Shown piece by piece: positions 1 through 64,000 of a DNA stretch of 64,000 bases. The notes under the pieces are model-generated. The model was not told the DNA's origin. It ran no database searches and saw nothing but the letters and a program-made list of their open reading frames with translations. Positions within the stretch are counted from its first letter, which is position 1. Every line of letters begins with the position of its first letter. This DNA comes from a virus. Location: IMG/VR virus record IMGVR_UViG_3300009181_000055, positions 16,862-80,861 of that record, one strand, 5' to 3'. The position numbers were made by a program, and so were the translations under genes.

Positions 1-1
1 C

Positions 2-589
2 AACATTACTAATATTGTACAAAATTGGTATAATCAAGTATACACTAATAATGGAGTTGTATTGACATTTAATAATACAGCTATATCATCTAGTAATTAT
101 CCAGAAACGCTAATTCAATTTTACTCTTCAGATACTAATACAGTATTTGAACCTCAATTATATATTAGTTGGACAGGATCTATTACTTACAATACAGGAT
201 CAATGTCTTTAATAACTTACGAAGACAGCCCAATACTATATACTAGAGCATTTAAAGGAGAATTGATAAAAGACAAAAAAACTAGAATATTATTAGGGTC
301 TCGACCTAGATATCCTAGACCTTCATTTGCACAAAATTCTTCATTTGCTACTCAAAAAGCTTTGCCTAGAAATTCATATTATCAAATCAAAGACGCGCAT
401 AACGATCAAATAGTTATACCGTATAGTTCATTTACGCAAGTTAATACTAATGTATCAGGAGCTTATTTTGATTTTTACACGACAATGTTGTATCCGGAAA
501 GATATTACAAATTTGAAATTAAAGCAGAATTTTCCGACATAACTGAATATTTCAATGCATCGGACTTTACATTTAAAATAATTAAATAA
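2..589 (+). CDS. Virion structural protein, C-terminal part (5' end outside window)
   Basis: The reading frame is open from base 2 with no stop, so the gene starts left of the window; the in-frame TTG at 62 is not a convincing start. About 195 residues are visible, rich in Ser, Thr, Tyr and Asn with alternating hydrophobic residues, as in beta-rich phage fibre or baseplate proteins. No catalytic motif is seen. Its stop overlaps the next start as TAATG, so the two are translationally coupled. The neighbours are baseplate- and fibre-type proteins, which suggests a virion role, but the family is not recognised. Confidence 0.6.
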   Translation, partial: NITNIVQNWYNQVYTNNGVVLTFNNTAISSSNYPETLIQFYSSDTNTVFEPQLYISWTGSITYNTGSMSLITYEDSPILYTRAFKGELIKDKKTRILLGSRPRYPRPSFAQNSSFATQKALPRNSYYQIKDAHNDQIVIPYSSFTQVNTNVSGAYFDFYTTMLYPERYYKFEIKAEFSDITEYFNASDFTFKIIK

Positions 590-1602
590 TGGGAACGATC
601 TCAAAAACTCCTGAATATCAAATTGTCAATTCTGCGCAGGTCGTATCAGCACAAGCACCTAAATCTTTAGTAGAGTCTTTTCAATTAATTGAAGTGCCAC
701 CTGCACAAGCACCTAAACCTGCACAAGCACCTAAACCTGCACCGGATAGGATTTATGAATTACATGAATTTGATCCCGATAAAATCGTTACTGGTCAAAT
801 AAACCCTGACCAAATAGATCCATTATTATACAAACCGTTTGATAGAAGTTCTAATGGAACTGTATTAATTGATAAAAATAAAGATTTAACTAATCAAAAA
901 ACTTTAATTAGTTTAAATGTTTCAAAAACATCCAATGTCAAATTTAATCAAGTAATTGATGCTGTGATACAGGAGTTTACGGAAGATTTAGACTCAACTC
1001 TAGCATTTTTAGAAAATAAAGTAGCTTCATTAGAATCAGGTACTCAGCGTAATCGAGCAGATAAAGCAGTTTTAACTACACAGATAGACGAGTTAAATGC
1101 ACAAATAGCTTCATTAAGAGATCAATTAGCATTAGCAGTTGACCCGGGCAGAGATAATATCGTTAGTGATACGTTAGTAGCTGGAAGTGAATTATATTCT
1201 AACCAAACCGGTGCTAATGGAGATCGTATTAGAAATATACTATTATCTAGAAATAGAATGGCAAAAGGTATAATGCAAGGAGATGGTAATTTTATAATAC
1301 GCACTGGTAATTATGATTATAATGGAAATGCGCTTGGCGAAGAATCTATAGTTTGGGGCAGAGGCTATGACGGCAAACAAGATGGCCCGGGCCGCTTTAT
1401 GGGATTAAAAATAACTCCTGGAAGTAATGGATTGTTAGAAGTAGTTAGAGTTGATTATAATAACGTATCTACACCGTTCAAACGTACTTGGGGAGTGTTT
1501 GTTGGAAACATTTCATCAAAAGCAAGAATTCAATTAACAGACTCAGGTATATTAAATTTATATGATGGGTCAAATGTTGTTTGGTCTAGCTATGGCACTT
1601 AA
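589..1602 (+). CDS. Coiled-coil structural protein with bulb-lectin-like C-terminus
   Basis: This 337-residue protein has three visible parts. Residues 20-55 carry a repeated Ala-Gln-Ala-Pro-Lys-Pro linker. Residues about 122-183 form a predicted coiled coil (ENKVASLES, QIDELNAQIASLRDQL). The C-terminal third, from about residue 215, contains two segments resembling the beta-prism repeat of bulb (GNA-type) mannose lectins: MQGDGNFIIRTG and LTDSGILNLYDGSNVVW, compare the family pattern QxDxNxVxY. A trimeric stalk with a sugar-binding tip is a reasonable inference, making it a receptor-binding candidate. It overlaps the preceding gene by one base. Lectin identity is by eye only. Confidence 0.6.
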   Translation: MGTISKTPEYQIVNSAQVVSAQAPKSLVESFQLIEVPPAQAPKPAQAPKPAPDRIYELHEFDPDKIVTGQINPDQIDPLLYKPFDRSSNGTVLIDKNKDLTNQKTLISLNVSKTSNVKFNQVIDAVIQEFTEDLDSTLAFLENKVASLESGTQRNRADKAVLTTQIDELNAQIASLRDQLALAVDPGRDNIVSDTLVAGSELYSNQTGANGDRIRNILLSRNRMAKGIMQGDGNFIIRTGNYDYNGNALGEESIVWGRGYDGKQDGPGRFMGLKITPGSNGLLEVVRVDYNNVSTPFKRTWGVFVGNISSKARIQLTDSGILNLYDGSNVVWSSYGT

Positions 1603-1624
1603 GATACCTAGAATATCTATTTAA

Positions 1625-1634
1625 GATATTTATA
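1625..1634 (+). promoter_or_regulatory. Late-promoter-like motif GATATTTATA
   Basis: Exact GATATTTATA ending 7 bases before the ATG of the 1391-residue structural gene, in the 39-base gap after the preceding stop. One of about twenty copies that mark transcription-unit starts in this window. Confidence 0.5.
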
Positions 1635-1641
1635 TTAAAGG

Positions 1642-4600
1642 ATGTTATCAGTATATACTAATCAGCAAGATTTATTAAACTCAACTAATACTATAAAGGT
1701 ATCTAGATTAGAGTCTGTTGATAAAGAACTTTTAGATACTAGAAAGTTTGCTATTAAGTTTAAATCAACCGGTGAGACCAATCTTAATTCAACTGCGGAT
1801 TTAGAATTACATGTATATACTCCAGACGGTGTTTATTTAACAGGTAATCACGATACTCATTATAGCGTTGATTTTAACGGTACTAGTTCATTAACATACC
1901 AACATTTATCAGTTGATACTAATACTGAATTAGATGGCTTAGGAATACATAGAGGTCAATATAAAGTAGTATACAATTTATTTAATAATTTATTAGGCTC
2001 TTATAAAGGTCAAAAGCTTTGGATTAAAGAAATTTCTCCGTCTAGACGAGAATTAAGAATTCAATTATCTGATAATGAAAGCATCACTTTACGTGATCAA
2101 TTAAATTCTTTTCGTAATCGTTGGAATGATTTACTAACCAATGACGATGTATTTGATTCATTTTTATTAAACTTTGGTTTTAATGAAACGTATCAAATAA
2201 TTAATATGCGATTTGATACTTTTGGGCCAACGCCTGAAATTATTGTTAGATTGTATGCCCCATTACCAGCTAAGTATGGAGAGAAATCTAGATTATGGGT
2301 TTCAGAAGAAATAATTGAATCAGTATTAGATACGGTATCGATTATACCACAGCATATTCCAGATCCAGTTACAGCATTAGCTGGTCCTAATTTTGAATTA
2401 GAAGAATTTGATGGAGGTTCGGTAGCTACTAGCTTTAAAAATTGGAATAATTTACTTACTGAAAATGTACAAACATCGCAGCAATTAATCGACAATTACT
2501 TTTCCGGTTCATTAGCAGGAATAAAATTAAATACCAATCATAGAATATTTGATAGTTTTATTCATTATGGCTCTGCCGTTGAACGAGTTAAAAACTTCAA
2601 GTATAAATTAGAATTAATTGAATATTATTCAGCTCAAGTTCAAACTATATCTCAAGTTAATGGAGGAGATATAACTCAAATTAATTTAGCTGATATTTAC
2701 ATTAAACGAAATCGTGTAGTTAGTGGATTTGATGATTTTGAAAAATATTTATTTTTCGAATCAACGGGAAGTGCTTTATATACACACGTTAATGAAACTA
2801 CGGGGTCATATACTCCTAGAATAGTTAATCCATGGCCAAAGACAACTCCGACTGCATTGAAATGGAACGAAGCTTTTACGATGTGGAGTACGGCAGCTAC
2901 TCAATGGACACTAGGAGCTGCACCTGACCCTTATGGATATTTTGCAACTCAAGTTTCTTCAACTTCTAACACCGGGCAGATATATTATAATGATTTATTA
3001 GAGATTGCTGAAATTTTTGATTATAATAATATTCATAAATTAATAGAAACTGTTCCTTTATATATAAAGGAATCTACAGATAATGAAGAGTATTTGCTCT
3101 TTATTAATATGATGGGGCAACATTTTGATATATTATGGACATATATTAAAGCACTTACGTCAATACATTCTCGAGAAGAAAATCCAAAAGATGGAATGCC
3201 AGATAATTTGCTGTACGATGTTGCTAAATCTTTAGGATTTGATTTATTAAATGGCAAATCAACTTCTGAGCTTTGGAAATATGCTTTAGCTGTTGATGAA
3301 AATGGCGTAGCGTTGGAAAGTGGCGTTAATAATATTACTACGATTACTGATGAAAAAAATACTAAAGAAATTTGGAGAAGAATTGTAAACAATCTTCCTT
3401 ATATATTAAAATCAAAGGGTACTTCTAGATCTATAAAAGCTTTATTGGCTTGTTATGGAATACCTTCTACCGTATTAACGATTAAAGAATATGGCGGTCC
3501 TAGCACATTCACTGATAATAATCATTATCCTGAATATGTGCATGACAAATACCATTATGCATGGCTTTCTCAAACTGGTAGCTTAAGTTTAACAGCCGGC
3601 CAATTCATAAATGGTGCTAAGACTTATGTTTATGCTAACACCTTGGAATTCCGGTTTAAAACGGATAATAACTATATCTATGGTGTAGGAACTCCTTATA
3701 ACATTTTATCTATTAAAAGTGGATCAATTGACGATGTTTATAATTTAATTCTTAACAAAGAAACCAATGATGATAATCAAGGTACTATTACATTATTTAA
3801 TGGTATAACTGGTCAAGCTATTACAGCATCTAATTTAGAAATATTTGACAATAGTTGGATTAGCGTCGTTATTAATAATAACAACTTAACTTCTTCATTG
3901 AATGTAGTAAAATCTTTATACGGCAATACAATATATAATGTATCTGCTAGTGTAATTGGAGCGCCTAATCCATTTAAGCAATCGACTATAACATTTGCGT
4001 CAGGATCTAGAGCAATAACTCCAGTATTTGTTAATAGCACTACTATATCTTCTCTAGGTAAGTTTCATGGTCACTTTCAAGAAATTCGTTTATGGTCTGG
4101 GTCGCTAAATAACGCTACTATTCAAGAGCATGCAGCATCCCCAAATACATACACTTATAATGTTGATAGAACTTTATTAACAACCGGAGAAGAAGCTGCT
4201 AAGCCATTTGATCATTTATTGCAAAGATTTACTTTATCAGATAAAACAATAAAGAGTGGTTCATTTTATCAATCGTCAACTCACCCTAATCAAACTATTA
4301 ATACAGGTTCACTTTTCTTCAATGGATTTGGAAGTAGTTCAGGGTCAATAGTATTTGAAGGATTTGAAGAAACATATTACACACCATCTCCTTCGTTAGG
4401 AGCTTCTAGTTTATATTCAAACAAAGTAAGAATTGAATCTGCTAGTTTAGATGTTAATAAAAGATTAAATACTAAAACAAGAATTGAGAAATCATCATTT
4501 GACAGATACTCTTTAGACTCTAATAGAGTAGGAGTTTATTTCTCCCCTCAAACTGCAATCAATGAAGACATATTCAATCAATTAGGATATTTTGAAATTG

Positions 4601-5817
4601 ACGATTATATCGGAGACCCAGGAGATATTTTAAATGACAATTATACAAAGCTAAATAACTTTGCAATTAATTACTGGAAGAAGTATGAAAATAGAAATGA
4701 CTTTGAAGCGTATTTCAGAGCTCTTCAAATTTATGACTTTACTTTATTTAAGTATATTAAGCAGCTACTTCCTAAAAGAGCAAATGCAATTGTAGGATTA
4801 GTTGTAGAGCCAAATGTTTTAGAAAGAAGTAAAGTTAAACTTATTAACAACCCTGTAATTGAAAATTTAAAGCACGATGTAACTTTAAATGCAGTTAATG
4901 ACGTATCAGCTTCTGGAGTATATCAAAACTTAAATGGATTAATTACTCAACCAATAACCGTTGCAGACTCTAGTATATTTCCTAATTTAACAGGAGTAAT
5001 GAGTAGCTCGTTAGCGATGACTTCTGAATATCAATCTTATGCCGGTCTTATTGAAAATAATACCACAGACATTGATAAGCTAGGAACTTCATGGGTTCAG
5101 CATAGATACATAGATAAATATAAAATAACAGAATCAGGATCTTATAAGCCTATTCAAACTACTATATACGATCAAAGACCGTTTGGACAATATTCATTTA
5201 CTTCTTCATATACAAATGTTAGCAGTAGCGTTGCCTTGGTACAGCGATTGTATGATGCTACGGTAGCTTATTTAATGCCAGGAGATAAAGTAACTTTTAC
5301 AATGCCAGCCACGTATACAGGATCACTGTATTGTTATTTTGAAGTAACTTCATTTGCAGGTAACCCGGTAAGTATAGATGTGATAGATTTTGCTACTACT
5401 TCAATAGTAGCAAATATACCTATTAATGGCGTGGGAACATATCAAACCACAAACGCGGTTACATTAACCGGACCTAAATTTACACTAAAAAATAAAATTA
5501 CCTCTATCAAAGACGTAGAAATTGCCGACATTTATATATACGAATCTGTAACTTCATATAGTAGTTCATTAATTCCATATCCGGTAACTGCTAGTTTAGG
5601 AAATAAATTTCAAGGAACTGGATATGCAAATGCTAGATTAAACGGTTCTAAATTGGTAGGATCGGCAGTTAACGCAAATTCAAGACAAACTGTCGACGGA
5701 GGACCTGTAGTTAAAGTGACGCAAGTAAATCCAAATCAAGTAGTGTTTGCAAATAATCAATTAACAACAATAGACAGAGCAACATCAGGTAGATCTACAA
5801 ACTCCAGGATTGGATAA
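1642..5817 (+). CDS. Large virion protein with LamG/concanavalin-like domain
   Basis: At 1391 residues this is a major structural gene of the baseplate/fibre cluster. Residues about 588-608 hold ILKSKGTSRSIKALLACYGIP, a segment I know from large baseplate-associated proteins of marine T4-like phages. Residues about 650-850 look like a LamG/concanavalin-A jelly roll (LEFRFKT, ISVVIN, GHFQEIRLWSGSL followed by an ATIQEHA helix), a fold often used for glycan binding. The C-terminal 300 residues are beta-rich. A GATATTTATA motif precedes the start. A baseplate wedge or fibre-anchoring role is inferred; the exact T4 counterpart is uncertain. Confidence 0.65.
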   Translation: MLSVYTNQQDLLNSTNTIKVSRLESVDKELLDTRKFAIKFKSTGETNLNSTADLELHVYTPDGVYLTGNHDTHYSVDFNGTSSLTYQHLSVDTNTELDGLGIHRGQYKVVYNLFNNLLGSYKGQKLWIKEISPSRRELRIQLSDNESITLRDQLNSFRNRWNDLLTNDDVFDSFLLNFGFNETYQIINMRFDTFGPTPEIIVRLYAPLPAKYGEKSRLWVSEEIIESVLDTVSIIPQHIPDPVTALAGPNFELEEFDGGSVATSFKNWNNLLTENVQTSQQLIDNYFSGSLAGIKLNTNHRIFDSFIHYGSAVERVKNFKYKLELIEYYSAQVQTISQVNGGDITQINLADIYIKRNRVVSGFDDFEKYLFFESTGSALYTHVNETTGSYTPRIVNPWPKTTPTALKWNEAFTMWSTAATQWTLGAAPDPYGYFATQVSSTSNTGQIYYNDLLEIAEIFDYNNIHKLIETVPLYIKESTDNEEYLLFINMMGQHFDILWTYIKALTSIHSREENPKDGMPDNLLYDVAKSLGFDLLNGKSTSELWKYALAVDENGVALESGVNNITTITDEKNTKEIWRRIVNNLPYILKSKGTSRSIKALLACYGIPSTVLTIKEYGGPSTFTDNNHYPEYVHDKYHYAWLSQTGSLSLTAGQFINGAKTYVYANTLEFRFKTDNNYIYGVGTPYNILSIKSGSIDDVYNLILNKETNDDNQGTITLFNGITGQAITASNLEIFDNSWISVVINNNNLTSSLNVVKSLYGNTIYNVSASVIGAPNPFKQSTITFASGSRAITPVFVNSTTISSLGKFHGHFQEIRLWSGSLNNATIQEHAASPNTYTYNVDRTLLTTGEEAAKPFDHLLQRFTLSDKTIKSGSFYQSSTHPNQTINTGSLFFNGFGSSSGSIVFEGFEETYYTPSPSLGASSLYSNKVRIESASLDVNKRLNTKTRIEKSSFDRYSLDSNRVGVYFSPQTAINEDIFNQLGYFEIDDYIGDPGDILNDNYTKLNNFAINYWKKYENRNDFEAYFRALQIYDFTLFKYIKQLLPKRANAIVGLVVEPNVLERSKVKLINNPVIENLKHDVTLNAVNDVSASGVYQNLNGLITQPITVADSSIFPNLTGVMSSSLAMTSEYQSYAGLIENNTTDIDKLGTSWVQHRYIDKYKITESGSYKPIQTTIYDQRPFGQYSFTSSYTNVSSSVALVQRLYDATVAYLMPGDKVTFTMPATYTGSLYCYFEVTSFAGNPVSIDVIDFATTSIVANIPINGVGTYQTTNAVTLTGPKFTLKNKITSIKDVEIADIYIYESVTSYSSSLIPYPVTASLGNKFQGTGYANARLNGSKLVGSAVNANSRQTVDGGPVVKVTQVNPNQVVFANNQLTTIDRATSGRSTNSRIG

Positions 5818-5856
5818 AATGATTCTTAAATATAAATCTGAATTTTTCAATAGTCT

Positions 5857-5865
5857 ATATTTATT
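5857..5865 (+). promoter_or_regulatory. Late-promoter-like motif ATATTTATT
   Basis: ATATTTATT preceded by CT rather than G, 17 bases before the ATG at 5883, in the 65-base gap after the large LamG-type gene. Confidence 0.45.
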
Positions 5866-5882
5866 AAAAAGGTATAAACAAG

Positions 5883-6560
5883 ATGGGATACTTAAATAAT
5901 AGTACAATAACCGTTGACGCAATTCTTACTAAAAAAGGAAGAGAATTGCTAGCTCGCGGAAAAGATGAATTTAAAATCACTCAATTTGCAGTAGCAGATG
6001 ATGAGATTGATTATGATTTGTGGAACCCTGCACACCCATTAGGGTCTGATTATTATGGCATTATCATTGAGAATATGCCATTAGTAGAAGCTAGTGCAGA
6101 TGAATCAAATGTAATGCGTTACAAATTAGTAACATTGCCAAAGAAAACAGCAAGAATACCAGTTATTCAAGTTGGTCAATCTTCAATAACGCTAACATCT
6201 CCAGGTCAACAGTCGACTATTAATCCGACAACGACAAACTTTACTTCTGGAAATGCTACATTAGGATACACTGCAATTTTATCTAATTCAGACACAGCAA
6301 CACTTCAAGTAGTGCAACCTGTTAATGCAGGTGTTAGTCCTACAGTACCAAGATTTATTGGAGATTCTGAATCAGCTCAAACTGTATCAGCAGTTGGATT
6401 TAGCTTTAATATCATTGCTAAGCAGCAATTAGTTGCAGACTCTGTAGCTACTATCACTATTATAGGAAATGAAACTGGTGGTAGAGTAACTGTTAATTTA
6501 ACTGTTAAAAAAGTACAATTAGCGACAGCTTCAAATACTTCAATAACTAACGCACAATAA
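5883..6560 (+). CDS. Conserved phage structural protein, Ig-like C-terminus
   Basis: A 225-residue protein. The first 75 residues (ILTKKGRELLARGKDEFKI, then FAVADDEIDYDLWNPAHP) match a head-to-tail-region or baseplate-type protein I have seen repeatedly in T4-like phages of Bacteroidetes and marine hosts, without an assigned function. The remaining 130 residues are rich in Thr, Ser and Val and end in a strand pattern (VATITIIGNETGGRVTVNLTVKK) compatible with an Ig-like or cadherin-like domain. It is the first gene of a pair with the next structural gene. A virion role is inferred from composition and context. Confidence 0.55.
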   Translation: MGYLNNSTITVDAILTKKGRELLARGKDEFKITQFAVADDEIDYDLWNPAHPLGSDYYGIIIENMPLVEASADESNVMRYKLVTLPKKTARIPVIQVGQSSITLTSPGQQSTINPTTTNFTSGNATLGYTAILSNSDTATLQVVQPVNAGVSPTVPRFIGDSESAQTVSAVGFSFNIIAKQQLVADSVATITIIGNETGGRVTVNLTVKKVQLATASNTSITNAQ

Positions 6561-6573
6561 TTAAAAAAATAAC

Positions 6574-7848
6574 ATGGGAGTAATTAGAACACCATTAGTG
6601 GTAAATAATTTAGCGGCAGCACCTAGAGCAGCTGCAGCTGCAAATATACAAGCAGTTACATTACCAAATTCAAACGCTAATTTAGTGAACGAAATTGAAA
6701 CTCGAGCTCGTGCTATTGCAGCTGAAATGGTAGCACAAGTAGCTAGACAATCTCAAGTAGCTTCAAGTGGAAGAGTATTTACTCGCTTTGACGTTGCATC
6801 TGATATCATTGAAAATCAAAAAACATTTGTAACGACTGGTTTATTTACTGGTAATGCAGCTACAATGTCATTAGCTTATTCTAGCTCAGCTCAATCTACA
6901 GCATCTAAAACATATTATTATGATATGTTAAATGCCAATCCTGCTCTTTCAACTTCAGAAGTTCAATTTGCAGTAGCTCATGGTCATAGATTAGGTTCAG
7001 GATCTTCAGCTGCTGGAACATTAAATGATTCTCCGGCAAGAGCAGTATATTCTCAATATCGTTTGCTATTATTAAATCCAGGAGACACGACATTTACCTT
7101 TGGTGGTAGTCAATCTTCAGATTCAATATATGCTTTGAATTTCAATCGCGCAAGAATTAAAGATAAATTAGACCCAGGTAACTGGCAATTAACTTTAACT
7201 AATTTAAGTGGTTCAGGATTTACTAATAATACTCATACTGGATCAAATGTAAAACCGTTAAATACCAATTTTATTTCATTAATAGATGATTCAGGTCAAA
7301 CTCAAGAAACAAATTTATCTACCGGAGGTAGAGTATTTAATGTTGTATCTGGATCTATTACCGGAGGAGTTTTTAACTCAACCGATCCTAAATATTATGG
7401 ATTAGCTTATCCTGATATGGGTATTTTAATTTTAAATGGATTAGCGTTAGACACTTCAATGTCATTTAATACAGTAACAGGTTCAAATATAGCTGGAGAT
7501 AATGCTTGGAAATTATTTACTTCAATTTCAGGAGGATTGGCTTATGGGGTTGGAAATAGTCTACCAAATTTAGCATTCTCAGCACGTAATGAAGAAACAG
7601 TAACTTCGACTCACTTTTTTGTTCGAGTTAAAAATGGTGAATATAATTTTTCAAATAACCCAACATTTACTACCGGTTCAGTAGGAGAGCTTTTGCAACC
7701 AACATTTATCGGAGACCCTAAGACGTATATTACATCAATTGGTATGTATAACGATCGTCAAGAATTGTTAGCAGTAGCAAAATTATCTAAACCAATACAA
7801 AAATCATTTAGTAACGAAGCTTTAATAAAAGTTAAGTTAGATTTTTAG
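6574..7848 (+). CDS. Virion structural protein, shares C-terminal domain with next gene
   Basis: This 424-residue protein starts with an Ala-rich helical region (residues 1-65) and continues beta-rich. Its last 85 residues (VRVKNGEYNFSNNPTF, then YITSIGMYNDRQELLAVAKL and SKPIQK) are clearly related to the end of the following gene product, which has KLKEDEFNFTSNPTI, YITTVGLY, ELVAIGKL and TPIKK. This C-terminal module recurs in structural proteins of T4-like phages and probably attaches them to a common virion partner. No enzymatic motif is seen. Transcription probably ends at the hairpin at 7876. Confidence 0.6.
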   Translation: MGVIRTPLVVNNLAAAPRAAAAANIQAVTLPNSNANLVNEIETRARAIAAEMVAQVARQSQVASSGRVFTRFDVASDIIENQKTFVTTGLFTGNAATMSLAYSSSAQSTASKTYYYDMLNANPALSTSEVQFAVAHGHRLGSGSSAAGTLNDSPARAVYSQYRLLLLNPGDTTFTFGGSQSSDSIYALNFNRARIKDKLDPGNWQLTLTNLSGSGFTNNTHTGSNVKPLNTNFISLIDDSGQTQETNLSTGGRVFNVVSGSITGGVFNSTDPKYYGLAYPDMGILILNGLALDTSMSFNTVTGSNIAGDNAWKLFTSISGGLAYGVGNSLPNLAFSARNEETVTSTHFFVRVKNGEYNFSNNPTFTTGSVGELLQPTFIGDPKTYITSIGMYNDRQELLAVAKLSKPIQKSFSNEALIKVKLDF

Positions 7849-7875
7849 TAGTACTTAAAATAAACCTATTAAATT

Positions 7876-7910
7876 GGCTCTTTGATATTTATATTAAAGA
7901 GCCATTTTTA
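7876..7910 (+). terminator. Terminator-like hairpin with promoter motif in its loop
   Basis: GGCTCTTT (7876-7883) pairs perfectly with AAAGAGCC (7896-7903) and is followed by ATTTTTA. This is a rho-independent terminator shape for the 6574 gene. The 12-base loop holds GATATTTATATT, the recurrent promoter-like motif for the next gene. Confidence 0.65.
7884..7893 (+). promoter_or_regulatory. Late-promoter-like motif GATATTTATA inside a hairpin loop
   Basis: Exact GATATTTATA 21 bases before the ATG at 7915 and contained in the loop of the 7876-7903 stem. A transcript starting just downstream would lack the 5' arm and so escape the hairpin. Confidence 0.5.
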
Positions 7911-7914
7911 CATT

Positions 7915-9687
7915 ATGGGGAAACCAGGAGTATTTAAAAGAATTGACGGTCAGGATAAGACTATCACGCCATTCAAGGTTTATAAATCTTGGAGGTATGA
8001 TACTACATCTAGTTTAGATAGTGATAACATTGATCGATTAGTAGCAATCAAACCTAATCCAGCATTATATTCCGGAAATAAAGTTACATTAGATACTTGG
8101 CAACGACAATTAGATTCTTCTTCACTATTAGTTAATATAGCTAATAATAAAGAAGCTTCAATGATTTGGTATAGCTTAAATCATTTATATTATAAGAGAG
8201 CAGGTCAGCCTTTTGAAACATTTGGATATGCAGACCCACAGGCTATTGAAAGAACTATATTTAATGAAGCTTCAGTTATATCTATTCCGCAAAAAAAGTT
8301 TGGAGAAACTATCAAACCAGGTACTGTTAAATTGCGTTTTAAAAATACTCAATTAAATACTGTTACAATGTCATTGTATGATGACGGTAAAGGAAATTTA
8401 ATTGATTCTGCATTAAGTGCTTCCGTGTCAGGAGAAATATTATACTTAGGGTTTAATTCATCTACATATTCCAGAACTTATTTAGACACCGTATATAACA
8501 CGGGATCATTATTATCTACCGAATTAAATACTAGAAATGAAATTAATAATATTTACGTAGACACTTTAATACCTGAGTATTTAGTTAATAGTAAAAATGT
8601 TAGCATAACACCTAATCCTTTACTTACTATCGGAGCTACTAAATGGGGTAACGCTGCTACATTTGCAGGAGAAGGATATATTCGTTTACCAAATAGAGAA
8701 GATGTTAATTTTAAACAAAGTCAAAATTATGCTGTTTCATTTTGGGCTAATATGGCTACTACGGGTTCTGGAATTGTATCGTTATTATCAAAAAGAACGA
8801 CAGGTACGGGAACTGTATTTAATTCAAAAACAGGAGTTTATGACACTGGAGATATAAATTATAATATTTCTCAATATCCATTTGATATAACGTATAATAT
8901 TGTAACGAAAACGGTATTCGCAAATCAATCAACAGGTGCAGAAACGGTATCTATCTCATCAAACTTAGCAACTACATCATCAGCACATATATTAGTAAAT
9001 AAAACAGGTTCTAGATTTGAATTGTATATAAATGGAGCTTTAGCTGATGTAGGCTTTACTCCTAGTTTAGGAAATATATACAATGAAGCTGATATCTTTA
9101 TTGGATCTTTAGGAATTGATAAAGACGGAAAAGCTGTTAATGGAATGTTTGGCGACATCGACGAATTTTTTATATTTAATAAAGGATTAAGCCAAAGTGA
9201 AATTACCCAATTATCATATACAGGCTCTGAAAATTTAATGGTTACTAATACCAATGCCGTAGGTAATGTATTTTATGAGCATGGAATGATTGTTTTATCA
9301 GATCCTAGACCTAAATATGGTACTTCACAATATAGACCATTCAGTGATAGAGTTTATAATTATCTTTCGTCAGTAACTCAATCTGCTTATATAGATGATT
9401 TTTATTTAGAATATAATTCAACAGTAACTCTTTATGAGCATGAATATATTTGTAAATTAAAGGAAGATGAATTTAACTTTACTTCTAATCCGACGATTAG
9501 ATTAGACAATGATCCTTCGTCAGAAGTTCCAAAACCAATTACTTCTAATAGTGAATTTGCTCCTTACATTACAACCGTTGGACTATATACATCTTTCGGA
9601 GAGTTAGTAGCGATAGGAAAACTAGGAACACCAATTAAAAAACGAGACAACGTTGATTTGAACTTAATAGTTCGATTTGACATATAA
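7915..9687 (+). CDS. Virion protein with LamG-like jelly roll
   Basis: The start is ATG 7915 (MGKPGVFKRIDG); an in-frame TTG at 7882 lies inside the terminator hairpin and is rejected. The 590-residue product has a conserved-looking N-terminal region (residues 1-240). A LamG/concanavalin-like domain follows at about residues 245-460 (ATFAGEGYIRLPNRED, YAVSFWANM, FELYINGALADVGF, FGDIDEFFIFNKGLSQSEI). The C-terminal module of about 90 residues is shared with the preceding gene. LamG folds in phage virions usually bind surface glycans. A baseplate/fibre adaptor role is inferred. No enzyme motif is visible. Confidence 0.65.
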   Translation: MGKPGVFKRIDGQDKTITPFKVYKSWRYDTTSSLDSDNIDRLVAIKPNPALYSGNKVTLDTWQRQLDSSSLLVNIANNKEASMIWYSLNHLYYKRAGQPFETFGYADPQAIERTIFNEASVISIPQKKFGETIKPGTVKLRFKNTQLNTVTMSLYDDGKGNLIDSALSASVSGEILYLGFNSSTYSRTYLDTVYNTGSLLSTELNTRNEINNIYVDTLIPEYLVNSKNVSITPNPLLTIGATKWGNAATFAGEGYIRLPNREDVNFKQSQNYAVSFWANMATTGSGIVSLLSKRTTGTGTVFNSKTGVYDTGDINYNISQYPFDITYNIVTKTVFANQSTGAETVSISSNLATTSSAHILVNKTGSRFELYINGALADVGFTPSLGNIYNEADIFIGSLGIDKDGKAVNGMFGDIDEFFIFNKGLSQSEITQLSYTGSENLMVTNTNAVGNVFYEHGMIVLSDPRPKYGTSQYRPFSDRVYNYLSSVTQSAYIDDFYLEYNSTVTLYEHEYICKLKEDEFNFTSNPTIRLDNDPSSEVPKPITSNSEFAPYITTVGLYTSFGELVAIGKLGTPIKKRDNVDLNLIVRFDI

Positions 9688-9705
9688 TTATATAAAATAA
9701 AAGTT

Positions 9706-10110
9706 ATGGCTAGAAGAAATCCTTATAGTAAAAAAGCAGTTGCGGCTAAGTACGGATTCCGTAGTGGCTTAGAAATGGAAATTGACGAATCACTTAAATC
9801 TAAAGGGATAGACGGTGATTATGAAAAGCATATTATTGAATATGTCAAACCAGAGACTAAACACAAATATCATCCTGACTTCAAATTGCCTAATGGTATT
9901 TTTGTAGAAACCAAAGGAAGATTTTTAACTGACGATCGAAAGAAACATATCTTAATCAAAGCTCAACATCCTGAGTTAGATATTCGCTTTTTATTTCAAA
10001 ATTCAAAAACAAAAATTAGTAAAGCATCTAAGACTACTTATGCAGATTGGTGTATCAAGTATAACTTTAAATTTGCGGACAAGATAATACCGGAAGATTG
10101 GTTAGTATAA
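9706..10110 (+). CDS. T7 endonuclease I-like Holliday-junction resolvase
   Basis: This 134-residue protein has the layout of phage T7 endonuclease I (gp3, 149 residues), a PDDEXK-fold enzyme that cuts four-way junctions and branched DNA. Candidate catalytic residues are E23 or E25 (SGLEMEIDE), D58 (YHPDF), E68 and K70 (IFVETKG), matching the E/D/E/K set of the family. The basic N-terminus (MARRNPYSKK) fits DNA contact. In a T4-type phage such an enzyme would do the work of gp49, resolving branches before packaging. It stands next to primase and Mre11/Rad50 genes, consistent with recombination. Confidence 0.8.
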   Translation: MARRNPYSKKAVAAKYGFRSGLEMEIDESLKSKGIDGDYEKHIIEYVKPETKHKYHPDFKLPNGIFVETKGRFLTDDRKKHILIKAQHPELDIRFLFQNSKTKISKASKTTYADWCIKYNFKFADKIIPEDWLV

Positions 10111-10142
10111 TATTTGGTATATTGAAATAAATATACTATATT
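10110..10142 (+). promoter_or_regulatory. Promoter-like repeat ATATTTGGTA-N2-TTGAAATAA before primase
   Basis: ATATTTGGTA (10110-10119), two bases, TTGAAATAA (10122-10130), then an A/T-rich stretch with TACTATA. The same arrangement occurs at 63869-63900. It differs from the GATATTTATA motif and stands before the replication/recombination block, so an early or middle promoter is possible. Confidence 0.3.
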
Positions 10143-10150
10143 AATCGAGT

Positions 10151-11098
10151 ATGATAAATAGTAAACTGACTAATTTAATAGAATCTGTTTTAGGTAAAGG
10201 TAAAACTACAAACAAAGGTAACATTGCACATCATTGTCCTTTTTGCCAATCCCCTAGAAGAAAATTAGAAGTTCAATCTTTAACTAATGAAAAAGGAGAA
10301 AACCCTTGGCATTGTTGGGTTTGTAATAAATCAGGAAAAAAGCTATCTACCTTATTTAAAGCCTTAAACGTAAGCCGTGATAGACTAACGGAGCTATACA
10401 GTATACTTAACATCCAACCCAAATATAACTCCGGTAAGTTCGACAGTTTACATTCAAATACGACAGTACTCGACATGCCTAAAGAGTTTATTCCACTTTA
10501 CAAAACTTCAGATACTACAGAATATAAAAATGTAATGCATTATTTACGTTCTAAAAGAAAAATTACACTATCTGAAATAGTAAAGTATAATATTGGCTAT
10601 TGCGAATCTGGAGAATATTCTAAAAAGATTATAATTCCATCGTATGATGAGATGGGTAGATTGAATTATTTTGTAGGAAGAGCATATTATGAAGCGGAAT
10701 CATTTAAACATAAAAATCCAGACACGTCTAAAAATTGTGTTGGCTTTGAATTGTTTATTAATTGGACTTTGCCAATCGTTTTAGTTGAAGGTAGTTTTGA
10801 CGCAATAGCAGTTAGGCGCAATTCCATTCCATTATTCGGAAAGACTATATCAGAAGACTTACGTAAAAAGATTATTGAAAATAAAGTTACTAAATTATAT
10901 ATTTGTCTTGATAAAGACGCTCAAAAGCAAGCTCTAGAACACGCTGAATACTTTATGAATAATGGAGTAGAAGTGTATTTTGTAGATTTGCAAGAAAAAG
11001 ATCCTGCTGAAATTGGTTTTGAACGAATGTGTACGTTGATTAAGGAAACACCTGCATTGACTTTTACACAATTTATGAAATATAAATTATTTGCATAA
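10151..11098 (+). CDS. DNA primase, T4 gp61/DnaG type
   Basis: A 315-residue primase that would make RNA primers for lagging-strand synthesis. The N-terminal zinc-binding domain shows C29-x2-C32 and C55-x2-C58 (HHCPFC, WHCWVC). A TOPRIM-like catalytic core follows, with the acidic motif LVEGSFDAIA near residue 212 and CLDKDA near residue 252. The length is close to T4 gp61 (342 residues). No helicase domain is attached and no helicase gene lies in this window. Its stop overlaps the start of the Mre11-Rad50 gene as TAATG, so both are co-translated. It is preceded by a distinctive promoter-like repeat. Confidence 0.85.
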   Translation: MINSKLTNLIESVLGKGKTTNKGNIAHHCPFCQSPRRKLEVQSLTNEKGENPWHCWVCNKSGKKLSTLFKALNVSRDRLTELYSILNIQPKYNSGKFDSLHSNTTVLDMPKEFIPLYKTSDTTEYKNVMHYLRSKRKITLSEIVKYNIGYCESGEYSKKIIIPSYDEMGRLNYFVGRAYYEAESFKHKNPDTSKNCVGFELFINWTLPIVLVEGSFDAIAVRRNSIPLFGKTISEDLRKKIIENKVTKLYICLDKDAQKQALEHAEYFMNNGVEVYFVDLQEKDPAEIGFERMCTLIKETPALTFTQFMKYKLFA

Positions 11099-14000
11099 TG
11101 AATAGAATAGAAATAGGAATAAATCACATTGAAAAAATATATCACGTAGCTGATATTCACATTCGAAATTTAAAAAGGCATCAAGAATATAAAACTGTAT
11201 TTGAAAGAACTGTTGAAGCTATTAAAAAGACAGTAGGGCCAAATGATATTATCTTTTTAGGAGGAGATATTGTTCACGCTAAGACTGATATGACGCCTGA
11301 GTTGATTCAATCAGTGCAAGAATTCTTTAAAATGTTTGCAGATATTGCTCCTACAATATTAATTACAGGTAATCACGATTGCAACTTAAACAATATGTCT
11401 AGGTTAGATGCATTAACTCCTATTGTCAATGCACTTAATCACCCAAATCTACATTATCTCAAAGAGTCAGGGGTATATCATATATCCGATAAACACTTTA
11501 CAGTTATGTCTGTTTTTGATAAGCCTAAAGATTTCATCAAAGCAAATAGTTTTGAAGGAGATTTTAAAATTGCGTTACATCACGGAGCTGTAAATAATGC
11601 AATGACTGATATTGGATTTAGATTGCAAAATGATCATGTAGACATTGATACATTTGAAGGATATAAATTAACTTTGTTAGGAGATATTCATAAACCAGCT
11701 CAATACCTCAATCAAGAAAAGACTATTGCATATTGTGGTTCGTTAATTCAACAAAATTATGCAGAAGCTTTAATACATGGAATGTTAGTATGGGATACTG
11801 CAACTTGCAAAGCTGACTTTGTAGAAATTGCAAATGACATTTGTTATTATACATTGGAAATTGACAATGGTGTACATGCTCCAATATTGCCAGTTGTATT
11901 AGATAAAAAGATTCGATTGAGTATTAAAGTTAAAAATACTGAATCAGCAGATTTAAAAACGATATTAGCTGACATTAAGTCTCAGTATGATATTGAAGAA
12001 TATACAATTCAAAAAATAAATGATTTCAGTCAAAATAATACACGAGTTCATAAAATTAATATAGGTGATGTTCGAGATGTAGAATATCAAAATGAACTTA
12101 TTACTAAATATCTAGATAATAAATTTGCTTTAGATGATGATATACTCGACGGCATTCGTCACGTTAATAGAACAGTTAATTCAGGATTGCCTCATTTAGA
12201 AATTTCTAGAAATGTATCGTGGATTCCTAAGAAATTTGAATTTTCAAATATGTTTAGTTACGGTGTAGATAATGTAATTGACTTTACAAATATGCAAGGA
12301 GTGCTAGGCATATTTGCACCTAATGCCTCTGGAAAGTCTACCATGTTAGATTCAATTACTTATTGTATATTTGACAAATGTGGAAGAACATCTAAAGCTT
12401 CAAGTGTATTAAATAATAAATCAGGTTCGTTTAAATGTAAATTTAATTTTGAATTAGATGGTCGAGATTACTTTATTGAAAAAACAGGAACTAAAGGAAG
12501 AGGTGAACACGTTCGAGTTGATGTTGATTTTTATTGTATAGATGATTTAGGAAATAAAGAATCTTTAAATGGAAAAGAACGAAGTGAAACAAATGATCAC
12601 ATTAGAAATTTGCTAGGTACCTATGAAGATTTTGTCTTAACTGCATTGTCAGTACAAAATAACAATACTGGATTTATTGATATGGCTCAAAAAGATCGTA
12701 AAGACTTACTAGCACAGTTTCTAGACATTAATATATTTGAAGACTTAAATAAAATAGCAAATGAAGATATTAAAGAAGTAGCTACGCTAGTTAAAGAATA
12801 TCAAAAGCAAGACTTTGCTACTCAATTGTCAGGAGCATTAATTAACATTGATACTTACTCTAAACAGCATAAAGGTCATTTAATGGACAAGGCAGAGTTA
12901 GATACTAAAATTGCAGATATCCATGCACAAATATTAAATCTAACTTCAGATTTAGTACCAATTGATTCTTCAATTGAAAATATATTTGAATTGGAAACTT
13001 TAGTATCTAAATGCAATGCGTTATTAGATCAAATCAATACTCAGTTAAACGCTAATGACATTTCACTGTCTGAAGCTAAAGCTGCTGTAGATAAAATTGA
13101 AAAGGAATTAGAAAATTATAATATTGTAGAGATAAAAGCACGTATAGCCGTTTATAATGGATTGAAAAATTCAGAATTAATATTTCATGGACAAATAGAA
13201 AAACGCAAGGCAGAGATTCGTATCAAAGAAGATAAAATGGCCAAGCTTAATGATCTTAAGTATGATGAGAATTGTTCATATTGTATGGATAATATTTTTG
13301 TTAAAGATGCTATTGCTACAAAATCTTCAATACAAGATGATAAAGAAGGTCTAGTATCTTTAAATGCTAAGCTGCAGGAAGTAGTTGATAAAATGACAGA
13401 GTTGTCAAAGTCAGTTACTGAACAAGAAACGTATTATGAATTACAAAGGAAATTAACTCAAGCTAATACTAATAAAAATAATACCGAATCTACGATTAAT
13501 GATTTAAAAACTAAACGTGGGCTAGCAGAAACTAAATTACTAGAAACTCAAAGAAAGGTTGATGAGTATTATACTAAAGAAGCTGTAATTAAAAAGAATA
13601 AAGAAAATAGAACTTCTATATCTTTACTAAATACTACAATGGATGTACTTAAAGATGAATTAAGTGATGTAAATGATTTAATTTTAACTTGCCATTCCAA
13701 TTTACTAGTAGCTCAAAAAGATAAAGAAAAATCTGAAGAGTCTATTGCCAAACTAAAAGATTTAACTCAACAATATAAATTTTACGAATATTATTTAATA
13801 GCAGTCAATCGTGACGGAGTTCCTTACGATTTAATTACCACCGCTGTACCATTTATAGAACAGGAAATAAATAACATCCTAACTCAGTTAGTTGATTTTA
13901 GTATAATGCTGGAAATGGATGGTAAAAATATTAATTGTTATATTGTTTACGATCAAGATAATTTTTGGTCTATAGAATTAACTTCTGGTATGGAGAAATT

Positions 14001-14256
14001 TATATCGTCTTTAGCTATTAGAACTGCGTTAATAAATATATCATCACTACCTAGACCTAATTTCCTAGCTATTGATGAAGGCTTTGGAGTTTTAGATTCT
14101 AACAATTTAAACTCTATGTTTAATTTATTTGAGTATCTTAAAACTCAATTCTCTTTTATGTTAGTTATATCTCATATAGATTCCATGAGAGATGTAGTTG
14201 ATAAATTAATTGAAATTGTTAAAACCAACGGAAATTCTAAGATCTATTACATTTAG
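11098..14256 (+). CDS. 47-46: Fused Mre11-Rad50 (gp47-gp46) recombination nuclease
   Basis: One 1052-residue chain carries both subunits that T4 encodes separately as gp47 (nuclease) and gp46 (ATPase). Residues about 15-350 are a metallophosphoesterase: VADIHIRN, LGGDIVHA, ITGNHDCN, LLGDIHKP. Rad50 follows: Walker A FAPNASGKST near residue 406, a long coiled coil, a zinc hook CSYC near residue 727, an ABC signature LTSGMEKFISSLAIR near 962 and Walker B FLAIDEGFGVLD near 989. The signature reads SGME instead of the usual SGGE. The complex resects DNA ends for recombination-dependent replication and host DNA breakdown. The frame is uninterrupted. Confidence 0.9.
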   Translation: MNRIEIGINHIEKIYHVADIHIRNLKRHQEYKTVFERTVEAIKKTVGPNDIIFLGGDIVHAKTDMTPELIQSVQEFFKMFADIAPTILITGNHDCNLNNMSRLDALTPIVNALNHPNLHYLKESGVYHISDKHFTVMSVFDKPKDFIKANSFEGDFKIALHHGAVNNAMTDIGFRLQNDHVDIDTFEGYKLTLLGDIHKPAQYLNQEKTIAYCGSLIQQNYAEALIHGMLVWDTATCKADFVEIANDICYYTLEIDNGVHAPILPVVLDKKIRLSIKVKNTESADLKTILADIKSQYDIEEYTIQKINDFSQNNTRVHKINIGDVRDVEYQNELITKYLDNKFALDDDILDGIRHVNRTVNSGLPHLEISRNVSWIPKKFEFSNMFSYGVDNVIDFTNMQGVLGIFAPNASGKSTMLDSITYCIFDKCGRTSKASSVLNNKSGSFKCKFNFELDGRDYFIEKTGTKGRGEHVRVDVDFYCIDDLGNKESLNGKERSETNDHIRNLLGTYEDFVLTALSVQNNNTGFIDMAQKDRKDLLAQFLDINIFEDLNKIANEDIKEVATLVKEYQKQDFATQLSGALINIDTYSKQHKGHLMDKAELDTKIADIHAQILNLTSDLVPIDSSIENIFELETLVSKCNALLDQINTQLNANDISLSEAKAAVDKIEKELENYNIVEIKARIAVYNGLKNSELIFHGQIEKRKAEIRIKEDKMAKLNDLKYDENCSYCMDNIFVKDAIATKSSIQDDKEGLVSLNAKLQEVVDKMTELSKSVTEQETYYELQRKLTQANTNKNNTESTINDLKTKRGLAETKLLETQRKVDEYYTKEAVIKKNKENRTSISLLNTTMDVLKDELSDVNDLILTCHSNLLVAQKDKEKSEESIAKLKDLTQQYKFYEYYLIAVNRDGVPYDLITTAVPFIEQEINNILTQLVDFSIMLEMDGKNINCYIVYDQDNFWSIELTSGMEKFISSLAIRTALINISSLPRPNFLAIDEGFGVLDSNNLNSMFNLFEYLKTQFSFMLVISHIDSMRDVVDKLIEIVKTNGNSKIYYI

Positions 14257-14265
14257 ATATTTATA
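14256..14265 (+). promoter_or_regulatory. Late-promoter-like motif GATATTTATA
   Basis: Exact GATATTTATA starting on the last base of the Mre11-Rad50 stop codon, with an overlapping second ATATTTATA at 14263-14271. It lies 26 bases before the ATG of the next structural gene, switching from a replication block to a virion block. Confidence 0.5.
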
Positions 14266-14291
14266 TTTATATAAGTATTTTTACGTAATTC

Positions 14292-16787
14292 ATGGCTAAA
14301 AAAGAAATAATTTATCAAGGGCTTGCTGATTTAAATGTATTAGTTGAGGACAACTCTATATCATCGCCAGATTATTTTAGAGTCACTAACATACCTTCCG
14401 AATTCTTTTCCGGTAGAAATATTTTAAAGTTCAAAGGAAATCCTAATTTATTTAATGAAGGATCTCCTGTTTATATAGAGGTATTAGATTCTAATGGAGA
14501 CCCAATTTATTATGAAATTGGATTAGATAGAGAATCAGAATCGCAAGCAGCCGTAATTACAGTATTTGTAAACCAAGATACAACTCCTGGAAATGGTCTT
14601 ATAACAATTTGTGGAACTGCTTCAAAAGATGCAGCAGGTAATTTTTTAGATACTAAATTACTTAATGTACGTTGGTCAACTCTTGTCTATATAGATCCTT
14701 CCAAAGAAAACAACGCTGAAATTATATTTGAATCTCTACCGACAGCTACAATATCAGCTTCGACGGGGTCATATACCAATTTAGGATATGCTGGTGGCAC
14801 AAGAATAATATCACAATCAGTAAGTAATTTAGAATATTACTATTATAATAATACTCCAGTTTTAACTACTAGCTCTTTAGCAGGAGCAGGATTCAGTGGC
14901 TCTGCATTAGCAGCTGCCGTGTCAATTCCATATACTTCTATTAGCTCAGTTAATCCGTCACCTCAAGGTACTGTGTCAGCGTCGTTAATATTTACGTCAA
15001 GCATTAGTTCATTTAGTGGAGATGGAATTGCATTTTTATCAAACCCGTTAATATTTCCATTACAAAATAGTAATTCAGACTATGCTCCAACTTATGCAGC
15101 TTTAACAGCTACAATTACTTACGAGCAGTCTGCTTCATTAGCTTCAGTTCCAACACAAAATACATTTAATGTAGCTACGGTATTTTTTACAGGACTTCAA
15201 CCTCAAATAGGAGTTGTTAATAAAATTAGATCGTATGTAAAATCTTCAGGAGTAGGAGAATATGTGTTATCAAATGAAACAAATATTTCAGAACAAGCTG
15301 ATGAGTTAGGATTTACGGCAAATGTAGTAACAGCTTCATTTGCTTTGCCAACGGTACATCGAAATGATAGATTAGATTTCAAATTTGAATTTGTTAATCC
15401 TGTAGGTTTAGTTTCCGCACAGTACGTAGAACTTTTAAATAATTTATTTTTAGGAGGTAATACTTACATAGGAGGAAATGATAATTTACTAACAGGATCT
15501 TTATTTGTCGCAGGAGCTACGGGAACTGGCGTTGAAATTACAGGAAAAGCACAATCTGCAATGATTAGGTCTCTAGGATATCAAGGGTTTCAAAATGCTA
15601 TTACAAACAATGGCGGAGCTTATTCTGGATTTGTAATTTATTCAGGTTCAGTGCAATCTATTTTAGGATCAGCAGAATCATATAATGGAGTAGGATTAGA
15701 ATTAGTAGCTAATACATCATCTTATTTTAAATACGCGTCGTCTGGTAGTGGTATATTAGATATTAAAACAAATACATTCTTTTTAGGAAGTACTACAGGA
15801 ACATTTATATCAGGCTCGGACGGAAAGTTACAAATATCAGCTTCTAATTTTTCCGTATCAGTAACCGGTAACGTTACTGCTAGTAATATGATATTAAAAA
15901 ATGTATCATATGCTGACTTTTTTGCTAACAGACAAATAGTTGTTAATAATACTAATTCCGGTTCATATTTTAAATATTTTTATGATGGTGGAAAGGCGTA
16001 TACGATATTAAATTTAGCTGGAATTACTGGCCCGTCTAGTAACAATTGGTCCGGATTTTCTGCAATGTATGTAAGATTTTTTGTTAATCCAGCTGCCCCA
16101 ATAGCTGGAATAATAACTCCTGCAGATTTTGGGTATGACGGTCAAGTTATAATTGAAACGTATGGCCCGGCATATAATACCGGCATACTAGGATCGGGGT
16201 GTACAACTACATCTTCTTTAGGAGCTAATGTATTAATAGAGGCTAACCGTATTTCTGTTGGAAATTATTATGCAGTTGGCAACTTTTATGATAACGTTTA
16301 CGCAGTACAATACAATATACCCATAAAAGGCGGCGGTTACGGCACCCAATGGGTATTTAATGGAGACGATGCTGGCAGCGGTTCTGCGTGGTTTAGTGAC
16401 GCTACATCAATAACTCCACCTCCAGGACTACCCACTGTCGATACATTAGGTAAACGACGATCTTTACGTAGTCGAATTACATATGAAGTTAATGATTGGG
16501 CAAGTTACTCTTATACTGTGAGTAGAGACAACCCTGCATATTATGTTGACCCTAATCCACTTTTTAATGTATGCCCAAATAATTACAATGATATGTTAGA
16601 ATGTGCACCGGGAGGACGCTACGCTTTCGCTCCAGGAGACTCGGGATGGCGGTTGCAGTCAGTAACTAATTATGGAGGTTCGGTAGTTCCACTATTTTCT
16701 GGTAGTCTTGCATTAAACTCACCCAATGGTACCGTATATAGAATTGACGTCAGCAACGCCGGCTTATTATCAACAACAGCAATTTAA
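14292..16787 (+). CDS. Large tail-fibre-like structural protein
   Basis: An 831-residue protein, rich in Ser, Thr, Gly and Asn. The first 150 residues (GLADLNVLVEDNSISSPDYF, VRWSTLVYIDPSKEN) form a well-defined N-terminal domain that I know from long structural proteins of T4-like phages, probably the virion-attachment part. The middle has repeated short strands with TASF and GSVQ patterns, like repeat fibres. The C-terminal 250 residues contain Cys, Pro and Tyr-rich segments (ANRISVGNYYAVGNFYDN) that may be the tip. It is followed at close spacing by two small enzymes-like genes. A fibre role is inferred. Confidence 0.6.
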   Translation: MAKKEIIYQGLADLNVLVEDNSISSPDYFRVTNIPSEFFSGRNILKFKGNPNLFNEGSPVYIEVLDSNGDPIYYEIGLDRESESQAAVITVFVNQDTTPGNGLITICGTASKDAAGNFLDTKLLNVRWSTLVYIDPSKENNAEIIFESLPTATISASTGSYTNLGYAGGTRIISQSVSNLEYYYYNNTPVLTTSSLAGAGFSGSALAAAVSIPYTSISSVNPSPQGTVSASLIFTSSISSFSGDGIAFLSNPLIFPLQNSNSDYAPTYAALTATITYEQSASLASVPTQNTFNVATVFFTGLQPQIGVVNKIRSYVKSSGVGEYVLSNETNISEQADELGFTANVVTASFALPTVHRNDRLDFKFEFVNPVGLVSAQYVELLNNLFLGGNTYIGGNDNLLTGSLFVAGATGTGVEITGKAQSAMIRSLGYQGFQNAITNNGGAYSGFVIYSGSVQSILGSAESYNGVGLELVANTSSYFKYASSGSGILDIKTNTFFLGSTTGTFISGSDGKLQISASNFSVSVTGNVTASNMILKNVSYADFFANRQIVVNNTNSGSYFKYFYDGGKAYTILNLAGITGPSSNNWSGFSAMYVRFFVNPAAPIAGIITPADFGYDGQVIIETYGPAYNTGILGSGCTTTSSLGANVLIEANRISVGNYYAVGNFYDNVYAVQYNIPIKGGGYGTQWVFNGDDAGSGSAWFSDATSITPPPGLPTVDTLGKRRSLRSRITYEVNDWASYSYTVSRDNPAYYVDPNPLFNVCPNNYNDMLECAPGGRYAFAPGDSGWRLQSVTNYGGSVVPLFSGSLALNSPNGTVYRIDVSNAGLLSTTAI

Positions 16788-16796
16788 TTTTAATTT

Positions 16797-17159
16797 ATGA
16801 ATACAGTTTATTTTTTTACCGATACTGTTTATTGTGAAGGATCTCCGGGAGCTCCTACATGTAGAATACTTAGACAAATGCTAACTGATTTAGGAGTTAG
16901 CTTTATTACAAAAGATTTACATCGGAATCGTAATAATAATGATGAAATACGTAATATATCCGGAAGAAATTATTATACTCCTTACATTATAATTCGTGAT
17001 TCTAGCCAATCTTTAATTTTTCACTTTGGATATCCATATATTAATGAATTAATACGACAAAGCGAAATTATTTACAATACACAAGAAGAATATAATGCAG
17101 CGGCACAAGAGCATATTAAAAATACATTAATCTTATATAATGCTTTATCAGAATCCTAA
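16797..17159 (+). CDS. Glutaredoxin/thioredoxin-fold candidate
   Basis: This 120-residue protein begins with a short strand (TVYFFTDTVYC), a Cys-containing loop (C14 and C22, as CEGSPGAPTC), a helix (RILRQMLTDLGV), a second strand (SFITKDLHRN) and a YYTPYIIIRD segment with the Pro position typical of a thioredoxin cis-Pro loop. This order resembles glutaredoxins, but the active-site spacing is not CxxC, so redox activity is unproven. It overlaps the SET-domain gene by 20 bases, implying coupled expression. An adaptor or chaperone role with the neighbouring fibre is an alternative. Confidence 0.35.
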   Translation: MNTVYFFTDTVYCEGSPGAPTCRILRQMLTDLGVSFITKDLHRNRNNNDEIRNISGRNYYTPYIIIRDSSQSLIFHFGYPYINELIRQSEIIYNTQEEYNAAAQEHIKNTLILYNALSES

Positions 17160-17505
17160 TATATATGTCGACGATTCATTAATACATGGAAGAGGTGTAT
17201 TTACTTCTGCGTTAATTAATTCGGGCAGTTTAATTGAGGAATGCCATTTTTTTAAGTTAAATGAGTTTAATATTAACAATATTAATTATAGTAGTTTAAA
17301 AGAAAGAGTTATGCCATGGCCAAATAAAATAACAGTAAACACATATATACTTGCGTTAGGATATGGATGTATATACAATCATTCTATATATCCTAACGCT
17401 ATTTGTAATTCAAATATACAAAAATCAGTAATAGAACTATATTCAATACAAGATATTCAGCCCGGTGAAGAAATAACATATAATTACAATACGAATTTTA
17501 ATTAA
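17140..17505 (+). CDS. Small SET-domain protein (putative lysine methyltransferase)
   Basis: The 121-residue product shows the SET-domain pattern almost end to end. There is IHGRGVFTSALINSG near residues 14-28, where family members have GxGxFA...IxxG. GCIYNHSIYPNA lies near residues 80-91, covering the NHS/PNA cofactor and pseudoknot motif, and IQPGEEITYNY near the C-terminus supplies the GEEI and final Tyr. SET proteins transfer methyl groups from S-adenosylmethionine to lysines. The compact size lacks pre- and post-SET regions, as in many small bacterial members. It overlaps the preceding small gene and lies inside a virion gene cluster. The substrate is unknown. Confidence 0.75.
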   Translation: MLYQNPNIYVDDSLIHGRGVFTSALINSGSLIEECHFFKLNEFNINNINYSSLKERVMPWPNKITVNTYILALGYGCIYNHSIYPNAICNSNIQKSVIELYSIQDIQPGEEITYNYNTNFN

Positions 17506-17511
17506 AATTTA

Positions 17512-17521
17512 GATATTTATT
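17512..17521 (+). promoter_or_regulatory. Late-promoter-like motif GATATTTATT
   Basis: GATATTTATT 13 bases before the ATG at 17535, in the 29-base gap after the SET-domain gene. Confidence 0.5.
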
Positions 17522-17534
17522 ACAAAAGATAGAA

Positions 17535-17807
17535 ATGGCAATTTCAAATTTAACAACCCAGTATATATCATCATCGTTTCAGAACTTAATGCAAGTATCA
17601 AGTTCTGGTCAGATATATAATGGTACAGGAACGCAAGTAACTAATTTAACTGGATTTAATTTAATTGGAAGTGTTACTGGTTCCGCTACTACAGTTACAA
17701 CTAACGTTCCTACTACGCCAGTTACAGGATCTATATATTTTAATACTAGCACAAATTATTTGTACATTTACAATGGTACCAGCTATAAATCAAGTTCGTT
17801 TAGTTAA
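17535..17807 (+). CDS. Short fibre-type structural protein
   Basis: A 90-residue protein made almost entirely of Ser, Thr, Asn, Gly and Tyr (QVSSSGQIYNGTG, VTGSIYFNTSTNYLYIYNG). The pattern ending YFNTSTNYLYIYNGTSY matches a strand repeat often seen near the tips of phage tail fibres in Bacteroidetes and marine phages. The N-terminal SSSFQNLMQVSSSG is weakly related to the TASYA-type repeats of the large fibre at 40789. No signal peptide or membrane segment is seen. The start is ATG 17535 after a promoter-like motif. A small virion or fibre-tip protein is inferred. Confidence 0.5.
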   Translation: MAISNLTTQYISSSFQNLMQVSSSGQIYNGTGTQVTNLTGFNLIGSVTGSATTVTTNVPTTPVTGSIYFNTSTNYLYIYNGTSYKSSSFS

Positions 17808-17808
17808 C

Positions 17809-20574
17809 ATGATAAAAAATATAATAGCAATATACCCTGGCAGGTTTCAACCTTTTGGTCAACATCATGCTGCGGCATTCAAATGGCTTCAAAAAGAGTT
17901 TGGAGCTGCTAACGCTTACATCGTAACGTCAAACGTCGTACAACCCCCAAAGAGCCCTTTTTCTTTCAAAGATAAGCAAGACATTATAAGACATTATGGT
18001 TTCGACGATCGACTTGTACAGGTAAAGAATCCATATAAATCGGAGGAGATTTTATCTAAATTAAATCCTAAAGACACTGCAGTAGTGTTTATGGTAGGAG
18101 CAAAAGATATGGCAGAAGATCCTAGATTTAAAATAGGAAAAAAAGTTAGCGGCGGGGATTCATATTTTCAAGATTATAAAAAAAATAAATCAAGTCTTCA
18201 AGGATTTGATAAACATGGATATTTAGTAGTAGCTCCTCACGTTCGCATAACCATTCCTGGATATGGAGAAATGTCAGGTACTACATTGAGAAAAGCTTTA
18301 GGAGCTAAAATACCTAGAGATAAAAAAGTTAAACAATTCGAAGCTGTATTTGGTTGGTATGATAAAAAGACAGCTGATATGGTATTTGATAAAATAGAAG
18401 GAATTAAAGAGTCAAATCTATTTTCCAAACATTGGTGGAGAGAATCGTTAGAGTTAACGGAAGCAGTGTCCATGAATGAATTAAAAATGAAATTTAAAAA
18501 ATTCATTGCAGCTTTAAAACAAGAAGGCACTGAAACCAAAAAAGCTTTTTCTTTATTAGCAAAAGCAGCAATGGGTAAAATAGAATTAACAGATGCTCAA
18601 AAATCTGAAATTGGCGAGCAAATGAAAGACATTTTAAAGGCTATTGGATTAACTACCATAGCTATTGCACCGGGAGGCTTGATTGCAGGATTTCTAATTA
18701 AAATGATAAAAGCAGAAAAGTATATTACTCCTTCAGCATTTATGAAAGAAGCTGCATTGAAACCAAATACATGGAAAGATTTCAATTTAGCTGCTTTATC
18801 AAAAGAAGATATGGACATTGTATGGAGTATGTATTCGGATACTTATTCTAAAGCAGGATTAGATTTTTCAGCTAATGATGCCACAGAATTGCAAACAAAA
18901 TACAAAGCAGTTTATTTAGAAGATGTAGATGCTGATACTATTGCAGATGCATTTATTATATTCAAACCAACACTTTTTGGAAATAAAATTTCATTGTTAG
19001 GTACCAATAATAAAAAAGAAGCTAAAAAAGAATTAATATCTAAATTATTTAATTTATTAAAAACTAAAAGTTGGTATATAGAAGCTTCTATGAAAATGGA
19101 AGAAATACTTGCGAAACGATCAGATATCGATGTAGTAACCGACGAGACTGTTATTAAAGGAGTTGCCGGAGATAAAAGTTTAGAAATGATGAAAGATGGT
19201 TATTATAAAAGAAAATTATCTAAAGTAGACAAATCAATTGTTAAACGAATTTATGGTAAGCCGACAGTTACTTCTATTAAAGAAGATAAAAACGATCCAT
19301 GTTGGTCAGGATATCATCAAGTTGGAATGAAAAAGAAAGGATCTAAAAAAGTTCCTAATTGTGTTCCAGAATCTGTTTCTGAAGGTTCTATGTCTCCAGA
19401 GCAGTTAAAAGCTCATAATGAAAAAATTAACAAACTTAAAACATTTTTAGATTCAAACATTGGTCGTGAATTTGAATATGACTTTGATGTATTTTCTAAA
19501 ACAGTATTCGGAGTTAAAATGCCTACTCAAGAATCTCTTTTAAAAGAAGGAGGAGCTGGAGGACATATGGCGCATCCATTTAATATTGATTGGGTAAAGA
19601 CAGGAAAAGATTTAGTAACTGTATTTCAACAATCAGTAAATTATTTAAAGAAAGGACCTGCGTCTGTTAAAATAGATGGAGTTAATGCTTCTATTCGTTT
19701 AATTACTTTAGATGGTAAAAAAGTCTTTGTAATGGATAGAGGTTCTAATAAACCATTAGATGTTAAAGGAATTACCAAAGCAGAATTAACAGATAGATTT
19801 GGAGCTGGTCATGGAATGATTAAAGTAGGCGGAAAAGTATTAGATATTTTTAACGATTCAATACCAGCTTGTACTCCGGCATTGAAAAAGTTAGGATTAT
19901 GGGACAACCCAAATATTCTATTTAATATAGAGTATGTAGCAGGTTCAACCAATGTGTTGTCTTACAATAAGAATTTTCTAGCAGTTCATGGTTTATTAGA
20001 AATAGAGCAAGTAACTCCAACTAAAAGAGCTACTAAAGAAAAGTCAGCTAACAAAGCAGCAATGCAAGATTTACTAAATAATCTAGCTGTAGTAGCTAAT
20101 AAAAATGGCTATGAAGTTTTAGGATCTATTCCGACGACTTTAAAAGGAGAACCTGACTTAGCTGGAGAATTAAGTAAAAAATATACAGTGTCTAGAACAG
20201 CAGCTGAAAAAGAAACTAAAACTCTTTCTCAATGGCTAGCAAAAGCACAGGTACCAGACGTGACTATTAAGACTGTTGACGGCAAAACAATATCAGCTTT
20301 ATCCAAAGAAGTTTTAATTAAAATTTCCGATGGTATACCATTAAGTGAGTTTGTAGCAAACCCTAAAGACTTCCAAGCAGCAATAGATGGATATATTATT
20401 TATTTAGCTACTATGAAATTAGGAGATGCTGTATTAGAAAAGTTAGATTCGCCTTTAGGACCTGTATCAGATCATGAAGGAATTGTCATCAGAGATAAAT
20501 CAATTTACGCCAAACCCTTTAAAATTACCGGAAAATTTATATTAGGTGGATTAGCCAGTTCTTTTAGAAAGTAG
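17809..20574 (+). CDS. Multidomain NMNAT-like / LETM1-like / RNA-ligase-like protein
   Basis: The start is ATG 17809; an upstream in-frame TTG at 17665 lies inside the previous gene and is rejected. The 921-residue chain has an NMNAT/cytidylyltransferase-like domain (GRFQPFGQHH at 11-20, SGTTLRKAL near 155). A LETM1-like helical segment follows (about 226-300, IGEQMKDILKAIGL then APGG), then a region common in phage polyproteins and a Cys pair segment DPCWSGYHQ near 496. The C-terminus is ligase-like: motif I VKIDGVNAS with nucleophile K621, FNIEYV, EGIVIRDK near 890 and KPFKITGK. The joint substrate, whether RNA repair or NAD-linked, is unknown. Confidence 0.7.
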   Translation: MIKNIIAIYPGRFQPFGQHHAAAFKWLQKEFGAANAYIVTSNVVQPPKSPFSFKDKQDIIRHYGFDDRLVQVKNPYKSEEILSKLNPKDTAVVFMVGAKDMAEDPRFKIGKKVSGGDSYFQDYKKNKSSLQGFDKHGYLVVAPHVRITIPGYGEMSGTTLRKALGAKIPRDKKVKQFEAVFGWYDKKTADMVFDKIEGIKESNLFSKHWWRESLELTEAVSMNELKMKFKKFIAALKQEGTETKKAFSLLAKAAMGKIELTDAQKSEIGEQMKDILKAIGLTTIAIAPGGLIAGFLIKMIKAEKYITPSAFMKEAALKPNTWKDFNLAALSKEDMDIVWSMYSDTYSKAGLDFSANDATELQTKYKAVYLEDVDADTIADAFIIFKPTLFGNKISLLGTNNKKEAKKELISKLFNLLKTKSWYIEASMKMEEILAKRSDIDVVTDETVIKGVAGDKSLEMMKDGYYKRKLSKVDKSIVKRIYGKPTVTSIKEDKNDPCWSGYHQVGMKKKGSKKVPNCVPESVSEGSMSPEQLKAHNEKINKLKTFLDSNIGREFEYDFDVFSKTVFGVKMPTQESLLKEGGAGGHMAHPFNIDWVKTGKDLVTVFQQSVNYLKKGPASVKIDGVNASIRLITLDGKKVFVMDRGSNKPLDVKGITKAELTDRFGAGHGMIKVGGKVLDIFNDSIPACTPALKKLGLWDNPNILFNIEYVAGSTNVLSYNKNFLAVHGLLEIEQVTPTKRATKEKSANKAAMQDLLNNLAVVANKNGYEVLGSIPTTLKGEPDLAGELSKKYTVSRTAAEKETKTLSQWLAKAQVPDVTIKTVDGKTISALSKEVLIKISDGIPLSEFVANPKDFQAAIDGYIIYLATMKLGDAVLEKLDSPLGPVSDHEGIVIRDKSIYAKPFKITGKFILGGLASSFRK

Positions 20575-20593
20575 ATAATTATATATAAAAGTT

Positions 20594-21229
20594 ATGGCAA
20601 AATTACAAAATATAAGAGCTGTCCGACAAATGTTAGACGGAACTCATAAAACGCAAACCAAACAAACTATAGGATTTGCGGGAGGTAAAGGTACGGAACA
20701 AAAGCGTGAAGTTGGAGAAACTTGGTTAGACATTCATGGAGTTGAATGGGAACAAAGAAATGGGTTTAAAATTCAAAAAGGTAAACTTGATGAATTGCGT
20801 GAAATGCTAGCAAAAACAAAAATGCCTGCTGCGTGCCCTAAATGTAACCAAGCAATGGCAAAGCGTTTAGATAAAAAGTTTTGGGCATTAGAAAAACATT
20901 GTTTCGATTGTCAAGTAGAACTTGAACATAATCTTCGTATTGAAGGAAAATATGAAGAGTATGAAAAGCAAAGAATGTTAGCTAATGCAGAGAATTGGTT
21001 AAAGGATGCAGAGCAAGAAGCTAAAGAATTAGCTACTGCGTTTCGTAATCCATTGACATTTGCCAATGCAGACGGCACCATTGAAAATTGGTCTGGCGGT
21101 ATGACAGGTGAAGAGCTAGCCGATAAAATAGAGAATGAATTTAACTTATTTAAAGAAAATTTTATAAATAAACTAACACAAGATTTATATGAATCCAAAA
21201 ATATCCAAGGAGCTAAAGAAAGCAACTGA
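20594..21229 (+). CDS. Zinc-ribbon phage protein of unknown function
   Basis: This 211-residue protein has a basic N-terminus (residues 1-35, RAVRQMLDGTHKTQTKQT). A four-Cys zinc ribbon follows at about residues 80-105 (CPKCNQAM, then HCFDC), with a long charged helix after it (NAENWLKDAEQEAKELATAF). Such zinc ribbons usually bind nucleic acid or stabilise a small fold. I recognise similar proteins next to the terminase region of T4-like phages but know no function. It overlaps the next gene by 41 bases in another frame. It lacks the DLLxE start motif of its downstream neighbours. Confidence 0.5.
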   Translation: MAKLQNIRAVRQMLDGTHKTQTKQTIGFAGGKGTEQKREVGETWLDIHGVEWEQRNGFKIQKGKLDELREMLAKTKMPAACPKCNQAMAKRLDKKFWALEKHCFDCQVELEHNLRIEGKYEEYEKQRMLANAENWLKDAEQEAKELATAFRNPLTFANADGTIENWSGGMTGEELADKIENEFNLFKENFINKLTQDLYESKNIQGAKESN

Positions 21230-21545
21230 AGACCTTCAAGCTAAAATGCTTGAAATGCAAGCTGAAGAAGCTAAAATGCTTAAACTTAAAACTGCATTTG
21301 TTAACGAGTCCGATCCTGTAAAGCGTGAGAAGTTGAAAAAAGCTTTGATCATGCAACATAAAATACTTAAAACTGTAGAAGCAGCTGCTGACAAAGCAGA
21401 TGTTAATTTCCATAGCATATTATCTTCAGAGCCTGAAGAAGATGTTCAAGATTTACTTGATCATAAACTTCAAGAGCATGTAGTTAGAATGAGAGTTCGC
21501 AAAATAGTTAAGGAATCTATCAAATCTCTTAAAAGAAAGAAATAA
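21189..21545 (+). CDS. Small helical, coiled-coil protein
   Basis: The 118 residues are almost wholly helical and highly charged (Lys, Glu, Ala; for example EDLQAKMLEMQAEEAKM), giving a predicted coiled coil over residues 8-75. The C-terminus is strongly basic (RVRKIVKESIKSLKRKK). The chosen ATG lies within the preceding gene, giving a 41-base overlap. Its own stop overlaps the next start as TAATG. No family function is recognised. A head-internal or assembly-factor role is plausible only from its place in the small-protein run before the terminase. Confidence 0.45.
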   Translation: MNPKISKELKKATEDLQAKMLEMQAEEAKMLKLKTAFVNESDPVKREKLKKALIMQHKILKTVEAAADKADVNFHSILSSEPEEDVQDLLDHKLQEHVVRMRVRKIVKESIKSLKRKK

Positions 21546-21973
21546 TGATTAAGTTAAAAGATCTATTAAAATTAAAAGAAGCTACAGAAATTGAAAAGCC
21601 AGAATATTCTGAAGAAGCTGTGTTTAAATTCTTTGGTAAGAATAAAGCCAAATTAAAAAATTATTATGAAGATGATGATTGGGACGCGTTTTATGAATTA
21701 GCTTTTGATGAATTTGCGGAACAAGATCAAGATGTAGTTGCAACTGCTTTAAATAGAGCAGCGACTATGGAAGGTTGGTTTGACAATGAAACTGAAGATT
21801 ATAGACAATCTGAAGCTGAGTTAGATATGATGGCTAATGGAACTAAGAAGCAGCAAAAAGGTGTTGATACTGCAGACTATGATAAAAAGGCAAAGATGCC
21901 AAAAACTTCTTCAACAGATTTAGTAGTAGGAGATTTAAAGAAGCTTAAAGAATCGAAAAAAAAAAGATTCTAA
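21545..21973 (+). CDS. DLLxE-type small protein, upstream frame of a frameshifted gene
   Basis: The 142-residue frame starts MIKLKDLLKLKE, the shared N-terminal motif of this region, continues with an acidic helical region (FFGKNKAKLKNYYEDDDWDA), and stops six bases after an A10 run at 21956-21965. Downstream, the +1 frame continues without a usable start codon and encodes a compact basic domain (see next entry). Dropping one A would give a single 228-residue product. Either programmed frameshifting, polymerase slippage on A10 or a sequencing indel explains this. The N-terminal motif with an LKE site fits a possible head-targeting peptide cut by the gp21-type protease. Confidence 0.6.
   Translation: MIKLKDLLKLKEATEIEKPEYSEEAVFKFFGKNKAKLKNYYEDDDWDAFYELAFDEFAEQDQDVVATALNRAATMEGWFDNETEDYRQSEAELDMMANGTKKQQKGVDTADYDKKAKMPKTSSTDLVVGDLKKLKESKKKRF
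21956..21965 (+). other. A10 run, candidate frameshift or slippage site
   Basis: Ten consecutive A residues in the Lys-rich end of the 21545 frame. Reading from frame 2 to frame 0 here (+1, or one A fewer) links it to the 21966-22232 coding sequence, which has no start of its own. Confidence 0.5.
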
Positions 21974-22232
21974 AACAAAAATAGAGGAAGCAGAATATCA
22001 CGGACGTAAAGTTAAATTAGGAAAGCCATTTTACACTCCAGGCGGCCCTAGAAAACGTGCTGTATACGTAACAAATGACAAAGGTAATGTAGTTAAAGTA
22101 GGATTTGGAGACCCGAATATGAGAATTAAAAAATCTATTCCGGCTCGTAGAAAATCTTATAGAGCTAGGCATCATTGTGAAAATCCAGGACCTAGATGGA
22201 AAGCAAATTATTGGTCATGTAGAATGTGGTAA
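21966..22232 (+). CDS. Downstream frame: conserved basic domain lacking a start codon
   Basis: Eighty-eight residues in the +1 frame relative to the 21545 gene, beginning right after the A10 run. The protein (EYHGRKVKLGKPFYTPGG, VYVTNDKGNVVKVGFGDPNM, RARHHCENPGPRWKANYWSC) is a domain I recognise from many T4-like phages, ending in a conserved Cys-rich RMW-type tail, function unknown. There is no in-frame ATG, GTG or TTG before residue 50, so it almost certainly is the C-terminus of the upstream gene. It is intact and conserved in appearance, which argues against decay. Confidence 0.6.
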   Translation, partial: DSKTKIEEAEYHGRKVKLGKPFYTPGGPRKRAVYVTNDKGNVVKVGFGDPNMRIKKSIPARRKSYRARHHCENPGPRWKANYWSCRMW

Positions 22233-22253
22233 TATATTATAATATAAATTAAA

Positions 22254-23318
22254 ATGAAACAAGAATTAATTACAGAAGCCGCTAGATTACAAAAGTTAGC
22301 GGGTATTTTAAAAGAAGCTAAATCTAAAGAAGAATTAGCTGCTGAATTAAACAAAGCATTTCAAACAGGCCCTGCAGCTACTAGAGCATTTTTAGATACC
22401 CCTGAAGGTAAATCTGATATCGTACGTAAAGATATTTTACTAAATCCACAAACAGACGGATCAAATACAGACGATACTGTCGCTACGTCAACAGCTAGCG
22501 GACAGGCAATGGGTTATAAACCAACACAAAGCGAAATTGATTTAATGAAATCAGTGTCATATCCATTAGGATCAGCTAAAACGCTTACGGATGCTATCTC
22601 TTCGGGACCAACAGCTCAAGGAGTTGTAACTTCCGGAGATTTAATTATTGACGGACATCATCGATGGTCAGGTGCTATTTCAATTGGAGGAGACAAAGCT
22701 AAAATTTCAGGAACTAATGTTAATTGGCCTGGCAAAGGCACTAATGAAAAACTAGCAGCGGCACAAATTGCAATTGCTGCTGATTTAGGCCCTGGTAAAG
22801 ATATTCCATCTCAATCTGAAGGATTTAAAACTAACATCATGGGTAAAGGAGCTGGAGATATAGCTAAAATGATTATGTCTAATATTAATAAGCAAACAGA
22901 TAAAGGAGCGCCCGGGGCACTACTTAATGACAAAATGATGGAAGATTTAACTGCAGGAGCTAATAAAGACATTAATATTGTATTAAAATGGCTTGGAGAT
23001 TTAGGAGATAGAGTAACGGATAAAGTAGGACCTGGAAAACCTAGCACTCCAGAAGCTATTTATGCATTAAGACTTGCAATTGCAGAAAAAATAGGAGAAA
23101 ATTTAAGCAATTTGCCTAATAACCCAGATGCTCCAGCACGTAAAGATATGCCTCAATTCGATCCAAAAGTTGGCGGACCTGAATTAAGTGCTATTAAAAG
23201 TAAATTAGGAGGAAAAGGTCAAGGAGATATTAATGTAGGACCTCCATATGCAAAAGAATCTGTTAATAAACGATTAGATACCATGCTTACCAATACAATT
23301 ATCAAAGTTAAAAAATAA
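22254..23318 (+). CDS. ParB-like domain protein
   Basis: The 354-residue protein has a ParB/sulfiredoxin-type signature: VTSGDLIIDGHHRWSG near residues 126-141, matching the family's DGHHR box, which in ParB-type enzymes binds nucleotide. The N-terminus (ELITEAARLQKLAGILKEA) is a helical leader with ITE and LKE sites like the putative head-targeting leaders of its neighbours. The rest is Gly-, Ala- and Lys-rich and lacks a visible helix-turn-helix, so DNA partitioning is unlikely. A nuclease or nucleotide-binding role in the head or packaging is possible. It overlaps the next start as TAATG. Confidence 0.55.
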   Translation: MKQELITEAARLQKLAGILKEAKSKEELAAELNKAFQTGPAATRAFLDTPEGKSDIVRKDILLNPQTDGSNTDDTVATSTASGQAMGYKPTQSEIDLMKSVSYPLGSAKTLTDAISSGPTAQGVVTSGDLIIDGHHRWSGAISIGGDKAKISGTNVNWPGKGTNEKLAAAQIAIAADLGPGKDIPSQSEGFKTNIMGKGAGDIAKMIMSNINKQTDKGAPGALLNDKMMEDLTAGANKDINIVLKWLGDLGDRVTDKVGPGKPSTPEAIYALRLAIAEKIGENLSNLPNNPDAPARKDMPQFDPKVGGPELSAIKSKLGGKGQGDINVGPPYAKESVNKRLDTMLTNTIIKVKK

Positions 23319-23842
23319 TGATTAAGTTAGTTGATTTATTAAAGGAAGCAGAAGGAGAAACTCCTAAATGTCCTGTAGCTACTCAAAATATCGAAGTTAA
23401 TTTGGCTCATCGTCAAATTGCTATTGATAAATACGGATATGGTCCTTTAAATCCTAACAATCCAAATATTAAATTTTGGAAAGCAAAAGCTGCGCAATGG
23501 AAAATGGCTACTATAGATGAAGCTAAATCATCTCGTTGTAATAATTGCGCCGCATTTAATATCACATCAAGAATTTTAGGTTGTATTGAAGGAGGACTAG
23601 TTTCTACCGAACCAGGTCCAAAAGCAGAACCAACTCAAGAAGCTCCTGTAGCTGAAGCAGAAGAGCCAGTAGTACCAACTGCAGAACCAGAAACAGACGA
23701 TACAGAAGGAGCTGAAAAGGACGCTTGGGATACTATTGAAGCTGGAAAATTAGGATACTGCACAATGCACAAATTCAAATGTGCTGGGTCTCGTACTTGC
23801 AATGCTTGGATAGTAGGCGGTCCTGTTAAAGATAAAAAATAA
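23318..23842 (+). CDS. DLLxE-type cysteine-rich protein
   Basis: This 174-residue protein opens with MIKLVDLLKEAEG, the shared N-terminal motif (LKE site). It then has two Cys clusters, CNNCAAFN near residue 68 and CTMHKFKCAGSRTC near residue 150, separated by an acidic, Pro- and Glu-rich linker (EAPVAEAEEPVVPTAEPE). The Cys spacing suggests one metal-binding module split by the linker. No enzyme family is recognised. Its position between other motif-bearing genes and upstream of the terminase suggests a small head-associated or packaged protein. Confidence 0.5.
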   Translation: MIKLVDLLKEAEGETPKCPVATQNIEVNLAHRQIAIDKYGYGPLNPNNPNIKFWKAKAAQWKMATIDEAKSSRCNNCAAFNITSRILGCIEGGLVSTEPGPKAEPTQEAPVAEAEEPVVPTAEPETDDTEGAEKDAWDTIEAGKLGYCTMHKFKCAGSRTCNAWIVGGPVKDKK

Positions 23843-24064
23843 ATGATTAAATTGCGTGATATACTTAATGAATCCATTGACTTTGACAATTTTAAAAAGT
23901 TAGTAGATGAATTTGAAGGACGTGATTTAGAGTTTGTAACAGCACAAACTATTACTCATTTATTAAATACATTTCGTGAAATTAAATCAACTCAAGAAAA
24001 AAAGCTAGCTGTTAAAATGCTTATCAAAGCTGGCTTATTAGATAAAGTTAAAGCTGCAATATAA
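23843..24064 (+). CDS. DLLxE-type small helical protein
   Basis: A 73-residue helical protein that begins MIKLRDILNESID, a variant of the shared N-terminal motif with an LNE site. The body (FEGRDLEFVTAQTITHLLN, AVKMLIKAGLLDKVKAA) is a simple helical bundle with no Cys or known motif. It starts on the base after the preceding stop. Function is not recognised; a head-internal protein is an inference from the leader. Confidence 0.45.
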   Translation: MIKLRDILNESIDFDNFKKLVDEFEGRDLEFVTAQTITHLLNTFREIKSTQEKKLAVKMLIKAGLLDKVKAAI

Positions 24065-24065
24065 T

Positions 24066-24314
24066 ATGCCATTAATTAAACCTTTACTCGAACAACAAAT
24101 ATACGCTGCTTTTAAAAAGTTACAAGCAACTGCTAAAGACACTGAAACTGCTCAAAGAGAGCTAGCAAAAGATTTAGCGACAGCTATTGACTTATATATT
24201 AGAACGGCTACGATTATCGTTCCTCCGGGACAAGTAATTTCCGGAGCTGGCGGTGGCACGGTGCCAGTAATTGGATCGACAGTAACCCCTTCAGCCCCCG
24301 CTACGATAGTATAA
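24066..24314 (+). CDS. Small conserved phage protein
   Basis: Eighty-two residues: a helical part (PLLEQQIYAAFKKLQATAKD, LAKDLATAIDLYIRT) followed by a Gly/Val/Thr/Pro-rich tail (VVPPGQ-like, ISGAGGGTVPVIGSTV). I recognise this arrangement of a helix ending AIDLYI and a Gly-rich tail from small proteins of T4-like phages near packaging genes, function unassigned. It starts immediately after the preceding gene and ends the run that begins at 20594; a promoter-like motif follows. Confidence 0.45.
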   Translation: MPLIKPLLEQQIYAAFKKLQATAKDTETAQRELAKDLATAIDLYIRTATIIVPPGQVISGAGGGTVPVIGSTVTPSAPATIV

Positions 24315-24327
24315 TATTACTAGTCTT

Positions 24328-24336
24328 ATATTTATA
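24328..24336 (+). promoter_or_regulatory. Late-promoter-like motif ATATTTATA
   Basis: ATATTTATA, preceded by TT rather than G, 15 bases before the ATG at 24352. It is flanked by a short CTTATA/TATAAG inverted repeat. Confidence 0.45.
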
Positions 24337-24351
24337 AGATATAAGGCAGGT

Positions 24352-24696
24352 ATGCAAATAAATAAACTTTCAGGAACATTATTAATTATAATTGCAATTT
24401 TAGTTGCAGTTATATTCATGACTTCACCTAATTCAGTTGAAGTAGATAAGTATGCAAAGCAAAAAAGCGAAATAGATAGCTTATCTAAAATGATTGAAGC
24501 TTTGAAAAAAGATCAATTAAAGTATGACAGTCTTATTACTCAATACAAAGATAATTTGATGATTATGGATCGTCAAATAGATTCGACAAAACATAAAATA
24601 ACACAAATCCAAAATTATTATGGAAATAAAATTAAAGCTATTGACACCGCTACTCATGATGAGCTTGGCGATTTTTTCACAAACCGTTACAAATAA
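24352..24696 (+). CDS. Membrane-anchored coiled-coil protein, i-spanin candidate
   Basis: The 114-residue protein has an N-terminal membrane segment (residues about 7-24, LSGTLLIIIAILVAVIFM). A long periplasm-facing helical coiled coil follows (residues 34-95, KSEIDSLSKMIEALKKD). This is the layout of Rz-type inner-membrane spanins, which help fuse the host membranes at lysis. The next gene begins inside it in another frame, as Rz1 genes do in Rz. No lytic enzyme is next to it; the endolysin lies at 37253. An anchored scaffold of another kind is possible. Confidence 0.5.
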   Translation: MQINKLSGTLLIIIAILVAVIFMTSPNSVEVDKYAKQKSEIDSLSKMIEALKKDQLKYDSLITQYKDNLMIMDRQIDSTKHKITQIQNYYGNKIKAIDTATHDELGDFFTNRYK

Positions 24697-25036
24697 AACT
24701 CAAATACACTGCTTTCCAGATAGTATTGTAAAGAAAGTAGCAAAAGATTTATTAAGAGGTGATTCGACCCGTGCTGAATTAACTGAAACTAAAATATTAG
24801 TGCATGAGTTAGAATTAAAAAATTTCACAAACGAACGATTAGTTAATACTTACGTACGTAAAGTAGCTAATTATTCTTCTCAAATTGATTTATATAGACA
24901 AAAAGAAGTTAAGTATGTGGATATAATTACTGGATTGGAAAGAGACGTTAAGAAAGAAAAGAAAAGAAATAAAATATTTAAAATAGTTACAGGAATTCTA
25001 ATTACATCCACTGTTATTGGGTTTGTAGCACGCTAA
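24620..25036 (+). CDS. Nested partner of the spanin candidate, two membrane segments
   Basis: This 138-residue frame overlaps the preceding gene by 77 bases. The N-terminus is hydrophobic and signal-like (LKLLTPLLMMSLAIFSQT), the middle is a charged helix, and the C-terminus has a second membrane segment (IVTGILITSTVIGFVAR). ATGs at 24655 and 24658 are alternative starts that would shorten the signal. No lipobox Cys is seen, unlike classic o-spanins, so it may be a two-anchor spanin or another membrane protein. Its nested position suggests it works with the upstream protein. Confidence 0.45.
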   Translation: MEIKLKLLTPLLMMSLAIFSQTVTNKTQIHCFPDSIVKKVAKDLLRGDSTRAELTETKILVHELELKNFTNERLVNTYVRKVANYSSQIDLYRQKEVKYVDIITGLERDVKKEKKRNKIFKIVTGILITSTVIGFVAR

Positions 25037-25048
25037 ATTAATTAAGTT

Positions 25049-25897
25049 ATGAGTCAAGCAAAGACATTAAAAGAAATAATAAAAGAAGAGTACAAGAAAT
25101 GTTTAACAGATCCTGTTCACTTCATGAAAAAGTTTTGCCAAATTCAACATCCTCAAAAAGGAAAAATACCTTTTCATTTATATACATTTCAAGAGGAGAC
25201 CTTAAGAAACCTACGAGATCACGATTATAACGTCATACTAAAATCAAGGCAATTAGGTATATCAACTCTAAGTGCCGGCTATGCTCTTTGGCTTATGACG
25301 TTTTTTGGGGATAAAAATATTCTAGTTATCGCTACTAAACAAGAAGTAGCTAAAAATTTAGTATTAAAGGTAAAAGTCATGTATGAAAATTTACCTTCAT
25401 GGCTTAAATTGCCAGCAACAGAAGATAATAAATTATCATTACGTCTTAATAACGGTTCTCAAATTAAAGCAACTTCATCGTCAGGAGACTCTGGACGTTC
25501 AGAAGCATTGTCTTTATTAATAATAGATGAGGCTGCGTTTATTTCCAATGTAGAAGAAATTTGGATATCATCGCAACAGACTTTAGCAACGGGAGGAGGA
25601 GCAATTATATTATCCACTCCTAATGGCACCGGTAACTTTTTTCATCAAACATGGGTAGGAGCTGAGGAAGGTAGAAATAGGTTTAATACTATTCGTCTTC
25701 GCTGGGACGTTCATCCTGACAGAGATCAAATATGGAGAGATAAGCAAAATGAATTGTTAGGAGTTAAAGGAGCAGCTCAAGAATGTGATTGTTTATGGGG
25801 CGAATCAAAAGTAACGGTACGAGATAAGCTAACTAATGAAGAATTTAAAATAACATTAGAAGACTTATATAATTTAGATTATTTAGATAGCTATTAG
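25049..25897 (+). CDS. terL: Terminase large subunit, N-terminal half plus N-intein
   Basis: Residues 1-247 are the ATPase half of a T4 gp17-type terminase, the motor that pumps DNA into the prohead. They contain Walker A KSRQLGIST (K65-T73) and Walker B LLIIDEAAFI near residues 157-166. From Cys248 (25790) the sequence becomes a 35-residue N-intein, CLWGESKV...DLYNLDYLDSY, then a stop. The extein break follows AAQECD, just before the nuclease domain. The C-terminal half is the next gene, 14 bases downstream and in a different frame. Trans-splicing should join the halves. The short N-intein matches atypically split terminase inteins such as AceL-TerL. Confidence 0.9.
   Translation: MSQAKTLKEIIKEEYKKCLTDPVHFMKKFCQIQHPQKGKIPFHLYTFQEETLRNLRDHDYNVILKSRQLGISTLSAGYALWLMTFFGDKNILVIATKQEVAKNLVLKVKVMYENLPSWLKLPATEDNKLSLRLNNGSQIKATSSSGDSGRSEALSLLIIDEAAFISNVEEIWISSQQTLATGGGAIILSTPNGTGNFFHQTWVGAEEGRNRFNTIRLRWDVHPDRDQIWRDKQNELLGVKGAAQECDCLWGESKVTVRDKLTNEEFKITLEDLYNLDYLDSY
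25790..25894 (+). other. N-terminal fragment of a split intein in TerL
   Basis: Thirty-five residues starting with the nucleophilic Cys1 (CLWGESKV, block A) and ending in the ITLEDLYNL helix before the TAG stop. The B-block Thr/His motif is absent here and found in the C-terminal fragment, so the break lies unusually early in the intein fold. Confidence 0.88.
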
Positions 25898-25911
25898 AAT
25901 TAAACAATAAA

Positions 25912-26244
25912 ATGCAAATAAAACGCAATACAAGATTTGAAATATTGACGCCTAATGGGTATCAAGATTTTGCCGGCGTACGTAAGTTACGAAAAGATAA
26001 AATTTATGTAATTACATTATCATCAAATATTATATTAAGATGTTCTGAAACACATAAATTTATTGGTAATAGATTAGAATTAGAGGCTAACAAGCTTCAA
26101 ATAGGTAGTATTATAGATTCAATTGATAATAATATCGTGACCGTTATTGATATTAATATCGAAACTCAGCCTATAGAGTTATATGATATTATAGAAGTCG
26201 ATCGCGGAAATATTTTTATAGTAGATGGAATTGTATCACATAAC
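25912..26244 (+). other. C-terminal fragment of a split intein in TerL
   Basis: One hundred and eleven residues from the ATG to Asn (VDGIVSHN, blocks F/G), followed by Cys+1. It includes the B-block-like stretch with CSETHKF, normally found in the N-fragment of conventionally split inteins. Its opening, NTRFEILTPNGYQDFAGV, resembles the AceL-TerL C-intein as I remember it. Confidence 0.88.
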
Positions 26245-27090
26245 TGCGACTTTATCACTTCAGGTCATTCTGTAATTGAAGGTCAGGTATTAAAATGGTA
26301 TGAAACAACTCATATTAAAGATCCTATTGAAACTAGAAATAGTGGAGATTTATGGATATGGGAACCAGCAAATTACCAAAGAGATTATGTAGTTGTAGCT
26401 GACGTTGCTCGAGGTGACGGAGCTGACTACTCAGCATTTCATGTTATTGATGTAGAATCTGTAACGCAAGTAGCTGAATATAAAGGACAAATATCCACTA
26501 AAGAATATGGAAATATGTTAGTGAATATTGCAACAGAGTACAATGACGCTTTGCTAGTGATTGAAAATGCTAATGTGGGTTGGGCTTCAATTCAAGTAGC
26601 AATTGACAGAGGCTATAAAAATTTATACTATTCTTCTAAAGATAGTGGATTGTCAGATGTATCTCAACAATTAGCTAGATATGTTGATTTAAGAGACACT
26701 TCTGCAATGACAGCTGGGTTTACAACTTCATCTCGCACTCGCCCTTTAGTAATTTCCAAATTGGATACTTACATGAGAGAGCGAGTTCCTGTAATTCACT
26801 CTAGACGATTAATAGAAGAGTTGTATGTTTTTGTGTGGAATGGGTCAAAACCTGAAGCACAGCATGGTTATAACGACGATTTAGTAATGGCGTTTTCTAT
26901 TGGATTATGGATAAGAGACACTGCCTTAAAGCTTCGACAGCAAGGAATGGATCTAAATAGAAAAACTTTAGATTATTTTGGTAATGGACGAGGCGTTTAC
27001 AGTAATACTGCTGGAATGAGAAAAGAAACTGGATGGTCTATGGACACCGGTAAAAGAGGCGAAGACGAAGATTTAACGTGGCTTCTTTAA
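25912..27090 (+). CDS. terL: C-intein plus terminase large subunit, nuclease half
   Basis: It starts at its own ATG (MQIKRNTRFEILTPNGY) after an A-rich leader like other genes here. Residues 1-111 are the C-intein, with a B-block-like CSETHKF and the terminal VDGIVSHN; C112 is the +1 extein residue. The remaining 281 residues are the RNase H-like nuclease domain, with acidic metal ligands D164 (VVADVARGD), E218 (LLVIENAN) and D322/D323 (YNDDLVMAF). After trans-splicing the junction would read ECD-CDFITSG, giving a 528-residue terminase, in the usual range. No endonuclease domain lies within the intein. Confidence 0.9.
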   Translation: MQIKRNTRFEILTPNGYQDFAGVRKLRKDKIYVITLSSNIILRCSETHKFIGNRLELEANKLQIGSIIDSIDNNIVTVIDINIETQPIELYDIIEVDRGNIFIVDGIVSHNCDFITSGHSVIEGQVLKWYETTHIKDPIETRNSGDLWIWEPANYQRDYVVVADVARGDGADYSAFHVIDVESVTQVAEYKGQISTKEYGNMLVNIATEYNDALLVIENANVGWASIQVAIDRGYKNLYYSSKDSGLSDVSQQLARYVDLRDTSAMTAGFTTSSRTRPLVISKLDTYMRERVPVIHSRRLIEELYVFVWNGSKPEAQHGYNDDLVMAFSIGLWIRDTALKLRQQGMDLNRKTLDYFGNGRGVYSNTAGMRKETGWSMDTGKRGEDEDLTWLL

Positions 27091-27114
27091 AAAAGCTTGG
27101 TTATTAGGAAAATA

Positions 27115-27124
27115 GATATTTATT
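27115..27124 (+). promoter_or_regulatory. Late-promoter-like motif GATATTTATT
   Basis: GATATTTATT 19 bases before the portal ATG at 27144, in the 53-base gap after the terminase gene. Confidence 0.5.
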
Positions 27125-27143
27125 TTAAATAGTTTAATTAAAA

Positions 27144-29051
27144 ATGGCAGCAGATAAAACATTATACGGTCGATTAAAGCGTCTCTTTAATACCAATGTT
27201 ATCGTGCGTAAAGTGGGTAAGAATCAACTTAAAGTAGTTGATAATGATCATTTACAATCAATGGGTAACGCACATAACTCAAAATTTATTGATCGATTTA
27301 CTAGGTTGCATGGGGTTCGTCCTAATTCATTAAATACATATAATCCAAATTACAATTACTTTTCATCTAAGACTGAATTGTATACAGATTATGAAGTTAT
27401 GGATCAAGACGCAATTTTATCATCGGCATTAGATATCTATGCAGACGAAACAGTTATGAAAGATGACTTTGGTGATGTATTGCGCATTACCAGTGACAAT
27501 GAAAATATTAAAAAAATACTACATAATTTATTTTATGATGTTTTAAACATTGAATTTAATTTATGGCCATGGGTTCGTAATATGTGTAAATATGGAGATT
27601 TATTTTTGCATTTAGACATTCAAGAAGAAATTGGAATTGTAAATGTTACTCCGATGTCTGCATATGAAATTATCCGTGAAGAAGGAATGACATTAGACAA
27701 TCCATACCACGTGCAATTCAAGCAGTTAGGTGGAGGAAATATTATATATGAAAACTTTGAGATTGCTCATTTTCGTTTAATTAATGACTCAAACTTCTTA
27801 CCCTATGGTAAGTCTATGCTTGAAGGAGCTAGAAAAGTTTGGAAACAATTAACGTTAATGGAAGATGCGATGTTAATTCATCGTGTAATGAGAGCTCCTG
27901 AGAAACGTATATTTAAAGTAGACGTAGGAAATATTCCTCCTCAAGAAGTTGACGCTTACATGCAAAAAATTATTAATCAAATGAAAAAGGTACCTTATGT
28001 AGACCCTCAGACAGGAGATTATAATTTAAAGTTCAATATGCAAAATATGCTTGAAGATTATTTCTTACCAGTAAGGGGTGGGTCTTCAGGAACCGAAATT
28101 GATACTTTAGCAGGTATGGAATTTACAGGTATTGACGATATTGAATATCTTCGTAATAAAATGATGGCAGCTTTAAAAGTTCCCAAAGCATTTTTAGGAT
28201 ATGAAGAAGGAATTTCAGGAAAGGCTACACTAGCTGCTGAAGATGTTCGATTTGCTAGAACCATTGAAAGAATTCAAAGAATTGTAATTTCTGAATTACA
28301 TAAAATTGCTATTGTGCATTTATATGCTCAAGGATTTGCAAATGCAGAATTAGTTGATTTTGAATTGACAATGACTTCTCCGTCGACAATTTACGAACAA
28401 GAGAAATTAACTTTATACGCTACTAAAGTAACTTTAGCAGGCGATATGATTGAAAAGAAAATAATGTCTAAAGAATGGATATATAAAAATATATTTAATT
28501 TTACGTTGGATGAAGCGGCAGAAATACAATCAGGTTTAATCACCGATGGTAAAGATACTTTCCGTCTTACTAAAATTGGAGAAGAAGGTAAAGATCCAGC
28601 AGACCCTAAAAATCAAGAGCCAGAGGAAAAAGAAGGTGGTGAAGAATCAGCAAATCCGTTTGGTGGAGGAGGTGAAGAAGAAGAAGGTGGCGAAGAAAAA
28701 GGAGCAAATCCATTTGCCGGCGGCAAGGAAGAGAAAAAAGAACCTACTAAAGAAGAAGGCGTAGATAAATCTCTTCAGAAAAAATACGATACAAAAGCTA
28801 GACAAAAACAAACACCTGCAGGAGGTTGGCCAGGAGCCGGTCGCCCAAAAGAAGGTATGAAATATAATACTCACGAGCATCCTAGAGGATATGATCCCAT
28901 TGGAAAAGTAGCTTGGAAGAACTCTAGAAATGAATCAGCTATGGATACTATTAAAAAGTATGGATTAGCTAAGTATACTTCTAAGAAACCAAAGGTATTA
29001 AATGAGTCTGAAGGTAAATTGCTAGATGAAACAAATATTATCCCAGAATAA
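27144..29051 (+). CDS. 20: Portal protein (T4 gp20 type)
   Basis: The portal is the dodecameric ring through which DNA enters the head and the tail attaches. The 635-residue product matches the gp20 family through YTDYEVMDQDAILSSALDIY near residue 90, FNLWPWVRNMCKYGDLFLHL near 143, LIHRVMRAPEKRIF near 250, and the YLRNKMMAALKVPKAFLGYE stretch near 335. The first 500 residues approximate the T4 protein (524). The extra C-terminus holds acidic NPFGGGGEEEE-type repeats, a basic section and KYNTHEHPRGYDPIGK near residue 573, which I do not know from T4. It is preceded by a promoter-like motif. Confidence 0.9.
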   Translation: MAADKTLYGRLKRLFNTNVIVRKVGKNQLKVVDNDHLQSMGNAHNSKFIDRFTRLHGVRPNSLNTYNPNYNYFSSKTELYTDYEVMDQDAILSSALDIYADETVMKDDFGDVLRITSDNENIKKILHNLFYDVLNIEFNLWPWVRNMCKYGDLFLHLDIQEEIGIVNVTPMSAYEIIREEGMTLDNPYHVQFKQLGGGNIIYENFEIAHFRLINDSNFLPYGKSMLEGARKVWKQLTLMEDAMLIHRVMRAPEKRIFKVDVGNIPPQEVDAYMQKIINQMKKVPYVDPQTGDYNLKFNMQNMLEDYFLPVRGGSSGTEIDTLAGMEFTGIDDIEYLRNKMMAALKVPKAFLGYEEGISGKATLAAEDVRFARTIERIQRIVISELHKIAIVHLYAQGFANAELVDFELTMTSPSTIYEQEKLTLYATKVTLAGDMIEKKIMSKEWIYKNIFNFTLDEAAEIQSGLITDGKDTFRLTKIGEEGKDPADPKNQEPEEKEGGEESANPFGGGGEEEEGGEEKGANPFAGGKEEKKEPTKEEGVDKSLQKKYDTKARQKQTPAGGWPGAGRPKEGMKYNTHEHPRGYDPIGKVAWKNSRNESAMDTIKKYGLAKYTSKKPKVLNESEGKLLDETNIIPE

Positions 29052-29071
29052 AGTAAAAGAACAATAGTACC

Positions 29072-29080
29072 ATATTTATT
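29072..29080 (+). promoter_or_regulatory. Late-promoter-like motif ATATTTATT
   Basis: ATATTTATT (preceded by C) 24 bases before the ATG at 29105, in the 53-base gap after the portal gene. Confidence 0.45.
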
Positions 29081-29104
29081 ATTAAGAAAACAAAAAGCCT
29101 ATTA

Positions 29105-29950
29105 ATGAAAAATTTAAAGCATTCAAAGTTTAAAAACACGGGTGTTCTATTCGAACTTCTTGTACGTCAAGTTGCATCGGATACTTTGAACAATAATGAT
29201 TCAAAGGCGATTCCAATTATTAAAAAGTATTTTGCTAAATCTACGGAATTAGCAAAAGAATTAAACCTGTACCAAACTCTTGTAAAAGAAAAATTTGCTA
29301 AAGAAGATAAAGCAGGTCATTTAATAGATGCTGTATCGGCTGCCAAAGCGAAATTGAACCAAACCGTTATAAACAGACAGAAATATAATTTAATTAAAGA
29401 AATTAAAAATACTTATGTATTAGAAGATTTCTTTAAAACAAAAGTTAGTAATTATAAAACTCTAGCTGCTATATATAAGTTATTTGAATATACAATAGCT
29501 GATAGCCCTGTAGAGTCTGTTAATAATAGATATACATTAATTGAGCATATAACTCGTAAAGACGTTAAGAAGATTGCTCCTTTAAATGAAATGTCTTCTT
29601 TTATTAAACAAGACAAAGAAGTTCGTTTATTATCATATAAAATTTTAGTTGATAGATTCAATGAAAAATATTCTGATTTAAATGAAGGACAGAAATCTAT
29701 ATTAAGAAATTATATTAATGCAGTGTCAGAAGGAACTGAATTGAAATCTTTTATAGGAGAAGAAGTTTTTAAACTTCAAAAGTCACTTAAATCATTGACT
29801 TTAAAGGTTGATGATAAAGTAGTTAAAATTAAATTAACTGAAGTATCTAATTTATTAAGTAAGATAGCATCTGCTAAAACAGTTAAAGATACTCATATAT
29901 TAAGTTTGTTACGTTATCATGAATTAGTAAAAGAACTTAAGAAAGTATAA
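29105..29950 (+). CDS. Conserved helical head-region protein
   Basis: The 281-residue protein is Lys-rich and helical throughout, with the opening KHSKFKNTGVLFELLVRQVA and the middle block IYKLFEYTIADSPVESVNNRYTLIE. I recognise this family as a constant neighbour of the portal gene in T4-like phages of marine and Bacteroidetes hosts; its function is unassigned. Position between portal and prohead protease suggests a prohead-core or portal-assembly role, which is inference. No motif for catalysis, metal binding or membrane insertion is visible. Confidence 0.5.
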   Translation: MKNLKHSKFKNTGVLFELLVRQVASDTLNNNDSKAIPIIKKYFAKSTELAKELNLYQTLVKEKFAKEDKAGHLIDAVSAAKAKLNQTVINRQKYNLIKEIKNTYVLEDFFKTKVSNYKTLAAIYKLFEYTIADSPVESVNNRYTLIEHITRKDVKKIAPLNEMSSFIKQDKEVRLLSYKILVDRFNEKYSDLNEGQKSILRNYINAVSEGTELKSFIGEEVFKLQKSLKSLTLKVDDKVVKIKLTEVSNLLSKIASAKTVKDTHILSLLRYHELVKELKKV

Positions 29951-29952
29951 TA

Positions 29953-30276
29953 ATGGCAAACGAAAATCCAATATGCGGACCTTACTCAGCTCCCGCAGCG
30001 ACATATAATTCATCAAAAATTAATGCAACGTATTCTCGTACAGTTCGCGTAACTGCTACAACTAATAATCCGTTTATAGCAACAGGGTCATTTTTAAACC
30101 CTGCAGGGTTTCTTATTATGAATACCGGAAGTTTACTCATATCAGCATCAAATGGCACAGGATATGTTGGCGCTGATTTTCACGAGCCAAGTCAAAATCA
30201 TCAAATATTTCCAATTAGCTTAAGATATGTATCTGCATCTGATGCAGGTGATATTACTATATTATACAATTATTAA
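29953..30276 (+). CDS. Small beta-rich structural protein
   Basis: This 107-residue protein is rich in Thr, Ser, Asn and Tyr, with alternating strands (TVRVTATTNNPFIATGSFL, GFLIMNTGSLLISASNGTG, ITILYNY). It contains no charged helices, unlike its neighbours. The composition is typical of capsid decoration or fibre proteins. It lies in the head gene run, two bases after the preceding stop, so a head decoration protein is the best guess. The family is not recognised. Confidence 0.4.
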   Translation: MANENPICGPYSAPAATYNSSKINATYSRTVRVTATTNNPFIATGSFLNPAGFLIMNTGSLLISASNGTGYVGADFHEPSQNHQIFPISLRYVSASDAGDITILYNY

Positions 30277-30285
30277 AATTAATTT

Positions 30286-30819
30286 ATGTCATATACAACT
30301 ACATTTAAAAAATTCCTTAAAGAATCCGGAGAGCCCGAAGATAATTCTCGCTTAATAGATGATGAGGAAGACGACTTTCAATTAGACGACATGGAAGAAA
30401 TGTCGACGTCAGCAGGTGCAGGTGGATATGAAACTCCTAATGCTTTTGGTGAGTTAGGTGATGACACTATTGAAATGTTAGGATATAAAAAAGTTAAGAA
30501 AGTTAAAAAAGAAGTTAAGAAACCGGTTAAAGAATCTGAGTTTATGAGACTTTCAAAAGAACTTTATCTTAATGAAATTTCATATAATGAATATAGAAAA
30601 GATCCTATAGCATCGCCTAAGGCAAAAATAAATAACTCAATTAATTACATTAATAGAGGTTTAAAAGAAATTGAAAAAGTTGTTAACCATAATGTTCGTT
30701 TAAAGCAAGAAATGGGTGTAGACAACAATGTTTATTGGAAATCGTCTCGTGAAAATCTCTCTAAAATTAGTGAGCGTTTATTGAGAGTATCAAAACAATT
30801 AAAGGAATTAGCGTCTTAA
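30286..30819 (+). CDS. Putative head-internal protein with LKE leader
   Basis: The 177-residue protein starts MSYTTTFKKFLKESGE, a short basic helix with an LKE site like the other head-region leaders. It then has an acidic stretch (DDEEDDFQLDDMEEM), the segment STSAGAGGYETPNAFG that recurs in small virion proteins of T4-like phages, a basic block (KKVKKVKKEVKKPVK) and a C-terminal helical pair. It stands directly before the prohead protease. A scaffold or packaged internal protein is inferred; no enzymatic motif is seen. Confidence 0.45.
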   Translation: MSYTTTFKKFLKESGEPEDNSRLIDDEEDDFQLDDMEEMSTSAGAGGYETPNAFGELGDDTIEMLGYKKVKKVKKEVKKPVKESEFMRLSKELYLNEISYNEYRKDPIASPKAKINNSINYINRGLKEIEKVVNHNVRLKQEMGVDNNVYWKSSRENLSKISERLLRVSKQLKELAS

Positions 30820-30820
30820 T

Positions 30821-31435
30821 ATGGAAAATAAGAAATTAATAGTAGACTATATTACATTTAACATTTCTCCGGAAATGATTAGTGAGTCTATGGAAAAGAA
30901 TAATGGCCGTCTAATGGTTAAAGGAGTATTGCAAAGAGCAGATGCTCAAAACCAAAATGGACGAGTTTATCCTAGAAATATATTAATGCGTGAAGCTAAA
31001 AAATATGCTGACGTTAATATAAAAGAAAGAAGAGCTTTAGGAGAATTAGATCATCCAGATTCTTCAGTAGTAAATCTAAATAATGTTTCTCACAATATAA
31101 CAGAAATGCATTGGGAAGAAAATGATTTAGTTGGAACTGTAGAAGTTTTATCAACACCGTCAGGTAACATATTAAAAGAGTTATTTAAGTGTGGTATTAA
31201 ATTAGGTATTAGTTCTCGTGGATTAGGATCTGTTAAGCAATTAGGAGAAGGGTCTGTAGAAGTGCAAGACGACTTTGAATTAATTGCATTTGACTTTGTG
31301 TCTAATCCATCAACTCAAGGAGCTTTCCTAAAACCAACTGCAATGCATGAGTCAGTACAGCATGGTTTAATTAAGCCAGCTAAATATGAAAAAGTAAATC
31401 GTTTAATTACAGATATATTGTCAGACATTAAATAA
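30821..31435 (+). CDS. 21: Prohead core protease (T4 gp21 type)
   Basis: The protease matures the prohead by cutting scaffold, internal and capsid proteins after (L/I)xE sites. This 204-residue protein matches T4 gp21 (212 residues): NGRVYPRNILMREA near residue 46, catalytic His at H78 in GELDHPDSS, and the catalytic Ser region GISSRGLGS near S131/S132. It is followed by DFELIAFDFVSNPST near 150, typical of the herpes-like serine protease fold. It sits in the standard order portal-protease-scaffold-capsid. Its likely substrates include the scaffold and capsid genes downstream, and perhaps the DLLxE-leader proteins. Confidence 0.9.
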   Translation: MENKKLIVDYITFNISPEMISESMEKNNGRLMVKGVLQRADAQNQNGRVYPRNILMREAKKYADVNIKERRALGELDHPDSSVVNLNNVSHNITEMHWEENDLVGTVEVLSTPSGNILKELFKCGIKLGISSRGLGSVKQLGEGSVEVQDDFELIAFDFVSNPSTQGAFLKPTAMHESVQHGLIKPAKYEKVNRLITDILSDIK

Positions 31436-31443
31436 ACCAAATC

Positions 31444-31575
31444 ATGAATTTAGAAGAAAAATACAAAGCTAGTACTAATAATACAAAGCCAAAGGCTTAT
31501 AGCCAAAAAACTAAACAGGCCAAAGACAATTCAAAATTGAATGTCGACGTAACTCCTAAAAAATACAAAGGATAA
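31444..31575 (+). CDS. 43-residue lysine-rich small protein
   Basis: An ATG nine bases after the protease stop opens a 43-codon frame (MNLEEKYKASTNNTKPKAYS...), ending TAATG on the next start, the same coupling as neighbouring genes. The peptide is rich in Lys, Asn and Thr with no hydrophobic core, so it is probably disordered. The tight fit between two real genes is the main reason for calling it. Function unknown; a small DNA-binding packaged peptide is conceivable. Confidence 0.5.
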   Translation: MNLEEKYKASTNNTKPKAYSQKTKQAKDNSKLNVDVTPKKYKG

Positions 31576-31982
31576 TGAAATTAAAAGATCTATTAGAATT
31601 CAAAAAAGGAAGACTTAACGAAGAAGTAGTTGAGCCGTCAGAGCAAATTATCAAAGGAGTTCAAAAAGAACTTAAAATGAAAACTGGTATTATTGCTGTA
31701 TTGGGTTTAGATAAAAAGAAACCAGAGATATTATATTATATGTCTGATTTATCTAAAGAGATACGTACACCAGTACTTCAGTCTTTATTTAACTCTATGA
31801 CGTTAGATGTATCTTGCTCTACTTTAACTAATTCAGTAGGTGGATATATATTCAACGTGTCAATTAATTATACTCATCCAGGAGCAGGATCTAACGGAAG
31901 AGATATTGGTACTATCTGGTATCAAGACGGTAAGTTTAAATCAAGATTCAATACTTCAACCACTGTAAACGTAGCTTCTTAA
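31575..31982 (+). CDS. DLLxE-type protein, head region
   Basis: The 135 residues start MKLKDLLEFKKGRLNEEV, with the shared leader motif and an LNE site near residue 15. The body is a compact alpha/beta sequence (GIIAVLGLDKKKPEILYYM, GGYIFNVSINYTHPGAGS, IGTIWYQDGKFKSRFN) that ends in a beta hairpin. I do not recognise a family. If the leader is removed by the protease, the remainder would be a small folded head protein of about 115 residues. It overlaps the preceding stop by one base. Confidence 0.5.
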   Translation: MKLKDLLEFKKGRLNEEVVEPSEQIIKGVQKELKMKTGIIAVLGLDKKKPEILYYMSDLSKEIRTPVLQSLFNSMTLDVSCSTLTNSVGGYIFNVSINYTHPGAGSNGRDIGTIWYQDGKFKSRFNTSTTVNVAS

Positions 31983-31983
31983 T

Positions 31984-32718
31984 ATGCCTTATACTTATAA
32001 GAAAGAAGGAGATAAATACGTTGTCTATAAAAAAGATGGTGGAAAGCGAGTAGGTGCTACTAAAGGTACTAAAGAAGCTTTGAAAAAGTATTTAGCTGCG
32101 TTACATATGCATGAAATGAAATTAAAAGAAAATATGAAAACAAACAAATCTATTAAATTAGCAGACTTACTAAAAGAGGGTGAAGATTTAACTCAAAGTA
32201 TGACTACTGAGCAAAAGAAAGCTTTTTTAGAAGCTGTATATAAATTTGCTGAACATTCAGACTCTATTTATAGACCTCATTCTTTAAAAGAAACTTCTCA
32301 ATATTTAGGAGAGCTTATCGAAGCTGCTCATCATTTAACTTTGTCTGAAACTGAAGATTGGTTTGACGCTAATACAGTTAATCGTCATATGAAGCATTTA
32401 GGTGAAGCATATAAGATATTTGAAAAGACTTCTCAAGAAATGTCAGTACTTCAGCAACGTTTAGAGTCTGCTTATGAAGATATCGGAGGTACTTTAAATA
32501 AGTATTATGATGTAGGTGGAATGGTTACTGAAGCGGCTTCGGGAGATGATTATCAAAAGTTCTTTTCAAAAGCAATGAAGAAGTTTAAAATTCAAGAACC
32601 TTCAGATTTAGAAACTCCTAGAGATAAAAAGAAATTTTTCAATTGGGTAGATAAAAATTACGTAGCTAAGGAAGAACCTAGCAAAGACAAAGGTGTTAAG
32701 ACAGTAGCTAAGAAATAA
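31984..32718 (+). CDS. Head-region protein with an internal DLLxE motif
   Basis: The 244-residue protein begins with a basic segment (PYTYKKEGDKYVVYKKDGGK then RVGATKGTKEALKKYLAALH) known from many small phage proteins. It then has the shared KSIKLADLLKEGED motif at about residues 55-68, and a helical body (HHLTLSETEDWFDANTVNRH, YEDIGGTLNKYYDVGG). A final DYQKFFSKAMKKFKIQEPSD block is followed by KKFFNWVDKNY. The motif being internal rather than N-terminal suggests that the first 50 residues may be a removable leader. Its role is inferred only from position between protease and scaffold. Confidence 0.5.
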   Translation: MPYTYKKEGDKYVVYKKDGGKRVGATKGTKEALKKYLAALHMHEMKLKENMKTNKSIKLADLLKEGEDLTQSMTTEQKKAFLEAVYKFAEHSDSIYRPHSLKETSQYLGELIEAAHHLTLSETEDWFDANTVNRHMKHLGEAYKIFEKTSQEMSVLQQRLESAYEDIGGTLNKYYDVGGMVTEAASGDDYQKFFSKAMKKFKIQEPSDLETPRDKKKFFNWVDKNYVAKEEPSKDKGVKTVAKK

Positions 32719-32719
32719 T

Positions 32720-32779
32720 ATGAAATTAGCACCTATAGCACATATTAAAGAACATCAAGCAGAAATTAAAGCTGCTTAA
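32720..32779 (+). CDS. Possible 19-residue peptide
   Basis: ATG 32720 opens a 19-codon frame (MKLAPIAHIKEHQAEIKAA) just after the preceding stop, with the same TAATATG spacing seen between confirmed genes. It is too short to judge by composition, and a terminator-like stem follows. It may be a remnant or chance frame. Confidence 0.2.
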   Translation: MKLAPIAHIKEHQAEIKAA

Positions 32780-32802
32780 AATTTATTAAAAATATTTCAT
32801 TC

Positions 32803-32834
32803 ATATGGGCGTGTTTACTTAAGCATGCCCATAT
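32803..32834 (+). terminator. Stem-loop, likely terminator, abutting a promoter motif
   Basis: ATATGGGCGTG (32803-32813) pairs with CATGCCCATAT (32824-32834) with one G-T pair, ten-base loop. TTTATT follows rather than a long T run. The 3' arm overlaps the ATATTTATT motif at 32831, as in the other nested hairpins. It ends the protease-side unit. Confidence 0.45.
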
Positions 32835-32839
32835 TTATT
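32831..32839 (+). promoter_or_regulatory. Late-promoter-like motif ATATTTATT
   Basis: ATATTTATT overlapping the 3' arm of the 32803-32834 stem, about 100 bases before the scaffold ATG. A second copy lies at 32883, so the scaffold gene has tandem motifs. Confidence 0.4.
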
Positions 32840-32882
32840 GATATAACGCACAATACCTTATCTCTATATAAGGTGCTAGAAA

Positions 32883-32891
32883 ATATTTATT
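32883..32891 (+). promoter_or_regulatory. Late-promoter-like motif ATATTTATT before scaffold
   Basis: ATATTTATT 52 bases before the scaffold ATG at 32944. An ACCTTAT/ATAAGGT inverted repeat (32855-32874) lies just upstream. The region 32780-32943 otherwise holds no gene. Confidence 0.4.
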
Positions 32892-32943
32892 CTATTAAGA
32901 TTTCCAATAATCTTATTTCCAATTAAAAAACAATAAAAGGACA

Positions 32944-33828
32944 ATGAAAGACCTATTAAAAGAGGCAATTGCTGATGCAAAAGCCGTAAGAGAAACAGCC
33001 TTAGCCAACGCTAAACTTGCTCTTGAGGAAGCTTTCACTCCAAGACTTCAATCTATGTTGTCTGCTAAATTAGCTGAAGAAATGTCTGAAGAAGACGAAG
33101 AAGAACCAGCTGAAGAAGAGATGCCAACAGAAGGAGAAGAAATGGGTGATGAAGGAATGCCTGCAGAAGAGCCAGTTGAAGAAGGCGAAGACGATGAAGA
33201 AGAAATGCCAGAAGAAGAAATGACTGAAGAAGGCATGGACATGGAAGGCGAAGAAGATGATTTAGATTTAGAATCTATTATCAGAGAATTAGAAGGCGAT
33301 GAAGAGCCCGCAATGGAAGAACCTAAAGAGGATGATTCTATGGAAGAAGGCGAAGAAATGTCTGATGATGATGAAGATATCAATATTGAAGAAATTATCA
33401 AATCTTTACGTGAAGAAGACGAGACTGAAGAAAAAGAAGAAATGAAAGAAGAAGATGAAAAAGAAGAAGAGTCAAGCGAAGATCTAGAAGAAGCGTATAA
33501 TGTTATCCGTTTCCTAAAAGGTAAAATTAATGAAGTAAATTTATTAAATGCTAAACTTTTATATTCTAATAAATTATTCCGTAATTTCACTTTAAACGAA
33601 GGTCAGAAAATGAAAGTTATCGAAAACTTCGATAGAGCTTTTACTTTACGTGAAGTTAAGTTAGTATATTCGACTTTAGCTGAAGGCTTTAAAATGCCAT
33701 CGACTAAGAGAGTAGTTAAAGAATCGTTTGCTTCAAAACCGGTAGGATCTACCAAACCTGCAAAGCAAGTAATTTCTGAAGGTACAGAATTAGCTAATCG
33801 TTTCAAAAAACTAGCAGGATTAAAATAA
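32944..33828 (+). CDS. 22: Prohead scaffold/core protein (T4 gp22 type)
   Basis: The scaffold fills the prohead and is degraded by the protease during maturation. The 294-residue protein starts MKDLLKEAIADAK, the shared leader motif. It has a very acidic middle (residues 40-180, long runs of Glu and Asp with Met-Pro breaks). The C-terminus is conserved, with LNEGQKMKVIENFDRAFTLR then EVKLVYSTLAEGF near residues 215-250, and ends ELANRFKKLAGLK. The helical C-terminus, acidity and position directly before the capsid gene match T4 gp22 (269 residues). Several LxE sites occur throughout. Confidence 0.85.
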   Translation: MKDLLKEAIADAKAVRETALANAKLALEEAFTPRLQSMLSAKLAEEMSEEDEEEPAEEEMPTEGEEMGDEGMPAEEPVEEGEDDEEEMPEEEMTEEGMDMEGEEDDLDLESIIRELEGDEEPAMEEPKEDDSMEEGEEMSDDDEDINIEEIIKSLREEDETEEKEEMKEEDEKEEESSEDLEEAYNVIRFLKGKINEVNLLNAKLLYSNKLFRNFTLNEGQKMKVIENFDRAFTLREVKLVYSTLAEGFKMPSTKRVVKESFASKPVGSTKPAKQVISEGTELANRFKKLAGLK

Positions 33829-33854
33829 TTAATTAACTTAAAACAAAATTTAAA

Positions 33855-35552
33855 ATGTCATTACATTCAATTTTAAACGAAAGCACATCAGCTGTTCGTA
33901 AACAAATGGACGAGACCAAAGGCCTAGTAGGCAAATGGGCAAAAACCGGTTTGTTAGAAGGCATCACTACCGAGTACGATAGACACGGTATGGCCATTAT
34001 GCTTGAAAATCAAGCTAAACAATTAGTAACAGAAGCTAACTCAACTGGTACAGCAACTAACTCAGAACAATGGTCAGGCGTTGCTTTACCTTTAGTACGT
34101 AGAGTATTTGCTGAAATCGCAGCTAAAGACTTCGTATCTGTTCAGCCAATGAATTTACCATCAGGTCTAGTATTTTACATGGACTTCAAATATGGTTCAG
34201 CTCAACCTGGTTTCATTAACTCAACTTCTGGTAATAGTAACTCATTATCTAGCCCTGATTCAGGTTACCAAAATAACTCTGTATTCGGTGTAACTAACAC
34301 AACTTCAGATCCAAGCCAAGGTTTATATGGTGCTGGTCGTTTCGGTTATTCAATTAACAAAACCACTGCTACTATTGACGCTTCTGGATCTTATTCTCCA
34401 GACGCTACTAAAATCAAAATTAGCTCTGCTTTAAGCATGACTGCTGATTTAGATTCTGATGAATTTAACTATGACAGCAAATTTACTGCAGCTTATTCTG
34501 CTTCAATTGCTGCTGGTGCATTCAAGAAAATCACTGTTGCTGCTGCTGCTTTAACTAACCCAGATTTAGAAGGTGTTCGTGCTTACGCATTATCAGGTTC
34601 TAGTGTTGGTCATATTGCTGCTTATTTCCCACAGTTTACTAAAAACGTAAATGACACTACATTTACATTTATTGTATCTGGTTCTATTGTAGCTACCGCT
34701 GCATTAGCCGCAGTTAATGTACAATATCAAAAACAACCAACAGCAGCTGCTCGTGGTGACTTTGAAGATACTGCAGGAACAGGAACAGACATCAATATTC
34801 CAGAAATTAATGTTGAATTGAAATCTGAAGCTATTGTTGCTAAAACTCGTAAGTTAAAAGCAGTTTGGTCTCCAGAATTTGCTCAAGATTTAAATGCTTA
34901 CCATTCAATTGATGCTGAAGCTGAATTGACTTCTATGTTATCTGAATATATCTCTCAAGAGATTGACTTAGAAATTTTAGATATGTTAATCCAAAATGCA
35001 GTGACTACTGAATCTTGGTCTGCACAATTAGGATTTGAATATAACTCTTCGACAGACAATTTTGCTGCTTCTAGCAACGCTGCTGCTCAAGCTTATACTC
35101 AAAACACTTGGTTTCAAACTTTAGGTACTAAGTTACAAAAGGTATCAAACAAAATTCACCAAAAGACAATGCGTGGTGGTGCAAACTTTATGGTTTGTTC
35201 TCCTGATGTTGCTACTATATTAGAATCTATCCCAGGATATGCTGCTGATACTAATGGCGACAAAATGCAGTTTGCAATGGGTGTACAAAAAGTAGGTTTA
35301 TTAAATAGCCGCTTCACTGTATACAAAAACCCATATATGACTGAAAACGTTATTTTATTAGGTTACCGTGGTTCTCAATTCTTAGAGACTGGCGCTGTAT
35401 ATGCTCCATACATTCCATTAATTATGACTCCATTAGTGTACGATCCGACTAACTTTACTCCACGTAAAGGTGTTATGACTCGTTATGCTAAGAAAATGGT
35501 TAGACCCGAATTTTATGGCGTTGTTAAAGTTCATGGTTTACACTTAGTGTAA
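33855..35552 (+). CDS. 23: Major capsid protein (T4 gp23 type)
   Basis: This is the head shell subunit, 565 residues against 521 in T4. Recognition rests on the N-terminal SLHSILNESTSAVRKQMDET leader, which the prohead protease would remove. Further support comes from WSGVALPLVRRVFAEIAAKDFVSVQPMN (two overlapping segments near residues 75-100), LKAVWSPEFAQDLNAYHSID near 335, LEILDMLIQNA near 375, and the C-terminal RKGVMTRYAKKMVRPEFYG. Residues about 190-270 form a Ser/Thr/Ala-rich insertion that may be a surface domain. GGT and CGT codons dominate here, unlike the GGA/AGA of neighbours, as expected for a highly expressed gene. Confidence 0.92.
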   Translation: MSLHSILNESTSAVRKQMDETKGLVGKWAKTGLLEGITTEYDRHGMAIMLENQAKQLVTEANSTGTATNSEQWSGVALPLVRRVFAEIAAKDFVSVQPMNLPSGLVFYMDFKYGSAQPGFINSTSGNSNSLSSPDSGYQNNSVFGVTNTTSDPSQGLYGAGRFGYSINKTTATIDASGSYSPDATKIKISSALSMTADLDSDEFNYDSKFTAAYSASIAAGAFKKITVAAAALTNPDLEGVRAYALSGSSVGHIAAYFPQFTKNVNDTTFTFIVSGSIVATAALAAVNVQYQKQPTAAARGDFEDTAGTGTDINIPEINVELKSEAIVAKTRKLKAVWSPEFAQDLNAYHSIDAEAELTSMLSEYISQEIDLEILDMLIQNAVTTESWSAQLGFEYNSSTDNFAASSNAAAQAYTQNTWFQTLGTKLQKVSNKIHQKTMRGGANFMVCSPDVATILESIPGYAADTNGDKMQFAMGVQKVGLLNSRFTVYKNPYMTENVILLGYRGSQFLETGAVYAPYIPLIMTPLVYDPTNFTPRKGVMTRYAKKMVRPEFYGVVKVHGLHLV

Positions 35553-35577
35553 TCGCTGAGGCTTAATCGTTAAGTTT

Positions 35578-35606
35578 GAAAAGGGGTTAGTAATTAGCCC
35601 CTTTTC
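35578..35606 (+). terminator. Rho-independent terminator after the capsid gene
   Basis: GAAAAGGGG (35578-35586) pairs with CCCCTTTTC (35598-35606) around an 11-base loop that adds further pairs (TTA/TAG). The T run in the 3' arm and A run in the 5' arm make it usable in both directions. Confidence 0.75.
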
Positions 35607-35629
35607 TACTGATTAAAAGGAACGATCCT

Positions 35630-35639
35630 GATATTTATT
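35630..35639 (+). promoter_or_regulatory. Late-promoter-like motif GATATTTATT
   Basis: GATATTTATT 14 bases before the ATG at 35654, directly after the capsid terminator. Confidence 0.5.
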
Positions 35640-35653
35640 AGAAATAACTTATT

Positions 35654-35908
35654 ATGGATAAACTTAGAAAAGCCGTTCAAAAAATGGTAAAAGAAGAAAT
35701 GAGCAATATGTTACCGGCGAAGGAACATGATCATGAAGCTGCAATGGCCAAAGCAGAATTGCGTGCTATGATAACTAACGGAGCCACATTATATAAAATG
35801 ATACAAGAAGGGCAGGAATTATCAGGATGGGTATCAGCATATATTACATTGGCATCAGATTATATTAATAGTGTACATGAATACATGGTAGAAGATCAAA
35901 GTAAATAA
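35654..35908 (+). CDS. Small helical phage protein
   Basis: An 84-residue protein with a charged N-terminal helix (MDKLRKAVQKMVKEEMSNM), a His-rich stretch (AKEHDHEAAMAKAEL) and a C-terminal helical pair (LYKMIQEGQELSGWVSAYIT). I recognise similar small proteins between the capsid and PhoH genes of T4-like phages, without a known function. It opens the unit that continues through PhoH, HAD phosphatase and endolysin. Confidence 0.45.
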   Translation: MDKLRKAVQKMVKEEMSNMLPAKEHDHEAAMAKAELRAMITNGATLYKMIQEGQELSGWVSAYITLASDYINSVHEYMVEDQSK

Positions 35909-35931
35909 ATTTTATATTAAAAGGTTATATT

Positions 35932-36615
35932 ATGGAATCACCTAGTAAATTAAACAATTCAGAAAAGAGAAAACCAAAAGGGCCAGTTAAATTTCATTTA
36001 ACATTAAATGAAGAACAAAAAACTGCTAAGGCAGACATATTAAATAATACCGTTACTTTATTAAAAGGTCAAGCAGGTTCCGGAAAAACACTATTGGCGT
36101 GTCAAATAGCATTGGATATGTTTTTTACTCGTCAAGTTGAAAAGATTATTATAACTCGTCCTGTCGTTGCAGCGGCCGATGACATTGGGTATTTACCAGG
36201 AGGTTTAAAAGAAAAAATGGATCCATGGTTAGCTCCAATTTATGCCAACTTATACATGTTGTACAATAAAGAGACAGTCGATAAGATGGTCGAAAGCCAA
36301 GACATTGAGATTCTGCCGTTCGCGTTTGTACGGGGAAGGACATTTGTTAACGCAGTGGTTATAGTAGACGAGGCACAAAATGTTAATGGCAATCAAACAG
36401 AAATGATTGTAGGTCGTTTGGGTTTAAATTCTAAAATGATTTTTTGTGGAGATACTTCGCAAATTGATTTAAGGAATAAAAAAGAATCTGGCATTGATTT
36501 CTTTAAAACGCTAGAAGCACGAGTACCAGGGGTAAAGGTAATTACTTTACTTAAAAACCACAGACATCCAATTGTTCCGGAAATATTAAATGTATATAAA
36601 GAATATAATTCATAA
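35932..36615 (+). CDS. phoH: PhoH-like ATPase
   Basis: The 227-residue protein is a PhoH-family P-loop ATPase. It has Walker A GQAGSGKT (residues 46-53), the IIITRPVVAAADDIGYLPG segment near 70, Walker B AVVIVDEAQN near 141-148, and FCGDTSQIDL near 170, followed by a C-terminal NHRHPIVPEIL. PhoH proteins are common in marine phages; proposed roles include RNA metabolism, but the phage function is unproven. Its stop overlaps the next start as TAATG. Length fits the family (about 220-260). Confidence 0.9.
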   Translation: MESPSKLNNSEKRKPKGPVKFHLTLNEEQKTAKADILNNTVTLLKGQAGSGKTLLACQIALDMFFTRQVEKIIITRPVVAAADDIGYLPGGLKEKMDPWLAPIYANLYMLYNKETVDKMVESQDIEILPFAFVRGRTFVNAVVIVDEAQNVNGNQTEMIVGRLGLNSKMIFCGDTSQIDLRNKKESGIDFFKTLEARVPGVKVITLLKNHRHPIVPEILNVYKEYNS

Positions 36616-37247
36616 TGGCAGACATATTAGATAATCACTTTGGAGCGGCAATGCAACAGTATCTACCTAAATATGAATTAGGTAAAGTATACACGTTTAA
36701 AGACACGTTTAAATCAATTAATGAAGGACCAGCAGTTAAGAAACTTCGTATATTTGACTTTGACGATACTTTGGCAAAAGTGAAATCAAATATATATGTT
36801 AAAAATAACGGAAAAGAATTTACTTTAACTCCTGCAGAATTTGCAGTATATAAACCTAAAAAAGGAGATGTATTTAATTTTAAAGAATTCAATACTGTTA
36901 TTAAAACTGCAGTACCTATTCAAGCAAATATAAAGCTACTTAAACAAGCTGCTGAGTCTTCAACGACTAAGACAACGATATTAACTGCTAGACTATTAGG
37001 ATATCCAGTAAAAAGATATTTAAAGAAATTATATAATTTAGACGTGTATGTAGTTCCTTTAGGGGACGGTAATCCACAGAAAAAAGCAGACTACATAGAA
37101 AAAGAAATAAAGAAAGGATACAATGACATTGTGTTTATTGACGACTCTTATAAAAATATAAAAGCGGTTGAAGCGCTTCAGTCACAATATCCCGAGATTA
37201 GTTTAAAGGTTATACACACAACAGAAGCAGAACACATTAAATTTTAA
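36615..37247 (+). CDS. HAD-superfamily phosphatase
   Basis: A 210-residue protein with HAD motif I FDFDDTLAKV (nucleophile D48, acid D50), a motif II-type TTILTARLLGYPV near residue 115, and the motif III/IV acidic FIDDSYKNIKAV near 174-185. Family members remove phosphate from small molecules or nucleic-acid ends, for example the 3'-phosphatase of T4 Pnkp; there is no kinase P-loop here. The first 40 residues (LDNHFGAAMQQYLPKYELGK, INEGPAVKK) form a leader absent from small HAD enzymes. It is coupled to PhoH. The RNA-ligase-like protein at 17809 could share a repair pathway, which is speculative. Confidence 0.75.
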   Translation: MADILDNHFGAAMQQYLPKYELGKVYTFKDTFKSINEGPAVKKLRIFDFDDTLAKVKSNIYVKNNGKEFTLTPAEFAVYKPKKGDVFNFKEFNTVIKTAVPIQANIKLLKQAAESSTTKTTILTARLLGYPVKRYLKKLYNLDVYVVPLGDGNPQKKADYIEKEIKKGYNDIVFIDDSYKNIKAVEALQSQYPEISLKVIHTTEAEHIKF

Positions 37248-37252
37248 CTAAT

Positions 37253-37852
37253 ATGATAACACCAGACAAACTTAAAGGACATATTCCTGATGCAGTTATT
37301 GCACAAATTCCAGACACAGCAGCAAAGTTTAATATCACTAACACTTTACGTTTAGCTCATTTTTTAGCTCAATGTGGTCATGAAAGTGGTGGCTTTAAAG
37401 CGGTATCTGAAAATCTAAATTATTCAGCAGATGGTTTAGTTAAAATCTTTGGTAAATATTTCAATGCTACTACAGCAGCTGGATATGCTCGCAATCCAGA
37501 AAAAATAGCTAATAAAGTTTATTCAGCTAGAATGGGTAATGGAGATGAAGCTTCAGGAGAAGGATTCAAATTCAGAGGTCGTGGATATATACAATTAACG
37601 GGTAAATCTAACTATTCATTATTTGACAAAACGGTTGAAGATGATATTTTATCAAACCCAGATTTAGTAGCTACTAAATGTCCATTAGCTTCAGCAGCAT
37701 TCTTTTTCAACAACAATAATCTTTGGTTAATTTGTGATAAAGGAGCAGACGACGCTACCGTAACTGCAGTAACTAAAAGAGTTAATGGCGGTACAATTGG
37801 ATTACCTCATCGTATTAAACATTTCAAAGAATATTATTCTTTACTAGTATAA
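37253..37852 (+). CDS. GH19-type endolysin
   Basis: The 199-residue protein is a chitinase-like GH19 lysozyme that cuts peptidoglycan glycan strands at lysis. The catalytic region is FLAQCGHESGGF with Glu at residue 44, then the family block RGRGYIQLTGKSNY near residues 107-120, and the C-terminal AFFFNNNNLW and KRVNGG. There is no signal peptide or cell-wall-binding repeat, so it needs a holin to reach the wall. No clear holin stands next to it. A strong terminator follows. Confidence 0.9.
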   Translation: MITPDKLKGHIPDAVIAQIPDTAAKFNITNTLRLAHFLAQCGHESGGFKAVSENLNYSADGLVKIFGKYFNATTAAGYARNPEKIANKVYSARMGNGDEASGEGFKFRGRGYIQLTGKSNYSLFDKTVEDDILSNPDLVATKCPLASAAFFFNNNNLWLICDKGADDATVTAVTKRVNGGTIGLPHRIKHFKEYYSLLV

Positions 37853-37873
37853 TATTAATACATATTAAGTGAG

Positions 37874-37900
37874 AAGGTCCAATTGTTTTTGGACCTTTTT
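37874..37900 (+). terminator. Rho-independent terminator after the endolysin
   Basis: AAGGTCC (37874-37880) pairs with GGACCTT (37891-37897) around a ten-base loop, followed by further T residues. It closes the PhoH-HAD-endolysin unit and precedes the motif at 37910. Confidence 0.8.
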
Positions 37901-37909
37901 TACTGTAAT

Positions 37910-37919
37910 GATATTTATT
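37910..37919 (+). promoter_or_regulatory. Late-promoter-like motif GATATTTATT
   Basis: GATATTTATT 17 bases before the ATG at 37937, between the endolysin terminator and the neck genes. Confidence 0.5.
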
Positions 37920-37936
37920 AATAAAGATATACTATC

Positions 37937-39094
37937 ATGGCAGTACAAATTCCAATATGGCCGGGTTCTAGTAGTTTTACTACAGGATCAACTCCGTTTC
38001 AATTTTTTGATACAGATGCGACATTTGCAATACACGCAGATAAAGTTGCATCATGGTGTGGGACTCGATTAGGATGGCCTTTAAGTGATATTGAACTTCA
38101 ATCTAAACATTTCTATGCTTGTTTTGAAGAAGCCACGTTAGAATATTCTAATCAATTAAATCAATATGCTATTAGAGATAATTTATTTAATTTACAAGGA
38201 ACAAAGACAGGTACTAATTTAACAGCAAAACCTGTTAATCCTACTTTGGATAGATTAATTAATATATCTAAGAACTATGGAACAGAAGCAGGATCGGGTG
38301 GATATTTAATTTACAAGTCAGCTTCAGTAGCAGTTACGACTGGGCAGCAAGTATACGATCTAGCTAATTTTGTATATGAAGGAGCCGGAGACAGCACAAA
38401 GACTGTAGAGATTAAAAAAATCTTTCATGACAATCCTCCTGCTATTACTAGATACTTTGACCCGTTTATAGGTACTGGATTAGGCTCTCAAACAATGTTA
38501 GAAAATTTTGGTTGGGGTAACTATTCACCAGGCGTATCATTTATGATGATGCCCATATATGCCGATTTATTAAGACTTCAGGCTATTGAGTTTAATGATA
38601 TGATTCGCAAGTCAGCTTATAGTTTTCAAGTAGCTGGGACTCGAGTTAAAATATTTCCGGTACCGACGTATGATTATACAATGTATATTGAATATATCAC
38701 TACAGAAGACAGAGCGGCAGAAGCTTATGCCTTTGCATCCGGGTCAAATGTAGTAGGAGACTTTTCAAATGCACCCTACGAATTACATACATACGCCAAC
38801 ATTAATCCAGCGGGCAAGCAGTGGATATTCAAGTATACCCTGGCACTAGCTAAGGAAGTGTTAGGCAATATACGCAATAAATACAGCACTGTTCCTATAC
38901 CAGGAGCAGAAGTTACATTAAATGGAGCTGATTTAATAGCACAGGGGCAAACGGAAAAAGAAGCGTTGGTTACTCAAATAAGAGAAAACCTAGAAGCAGT
39001 ATCTCGTCAATCACAATTAGCTAAAATGACAGAGGAAGCAGACAATATGCAGTCTCAATTAAATAAGGTACCAATGGTAATTTATATAGGATAA
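37937..39094 (+). CDS. 13: Neck protein (T4 gp13-like)
   Basis: The 385-residue protein resembles gp13-type head-completion proteins of marine T4-like phages, notably ADKVASWCGTRLGWPLSDIE near residue 35, followed by KHFYACFEEATLEYSNQLN. The later PVPTYDYTMYIEYITTEDR segment and the helical KYTLALAKEVLGNIRNKYST near 300 fit too. Neck proteins cap the packaged head and join it to the tail. The gene order neck-neck-connector-sheath follows the T4 pattern. It overlaps the next start as TAATG. It is somewhat longer than T4 gp13 (309). Confidence 0.7.
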   Translation: MAVQIPIWPGSSSFTTGSTPFQFFDTDATFAIHADKVASWCGTRLGWPLSDIELQSKHFYACFEEATLEYSNQLNQYAIRDNLFNLQGTKTGTNLTAKPVNPTLDRLINISKNYGTEAGSGGYLIYKSASVAVTTGQQVYDLANFVYEGAGDSTKTVEIKKIFHDNPPAITRYFDPFIGTGLGSQTMLENFGWGNYSPGVSFMMMPIYADLLRLQAIEFNDMIRKSAYSFQVAGTRVKIFPVPTYDYTMYIEYITTEDRAAEAYAFASGSNVVGDFSNAPYELHTYANINPAGKQWIFKYTLALAKEVLGNIRNKYSTVPIPGAEVTLNGADLIAQGQTEKEALVTQIRENLEAVSRQSQLAKMTEEADNMQSQLNKVPMVIYIG

Positions 39095-39624
39095 TGGCAT
39101 TATTTGGAGGAGAAAGAGACATATCTTTATTTAGAAATATAAATAAAGAACTAATTCATCGTATCATAGATACCGAGGTGCTAGTTTACAAAATAAACTT
39201 AGTAGCTACGGATACTAATTTATATGACGAGTCTGATAATAAGGTTTATGATGCTCCGACATTAATTCCATGTTTAGCTAATGTAGACGCTCAACAATGG
39301 ACTTCTGAAGATTATGGATCCGACGTTACTCAAACAGCAACATTTGCTTTTCTTCGTGATGATTTAGTTGATTTAGATATTTCAATAGAAATTGGAGATA
39401 CTTTAGAATATCGTTCAAGATTTTTTGAAATTGATGGAATTGAAGAAAACCAAAATTTTGCAGGTAAAAATCCTGACAATTGGTTTGGTGGGTCAACTCA
39501 TGGTTATAGCGTGTCTATTATATGTCAAGCACATATGACTCGTCAATCTAAACTTAATATTGTTAAAACTAGATTTGGTAATTCAGAAACAATTAAAAAT
39601 AAAATATTACCTAAAAATCTATAA
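39094..39624 (+). CDS. 14: Neck protein (T4 gp14-like)
   Basis: This 176-residue protein follows gp13 in the expected place. It starts ALFGGERDISLFRNINKELI, contains IIDTEVLVYKINLVATDTNL and LEYRSRFFEIDGIEENQNF near residue 110, and ends in a short basic helix. These segments match the gp14 family of marine T4-like phages; T4 gp14 itself is longer (256). Together the two proteins form the neck after packaging. It is coupled at both ends through TAATG overlaps. Confidence 0.65.
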   Translation: MALFGGERDISLFRNINKELIHRIIDTEVLVYKINLVATDTNLYDESDNKVYDAPTLIPCLANVDAQQWTSEDYGSDVTQTATFAFLRDDLVDLDISIEIGDTLEYRSRFFEIDGIEENQNFAGKNPDNWFGGSTHGYSVSIICQAHMTRQSKLNIVKTRFGNSETIKNKILPKNL

Positions 39625-40787
39625 TGAGGCCACTTAAACCAAATAAGACAGAATCTACTTTTTCTTCCAATAAAGAAGTAAAACGTAATGCTACAGGCGA
39701 AGATTGGAAGCGAGATGGTACAGTTAAAGATGTGTCTATTGCTTTATATGACGTCGACTATGCAGTTAAATGGCATTTGGAAAATATTATCAATCCAACA
39801 TGTATAGAAGATAATTCTGTTATTACAGTGCCTATTTTATTTGCAGCAGGAGAGAAATGGGCGTCAGTACAAAAGCATGGATATTTAAGAGATAATCAAG
39901 GAAGAATACTTACTCCAATGATTATGATTAAAAGAAATTCAGTATCTAAAAGAGAAGACATTCAAGATTTAAAAGTTTTAGAAACTGCAGACGCTCGAAT
40001 TACTTTTGAAAGAAAGTATACTAAGGCAAATAGATATGATAGGTTTTCTTTATCTCAAACTTCGCCTATTAAAGAATTTTATTCCATAGACGTTCCAAAA
40101 TTTGTGCAAATAGAATATGAGCTTTTAATTTGGACTAATAACTCTATTCAATTAAATGAAGTTGTAGAGCAATTAATTTGGTTTGATGGTAAAGCATTTG
40201 GTGATGCTCATAAATTTATAACTCACATTGACCCTCCTTCATTTGAATCTGTAAATGCCAATGGAGATGATAGAATTGTGCGAGCTACTATGGGAATGAG
40301 AACAAAGGCTCATATATTAAATACTCATGGGCCTAATGCTCCTGCAATGTATAAACTTAATCCAGTTAATAAAATTGTAACTGCGTTTGAAGTTGATATG
40401 ACATTTGAAACGACAACATCGAGTACGGGATTAAGCCCTATGACAGTTTTGTCGGGACCGAGTATACCAGGTGGAAGTCAATCTGCAAATCCAGCAAATA
40501 TTAACGCTGCGTTGGTATATATTAATTCAAATACACAAAAAACAGGAACCGTTACTTCAACTACTTCAGCAACATTTGCTTCTGGTTGGTTAGCAGCTCC
40601 GTCATCATTACCAAATACAAGTATAGATAATTTTATATTTTATGTCAATGGAGTTTTATTAGAAAGAACAGCAATAGTATCTTTTACTCAAAGTAGTAAT
40701 GTAAGTACTTTAATTATTGATGTAGCACAATTAGGTTTCACATTAGCATTAACAGACGAAATAGTCGCAATAGGAAAATTCATATAA
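39624..40787 (+). CDS. Neck/tail-terminator-region protein with fibre-like C-terminus
   Basis: Residues 1-260 (VSIALYDVDYAVKWHLENII, VPILFAAGEKWASVQKHGYL, IEYELLIWTNNSIQLNEVVE) form a conserved structural domain found after gp14 in many T4-like phages, the place of T4 gp15 (tail sheath terminator) or gp3. Residues about 270-387 are a Ser/Thr-rich fibre-like extension with TGTVTSTTSATFASGW and IDNFIFYVNGVLL. The extension may anchor the large fibre encoded next. T4 gp15 is 272 residues, so the added tail is notable. The exact T4 counterpart is not certain. Confidence 0.55.
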   Translation: MRPLKPNKTESTFSSNKEVKRNATGEDWKRDGTVKDVSIALYDVDYAVKWHLENIINPTCIEDNSVITVPILFAAGEKWASVQKHGYLRDNQGRILTPMIMIKRNSVSKREDIQDLKVLETADARITFERKYTKANRYDRFSLSQTSPIKEFYSIDVPKFVQIEYELLIWTNNSIQLNEVVEQLIWFDGKAFGDAHKFITHIDPPSFESVNANGDDRIVRATMGMRTKAHILNTHGPNAPAMYKLNPVNKIVTAFEVDMTFETTTSSTGLSPMTVLSGPSIPGGSQSANPANINAALVYINSNTQKTGTVTSTTSATFASGWLAAPSSLPNTSIDNFIFYVNGVLLERTAIVSFTQSSNVSTLIIDVAQLGFTLALTDEIVAIGKFI

Positions 40788-40788
40788 A

Positions 40789-43700
40789 ATGTCATTAATA
40801 GCAGGAAGACAAATATCAGGTAGTGTTGCAAGTGCAAGTTATGCACAAACTGCATCATTTGCTTTAAATAGTAGTGGAATAACAATTGACACCGGTTCAT
40901 TTGCAATTACTGGTTCAAATACATTTAATGGTAATCAAACAATAAATGGTAGAACAATTATAACAGGAAGTTTACAAGTAACAGGAAGTGTAAATATACC
41001 AAGTATAACTGGTTCATTACAAGGTACATCATCATACGCTACACAAGCTATAAGTTCATCGTTTGCAGCAACCGCATCTTATGTAGTATTAACTCAAACT
41101 GCAAGTTATGCTCAAAATGCTCAAACTGCTTCGTATGTTTTTCAAGCTGTAAGTGCATCATACGCTACGACTGCATCTTATGTTGCTAACGCTTCTTCAT
41201 TTCCATACACCGGAAATGCAATTATAACAGGAAGTTTAATTATAACAGGATCAACTATCTCAACATTAGGATTTACAGGATCATTATTTGGAACGTCAAC
41301 TACAGCTTCTTATGTTCAACAAGCAGTAAGTAGTTCATTTGCTACATCAGCTAATACAGCATCTTACGTTACAACAGCTCAAACAGCTAGTTATGTTTTA
41401 CAAGCAGTAAGTGCATCATACGCTTTAACAGCTTCGTATGCAGTAAATGCCTCTTCAACACCTACTTTTCCATACTCAGGAAGTGCAATAATTACAGGAT
41501 CATTGTTAATATCAGGTTCAGGATTAACTGTGATAGGTAATCAAATAATAAGCGGTTCAATAACATTTGCTAGTGGAGCTCGAATAACATCAACTTATTA
41601 CGGCAATGCTTATCCTGGATATATTGATATTGTAGCAGGAGCACCGGGTGGATTTGTTGAATTACTATCATATAATCAATCATCTTCTGTTAACGTTGAT
41701 GATTTTAGTGTGTATATAACAACAAACTCAAGCTCACTATTTAATTTATGGGAATTTAAAAATAATGGTAGATTAGTAGCTCCTAGAGGAATAGAAGCTA
41801 CTTCATTTACTGGATCACTACAAGGTACAGCTAGTTATACTAACCAATCATTAAGTAGTAGTTATGCATTAACAGCATCATTAGCACCTAATTATGTACT
41901 TACAATTGCAACTAGTTCAATGTCTGTAGCTACTGCGTCATATGTATTGCAAGCAGTAAGTAGTTCATATTCAACAACTTCTTCCTATGCATTACAAGCA
42001 TTAACAGCTTCATACGCTTCAACATATGCTCCTGTATTTCCATTTACAGGCAGTGCAATTATAAGTGGTAGTTTAGTCGTAACAGGTTCAATATTTAGTC
42101 CATTAGTTAACGGAGCAAGTACAGCAAGTGGAACTTTAACTTTAGCATCAACTTCAAATGCAACTAAGGGCAAAATACTATTTGGAACTTCTGCTTATGA
42201 TGAAGTGAATAATAGACTAGGATTAGGCACAACTTCTCCTGCTTTTGATTTTGATTTAATAAAAAGTGTACCTGCAAGTTATGTTGGCGCAAATATTCAA
42301 AACACAAATGCAACAGGATATTCATTTATAGAAGTTTTAGGTGATAATAATACAACTTATTCTTCATTAAATGCTTTTAATACGGCAGGTGGTGTAGGAA
42401 CTTTTTATGATAATAATACAGCAGGTGTTGCAACTAACTCACCAACTTTGTCATTTTTAACAAATGAAAATGCAACAGGTGGATGGGTATTAACAGCAGG
42501 AGGATATGGTTCAGGAAGCGAAAAAGCAAGATTCACAATAAATGCAACATCTTTTAAACAAGCCGTTACTGCATCAGGGGCTATAACGCAATTTACTTTT
42601 ACAAACGCAGCCAATACCAACCAAACCTTATCAACTAACATACCAAACTTCAAAATAACAGGAGCGAATAAGCAATGGGCAACAGGAACTTTAGCAACTC
42701 AATACTTCAATTACTTTAGTGCTAACACGGTTAGTTTTGTTGGAGCGAGTACAGCGACTAATGTTTATGGTCTATATGTAGAAGCATCAACAGCAGGGAC
42801 TAATGCAACTATAACTAATAATTATGGAATGGGCATTAATGGTGGGTTGATACTAACTCCAATAGCCAGCCAGACTGGATTAGTTATTAATGGTCAAACT
42901 AATTCAGCAACAGGAATAACATTATTTAAAATAATAAATAGCGCAGGTTACACCGCATTTACCATTGATGATTCTAATTTAATTGCTAAGTTTTACGGCG
43001 GCGGCGGCATTGCGAACGCATCAATATCATCAACTGCAGATGCTACCGTTGGTATAGGTCAAGCAACTAAGCAAATATCATTCATAACTGATAGCGCAGT
43101 AAGGTTTAAAGTAACTGGAGCAACATCAAGTGGAGCAGTTCCTAGATTTTTATTTACCCCAGCAAATCAAACTGGAATAACTGCGAGTACAGAAACACCA
43201 ACTTTACAACAAGATAGCTCAACTCAAACTTACGCAACTGGAGCTGTAACAAATCATCGTGACTGGTGGCTAAAGACCACAACTTTGGCTGCGGCAGCAG
43301 CAAGCACATTCACCAATGTTTATGGTCTCTACGTAGAAGCCCCTACTGCTGGAACTAATGCTACAATAACAAACAATTACGCTGCTGGGTTTAGTGGTAG
43401 TGTTCAAATACTAACAGGTGGTTTAAATGTAACAGGTTCATTAAACGTAACCGGTGGGATTACAGGTTCATTACTTGGTACAGCTTCATTTATAACAGGA
43501 TCTATATTTACTAATGGAAATCTAGCATTAAGTGCTTCAAACTCACAAACCGCTTCGTATGTTTTTCAAGCTGTAAGTGCATCATACGCTACGACTGCAT
43601 CTTATTATAGTGGTAGTGTTATAAGCGCTTCTTACGCTATTTCATCTTCGCAGTCGCAAAATTCAATTTCTGCATCTTATTCAATAACAGCTTCATACGC

Positions 43701-45354
43701 TTCAACATATGCTCCTGTATTTCCATACACCGGAAATGCTATTATAACTGGTAGTTTAGTCGTAACAGGTTCAATAAGAGCATTAGTTACCGGAAGTGAT
43801 TTTGTAAACATTGGAAATGCTGTAACTGCATCACAAAGATTAGTTAGGATAGGTCAAGATACAGCGTGGATTGATATTGGTTCACAATCAGGAAGTACAG
43901 CTAGGGCAGCTATTTATTTAAATACAACAACTCCTGACACGACTAATTATTCTTTATCAGCACATCAAACAGTAGGTAATACTTATTTGAATGGCAAGTC
44001 TGGAATACAATTATTAATTAATGGTAATATTTTACATACGTTTGATATTAATACTGTAACTTTTGCACCTACATTAAAAAATGGAGGTTCAAATACTCCA
44101 TTTACTTTTACTTGCGGTGCAGACTTAAATCAAGTAGCAAGTACAAATGCGCCTTATTTTAAAATTACAGGGTCTACTAAAACATTTTTAACAGGGACTT
44201 TAACTACTCAATACTTCAATTACTTTAGTTCTAATACACTTGCTTTTACTGGTGCTAGTACTGCTACAAATGTTTACGGTTTATACGTAGAAGCAGCAAC
44301 AGCAGGAACTAATGCAACAATTACTAATAACTATGCTGCTGGATTTAGTGGCAGTGTTCGAATACTAAATGGAAATTTAACTGTAACAGGAAGTGTAAAT
44401 GCTTCTTCATTTACAGGATCATTATTTGGAACTTCTAGTTGGGCTACTAATGCAACTTTAGCGTCTACGGCTTCGTATGTAGCTGGAGCTAATGTAGTTG
44501 GAGCTGTAACTGATTCAAATGGATTAGGTGGATTAAACGCTGGGTCTTATGCTTTAACTTCTTCATTAACTAACTACGCGTTATCGACGTCGACGACAGG
44601 ATTTGCAACAACAGGTTCGAATACCTTTGCAGGAAATCAAAGTGTAACAGGAAATGTAAATATTACAGGATCTTTATCTATACTAGGAACTATCAATGCA
44701 GACACGGGAGGAATTACCGGATCTTTCAAAGGTGATGGTACTGGCTTAACAGGAATTACTGCTGCTTTCCCGAATACAAGTGTATCAGATTTAACATCTT
44801 CAGATCAATTTTATATCAATGACGGAGCTAGCAAATACATTACCTATGGTGATTTACTAACAGACTTAGCTGGTACTAATTTAGTTGTCGAGTCCACAGA
44901 CAGCTTAGCTTTATCTAGCAATGTTACTGGATTGAACTCTGTAGTAAGTACAACTTTATCTGGGTCTTATGTTGAAGCTTCGACGTATACAAATATTGGA
45001 AATGTTTCTAAGACATTTGCAAATGAAGGAACGTTTGCTCCAGGCACTAATTCAGTTATTACAGCCGACTTCTCCGCATATACTCATCATGCAATTTTTG
45101 TAAAATATGTGTTATGGAGTATTGGCCCACCGGTAATGCAAAATTATGCAAATATGAGAGCGGGTACTCTTATGGCAGTAAGAAATAACGCTGGATCTTC
45201 TTTTAATATAACAGATACAAAATCTCAAGACATTGGAGATACTTCGACAATCGGTTTTACAATAACTGCGTCTGCTACTAACACTGAAATTATAATGGAT
45301 ACTAGTGCGGTATCTACAAATACTGTTATCAAATTTGAATACACTCTTCTTTAA
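40789..45354 (+). CDS. Giant repeat-rich tail fibre / neck fibre protein
   Basis: At 1521 residues this is the largest gene here. It is built from two repeat types: heptad-like TASYA/ASYV units (for example QTASYVFQAVSASYATTASY) and short GNAIITGSLIITGS strand units that alternate along the chain. A longer module, NVYGLYVEA-TAGTNATITNNY, occurs three times (near 42760, 43317 and 44270). The last 200 residues (from FPNTSVSDLTSSDQFYINDG) are non-repetitive and probably form the receptor-binding tip. The base is predicted at the N-terminus, SVASASYAQTASFAL. A host-recognition fibre or neck whisker is inferred. No enzyme motif is visible. Confidence 0.75.
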   Translation: MSLIAGRQISGSVASASYAQTASFALNSSGITIDTGSFAITGSNTFNGNQTINGRTIITGSLQVTGSVNIPSITGSLQGTSSYATQAISSSFAATASYVVLTQTASYAQNAQTASYVFQAVSASYATTASYVANASSFPYTGNAIITGSLIITGSTISTLGFTGSLFGTSTTASYVQQAVSSSFATSANTASYVTTAQTASYVLQAVSASYALTASYAVNASSTPTFPYSGSAIITGSLLISGSGLTVIGNQIISGSITFASGARITSTYYGNAYPGYIDIVAGAPGGFVELLSYNQSSSVNVDDFSVYITTNSSSLFNLWEFKNNGRLVAPRGIEATSFTGSLQGTASYTNQSLSSSYALTASLAPNYVLTIATSSMSVATASYVLQAVSSSYSTTSSYALQALTASYASTYAPVFPFTGSAIISGSLVVTGSIFSPLVNGASTASGTLTLASTSNATKGKILFGTSAYDEVNNRLGLGTTSPAFDFDLIKSVPASYVGANIQNTNATGYSFIEVLGDNNTTYSSLNAFNTAGGVGTFYDNNTAGVATNSPTLSFLTNENATGGWVLTAGGYGSGSEKARFTINATSFKQAVTASGAITQFTFTNAANTNQTLSTNIPNFKITGANKQWATGTLATQYFNYFSANTVSFVGASTATNVYGLYVEASTAGTNATITNNYGMGINGGLILTPIASQTGLVINGQTNSATGITLFKIINSAGYTAFTIDDSNLIAKFYGGGGIANASISSTADATVGIGQATKQISFITDSAVRFKVTGATSSGAVPRFLFTPANQTGITASTETPTLQQDSSTQTYATGAVTNHRDWWLKTTTLAAAAASTFTNVYGLYVEAPTAGTNATITNNYAAGFSGSVQILTGGLNVTGSLNVTGGITGSLLGTASFITGSIFTNGNLALSASNSQTASYVFQAVSASYATTASYYSGSVISASYAISSSQSQNSISASYSITASYASTYAPVFPYTGNAIITGSLVVTGSIRALVTGSDFVNIGNAVTASQRLVRIGQDTAWIDIGSQSGSTARAAIYLNTTTPDTTNYSLSAHQTVGNTYLNGKSGIQLLINGNILHTFDINTVTFAPTLKNGGSNTPFTFTCGADLNQVASTNAPYFKITGSTKTFLTGTLTTQYFNYFSSNTLAFTGASTATNVYGLYVEAATAGTNATITNNYAAGFSGSVRILNGNLTVTGSVNASSFTGSLFGTSSWATNATLASTASYVAGANVVGAVTDSNGLGGLNAGSYALTSSLTNYALSTSTTGFATTGSNTFAGNQSVTGNVNITGSLSILGTINADTGGITGSFKGDGTGLTGITAAFPNTSVSDLTSSDQFYINDGASKYITYGDLLTDLAGTNLVVESTDSLALSSNVTGLNSVVSTTLSGSYVEASTYTNIGNVSKTFANEGTFAPGTNSVITADFSAYTHHAIFVKYVLWSIGPPVMQNYANMRAGTLMAVRNNAGSSFNITDTKSQDIGDTSTIGFTITASATNTEIIMDTSAVSTNTVIKFEYTLL
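41128..41181 (+). repeat. 54-base direct repeat in the fibre gene, copy 1
   Basis: Identical to 43552-43605 in the same frame, encoding ASYVFQAVSASYATTASY. Exact identity over 54 bases, where synonymous changes would be free, points to recent duplication or gene conversion. Confidence 0.9.
43552..43605 (+). repeat. 54-base direct repeat in the fibre gene, copy 2
   Basis: Second copy of the 41128-41181 repeat. Another near-identical segment of about 40 bases, encoding TASYASTYAPVFP, is shared by about 42003-42043 and 43686-43726. Confidence 0.9.
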
Positions 45355-45376
45355 TATTATATTTACAAAAAAAAAC

Positions 45377-45586
45377 ATGAAAACACTAATTTATTTTAAC
45401 AAACCTGACTGCCCAACAAATATTGGTATCAGTCAACTTACAGATGACGTACAAACTTTCTTAGCTGAAAGAGCTGACATTTTAATTAACCCAATTATAG
45501 TAGGTAATATCCTTGAATTTGAAATTGCAGAAGGCGTAAAAGGCTATGCTGTTATGACTGAAACTCCTGAAAACTTTGAAAACTAA
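45377..45586 (+). CDS. Small protein downstream of the fibre gene
   Basis: The start is ATG 45377 after an A8 run; an in-frame TTG/ATG further upstream overlaps the fibre gene end and is rejected. The 69-residue product (MKTLIYFNKPDCPTNIGISQ..., ending TPENFEN) is an alpha/beta-like small protein with no recognised family. It lies three small genes before the sheath, coupled to the next gene by TAATG. Small proteins right after a fibre gene often assist fibre assembly, but nothing in the sequence shows this directly. Confidence 0.5.
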   Translation: MKTLIYFNKPDCPTNIGISQLTDDVQTFLAERADILINPIIVGNILEFEIAEGVKGYAVMTETPENFEN

Positions 45587-45777
45587 TGAAACCAGATAAC
45601 ATAGAAGTTGCTAATGAAGTTGCAACGGAAAAAACAATTGAAGACTATTCAATAATTGAATTAAAGGCTATAGTTTATGATTCATTAGCAATCATTGAAC
45701 AAAACCAAGCTAACATTAAATTTATTAACGAGGAATTATCTAAAAGAAGTGCTAGAAACTTTAATACAACCAGTTAG
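45586..45777 (+). CDS. Small helical protein
   Basis: The 63-residue protein contains one strong helix, YSIIELKAIVYDSLAIIEQN then QANIKFINEELSKRS, a pattern I recognise from short coiled-coil proteins in phages of Bacteroidetes. A +1-frame continuation with protein-like sequence overlaps its end (see 45749). If a frameshift joined them the product would be about 97 residues. Function unknown. Confidence 0.45.
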   Translation: MKPDNIEVANEVATEKTIEDYSIIELKAIVYDSLAIIEQNQANIKFINEELSKRSARNFNTTS

Positions 45778-45853
45778 AAAATTAGTTGATGAACAAAAAA
45801 CATATGTTCAATGGGAAGGTACAACCTATTCTGTCAGGAGAAGATTGGTTTAG
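45749..45853 (+). CDS. Possible short frame following the 63-residue gene
   Basis: A GTG at 45749 opens a 34-codon frame, VLETLIQPVRKLVDEQKTYV then QWEGTTYSVRRRLV, overlapping the previous gene by 29 bases in the +1 frame. The sequence looks protein-like (a helix then a WEGTTYSV strand pair). It may be a separate small gene or a frameshift extension. Confidence 0.3.
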   Translation: MLETLIQPVRKLVDEQKTYVQWEGTTYSVRRRLV

Positions 45854-45944
45854 AACAATAAATTTTTCAGTCATAGTCAATGTTTGAAATGGTTATACTA
45901 TAATTATATTAAATATATAATATATTAATAAATAATATTAATTA

Positions 45945-45970
45945 TAATATATAATATATAATATATAATA
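45945..45970 (+). repeat. Period-7 AT repeat (TAATATA)
   Basis: TAATATA repeated three times plus a partial copy, inside an almost pure A/T stretch (about 45895-45985) before the gene at 45987. The gap 45854-45986 otherwise holds nothing recognisable. Confidence 0.7.
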
Positions 45971-45986
45971 ATAATATAAATTAGTT

Positions 45987-46262
45987 ATGGCAAATCCAAT
46001 CAAAATATCTCCAGAAGAGATTCAGGCTATCAATAGTCTTCAAACCAAATATGCTGATATCACAGCTAAATTAGGTCAGTTAAAAATAGAACAAATTCTA
46101 TTAAATTCTCAAGTTAATCGTTTAGCTCAGTTAGAGCAAACATTTTCAAATGATTATTTAACTATTCAAACAGAAGAAATTAAATTTGCAGAAGATGTTA
46201 CTAAAAAATATGGCCAAGGTGAAATTAACATTGAAACTGGTGAGTTTACGCCATCTGTTTGA
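45987..46262 (+). CDS. Small coiled-coil protein
   Basis: This 91-residue protein is one helix-rich coiled coil (AINSLQTKYADITAKLGQLK, ILLNSQVNRLAQLEQTF) with a short C-terminal tail (KYGQGEINIETGEFTPSV). I know near-identical architecture from small proteins encoded next to the sheath gene of T4-like phages; no function is established. An AT-rich repeat precedes it and a promoter-like motif follows. Confidence 0.5.
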   Translation: MANPIKISPEEIQAINSLQTKYADITAKLGQLKIEQILLNSQVNRLAQLEQTFSNDYLTIQTEEIKFAEDVTKKYGQGEINIETGEFTPSV

Positions 46263-46274
46263 GTCAACTAAATC

Positions 46275-46283
46275 ATATTTATA
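46275..46283 (+). promoter_or_regulatory. Late-promoter-like motif ATATTTATA
   Basis: ATATTTATA (preceded by TC) 42 bases before the sheath ATG at 46326, a longer leader than most other copies. Confidence 0.4.
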
Positions 46284-46325
46284 AGTAGATAAAAATCTTT
46301 AACAATCAATTAATCATAAATTACA

Positions 46326-48770
46326 ATGGCAGAAAAAATCGTTAGCCCCGGTGTGTTTACTGAAGAAAAAGATTTGTCTTTCTTACCTCAAGGTATTGCC
46401 AATATTGGCGCAGCATTTATTGGTCCGACAATTAAAGGACCGGCAATGGTGCCAATTTCAGTAACATCCTATGGAGAGTTTGTGCAAATTTTCGGAGACA
46501 CAAATCCAAACTTATACTTACCTTACACCGCTAAGGAGTATTTAAACAATTCAGGACAATTAACAGTTGTTCGAACATTACATGATGACGGATATAGCTT
46601 AGCTAATCCAATTGCAGTAGTAGCTACAGGATCGTTCGGAAGTAGACAAATTGCTTTACTTCACCCTTCTCAAGTGTTATCTGAAACAGATGCATTTTAT
46701 GATGCAACGACAAACTTGTTTCATCAATCAGTAGTAACCGCTAATACTAGTGGATCGTTTGTAATTCAAATTTCAGGATCTTATACAGTAGACACCGCTG
46801 CATTCCCTAATGCAAAAGGACCTTCAAGTGCTATTTATAGCGCTTCATTGTCTAGCTTAAGCGCAAACTATATGTCTAAGGTATTTAGTAAGCAAGCTAA
46901 TGTATCATCCACTCCGGCTTATTTATATACATTCTTTGGAACAGCAGCATCTGCTTCGCTAGCAGCTGACCCGGCTTGTACAATAACATTGCAATCAGGT
47001 TCATTTAATTTCTCTGATGCTTATTTAGAAGCTCAAACTCCATATATCATTTCACAAAAAGTAAATGGAGTAAGTCAAAATCTATTTAAACTTCATACAC
47101 ACGCTGACGGAGTTCACGCTAATTATGAAACTAAAGTTGCAATTTCAAACATCAAAGCAGCAGGTACAGTAGCAGGTTCAGAATATGGATCATTTACCGT
47201 AACTATTCGTGCAGTTGATCAAACTAAATTAACAGCAGTAGGCTCTCCATATAGCACTCAAGATTCAGATGTTCGTGCTAATGTATTAGAATCTTTTGAC
47301 AATGTAAATTTAGACCCTAATTCAACTAGATTCATTTCTAGAGTAATTGGTGACCGTTATTTAACTTTTGAATCTGGAAAGGTTATAGCTAATGGCGATT
47401 ATCCAAGTAAATCTAAATACGTGTATGTAGAAGTCGACGACAACGTATCTAAAGGTGTTTATTCTGTAGAGTTAGTTCCTTTCGGATTTGCTGCTTTATA
47501 TAATCCAACTCCTTCAGCATTTACAAATGTACCAACTGCTAGCTTCGTAGCTGCTCAGACTATAAATGGTACTTACAATAAACGTAAATTCTTTGGATTT
47601 GATTATGATTTTGCTGGAACAGATAATATTAATTATTTAAAACCAACTCCTAAGACAAGCGCAACTACAGGATCCAATGCTAATTTCTTATTAACCAATT
47701 TCAATCAAGAAGCTGGAGCAAGCTACCCAACAGCAGCTGCACCTTATTCTGGTTCAATTGACTTAACGACTAATACCGTAATTGATTCTCGTAAATTTAT
47801 TGTTCCTTTTCAAGGAGGTGCAGATGGTGTTCAGCCTAATCGTAGAATTTTAGTAGGAGCTGATATCGTAGCTGCAAATACTCAAGGATATGATTTGCGT
47901 TCTAATACAGCCAAAGATTATTCAGTGTATAAAAATGCTATTGATGCTGTTTCCAATCCTGACGAATTAGATATTAATATGTTAATTCTTCCAGGTGTTA
48001 TTCAGCAATATCACTCAGCCGTAATTGACTACGCTGCTAATATGTGTTTAGACAGAGGAGATACTTTCTTTGTATTTGACGCTGCAGGTTTAACTGCTAA
48101 TATTGCAACTGTAACAGGAGAGGTAGACACTTTTGATAACAATTATGCTGCTACTTACTATCCATGGGTTAAAATCCTAGACGCTGGTATTAATAAGCCA
48201 GTATGGGTTCCACCAAGTGTTGTTATTCCGGGTGTGTTAGCATTTAATGATAGGGTAGCTGCTGAATGGTATGCACCTGCAGGTTTAAATCGTGGTGGTT
48301 TAACTTCTGTAATAGACGCTTATACTCGTTTAACTCACGCTGAAAGAGATGAATTATATGAAGGCCGTGTTAATCCTATTGCTACTTTCCCTGGTCAAGG
48401 TGTTTGTGTATGGGGTCAGAAAACACTTCAAGCTAAGCCGTCTGCTTTGGATAGAATCAATGTAAGACGTTTATTAATTGCAGTTAAGAAATACATTGCA
48501 TCAGCAACTAAGTATTTAGTATTTGAACAAAATACCGCTGCAACTCGTAACCGTTTCTTAAATATTTGTAATCCATATTTAGAATCAGTACAACAACGTC
48601 AAGGTTTATATTCTTTCCGTGTTGTAATGGATGAGTCAAATAACACTCCAGATGTAATTGATCGTAACATTATGTATGGTCAAATCTTTTTGCAACCTGC
48701 CAAGACCGCTGAATTCATTATTATTGACTTCAACATTTTACCGACAGGCGCTGCATTCCCAGGAGCGTAA
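46326..48770 (+). CDS. 18: Tail sheath protein (T4 gp18 type)
   Basis: The sheath contracts to drive the tube into the host. The 814-residue protein opens VSPGVFTEEKDLSFLPQGI and GAAFIGPTIKGPAMVPI, hallmarks of the family. Its C-terminal domain has RLLIAVKKYIASATKYLVFE near 715 and PDVIDRNIMYGQIFLQPAKT near 780, the region that links subunits between rings. T4 gp18 is 659 residues, so the middle (about 120-400, Ser/Thr-rich with repeated strands) is a longer outward-facing insertion. A bidirectional terminator follows, separating it from the convergent endonuclease gene. Confidence 0.92.
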   Translation: MAEKIVSPGVFTEEKDLSFLPQGIANIGAAFIGPTIKGPAMVPISVTSYGEFVQIFGDTNPNLYLPYTAKEYLNNSGQLTVVRTLHDDGYSLANPIAVVATGSFGSRQIALLHPSQVLSETDAFYDATTNLFHQSVVTANTSGSFVIQISGSYTVDTAAFPNAKGPSSAIYSASLSSLSANYMSKVFSKQANVSSTPAYLYTFFGTAASASLAADPACTITLQSGSFNFSDAYLEAQTPYIISQKVNGVSQNLFKLHTHADGVHANYETKVAISNIKAAGTVAGSEYGSFTVTIRAVDQTKLTAVGSPYSTQDSDVRANVLESFDNVNLDPNSTRFISRVIGDRYLTFESGKVIANGDYPSKSKYVYVEVDDNVSKGVYSVELVPFGFAALYNPTPSAFTNVPTASFVAAQTINGTYNKRKFFGFDYDFAGTDNINYLKPTPKTSATTGSNANFLLTNFNQEAGASYPTAAAPYSGSIDLTTNTVIDSRKFIVPFQGGADGVQPNRRILVGADIVAANTQGYDLRSNTAKDYSVYKNAIDAVSNPDELDINMLILPGVIQQYHSAVIDYAANMCLDRGDTFFVFDAAGLTANIATVTGEVDTFDNNYAATYYPWVKILDAGINKPVWVPPSVVIPGVLAFNDRVAAEWYAPAGLNRGGLTSVIDAYTRLTHAERDELYEGRVNPIATFPGQGVCVWGQKTLQAKPSALDRINVRRLLIAVKKYIASATKYLVFEQNTAATRNRFLNICNPYLESVQQRQGLYSFRVVMDESNNTPDVIDRNIMYGQIFLQPAKTAEFIIIDFNILPTGAAFPGA

Positions 48771-48785
48771 TAAATTATTTTTATA

Positions 48786-48817
48786 GAAAAAGCCTCAAGA
48801 AATTGGGGCTTTTCTTT
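48786..48817 (+). terminator. Bidirectional terminator between sheath and endonuclease genes
   Basis: GAAAAAGCCTC (48786-48796) pairs with GGGGCTTTTC (48805-48814) with one bulged A and one G-T pair, followed by T-rich sequence. The A run on the left gives a T run for the minus-strand gene arriving from the right. Confidence 0.7.
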
Positions 48818-48834
48818 TGGTTTTACGATAGTAT

Positions 48835-48843
48835 ATATTTATA
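48835..48843 (+). promoter_or_regulatory. Late-promoter-like motif ATATTTATA without an adjacent + strand gene
   Basis: ATATTTATA on the + strand, followed not by a + gene but by the 3' end of the minus-strand endonuclease gene. It may be the original promoter of the tail tube gene, now 1.6 kb away. The stretch 48844-48911 holds nothing else I recognise. Confidence 0.35.
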
Positions 48844-48911
48844 TTAAAACAAATAGATTGACTGAATACGTTGATGTGTGTAGGTGTTACTGCCAATATA
48901 ATTGATAACTT

Positions 48912-50354
48912 TTAAGGAGTATATAAAAATTTATAATTACCACAGTCCCAATACCGATCATATCCATTAATCAACATATTTTCATACTCAGTTATTGTAT
49001 TATCAAATATTGCAATTTTACTTTGTAATTTATGTTTTTGAAATAGCTCCCGTGAGTATACATTAGCTCCTTTAAAGTAAAAATAATTAGATGAAGTAAC
49101 GCCTATTAATTTAAAATTACTTTTAAAATAGGCATTTCCATTGCTTATTGCCCTATCGCAATAAGTAAATATATTTTTTGGATTATACGTTTTAATAAAA
49201 TACGATAGTAATTTAGAAAAGCCACCAACTATGGTGCAATTCAATTCTGAAGCAAATCTTATAAGCTCCCACTCATATTGTTTAGTATAACGAGCTCTTC
49301 CTAAAGTACATACAGCAACTAAATTGTCATTGTAATACAATCCTAAATTCACTCTGGAATTACACGAACCCTGTAAATGAGTTTTATTTAAAAAATCATT
49401 TTTAACTTTTGATTTAATTTCTTTAACGACACATTTTCTTGCCGGGATAGTAGTATTACACTTAAGCTTGGTAGATATAATTGATTTAACAATGTCTTGC
49501 TTTTGATGCCATTGATAGTCAAATATATGTATCAATGAATAACCTGCGGATATAGACTGTTTAGTCTTGTTTAAATGATATTTTTTGCTATTTAATTTAC
49601 TTTCTGAATGCCAATACAATCCATTATACTCAATAGCTATATTATATTCAGGTAGCACAATATCTAATTCTTTTCCTGATAATATTGTACGATCATTTTC
49701 AATAATTACGCAGTTAGGGGCTAGAGATCGTATATACTCTATTAATTCTTTTTCTCCTTTTGATTGAGTTACTGCTTGAGTAGGAATACATACTCGGCAT
49801 ATTGGAATAATGCCATTGTCAATTGATGAATGAAAAACATTAAAGCATTCATTGCACTGAAATGAATATTGAGTATTATCAACTCCATTATACTCTAATT
49901 CAGTAAACATAGGAACGACATGTTTCCATTTTATTAATATGTCATTGTATTTAGTTATCATTCGTTTCACCGGACCGTTGTAAGTAGCACTTCCATATTT
50001 TTTCAATTTAGTTGCATGTACTTTATCTAAATTATTGAAATTTTCATTTCCATATTTTTTCAATTTAGTTTGTTTAGATTTAGATAAAATGTCATTGCTA
50101 CACAATGCATGCTCAACTCCATATTTCAAAGTCATTGTTAATTTATGTTTCTTCTGAATGTCTTTGTGAGTCATAGGATGTCCTTTTGCATCCCATATTA
50201 GTTGTAAAGCATCGCGTTGTTTTTGTTTAACTTTGGGGTCTGCATTTGCACATTTTTTACTGCAATATTGTTTATTCCATGATGGTAAATGCTCAAAATG
50301 CACATCACACATTTTGCATTTTTTCAATTGTCTTTGTTGTTTAGGTCTAGGCAT
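48912..50354 (-). CDS. Free-standing homing endonuclease, Vsr/PDDEXK-like
   Basis: The only minus-strand gene, inserted between sheath and tube. The 480-residue protein has an N-terminal zinc finger (CKMCDVHFEHL, YCSKKC) and repeated KLKKYG DNA-binding motifs (residues 80-115). A second Cys pair group follows (FQCNECF, CRVC), then a nuclease core at about 225-285: GKELDIVLPEYNIAIEYNGL, YWHSE and SLIHIFDYQW. This fits the EDxHD/Vsr-like family of phage and metagenome homing endonucleases, often found beside split inteins. The C-terminal 190 residues are unassigned. It has its own promoter-like motif on the minus strand. Confidence 0.75.
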   Translation of the reverse strand: MPRPKQQRQLKKCKMCDVHFEHLPSWNKQYCSKKCANADPKVKQKQRDALQLIWDAKGHPMTHKDIQKKHKLTMTLKYGVEHALCSNDILSKSKQTKLKKYGNENFNNLDKVHATKLKKYGSATYNGPVKRMITKYNDILIKWKHVVPMFTELEYNGVDNTQYSFQCNECFNVFHSSIDNGIIPICRVCIPTQAVTQSKGEKELIEYIRSLAPNCVIIENDRTILSGKELDIVLPEYNIAIEYNGLYWHSESKLNSKKYHLNKTKQSISAGYSLIHIFDYQWHQKQDIVKSIISTKLKCNTTIPARKCVVKEIKSKVKNDFLNKTHLQGSCNSRVNLGLYYNDNLVAVCTLGRARYTKQYEWELIRFASELNCTIVGGFSKLLSYFIKTYNPKNIFTYCDRAISNGNAYFKSNFKLIGVTSSNYFYFKGANVYSRELFQKHKLQSKIAIFDNTITEYENMLINGYDRYWDCGNYKFLYTP

Positions 50355-50380
50355 ATTTTCTACGTAGGGTTCAATTCCTA

Positions 50381-50390
50381 TAATAAATAT
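50381..50390 (-). promoter_or_regulatory. Late-promoter-like motif on the minus strand
   Basis: Read on the minus strand this is ATATTTATTA, 26 bases before the endonuclease ATG. It is the same motif in the same orientation relative to its gene as on the + strand. The remaining gap to 50485 holds no gene. Confidence 0.5.
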
Positions 50391-50485
50391 ATAAATCTTT
50401 TACAAACCATTATACTTTTAAAAGAAAATAAATACAAATGGTAGTTATTATTGAAAGAAATATTAATCTTTAAATTTAAAATAAA

Positions 50486-50974
50486 ATGGCTGAATTATTA
50501 GACCCAACCGAAATAATGTTTACCGCTTTTGAACCAAAAGTAGCAAACCGTTTCATTATGTATATTGAAGGTATCCCTGCATACTTAATCAAAGCGACAA
50601 ATCGTCCTGGAATCGCTTTCGGTGATGTGGTAATAGAGCATATCAACGTAGAAAGAAAATTAAAAGGTAAAGGTCGTTGGAACGATGTATCTATTACTTT
50701 ATATGATCCAGTAGTTCCGTCAGCAGCTCAAGCTGTAATGGAATGGGTTCGTTTATCTCATGAGTCTGTAACTGGTCGTGATGGTTATTCTGACTTTTAC
50801 AAGAAAGACATTACTTTCAATGCTTTAGGACCTGTAGGTGATAAAGTTGAAGAATGGACTTTAAAAGGTGCATTTATCGGAGACGCTAACTTTGGTGACT
50901 TTGATTGGGGAACAGAAGATGCAATCAATATTCAATTGACATTGAAATATGATTATGCAATTTTGCAATTTTGA
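50486..50974 (+). CDS. 19: Tail tube protein (T4 gp19 type)
   Basis: The 162-residue protein matches T4 gp19 (163 residues), the inner tail tube subunit. Diagnostic segments are ANRFIMYIEGIPAYLIKATN near residue 20, FGDVVIEHINVERKLKGKGR near 45 and WNDVSITLYDPVVPSAAQAV near 66, followed by a C-terminal LKGAFIGDANFGDFDW. GGT and CGT codons are frequent, as in other abundant virion proteins. Unusually it is flanked on both sides by homing-endonuclease genes, and no promoter-like motif lies directly upstream. Confidence 0.92.
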   Translation: MAELLDPTEIMFTAFEPKVANRFIMYIEGIPAYLIKATNRPGIAFGDVVIEHINVERKLKGKGRWNDVSITLYDPVVPSAAQAVMEWVRLSHESVTGRDGYSDFYKKDITFNALGPVGDKVEEWTLKGAFIGDANFGDFDWGTEDAINIQLTLKYDYAILQF

Positions 50975-51026
50975 TTTTTATCAAATAATTGTAAAAATAC
51001 TTTATCAAATTTAATAGTTACAAAAG

Positions 51027-51061
51027 AATTCCTTATATTTATTTATATAAGGAATTTTTTT
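51027..51061 (+). terminator. 12-bp hairpin with T run before the endonuclease start
   Basis: AATTCCTTATAT (51027-51038) pairs perfectly with ATATAAGGAATT (51045-51056), six-base loop, then T residues up to base 51061; ATG follows at once. It could both end tube transcription and mask the start of the next gene. The promoter-like motif lies inside it. Confidence 0.75.
51035..51043 (+). promoter_or_regulatory. Late-promoter-like motif inside the hairpin
   Basis: ATATTTATT covering the loop and upper 5' stem, 18 bases before the ATG at 51062. Transcripts starting downstream of it would not form the hairpin. Confidence 0.45.
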
Positions 51062-51922
51062 ATGACAAAATTTAATTGTAATCAATGTAATAAAGACTTT
51101 AATAGTCTTAAAAGTCTTCAAACTCATAATTCTAGAATACATAAAATATCTGGAGCTCAAACCTATGTAAATTTTAATTTAAACGGAGAGTGGCCTTTAT
51201 GTAAATGTGGCTGTATGGAAAAACTAAATTTTCAAGGAGGTAGATTTGGAGATTATATTAGAGGACATGCAGCAAGAATAAATGGAGGATTTTATTCCGA
51301 AAAAGGACTAGAAAAATCAGCAGAAACTCGCAGAGACCAATTTGCTTCTGGAGAACGAATTCAATGGAATAAAGGAGTATCTAAAACGGATGTGCAAATG
51401 AAAGCTTGTGTAGAAGCAGCACAAAATTCAGAACGCAGAAAGAAAATATCAGACGGATTAAAAGGCAAAAAGAAATCGCCAGAGCATATTGCAAAGATTA
51501 AGACTGATAGACAAAAATATTGGAGTAATCAAGAAAATCGAGATGCTCAGAGAGTTCGAAGGTCTAAGTATATGAGCACTCATTTAATTAAAAATGAAAC
51601 TAAGTTAGAAAAAGAATTTCAAGCTATTCTAAATGGCTTAGGAGTTTCGTATATATTTCAGTATACAGTTAATGGATATAATTATGATTTCTATATTCCA
51701 GATAAAAACATATTAATAGAAGTTGACGGAGATTGGTGGCACTGCAATCCAACATTAAATATACAACCCGTATATGAATCACAAAAGCATACTATTGAGC
51801 ATGATCTAACTAAAAATAAAATTGCATTAGATAATGGATATCAGCTTTTACGCTTTTGGGAACATGACATTAAAACTAATCGATTTGACGTAGTTAAAAA
51901 TTTAATGGAAATTATTAAATAA
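51062..51922 (+). CDS. Free-standing homing endonuclease with C2H2 finger and NUMOD3
   Basis: This 286-residue protein starts with a classic C2H2 zinc finger (C6, C9, H22, H27). A second Cys group (CKCGCMEKL) follows, then a NUMOD3-type DNA-binding motif at about 127-148 (KKISDGLKGKKKSPEHIAKI). A Vsr-like nuclease core lies at about 190-275, with KNILIEVDGDWWHCNP and QLLRFWEHDIKTN. The modular DNA-binding plus nuclease layout is typical of phage homing endonucleases. It sits directly after the tube gene and begins right behind a strong hairpin. Its target site is unknown; the tube gene or the terminase intein site are candidates. Confidence 0.8.
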   Translation: MTKFNCNQCNKDFNSLKSLQTHNSRIHKISGAQTYVNFNLNGEWPLCKCGCMEKLNFQGGRFGDYIRGHAARINGGFYSEKGLEKSAETRRDQFASGERIQWNKGVSKTDVQMKACVEAAQNSERRKKISDGLKGKKKSPEHIAKIKTDRQKYWSNQENRDAQRVRRSKYMSTHLIKNETKLEKEFQAILNGLGVSYIFQYTVNGYNYDFYIPDKNILIEVDGDWWHCNPTLNIQPVYESQKHTIEHDLTKNKIALDNGYQLLRFWEHDIKTNRFDVVKNLMEIIK

Positions 51923-51932
51923 GATATTTATA
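51923..51932 (+). promoter_or_regulatory. Late-promoter-like motif GATATTTATA
   Basis: Exact GATATTTATA directly after the endonuclease stop and 12 bases before the ATG at 51945. Confidence 0.5.
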
Positions 51933-51944
51933 ATAAAGTATATA

Positions 51945-52169
51945 ATGAAACAATCAGAATTGCAAAATTTAATTCGTCAAGAAATTAAAAAGTCGCTTAA
52001 AGAAGAATTAGATCATACCTATGAAGGAATTGAAGATTCTATTTTGCAAGGTATAGCTGATTGGACCGGCATACAAAAATCAAAATTATATAGCTCAATG
52101 TCTTCAAATGCTAAAAAAGCTTTAAGTACTTTAACACGAGAACTTAAACCTACTTTAGATAAAAAATAA
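51945..52169 (+). CDS. Small helical protein with LIRxEI-type start
   Basis: The 74 residues open MKQSELQNLIRQEIKKSLKE, a leader seen at the start of very many small proteins of marine T4-like phages, with an LKE site. The rest is helical (GIQKSKLYSSMSSNAKKALS). No function is recognised. It forms its own transcription unit, bounded by a promoter-like motif and a strong terminator. Confidence 0.5.
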   Translation: MKQSELQNLIRQEIKKSLKEELDHTYEGIEDSILQGIADWTGIQKSKLYSSMSSNAKKALSTLTRELKPTLDKK

Positions 52170-52175
52170 TTAAGT

Positions 52176-52201
52176 AAGCTCTTAGCAATAAGAGTTTTTT
52201 T
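52176..52201 (+). terminator. Rho-independent terminator with GCAA loop
   Basis: CTCTTA (52179-52184) and TAAGAG (52189-52194) close a GCAA tetraloop; flanking A and T residues extend the stem, followed by a run of seven T. It lies just after the stop at 52169. Confidence 0.8.
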
Positions 52202-52210
52202 ACTGATTAC

Positions 52211-52219
52211 ATATTTATA
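52211..52219 (+). promoter_or_regulatory. Late-promoter-like motif ATATTTATA
   Basis: ATATTTATA (preceded by AC) 21 bases before the ATG at 52241, directly after the terminator. Confidence 0.45.
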
Positions 52220-52240
52220 ATAAATTAAATAATATAGTTT

Positions 52241-53107
52241 ATGGCAACGGTTAACGACAATTACCCTAAAAAGGACATGGAAATGTCCGATGAGCAAATT
52301 AAACAATTAGCTCTTCAAAACTACAAGCAGCAAGAAATCAAAAAAACTAACTTCCCAACAGAGGTTATAGATTTGCCTTCTAAAGGAGTATTATATCCTG
52401 AAGGTCATCCATTAGCATCGGGTAAGATAGAAATGAAATACATGACTGCTCGTGAAGAAGATATTTTAACTTCTCAAAATTTAATTCGTCAAGGAATTGT
52501 TTTGGATAAGTTATTTCAATCAATGATAATATCACCTATTAATTACAATGATATTGTAGTAGGAGACAAAAATGCTATTATGGTTGCAGCTAGAGTTTTA
52601 GGATATGGTAAAGACTATGAATTTAGTATGTCTTGCCCAAGTTGTGAACGTTCGTCAGATCATGTTATTGATTTAACGACATTAACTCCTAAAGAAGTTA
52701 CTGTAGATGGACTAGCTAAAATGATAGCGCCTAATCGTTTTGAAATTGAATTGCCAGCTACTAAAAGAAAAGTTATATTTCAACTTTTAACTCAAGGTAT
52801 TGATAATGAAATTGACAAACAATTAACAGCTATGAAAAAGACAGCTAAGAAAGACACTGTCGATACAGAATTAACTACCAGATTGAAACGATTAATAGTA
52901 TCAGTTGATGAGAACACCACTCAAGACTATATTAATAACTTTGTTGATAATGAATTGTTTGCTACTGACTCTAGAATACTTCGTGGACAAATTAAAGAAG
53001 TAGCACCTGATATGCCATTGAATTATAGTTTTGAATGTCCTCACTGCGGCCACGAAGCAGAAGAGGAGTTTCCCATTACGACCCAGTTTTTTTGGCCTGG
53101 AGCCTAG
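52241..53107 (+). CDS. 26: gp26-type baseplate/tail-assembly protein with zinc ribbon
   Basis: The 288-residue protein matches the T4 gp26 family seen in marine phages: FPTEVIDLPSKGVLYPEGHP near residue 38, KYMTAREEDILTSQNLIRQG near 66, and two Cys pairs, CPSCERSSDH near 130 and CPHCGHEAE near 270, that probably form one zinc site. T4 gp26 is needed for baseplate hub assembly but is not seen in the mature particle, so a chaperone role is plausible. The frame stops after TTQFFWPGA, while the +1 frame continues into the next gene over a T7 run. Confidence 0.75.
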   Translation: MATVNDNYPKKDMEMSDEQIKQLALQNYKQQEIKKTNFPTEVIDLPSKGVLYPEGHPLASGKIEMKYMTAREEDILTSQNLIRQGIVLDKLFQSMIISPINYNDIVVGDKNAIMVAARVLGYGKDYEFSMSCPSCERSSDHVIDLTTLTPKEVTVDGLAKMIAPNRFEIELPATKRKVIFQLLTQGIDNEIDKQLTAMKKTAKKDTVDTELTTRLKRLIVSVDENTTQDYINNFVDNELFATDSRILRGQIKEVAPDMPLNYSFECPHCGHEAEEEFPITTQFFWPGA

Positions 53108-53327
53108 CTATAAGCCCGTTCTTCACGAAGAAATCTTTACTTTAATTTATCATTCACACGGCGGATTTAACTGGAATGATGTATATTCTATGCCTATATG
53201 GCTAAGGAAGTTTTACATTAAAAAACTAGTTGAAACTCGTGAAGCAGAAAAGAAAGCTGCAAATCCTAATTCTAAAGAACAGTCTAGTAAGAGACTGGCT
53301 TCTCCTCCAATAGTTAATAAGAAATAA
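53031..53327 (+). CDS. gp51-position protein, probable frameshift product
   Basis: This frame (98 codons from a TTG at 53031) overlaps the gp26-type gene by 77 bases in +1 and has no ATG in its conserved part. The convincing protein begins after the T7 run at 53087-53093: EPSYKPVLHEEIFTLIYHSH, GGFNWNDVYSMPIWLRKFYI, a block I recognise from small proteins next to gp26 in many phages. A +1 shift would give a 361-residue fusion. Its place between tube and tape measure is where lambda-type G/GT frameshift chaperones lie. Separate initiation at TTG is the alternative. Confidence 0.6.
   Translation: MNVLTAATKQKRSFPLRPSFFGLEPSYKPVLHEEIFTLIYHSHGGFNWNDVYSMPIWLRKFYIKKLVETREAEKKAANPNSKEQSSKRLASPPIVNKK
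53087..53093 (+). other. T7 run, candidate +1 frameshift site
   Basis: Frame one reads CAG TTT TTT TGG and stops 12 bases later; skipping one T reads GGC CTG GAG and stays open for 77 codons. It lies within the overlap of the two tail-assembly genes. Confidence 0.45.
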
Positions 53328-53335
53328 CTGTTTAT

Positions 53336-53345
53336 GATATTTATA
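53336..53345 (+). promoter_or_regulatory. Late-promoter-like motif GATATTTATA
   Basis: Exact GATATTTATA 12 bases before the ATG at 53358, in the 30-base gap after the chaperone-like genes. Confidence 0.5.
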
Positions 53346-53357
53346 TAAAAGATTTAT

Positions 53358-53705
53358 ATGAATTCTACTAAATCAATATTGCGTGAGTTAACAATCACGA
53401 CAAAACAAATCGACCGATTTGAAGAACAAAAATCTGCTTTAAAAGCTTCACTACTTTCTGAAGGATTAATTGATATGTTAGTAGATGCTATTTTAGGTCC
53501 ATTTTTACATATGTCAGCTGTTAATATGCGCAATACTCCAGAGTACAAAGCATCTATAGCTAAAATTAAAGAAATAGATTCATTACAAAAAAAATTAGCA
53601 ATAAAAGCTAAAAAATTGCAAGATCAATATGATAAATTAACTCGTGGAGATAAAGATTCAAAAAATACGCGTACATTAAAATCAACAAAACCATTGAAAT
53701 ACTAA
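53358..53705 (+). CDS. Small helical protein before the tape measure
   Basis: The 115-residue protein is helical with a short hydrophobic patch (GLIDMLVDAILGPFLHM) and a charged C-terminus (KKLQDQYDKLTRGDKDSK). It contains an LRE site near its start. It precedes the tape-measure gene by 11 bases and is probably co-transcribed with it. The family is not recognised; a tape-measure chaperone or minor tail protein is possible. Confidence 0.45.
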   Translation: MNSTKSILRELTITTKQIDRFEEQKSALKASLLSEGLIDMLVDAILGPFLHMSAVNMRNTPEYKASIAKIKEIDSLQKKLAIKAKKLQDQYDKLTRGDKDSKNTRTLKSTKPLKY

Positions 53706-53716
53706 AATAATTTTAA

Positions 53717-56700
53717 ATGGCAGCTGCAAGTTCAAAAGATATTCAAGATTTAACTAAATCTATTCATAATTTAATAAAATCAATGGGAACCGGTAAACAA
53801 CCCGGTAAACCAGCTGCAGCAAAAGACTCGTCTAAATCAAAAAACGATGCTGAGTACATTAAAACAGTTTCAAAATTATGGGAAGAAGCTGACGCAAAGC
53901 GAGATAAAGCTGCTGAAGACGCTTTAGACAAACAGCAAAGATCATTTGAAATTGAAGAAGAAATTTCAAAAGCAAAAGAAGACCAAGAAGCTATTAATGA
54001 AAATATAGCTAAACGAAACAAAGAATTTATTAAAGCTTCGGAAGTTAGATTAAAAAATGAAAAATCTTACGGAACAGAACTTTATAAAGAACTTGACGTT
54101 AAAGGTCAAATAAGTGATATTGACAGTGAAATTTTAGATACAGCACAAAATATTACAAAAGCTAGAAAAAGTGGCAATGCAAAAGATGAAGAAACGCTTA
54201 AAGTACAATTAGATCAATTAAGAAATCAAAAAAATCAATATAAAGGATTACAAGATCAAACTAAAGAATCACAAAAACTTAATAAAGTAGCTGCAGAACG
54301 ATTAAAAACATTTAAAAGTATTACAGATGCTATAAAAAATCCTTTAAAAGCTTTTGAAAAATTAGGATCGTCCATGGAGGAATCTATTGGAAAACGATTT
54401 AATGCTTCATTAGCCGCTCCTAAAAAGAGTATAATGGAAATAGCAACTTCAGGTATTAAGTTAGGTATTGTTGCTGGTATTGGATTAGGTATTAAAAGAG
54501 CGATGCATCTTAATCAAGAGCTTGTTGATATGCAACGTAGTTTAGGAGTTACATCTGACAAAGCTCATGACATACATACATCATTGCAAGACGCTTCAAT
54601 GGCAAGTAAAGTTTTAGGAGCTAATCAAAAAGATTATAATGAAGCATTTAGTGCATTGGAAGGAACAATGGGTACTAATGTAGCAAATCAACAAAAAATA
54701 TTAGATTCTCAAGTACTTTTAACAAAGCAATTTGGTATGTCAAATGACGAAGCTAAAGAGTTTCAAATGACATCTATTGGCACTGGTAAGTCCGCGGAAG
54801 AAAATTTAATGCATATTAAAGGATCTGTAGAAGAATATAATAAACTCTCAGGAGACTCTTTATCAGTAAGAGAAATTCAACAAGACATTGCTAAATCTTC
54901 AAAATCTACATTAGCTAACTATAAAGGAGATGTCACTGCATTAACAAGAGCAGTAATTCAAGCTAAAAAATTAGGTATGACAATGGCAGAGACAGAAGCA
55001 GTGTCTAATAGCCTATTAGACTTTGAATCTAGCATTGAAGCTGAAATGAAAGCAAGTGTTATGACTGGTCAGCATATTAATATGAATAAAGCCAGAGAAT
55101 TAGCATTGATGGGAGATACAGCCGGCGCTGCTGCTGAAGCTCTTAAGCAAGCAGGTTCATTTGATAAATTTCAGAAAATGGATGTACTGCAGAAAAAAGC
55201 AGTAGCAGACGCAGCTGGTATGACAGTTGAGCAAATAATGAAAGCAGGCCAGCTTGAAAAAATGAATTCAATGTTCGGTGTTAAGAGTTTAAAAAATTTA
55301 TCTAAAGCAGAACAGCAGCGCTTAGTTACTCAAAAAATCATGTCTCAAGAAGAAATTGACAAAGGAATTAGAGATGAACAAGCTGCTTCCGCGCAAGAGA
55401 AAATGAATACAATGATTGATAAAATGTATACATTATTCGATCAAATAGCTTCAGGCCCTATAGAAATGCTAGTTAGTGGATTGGGCAAAGCATTTGAGTT
55501 TATGGGTAAAATGGTAGGCGGAATCAAAAAATTTGTTAAAACCTTTATGCCCGAAGGATCGGGAGGAATAATGAAAGCTGCTGTAGGTATTGGAGTTGGA
55601 GCAATTGCAGTAAAAGCCGCTTTTAAGAAAGTTAAAGAATTTTTTGGTGCAAAATTAGGAGAAAAAGGAAATCCAACACATACGATTGTTGAAAATTTAA
55701 AAGGAGGAGGAGGAATGGGTGAAGGAGGAGGAGAAGGCGGAGATGAAGATGATATAGGCGGTAAAGCTAAAAAAGGTCTTAAAGGAGCTAAACGTTTATT
55801 TAAAGCTTTTAAGAAAGGTGGAATTAAAGGATTGATGAAATCCGCCGGCAGAATGTTTAAACAATCTGGCGGAATTAAAGGAATAGCTAAATCTGCAATG
55901 GGAATAGGCTCCGGTGGAATGATAGATAAAATTAAAGGCGGAGTTAAAGGCGTATCTGGAGGAATTAAAGGTGTAGCTGAAGGAGTAAAGGCAACGGTAA
56001 GTGGAGGTAGTAAAGTTGCAGCTAAAGGAGCTGGAGCAGCAGCAGGCGGTGCTGGAAAATCTGGACTATTAGGTAAATTAGGCGCCCCACTAAAAGTAAT
56101 TGGTAAATTTCTAGGACCTATTTTAGCTATAGCACAATCCATTGGCGGAGTAGCTAATTTAATTTCTTCAGCAAGAGAATCGCAAGCTTCAGGTAAAAAA
56201 GTCGATTCTGGTAAATTAGGTAAAGATATTTTAAAAGAAGCTGCTTATCCGATAGTTAACGGCGCAATAAATTTTATACCAGGATTTGGTACTGCTATTA
56301 GTATTGCTGACGGAATTTTAGGTATGTTTGGGTGGTCTCCAATAAAATGGGTAACAGATCATTTACTTGAATTAATACCTAATGACGCATTGTCAGGATT
56401 AGGAAACATGGCTTTAGGAGGAAGTGCAAAGTCTCCGGCAAAGGCAGCAGCACCTAAAGCATTAGCAGTTAAAGACGCTTTAATTCGTCCAGGCCAACCT
56501 CCAGTAACTTTTGATAAAGGCGATTTAATAATGGCAGGTACCAATTTAGAAGGCGGAGCCAAAGGCGCCGGCGGTGGTGGAGGAAGCTCTGAAATAGCTT
56601 CGCTATTGAAACAATTAATAGCTAAAGTCGATCAACCAGTTCACTTTAATATTGGCGGCCGTGTAATGGATGAAATAGAAAAACAAACTTCATTGAAGAA

Positions 56701-56746
56701 AACGTACACTACAAAAACAGATAGAGGTTATAGCGCCTTTGGATAA
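53717..56746 (+). CDS. Tail tape-measure protein
   Basis: The 1009-residue protein lies in the standard slot after tube and chaperones. Residues 1-220 are a Lys/Glu/Asp-rich coiled coil (AEDALDKQQRSFEIEEEISK). Residues about 245-260 are hydrophobic and Gly-rich (GIKLGIVAGIGLGI). A helical middle follows, then a Gly-, Lys- and Ala-rich region with hydrophobic stretches (about 615-870), where GIKGIAK and GVKGVSGGIKG repeats occur. Tape-measure proteins set tail length and form the membrane channel for DNA; T4 gp29 (590 residues) does this. No peptidase domain is seen. Confidence 0.8.
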   Translation: MAAASSKDIQDLTKSIHNLIKSMGTGKQPGKPAAAKDSSKSKNDAEYIKTVSKLWEEADAKRDKAAEDALDKQQRSFEIEEEISKAKEDQEAINENIAKRNKEFIKASEVRLKNEKSYGTELYKELDVKGQISDIDSEILDTAQNITKARKSGNAKDEETLKVQLDQLRNQKNQYKGLQDQTKESQKLNKVAAERLKTFKSITDAIKNPLKAFEKLGSSMEESIGKRFNASLAAPKKSIMEIATSGIKLGIVAGIGLGIKRAMHLNQELVDMQRSLGVTSDKAHDIHTSLQDASMASKVLGANQKDYNEAFSALEGTMGTNVANQQKILDSQVLLTKQFGMSNDEAKEFQMTSIGTGKSAEENLMHIKGSVEEYNKLSGDSLSVREIQQDIAKSSKSTLANYKGDVTALTRAVIQAKKLGMTMAETEAVSNSLLDFESSIEAEMKASVMTGQHINMNKARELALMGDTAGAAAEALKQAGSFDKFQKMDVLQKKAVADAAGMTVEQIMKAGQLEKMNSMFGVKSLKNLSKAEQQRLVTQKIMSQEEIDKGIRDEQAASAQEKMNTMIDKMYTLFDQIASGPIEMLVSGLGKAFEFMGKMVGGIKKFVKTFMPEGSGGIMKAAVGIGVGAIAVKAAFKKVKEFFGAKLGEKGNPTHTIVENLKGGGGMGEGGGEGGDEDDIGGKAKKGLKGAKRLFKAFKKGGIKGLMKSAGRMFKQSGGIKGIAKSAMGIGSGGMIDKIKGGVKGVSGGIKGVAEGVKATVSGGSKVAAKGAGAAAGGAGKSGLLGKLGAPLKVIGKFLGPILAIAQSIGGVANLISSARESQASGKKVDSGKLGKDILKEAAYPIVNGAINFIPGFGTAISIADGILGMFGWSPIKWVTDHLLELIPNDALSGLGNMALGGSAKSPAKAAAPKALAVKDALIRPGQPPVTFDKGDLIMAGTNLEGGAKGAGGGGGSSEIASLLKQLIAKVDQPVHFNIGGRVMDEIEKQTSLKKTYTTKTDRGYSAFG

Positions 56747-56762
56747 TTATTAATATAATATT

Positions 56763-59159
56763 ATGGCATTAATAGATATAAAATCTGATTTATCAAAATT
56801 TCGTTCGGATTTCAAAACTCCGTCTTTAGAAAACAAGGTTAATGCTTCGAAATATAATATCGACGAAGTACCTGCAGAGTTCAGTGCTAATGGAGCTAGA
56901 CCTTCTAAGTTAGATACCTTTGATTATAAAAAAGAAATATCTATGGGTAATAGCAAATTTGCTATTGGTACTGCTACATTAATTAATCAATTAGGTAATG
57001 GGTCTCCGTTTAGATATTTAAAAAATAATGCTTTAACCAGCAAAATATTCTCTGTACAAGGATATAGTACTTCTAACACATACAATAGCGTGGTTGCTAG
57101 TATATCTGGTCAATCAAATAAAAGTCTTTTATATGCTAAGTCTACGGAACAAAATTCGCCATCAGCTATTGACGAGGAATATAAAAAATACAATTTAAGA
57201 GATGAGTCGCATAATACCACGTATATGCAACAGCCTTACATCTTAAGAGGTATTCAGCGTAAAGGAAATGAAAAACCTCAATATTGGGGGTTTGGATCTA
57301 AGTCAGGATTTGACGATGGATTGATTAGAGGCGGTGCAGTAACTGTTGCAGATAGAATTGTAGCAGATACAGCACGTATTGCTAAATTTATGGCTTCGCC
57401 TAAAGGTCTTTTATGGATAGTTAAACAAATAGGTTTAGGCTTAACCAATCCTAAAGTAGAAACTATTGGAGGGCCATTAACTCGACAAACAAGAATACAT
57501 ACCGGAGTAGCTTCGCTATTATCAGTTCCAGGTACAGCTTTAGGATTACACTTTACTCGTCATGGAATTCCGTTTGCAAATGAATTAGCTAGCTATGAAA
57601 ATGTGTCTAAAATTAAAAATGGGTTATTAACATATTCAGTAGCCGACCCAACGGGGATAACTCAGCCAGGGAATAGATTAATTGGATTACGCAGACAATT
57701 AGGATTAGACAACCGAGCAACAGATAATTTAATACCAATATCAGCGATTTCATTAGTACAGCTAGGAATGCCGATATTATCACTATCAGGTTTGTCCGGC
57801 CCACAATCTGTGTATGGAATTGGCATTACAAATATTAAGAGGCATACAGTATCAACACCTAATTCAATTGAAAATGTACAAGAAGCTTCTAAAATTAATC
57901 CTTCAAGTAACTTAAATAATTATGCTGGTACATTAAGAGGAACTAAAAGCTCTATAGATTTAGGAATAAAACCGCAGTCTAAACTTAAAACCTTAGCAAC
58001 TAAATTAGAAACAGCAAATTATACACCAGGTGCCCAATTAAATTCTACTAAAGTAGATTTATCAACGTCTACTTCTAGAGAAAAGGCATATAAAGATGCT
58101 CCTTCTACGGATATTAATAGTTATCTAACGTTAGCGTATAATAAAATACCTAAAAATAAAGGCGAAAAGTCATTTAGAGATTTTCGTAATGATATTGATG
58201 CTAAGACTACTCAAGAAAAAAGTATTTTAGGTACTGGCACTAATAAAGATTATTATACAAAAAATAATTTAGAAGCTAAATATGGATTTGGAACTCCTGG
58301 AGCTATAGGAGCTGACAGAACCGATCCAAGCAATTATATAATTCCGGGAGATAAATATCTAGGAAAAAATAGAACTATTTTAATTGATGAAAAAGGATTT
58401 CGTGGAGATAAAGTTAATGCTTATGATATAGGAGATGTAGCAAAGGAAAATGTTTATAAAACAGGAGCTGAAGATTTTATAAAATTTTATTTTGAAGATG
58501 GTGATATTGGATCTAATGTAATGGTATTTAGATGTACTATGAACGGATTTTCAGATTCATTTTCTCCAGGATGGAATCGTATTGATATAATGGGTAGACC
58601 TGACGGAGCTTATTTATATACTTCATTTGAACGGTCTGTATCATTTAATTTTACAGTAAATGCTTTATCAAGAGCAGAAATGGTACCTATGTGGCGTAAA
58701 TTAAATTATTTAGCTTCATATACAATGCCCGACTTTACTTCTTCAGGAACCAAACCAGGAGGTCCATTTATGCGTATTACTATAGGTAGTTTATTTCAAC
58801 AAACTCCAGGATTTATTGAATCACTTACATACACTATACCTGACGAAACTACTTGGGATATAGCAGAAGATTCTGGTACAAATGCAAATGCAAAGCAATT
58901 GCCATTGTCTATGGATGTATCAATGACGTTTAAAGTAATTGGCGATTATCGTCCTCAGCTTAAAGGCCGTGTATATAGTTTATCTCCTTTTGGTGGAAGT
59001 ACGAAGCCAGGAAATTGGCTTTCAGATGCAGAGCCTACTCAAGTTAGTAAAGAAAAGAAAGCAAAACAAGCTAAAACGGAAGCAGATAAACCAAAAACAA
59101 GAGCTGCAGCTCCTGTATTAAAAATGTCCACCACTGGTTATTTTTTCCTCGCTAAATAG
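56763..59159 (+). CDS. Baseplate tube-cap protein (gp48/gp54-type)
   Basis: In the 798-residue protein the C-terminal 200 residues match tube-initiation/baseplate cap proteins of T4-like phages: VFRCTMNGFSDSFSPGWNRI near residue 595, GRPDGAYLYTSFERSVSFNF, then WRKLNYLASYTMP, and the SMTFKVIGDYRP end. Such proteins have a tail-tube-like fold and sit between hub and tube. The first 500 residues are a long Asn/Ser/Lys-rich region with little recognisable structure, much more than in T4 gp48 (364) or gp54 (320). The short gap 59160-59227 before the next gene holds nothing recognised. Confidence 0.65.
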   Translation: MALIDIKSDLSKFRSDFKTPSLENKVNASKYNIDEVPAEFSANGARPSKLDTFDYKKEISMGNSKFAIGTATLINQLGNGSPFRYLKNNALTSKIFSVQGYSTSNTYNSVVASISGQSNKSLLYAKSTEQNSPSAIDEEYKKYNLRDESHNTTYMQQPYILRGIQRKGNEKPQYWGFGSKSGFDDGLIRGGAVTVADRIVADTARIAKFMASPKGLLWIVKQIGLGLTNPKVETIGGPLTRQTRIHTGVASLLSVPGTALGLHFTRHGIPFANELASYENVSKIKNGLLTYSVADPTGITQPGNRLIGLRRQLGLDNRATDNLIPISAISLVQLGMPILSLSGLSGPQSVYGIGITNIKRHTVSTPNSIENVQEASKINPSSNLNNYAGTLRGTKSSIDLGIKPQSKLKTLATKLETANYTPGAQLNSTKVDLSTSTSREKAYKDAPSTDINSYLTLAYNKIPKNKGEKSFRDFRNDIDAKTTQEKSILGTGTNKDYYTKNNLEAKYGFGTPGAIGADRTDPSNYIIPGDKYLGKNRTILIDEKGFRGDKVNAYDIGDVAKENVYKTGAEDFIKFYFEDGDIGSNVMVFRCTMNGFSDSFSPGWNRIDIMGRPDGAYLYTSFERSVSFNFTVNALSRAEMVPMWRKLNYLASYTMPDFTSSGTKPGGPFMRITIGSLFQQTPGFIESLTYTIPDETTWDIAEDSGTNANAKQLPLSMDVSMTFKVIGDYRPQLKGRVYSLSPFGGSTKPGNWLSDAEPTQVSKEKKAKQAKTEADKPKTRAAAPVLKMSTTGYFFLAK

Positions 59160-59227
59160 TACAAATGGAGGATTTGCAACTGCAAAATACTTTTAAGATA
59201 ACCAATAGAATTTAATATATATTATAA

Positions 59228-59548
59228 ATGTCAAGATACGAAAACTACTTATTCAACCAAAACACTAGTTTAGATGTTGATAATAAAAAAAGATACTATG
59301 CAACCTTAATTGATCCTACAATTGAAAGATCAACAGATGATGTATATGTCGTTACGAGTATTGGAGAGCGATTAGATTTGCTAGCTTCTAAATATTATCA
59401 AGATGCTAATTTATGGTGGATAATAGCAGCTGCAAATCCTAGCTTACGAAGAGATTCGGTTTATTTAGAGCCAGGCATTCAAGTAAGAGTTCCTAGAGAT
59501 TATCAAGATGCTTTAGTTCAATTTCAAGATGCAAATAATTCTCGATAA
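59228..59548 (+). CDS. 53: Baseplate wedge protein with LysM-like domain (gp53-type)
   Basis: The 106-residue protein ends in a LysM-like fold: VVTSIGERLDLLASKYYQDA, NLWWIIAAAN and LEPGIQVRVP, a module that in phage baseplate proteins (T4 gp53, tail protein X) bridges hub and wedge rather than binding peptidoglycan. The N-terminus (YENYLFNQNTSLDVDNKKRY) is a short conserved start. It is shorter than T4 gp53 (196), so it may be the LysM half alone. It overlaps the next start as TAATG. Confidence 0.7.
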   Translation: MSRYENYLFNQNTSLDVDNKKRYYATLIDPTIERSTDDVYVVTSIGERLDLLASKYYQDANLWWIIAAANPSLRRDSVYLEPGIQVRVPRDYQDALVQFQDANNSR

Positions 59549-61416
59549 TGGCAACAGTATTTTTCACACCAACACCGGGTAACGTTCAAAGTGCCTTAAA
59601 TGCACGTAAAGCATATTACAATGCCGAAGTTCGTGATCAATCGGCACATAATTGGTTGCTGAAAAAAATGGCAGTAGCTACTGCTAAATGTGAAGGAATA
59701 TCATTATCTCCGCCTCAAGGTGGTGGATTATCATTTTCTAAAAAAAATAAAGCTGGTCATATACAAAAAGGATCAAGTGGTTTATATCAAGGAACAGGAA
59801 CAGTTACTTCAGTAGACAGCGGCAGATATATACCTAAGCCACACATCAATACAGTACATATTTCAAGCGATGGAGATTTTGGTACTATTAAAAAAGCAGA
59901 TTTAACATTTACGGTATATTCCATAGCACAATTAAATACATACATACCATTTTTAACTCTAGGAAATGAAGTAACGTTATATTATGGATGGTCAATACCG
60001 TCAGCAGCGTCTGGCCCTCCAGGCAATTTTACAGGAACTATATATAATTTTAATTATACCGTTAATGAAAATGGAGGATTTGATTGCAGTTGCCAAGCTA
60101 TGGGAAAAGGATTAAATCCGTTAGGCGGTAGTGCTAAAGCGGCCGACAGTGCAGGCGATATTACAATTAAGGGAGCAGACGAAGAAATATTTCCAGCATT
60201 AACTATATGTCAAAATGTTAATGGGTTTGTGCAATTAGCATCAACCCCAGAACCAGTAGTAGATTCAGTTAATGAGACGTATGGAATTGGCGCAATTAAA
60301 TTTCCAACCGATTGGGCTCATATGCCAGCAGTGCAAGAAGAAGAAAATCAAGAAGCTTCTGCGGATAAGCCAGCACAAGAAGCAACCGCTCAATATTACA
60401 TTACATTGGAAAAGTTAGTATTTATTATTAATAAATTATATAAAAATGCATCAGGAGCTAAAGCAAAGATAGCAAAAGATTATAAATTTAAAGAAATTGT
60501 AATACAATGTAATAAAGATTGGACTAAAGTTTCGATACCTACATTAGTTGCTTTTGTATCAGCAAATCCGGGAGAATGTATATTTCCGGGGTTCGCTGAC
60601 TATGGCGACGGCGCCGGCAATTTTCCAGGAAGTAAAGTATTTACATTTGGAGATACTGATGCTGCATTTAAAGGTGAAAACGGAACAGGAGATGCTAGTA
60701 AAATTATGATTAATGTTCGATATATTAATGATGTATTTAGAAATTTAGGAACTGTTAATGAGAAGGGAGAACGGTCTCCAGATATGTCAATAGCTAAGTT
60801 TTTAAATGATATATTTACGATGATTTATAAAAATAGCGCTCAGTTATTTAAACTAACGTTAGTTATCAATCCCGAAAAAGAAACTGAATTGGTAATAGTC
60901 GATTCTGAATATTCAGACGAAAAAATTAAACCGTATGTTATATCAGCAGTTGATCAAGATGGTATAGTTCGCACTATGTCATTGACAGCAAAGATACCTC
61001 AAGAAATGGCAGCGCAAGCATTTATTAAAGCTCAAAGTACATTAAGCCCGGGCCAAGGGTTATTGACGGGTAAAGAAGATAAAGCACAGGAACCTATACC
61101 CGAAGCTTTAGTAGCTGTTAAAAAGAAAGTAGCGAGTGACGGGCTTACTCCTGAAAACGTTACAGATTTAGAAGCTGCTATCAAAGCAGAATTAATTGGT
61201 AAATTAGGCCTAACTGCTAAGCCATTATTTCCATTAGATTTTTCTTGTACTCTGGACGGAATAGAAGGATTTACTTTTGGAAATGCAATTACAACTAATT
61301 ATTTACCAGCTCAATATAAAAGAGACGATATTGCATTTACAGTTACTACAGTAGAACATACTATTGCTAGCGGAGATTGGACAACAACATTAAACACAGT
61401 TTGTAGATTTGTATAA
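59548..61416 (+). CDS. Baseplate hub protein (gp27-like)
   Basis: The 622-residue protein has the features of hub proteins in marine T4-like phages: KKADLTFTVYSIAQLNTYIP near residue 113, FLTLGNEVTLYYGWSIP near 133 and FNYTVNENGGFDCSCQAMGK near 170. A C-terminal TLDGIEGFTFGNAITTNYLP precedes a final strand pair ending GDWTTTLNTVCRF. Hub proteins form the trimeric base of the spike. No lysozyme motif is visible, so this is not a gp5-type enzyme. Residues about 250-290 are an acidic, Gln/Ala-rich linker. It is coupled at both ends by TAATG. Confidence 0.65.
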   Translation: MATVFFTPTPGNVQSALNARKAYYNAEVRDQSAHNWLLKKMAVATAKCEGISLSPPQGGGLSFSKKNKAGHIQKGSSGLYQGTGTVTSVDSGRYIPKPHINTVHISSDGDFGTIKKADLTFTVYSIAQLNTYIPFLTLGNEVTLYYGWSIPSAASGPPGNFTGTIYNFNYTVNENGGFDCSCQAMGKGLNPLGGSAKAADSAGDITIKGADEEIFPALTICQNVNGFVQLASTPEPVVDSVNETYGIGAIKFPTDWAHMPAVQEEENQEASADKPAQEATAQYYITLEKLVFIINKLYKNASGAKAKIAKDYKFKEIVIQCNKDWTKVSIPTLVAFVSANPGECIFPGFADYGDGAGNFPGSKVFTFGDTDAAFKGENGTGDASKIMINVRYINDVFRNLGTVNEKGERSPDMSIAKFLNDIFTMIYKNSAQLFKLTLVINPEKETELVIVDSEYSDEKIKPYVISAVDQDGIVRTMSLTAKIPQEMAAQAFIKAQSTLSPGQGLLTGKEDKAQEPIPEALVAVKKKVASDGLTPENVTDLEAAIKAELIGKLGLTAKPLFPLDFSCTLDGIEGFTFGNAITTNYLPAQYKRDDIAFTVTTVEHTIASGDWTTTLNTVCRFV

Positions 61417-62063
61417 TGGCATTAAGAAATAAAATATATTATCCTAAAACTCACATTGTTAATAACTTACATACTTTTGGAAAGGAGTGGATGTTTATAG
61501 ACGGTAAAGAGTATATCGGATATTATCATAAGTATATAGACGGTAAAGTTCTTTCAGGAGCTGTGTTTAATCGTACAGAGTCTAAAACGCTAATACCATA
61601 TATTAATCAGATACTTCAGCCGGAAAATATAATTTACAATTCTTTAAAGACTAAAAAACAATTTATATCTCCTAAACATTCTTTGCCAATTCCAGTAATA
61701 GACGATTATCGAAATGGATCTTTTATTAGATATTTTTTAAGAAGAAGAAATTATACTACATATCAAGATATTATTGAGATTAACCAACCCCAATATAAAC
61801 TTTGGAGAAAGAACCAAGCCGGCATTGATGAGACCTTATATCAAGCATTAATATTAGAATGGAAATTAACAGGCCCAGTAAATGATAACAATTCAGGAAC
61901 TAATATTGAGTATGGAGTTTATGATACCAATGAAAGATTGGTTCTTTTAAAAGATTTTGATATGCCAGGATTAAAAGATTATTTAACAGACTATATTGAA
62001 TTTTCTATATATTCTCCTGTAGTTAAAGACGATATAAAAAATATATTTGGTTATGTTAAATAA
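61416..62063 (+). CDS. Baseplate-associated protein of unknown function
   Basis: The 215-residue protein starts ALRNKIYYPKTHIVNNLHTF, carries GKEWMFIDGKEYIGYYHKYI and VFNRTESKTLIPYINQ, and is Tyr-, Ile- and Lys-rich. I recognise this family as a steady companion of hub genes in T4-like phages from marine and Bacteroidetes hosts, with no assigned role. Coupling to the hub gene suggests that it joins the baseplate. It is the last structural gene before the DNA polymerase. Confidence 0.5.
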   Translation: MALRNKIYYPKTHIVNNLHTFGKEWMFIDGKEYIGYYHKYIDGKVLSGAVFNRTESKTLIPYINQILQPENIIYNSLKTKKQFISPKHSLPIPVIDDYRNGSFIRYFLRRRNYTTYQDIIEINQPQYKLWRKNQAGIDETLYQALILEWKLTGPVNDNNSGTNIEYGVYDTNERLVLLKDFDMPGLKDYLTDYIEFSIYSPVVKDDIKNIFGYVK

Positions 62064-62070
62064 ATAACTT

Positions 62071-62079
62071 ATATTTACT
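62071..62079 (+). promoter_or_regulatory. Degenerate promoter-like motif ATATTTACT
   Basis: ATATTTACT, a variant of the recurrent motif, ending six bases before the polymerase ATG at 62085. It begins a non-structural gene, so it may respond differently from the exact copies. Confidence 0.3.
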
Positions 62080-62084
62080 AGGTT

Positions 62085-63437
62085 ATGAAGATAATAGAAA
62101 CCATAAAAGAGTTTGATTCATTCCTAGAGCAAAGTAAGGATTATGATTGGTTAATAGTTCCAACCTATTGCAACGGAAGCAGACCAGTATACACAGACTC
62201 GATATCTATTATATACGTGTATGTACTTAACTTGGATAAAGAAGTACTTGTAGTATTCAATCACACTGAAGGGTTATCACTTCCAATAGAGTTTCTAAAG
62301 CAATTTCCTAAAGATAAAAATTTATTCGTTTACAACAAAAAGCGATTCAAGAAGTTTTTAAATACTGATAACTTAATTGATATGAGTATGGTTGAATATT
62401 TTTATAACAATCAACCAATTGAAGACGACTTTGAAACTCCAGCACACGAGTTCTTTACTAGAAATTTTGGAAACTTCAATAATCTAAATACTATCATTCC
62501 TATTTCCAAGCACATTGAAAAGGCGCAAGCTATCTCTCAAAGATTTTTAGATGTATTTGACTTTTATCAAAACGATGCTGCTTTTGAAAAGTACAATGGA
62601 TTGGTGTTAGACTCACTTCAACAAATAGAACAAAATGGACTTTATGCAAATTATGAACAATTCAAAAAGAAATTCACAGAGCAAAGTATATATGATAACT
62701 TTGTATTTTCTGAATATAATATATACACTACCACCGGAAGGCCTAGTAATCGCTATGGCGGTATTAACTTCGCTGCTTTAAATAAAGAAACTGGACAACG
62801 AGCTCCATTTGTATCTAGATTTGGAGAAAATGGTTTTATGCTATCCTTTGACTACGATGCTTATCACTTAAGACTTTTAGCTGAGTTAGTAGATTATAAG
62901 TTTCCGGATAATATATCAGTACATCAATATCTAGGTCAGTTTTATTTTGATAAAGATGTTTTAACTCCAGCAGAGTATTCAGAAGCTAAATCAATATCCT
63001 TTAAACAATTATATGGAGGTATAGGTACTGAGTATTTGGTAATTCCATTTTTTGCAAAGATACATGAATATACTCAGTTAGTATGGTCTCAATACAGAGA
63101 GCAAGGATATATTGAAACTCCTATGTTTGGAAGAAAATTATTTAAATCATTCTTCACTGAAATGAATGCAGCTAAGCTTTTAAATTACATGCTTCAGAGT
63201 TTTGAGACGGAAAGAAATATGGCGGTTATACATAATATACTTCTACGTACAAAGTCTTTCTCTTCGAAGCTGATACTTTATACCTATGACAGTTTTCTTT
63301 GGGACTTTGACAAGCGAGACGGTGTGGAATTGCTTCGTATAGTAAGAGAGGAATTAGAGCAACAAGGGAAGTATCCAACAAAAATAGAAATAGGACCAGA
63401 TTATCATAACATGATTACAACAGAAAAAAAGTTTTAG
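62085..63437 (+). CDS. Compact family-A DNA polymerase
   Basis: The 450-residue protein has family-A motifs: GRPSNRYGGINFAAL near 222 (template-binding), motif A LSFDYDAYHLRLLAELVD near 254 with D256, motif B-like AKSISFKQLYGG near 301, and motif C LYTYDSFLWDFD near 398 with the catalytic Asp. The usual HDE of motif C is changed to YDS, and the N-terminal 200 residues show no clear 3'-5' exonuclease motifs. T4 uses a family-B polymerase (gp43); none is seen in this window. Pol I-type enzymes of this compact form occur in some Bacteroidetes and marine phages. Confidence 0.8.
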   Translation: MKIIETIKEFDSFLEQSKDYDWLIVPTYCNGSRPVYTDSISIIYVYVLNLDKEVLVVFNHTEGLSLPIEFLKQFPKDKNLFVYNKKRFKKFLNTDNLIDMSMVEYFYNNQPIEDDFETPAHEFFTRNFGNFNNLNTIIPISKHIEKAQAISQRFLDVFDFYQNDAAFEKYNGLVLDSLQQIEQNGLYANYEQFKKKFTEQSIYDNFVFSEYNIYTTTGRPSNRYGGINFAALNKETGQRAPFVSRFGENGFMLSFDYDAYHLRLLAELVDYKFPDNISVHQYLGQFYFDKDVLTPAEYSEAKSISFKQLYGGIGTEYLVIPFFAKIHEYTQLVWSQYREQGYIETPMFGRKLFKSFFTEMNAAKLLNYMLQSFETERNMAVIHNILLRTKSFSSKLILYTYDSFLWDFDKRDGVELLRIVREELEQQGKYPTKIEIGPDYHNMITTEKKF

Positions 63438-63447
63438 GATATTTATA
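63438..63447 (+). promoter_or_regulatory. Late-promoter-like motif GATATTTATA
   Basis: Exact GATATTTATA beginning right after the polymerase stop. It lies only one base before a possible ATG at 63449 and 80 before the ATG at 63528. Confidence 0.45.
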
Positions 63448-63448
63448 A

Positions 63449-63547
63449 ATGGTAAAAGGAACTATATATATTGGTATCTCTAATTTGTTTATTTACGACC
63501 GAAGAGTCATTGGATCATACTTCAAATATGATTGTAAAAACTTATGA
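63449..63547 (+). CDS. Possible 32-residue peptide
   Basis: ATG 63449 opens a 32-codon frame (MVKGTIYIGISNLFIYDRRV...) that overlaps the next gene's start by 20 bases. It may be a small gene, a leader peptide, or the remnant of a longer N-terminus. Its start is one base from the promoter-like motif, which would make a leaderless message. Confidence 0.25.
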   Translation: MVKGTIYIGISNLFIYDRRVIGSYFKYDCKNL

Positions 63548-63854
63548 AGTTGTATATAAACGAATATTTGTTTTATCAATACAAGACTCGGAAGAGTTAG
63601 TTTGCAGCTTTAATGTAGATAAAGAAAATCAAAGAAAGCAATTACCAGGAGCTATGTTAGTACATCGTAAGAAGGACACCAATACGTTATATACTATAAA
63701 CTCACTAAACGCATTAATCCGATCAGAGAACAATGGGGTATTGGACCCTAAGTTTTCCGTTAATTGGAGTAAATTTTCCAACGCATTGTTAGTAACGTCT
63801 AATAGCGAATTGAAAGTTTTAAAGACAAAAGTATATCAGATTATTAATCTGTAA
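63528..63854 (+). CDS. Conserved phage protein of unknown function
   Basis: The start is ATG 63528 (MIVKTYEVVYKRIF); an in-frame TTG at 63471 is less likely. The 108-residue product contains MLVHRKKDTNTLYTINSLNA then LIRSENNGVL and a final NALLVTSNSELKVLKTKVYQ. I know this block from small proteins of phages infecting Bacteroidetes, function unassigned. It follows the polymerase and lies before the window's right edge. The LVHRKKDTNTLYTIN segment is the most conserved-looking part. Confidence 0.55.
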   Translation: MIVKTYEVVYKRIFVLSIQDSEELVCSFNVDKENQRKQLPGAMLVHRKKDTNTLYTINSLNALIRSENNGVLDPKFSVNWSKFSNALLVTSNSELKVLKTKVYQIINL

Positions 63855-63868
63855 TATTTTTAAATGAA

Positions 63869-63900
63869 ATATTTGGTACTTTGAATAAAGTAACTTATAT
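63869..63900 (+). promoter_or_regulatory. Promoter-like repeat, second copy of the pre-primase element
   Basis: ATATTTGGTA (63869-63878), two bases, TTGAATAA (63881-63888), then TAACTTATA. It mirrors 10110-10142. The rest of the window to 64000 is A/T-rich and holds no frame I can support, so the element may drive a gene beyond the edge. Confidence 0.3.
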
Positions 63901-64000
63901 TTAGTTATGTTAGTGTTGAAAATGTAAATTTGACTATTCTAGACAAATTGAATTTGCGTAGACAATTACTAAATACAAATTAATTAATAACAAATAAAAA

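What the first reader, a model, noticed from the sequence alone, without database searches (positions are those of the whole stretch)
25049..27090. Naturally split terminase intein with an unusually early split
TerL is two genes in different frames, 14 bases apart. The first ends in a 35-residue N-intein beginning with Cys1. The second begins with a 111-residue C-intein ending SHN before Cys+1. The B-block lies in the C-fragment, so the break is near the N-end, as in atypically split terminase inteins (AceL-TerL type) and unlike gp41- or DnaE-type splits. Extein halves carry all ATPase (K65-T73, Walker B) and nuclease residues, so splicing would restore a 528-residue enzyme. Splitting leaves packaging dependent on trans-splicing.
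Basis: partly seen in the sequence, partly recalled or inferred. Interest (0 to 1): 0.9.

Follow-up and report, generated by a model that had tools for sequence, protein, structure and literature searches.

The report
Split packaging-motor gene rejoined by intein
A virus of bacteria carries its DNA-packaging motor gene in two separate pieces whose proteins are very probably stitched together by a self-removing protein splicer, and relatives suggest how the split arose: a likely gene-cutting parasite once sat in the gap and was recently lost.

Summary
Observation confirmed. TerL is encoded by two ORFs in different frames, 14 nt apart: TerL-N plus a 35-aa N-intein, and a 111-aa C-intein plus TerL-C. 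Cys1, block-B His, His-Asn and Cys+1 are present. The C-intein matches the atypically split TerL intein Cat (phmmer E 1.7e-11; best Foldseek hit of its model). Intein-free relatives read through QECD|CDF, so splicing would give 528 aa. The kind is known (AceL-TerL, GOS-TerL, Cat); the early split is normal for it.

Added: in 33 of 43 distinct related TerL loci with both halves, a putative homing endonuclease (HEN) gene lies in the break. The window lost it and keeps its last 19 nt, which hold the N-half's stop codon. L003 (C-intein 97.9% nt, dS 0.045; neighbouring genes dS about 1.1) still has it, so the intein moved recently and the HEN went later. Eight loci, window included, are HEN-less or remnant splits; L174 is contiguous. 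In 18 of 29 HEN-bearing loci with this insertion site, a 15-nt copy of the site precedes the HEN gene, like an I-TevI operator. Splicing, HEN activity and repression were not tested.

The parts
25049..25789 (+). TerL N-extein (247 aa, ATPase half, ends QECD)
   Evidence: Pfam Terminase_6N; PHROG terminase large subunit E 2.5e-43; alignment with intein-free TerL continuing at the same residue
25790..25894 (+). N-intein, 35 aa, Cys1 (block A CLWGESKV)
   Evidence: translation; N-inteins 44-97% identical in related split loci; no useful PDB hit on its own
25892..25910 (+). Scar of the deleted HEN gene: the 19 nt that end the HEN ORF in L003; includes the N-half's TAG stop (25895-25897)
   Evidence: direct sequence comparison with L003 and L004
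25898..25911 (+). 14-nt spacer between the two ORFs
25912..26244 (+). C-intein, 111 aa, block B CSETH, ends SHN
   Evidence: CatC 6dsl_B phmmer E 1.7e-11; AF2 pLDDT 81, best Foldseek hit 6dsl_B E 1.4e-6; intein_Cterm over cut-off
26245..27087 (+). TerL C-extein (281 aa, nuclease half, starts CDF with Cys+1); stop codon 27088-27090
   Evidence: PHROG terminase hits; aligned with intein-free TerL

Best explanation
The locus is a naturally split, mobile terminase intein that has lost its homing endonuclease. Two polypeptides are made, TerL(1-247)-IntN(35) and IntC(111)-TerL(248-528). Inferred steps: IntN docks into IntC to complete a HINT fold; Cys1 makes an N-S shift; transthioesterification to Cys+1 follows; Asn111 cyclises with help from His110; and TerL is ligated at ECD|CDF. 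The split point is the place where a putative HEN gene (EDxHD/Vsr-like by weak matches) lies in most relatives sampled. The element spread horizontally, presumably by homing into intein-free terL alleles. In this lineage the HEN was deleted recently, leaving the last 19 nt of its gene and two separate frames. TerL therefore stays in two pieces and packaging relies on trans-splicing. Shown: anatomy, conserved residues, homology, HINT-like models of parts and of a sibling, junction, recent transfer of the intein, HEN scar. Inferred: splicing itself, HEN activity, dependence of packaging on splicing.
For: Anatomy and identical second contig. CatC match. AF2 model of the window's C-intein: pLDDT 81, pTM 0.65, best fold hit Cat. 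Model of the contiguous sibling intein L174 with extein flanks (mean pLDDT 71.6, pTM 0.61, intein part better) matches gp41-1 (TM 0.82 by target length, E 4.5e-8), VidaL and Cat. 79 of the 80 nearest TerL-N loci listed are intein-free with TerL-C starting at once. Window vs L003: C-intein nt 97.9%, dS 0.045; C-extein dS 1.08; portal dS 1.16. Window vs L004: N-intein dS 0.05, C-intein dS 0.13, exteins dS 0.99 and 1.33. 43 distinct main-family loci with both halves: 33 with HEN, 8 bare or remnant, 1 with a truncated HEN, 1 contiguous; SHN ends the intein in 40 of 43 and +1 is Cys in 43 of 43. Presence/absence needs at least 19 changes on the TerL-N tree. No second terL in 10 of 10 records, five of them annotated phage records whose TerL is likewise split by a related C-intein.
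Against: No splicing assay. Pfam Intein_splicing and PT-HINT are below cut-off. The model of the window's own C-fragment is loose against complete inteins (TM about 0.5, rmsd about 5 A or more), and the window's N+C pair was not folded together. The N-intein alone finds nothing in PDB. Purifying selection on the C-intein is only weakly resolved (dN/dS 0.34-0.37 on few changes). The HEN's class rests on sub-threshold matches. On the tree the 8 bare rows are no more and no less scattered than shuffled labels (8 changes, shuffled mean 7.8). The sample is what three capped queries reached.
Confidence: 0.87

Rival explanations
1. The two ORFs are really one gene broken by a sequencing or assembly frame error; the intein is contiguous, as in L174.
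For: A contiguous sibling exists (L174, one 673-aa ORF).
Against: Identical sequence in a second contig (sample independence not known). L004 is split with a different gap and no overlap of the frames. 33 of 43 relatives have an HEN-type frame in the break. The N-half's stop is inside HEN-derived sequence.
Confidence: 0.04
2. The two TerL halves work as a two-subunit motor without ligation, the intein parts being inert.
For: TerL ATPase and nuclease domains are separable in principle (recalled knowledge); splicing was not shown.
Against: All splicing residues are kept in the window and SHN (40 of 43) and Cys+1 (43 of 43) are kept in the family. Intein pieces are retained at exact junctions with no second terL found.
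Confidence: 0.06
3. A frameshift or RNA splicing joins the two frames before or during translation, giving a cis-spliced precursor.
For: The frames share a few bases (C frame open from 25891, N stop codon at 25895-25897).
Against: No slippery heptamer is seen by eye in that short overlap. In L004 the C frame opens only 16 nt after the N stop codon, and in most relatives another ORF intervenes. RNA introns were not searched for.
Confidence: 0.02
4. The split terL is a decaying, non-functional allele of a defective virus.
For: HEN deletion is a step of degeneration; L024 has a TGA inside its C-intein.
Against: Window exteins are intact with dN/dS 0.07-0.12 against L003 and L004. The only terL found in a 181.6-kb record of the same sequence is this one.
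Confidence: 0.03

Closest known systems
AceL-TerL / GOS-TerL / Cat (atypically split TerL inteins)
   Same: Same host gene and very early split: IntN 35 aa here against 25 (AceL), 37 (GOS) and 30 (Cat); IntC 111 against 104 (Cat) (PMC11766414, passages). CatC (6dsl_B) is the best sequence and fold hit.
   Different: A natural sequence from a T4-type virus whose nearest annotated TerL is that of Flavobacterium phage immuto (55% in the C-half). The HEN scar and the HEN-bearing siblings suggest why the split lies here. The exact insertion codon of AceL/GOS was not compared.
Fractured genes: split inteins with an HEN gene between the halves (Dassa et al. 2009; paper not held, known from citations and recall)
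   Same: 33 of 43 related TerL loci have N-intein, putative HEN and C-intein in that order, in separate frames except L026, where the HEN is fused to the N-intein.
   Different: The window itself lacks the HEN. The split is between blocks A and B, not at the usual site that gives about 100+40 aa (PMC11923092, passages).
Split TerL inteins in annotated phage records (VP-1, 1.244.A, K469, PSTRCR_127, EniLVp02)
   Same: Related C-intein (25-36% identity) before TerL-C, early break, separate ORFs.
   Different: The HEN is GIY-YIG or SegE-like by Pfam in VP-1, 1.244.A and PSTRCR_127 (K469 only by similarity to VP-1), fused in frame to the N-intein (VP-1, 1.244.A, K469) or separate (PSTRCR_127). EniLVp02 has none there and its two ORFs overlap by 32 nt.
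I-TevI autorepressor operator (T4 td intron)
   Same: A copy of the endonuclease's own homing site lies just before its gene (I-TevI: 15/20 nt identity; PMC2988022, passages).
   Different: Here in a split-intein element with another putative nuclease class; cleavage, binding and repression untested; not in the window.

Membership tests
Atypically split TerL intein (AceL/GOS/Cat type) | Intein halves encoded by two separate ORFs of a terminase large-subunit gene | tested here: met
Atypically split TerL intein (AceL/GOS/Cat type) | Very short IntN (about 25-37 aa), block B in IntC | tested here: met
   IntN 35 aa, CSETH in IntC; reference sizes (another paper gives 15-25 aa for atypical IntN in general)
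Atypically split TerL intein (AceL/GOS/Cat type) | Sequence kinship with Cat | tested here: met
   IntC: 6dsl_B E 1.7e-11, family profile E 2.3e-21. IntN alone: no hit
Atypically split TerL intein (AceL/GOS/Cat type) | Catalytic residues Cys1, block-B His, penultimate His, terminal Asn, Cys+1 | tested here: met
   H48 and N111 invariant, H110 nearly so, in 20 C-inteins
Atypically split TerL intein (AceL/GOS/Cat type) | HINT fold on assembly | tested here: inconclusive
   C-fragment model and contiguous sibling L174 model match HINT inteins; the window's own pair was not folded together
Atypically split TerL intein (AceL/GOS/Cat type) | Trans-splicing activity | not testable with these tools
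   needs co-expression or proteomics
Atypically split TerL intein (AceL/GOS/Cat type) | Same insertion codon as AceL/GOS | not tested
   AceL/GOS extein sequences were not in hand
Fractured gene (split intein with HEN gene between) | HEN gene between the halves | tested here: not met
   absent from the window gap; no relative of it in the 80.9-kb record with the L003 HEN or in the 181.6-kb record with the L016 HEN; met in 33 of 43 relatives
EDxHD/Vsr-like HEN (relatives only) | Recognised nuclease domain | tested here: inconclusive
   matches to nuclease families below cut-off or absent; hhalign with the window's DUF559/Vsr-type protein prob 51.6%, E 1.5e-4
I-TevI-type autorepressor operator (relatives only) | Copy of the insertion site upstream of the HEN start | tested here: met
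   18 of 29 HEN-bearing ECD|C loci within 3 of 15 mismatches, 11 of 29 not; 0 of 4 of the other insertion type
I-TevI-type autorepressor operator (relatives only) | Overlaps the HEN promoter; bound by the HEN | not testable with these tools
   AT-rich stretch before the copy, promoter not established

The most novel reading that the evidence does not exclude
The early split in TerL inteins is held by a full homing cycle: empty site, split intein with a HEN gene in the break, HEN deletion leaving a stable trans-splicing pair (window), occasionally refusion to a contiguous intein (L174). The HEN controls itself through a 15-nt mimic of its own insertion site placed just before its gene, an I-TevI-like autorepressor operator in a split-intein element.
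Probability: 0.4. Interest if true: 0.65.

Novelty: new member of a known kind. Interest (0 to 1): 0.5.

Why it matters
Atypically split TerL inteins are protein-labelling tools (PMC11766414, passages); I know of no settled reason why nature splits them so early. Here the break coincides with a HEN insertion point, several lineages caught at different stages are in hand, and related HEN-bearing, HEN-deleted and contiguous inteins give ready test pairs. They let one ask whether a phage's packaging motor can be run by trans-splicing alone, and whether HENs of split inteins repress themselves.

Tried and rejected
Frame error: rejected (second contig, L004, scar). Programmed frameshift: rejected (no slippery site seen by eye; frames do not overlap in L004). 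HEN elsewhere in the genome: no relative found with the L003 HEN in the own record or with the L016 HEN in the 181.6-kb record; two other, unlike HENs are in the window. N-intein alone against PDB: nothing useful. Naming the HEN from Pfam, PHROGs or PDB: nothing convincing. Generality of the site copy in 34 HEN loci outside TerL, by an undirected search for any shared 15-mer: no clear signal (4 of 34 beat all of their 15 shuffles); a weak test that would have seen only the best TerL cases. Alignments A4 and A5 misplaced fragments and were not used for folding; A6, which was, misplaces about 8 residues of the C-inteins. Rows dropped before the 43: 9 of 66 loci lacked the N side and 14 had another TerL family or a partial N side. 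The 33 HEN-bearing loci were sorted by a gap over 600 nt (L026 by hand); all 33 also have a HEN hit. Among the 43 are near-copies (such as L206, L209, L215; L192, L198; L014, L015). In one search, partial, divergent or stop-holding N-halves were left out first; 157 loci gave 116 distinct sequences and 3 of unclear state were dropped. L026 was left out.

Full report
OBSERVATION. The first ends TerL at QECD (residue 247) and goes on as CLWGESKVTVRDKLTNEEFKITLEDLYNLDYLDSY, a 35-aa N-intein. The second is a 111-aa C-intein ending SHN, then CDFITSGHSV and the rest of TerL (281 aa). Terminase_6N matches the N-half (E 2.1e-12), PHROG terminase families match both halves, and a T4-type portal follows at 27144 (Portal_T4 E 7.8e-75). 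The C-intein matches intein_Cterm above its cut-off; Pfam intein models match below theirs. A 181,588-nt IMG/VR contig holds the same 6,336 nt with no difference; whether it is an independent sample is not known.

WHAT IT IS. phmmer against PDB gives CatC, the engineered consensus atypically split intein, at E 1.7e-11, then gp41-1 at 0.0084. The AlphaFold model of the C-intein alone (pLDDT 81, pTM 0.65) has 6dsl_B (Cat) as best Foldseek hit (E 1.4e-6); other inteins, VidaL among them, follow. The fit is loose (rmsd about 5 A), as may be expected of a part of a fold. The contiguous relative L174 was folded with 40-residue extein flanks (mean pLDDT 71.6, pTM 0.61; over the intein, blocks of ten mostly 76-95, 62 around the join of the two halves, about 50 at its last residues). 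It matches gp41-1 (TM 0.82 by target length), VidaL (0.73) and Cat (0.76). Published sizes: IntN 25 (AceL), 37 (GOS), 30 (Cat) aa; IntC 104 aa in Cat (PMC11766414, passages). So this is a new member of the atypically split TerL inteins.

THE EMPTY SITE. In the 80 nearest IMG/VR TerL-N loci that one search kept, 79 pass directly from the N-extein to TerL-C and one (L159, the same contig as L028) carries the element. The three closest (92, 91, 85% in TerL-N) are empty. Flavobacterium phage immuto (61%) and Microcystis phage Mel-JY01 (62%) are empty too. Splicing would thus restore the family's normal sequence.

THE GAP IS A HEN SCAR. In L003 (C-intein 96% aa, 97.9% nt) an ORF of at least 144 aa, cut by the contig edge, ends with one base between its stop and the C-half's ATG. 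Its last 19 nt are window 25892-25910, and the N-half's stop codon lies inside them. L004 keeps about the first 30 codons of the HEN gene, fused in frame to the C-intein through the HEN's 3' end. Searching with the L003 HEN found many loci with N-intein, HEN and C-intein in that order. The HEN has four invariant Cys (CxC and CxxC) and conserved acidic and His residues (D193, E204, E207, H210) in 15 aligned members. Pfam matches that could name it (MTES_1575, DUF559, NUMOD3) are all below cut-off. A profile comparison with the window's own DUF559/Vsr-type protein at 51062-51922 gives E 1.5e-4 but a probability of only 51.6%. I call it a putative EDxHD/Vsr-like HEN.

MOBILITY. Window vs L003: C-intein dS 0.045, C-extein dS 1.08, portal dS 1.16. 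Window vs L004: N-intein dS 0.05, C-intein dS 0.13, exteins dS 0.99 and 1.33. Against L003, identity falls at the intein's end from 20-codon bins of 0.90-1.00 to 0.72 and 0.67, then stays at 0.67-0.88. The intein is far younger in these genomes than the genes around it, and because L003 still has the HEN, the window's HEN loss is most simply later still. L203 vs HEN-bearing L014 repeats this: N-intein identical, C-intein dS 0.015, TerL-N dS 0.58; its deletion ends lie in a short repeat. On the TerL-N tree (113 rows: 75 empty, 28 split with HEN, 8 bare or remnant, 1 HEN-truncated, 1 contiguous; quick method, SH-aLRT support only), presence/absence needs at least 19 changes (9 forced by starred branches; shuffled mean 32). 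The 8 bare rows need 8 changes (6 forced), which is what shuffled labels give too, so they look scattered but show no pattern beyond that. Long branches and biased sampling limit all this.

CENSUS. Of 66 distinct C-intein loci, 43 have both halves in the main TerL family: 33 with HEN, 8 bare or remnant (window, L004, L176, L189, L193, L203, L225, L226), 1 HEN-truncated (L036), 1 contiguous (L174). Some of the 43 are near-copies. By eye, remnants of HEN ends are readable in L004, L176, L225, L226 and perhaps L193; none was seen in L189.

OTHER PHAGES. VP-1, 1.244.A, K469, PSTRCR_127 and EniLVp02 have related C-inteins before TerL-C and the same early break. In VP-1 and 1.244.A the N-intein runs on in frame into a GIY-YIG domain (over cut-off); EniLVp02 has no HEN between the halves. 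None of ten records searched, these five included, shows a second terL with a TerL query or with PF03237; a quite different terL would be missed. As such phages need TerL (established knowledge), these are natural evidence that the splits work, though no product was seen.

THE SITE COPY. Between the N-intein stop and the HEN start, many loci hold CAAGARTGTGANTGT, the DNA of their own insertion site QECD|C. First test: 20 of 42 loci within 3 mismatches of their own site, against 0.9% of random 78-nt windows of the same loci. Second test with a wider region: 18 of 29 HEN-bearing loci inserted at ECD|C (11 of 29 not), 0 of 4 of those inserted one codon earlier, 2 of 8 HEN-less ones (both with HEN remnants); in 15 of the 18, at most 0.5% of the other TerL 15-mers of the locus fit as well. 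In an alignment of 17 leaders, picked for the copy (L014 has it only with 5 mismatches), it is the conserved block, preceded by an AT-rich stretch. The loci are related, some closely, and the copy was noticed by eye before testing. T4 I-TevI binds an operator upstream of its gene that resembles its homing site (PMC2988022, passages), so autorepression is my likeliest reading; a relic of how the HEN entered is the rival. An undirected search in 34 HEN loci outside TerL gave no clear signal.

NOVELTY. Kind known; new member. In the listings and passages that I saw no held paper describes the HEN-lost state, the contiguous sibling or the site copy for TerL split inteins. The main 2009 paper is not held and no paper was read whole, so this is not a claim of priority.

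Noticed in passing
window 51062-51922 (+): C2H2 zinc-finger plus DUF559/Vsr-type putative homing endonuclease just downstream of the tail tube gene.
   Followed up: partly
window 48912-50354 (-): 480-aa putative homing endonuclease (PHROG 3339, E 7.4e-118) on the opposite strand between tail sheath and tail tube genes, so the tail tube gene is flanked by two HENs.
   Followed up: no
L016, L021, L027, L028, L032, L035, L209 and others, leader of the HEN gene: 15-nt copy of the TerL insertion site just before the HEN start, like the I-TevI operator.
   Followed up: yes
L174:2167-4188: Contiguous (cis) version of the same TerL intein in a single 673-aa ORF, a natural fused partner for comparing splicing.
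   Followed up: yes
L236:2146-2253: N-intein tail reads ...DLYDGMQECDYL: a QECD-like copy seems to overlap the N-intein's own end; it scored 4 mismatches.
   Followed up: no
L024:2239-2241: In-frame TGA inside the C-intein of an HEN-bearing split terL: error, decay or recoding.
   Followed up: no
L189 (303,564-nt record): A 304-kb virus record with a bare split terL as the only terL found and one distant HEN relative far away.
   Followed up: partly
L168 vs L215: Empty and HEN-bearing terL in near relatives (TerL-N 98.4% aa, dS 0.5), a possible donor/recipient pair for a homing test.
   Followed up: partly
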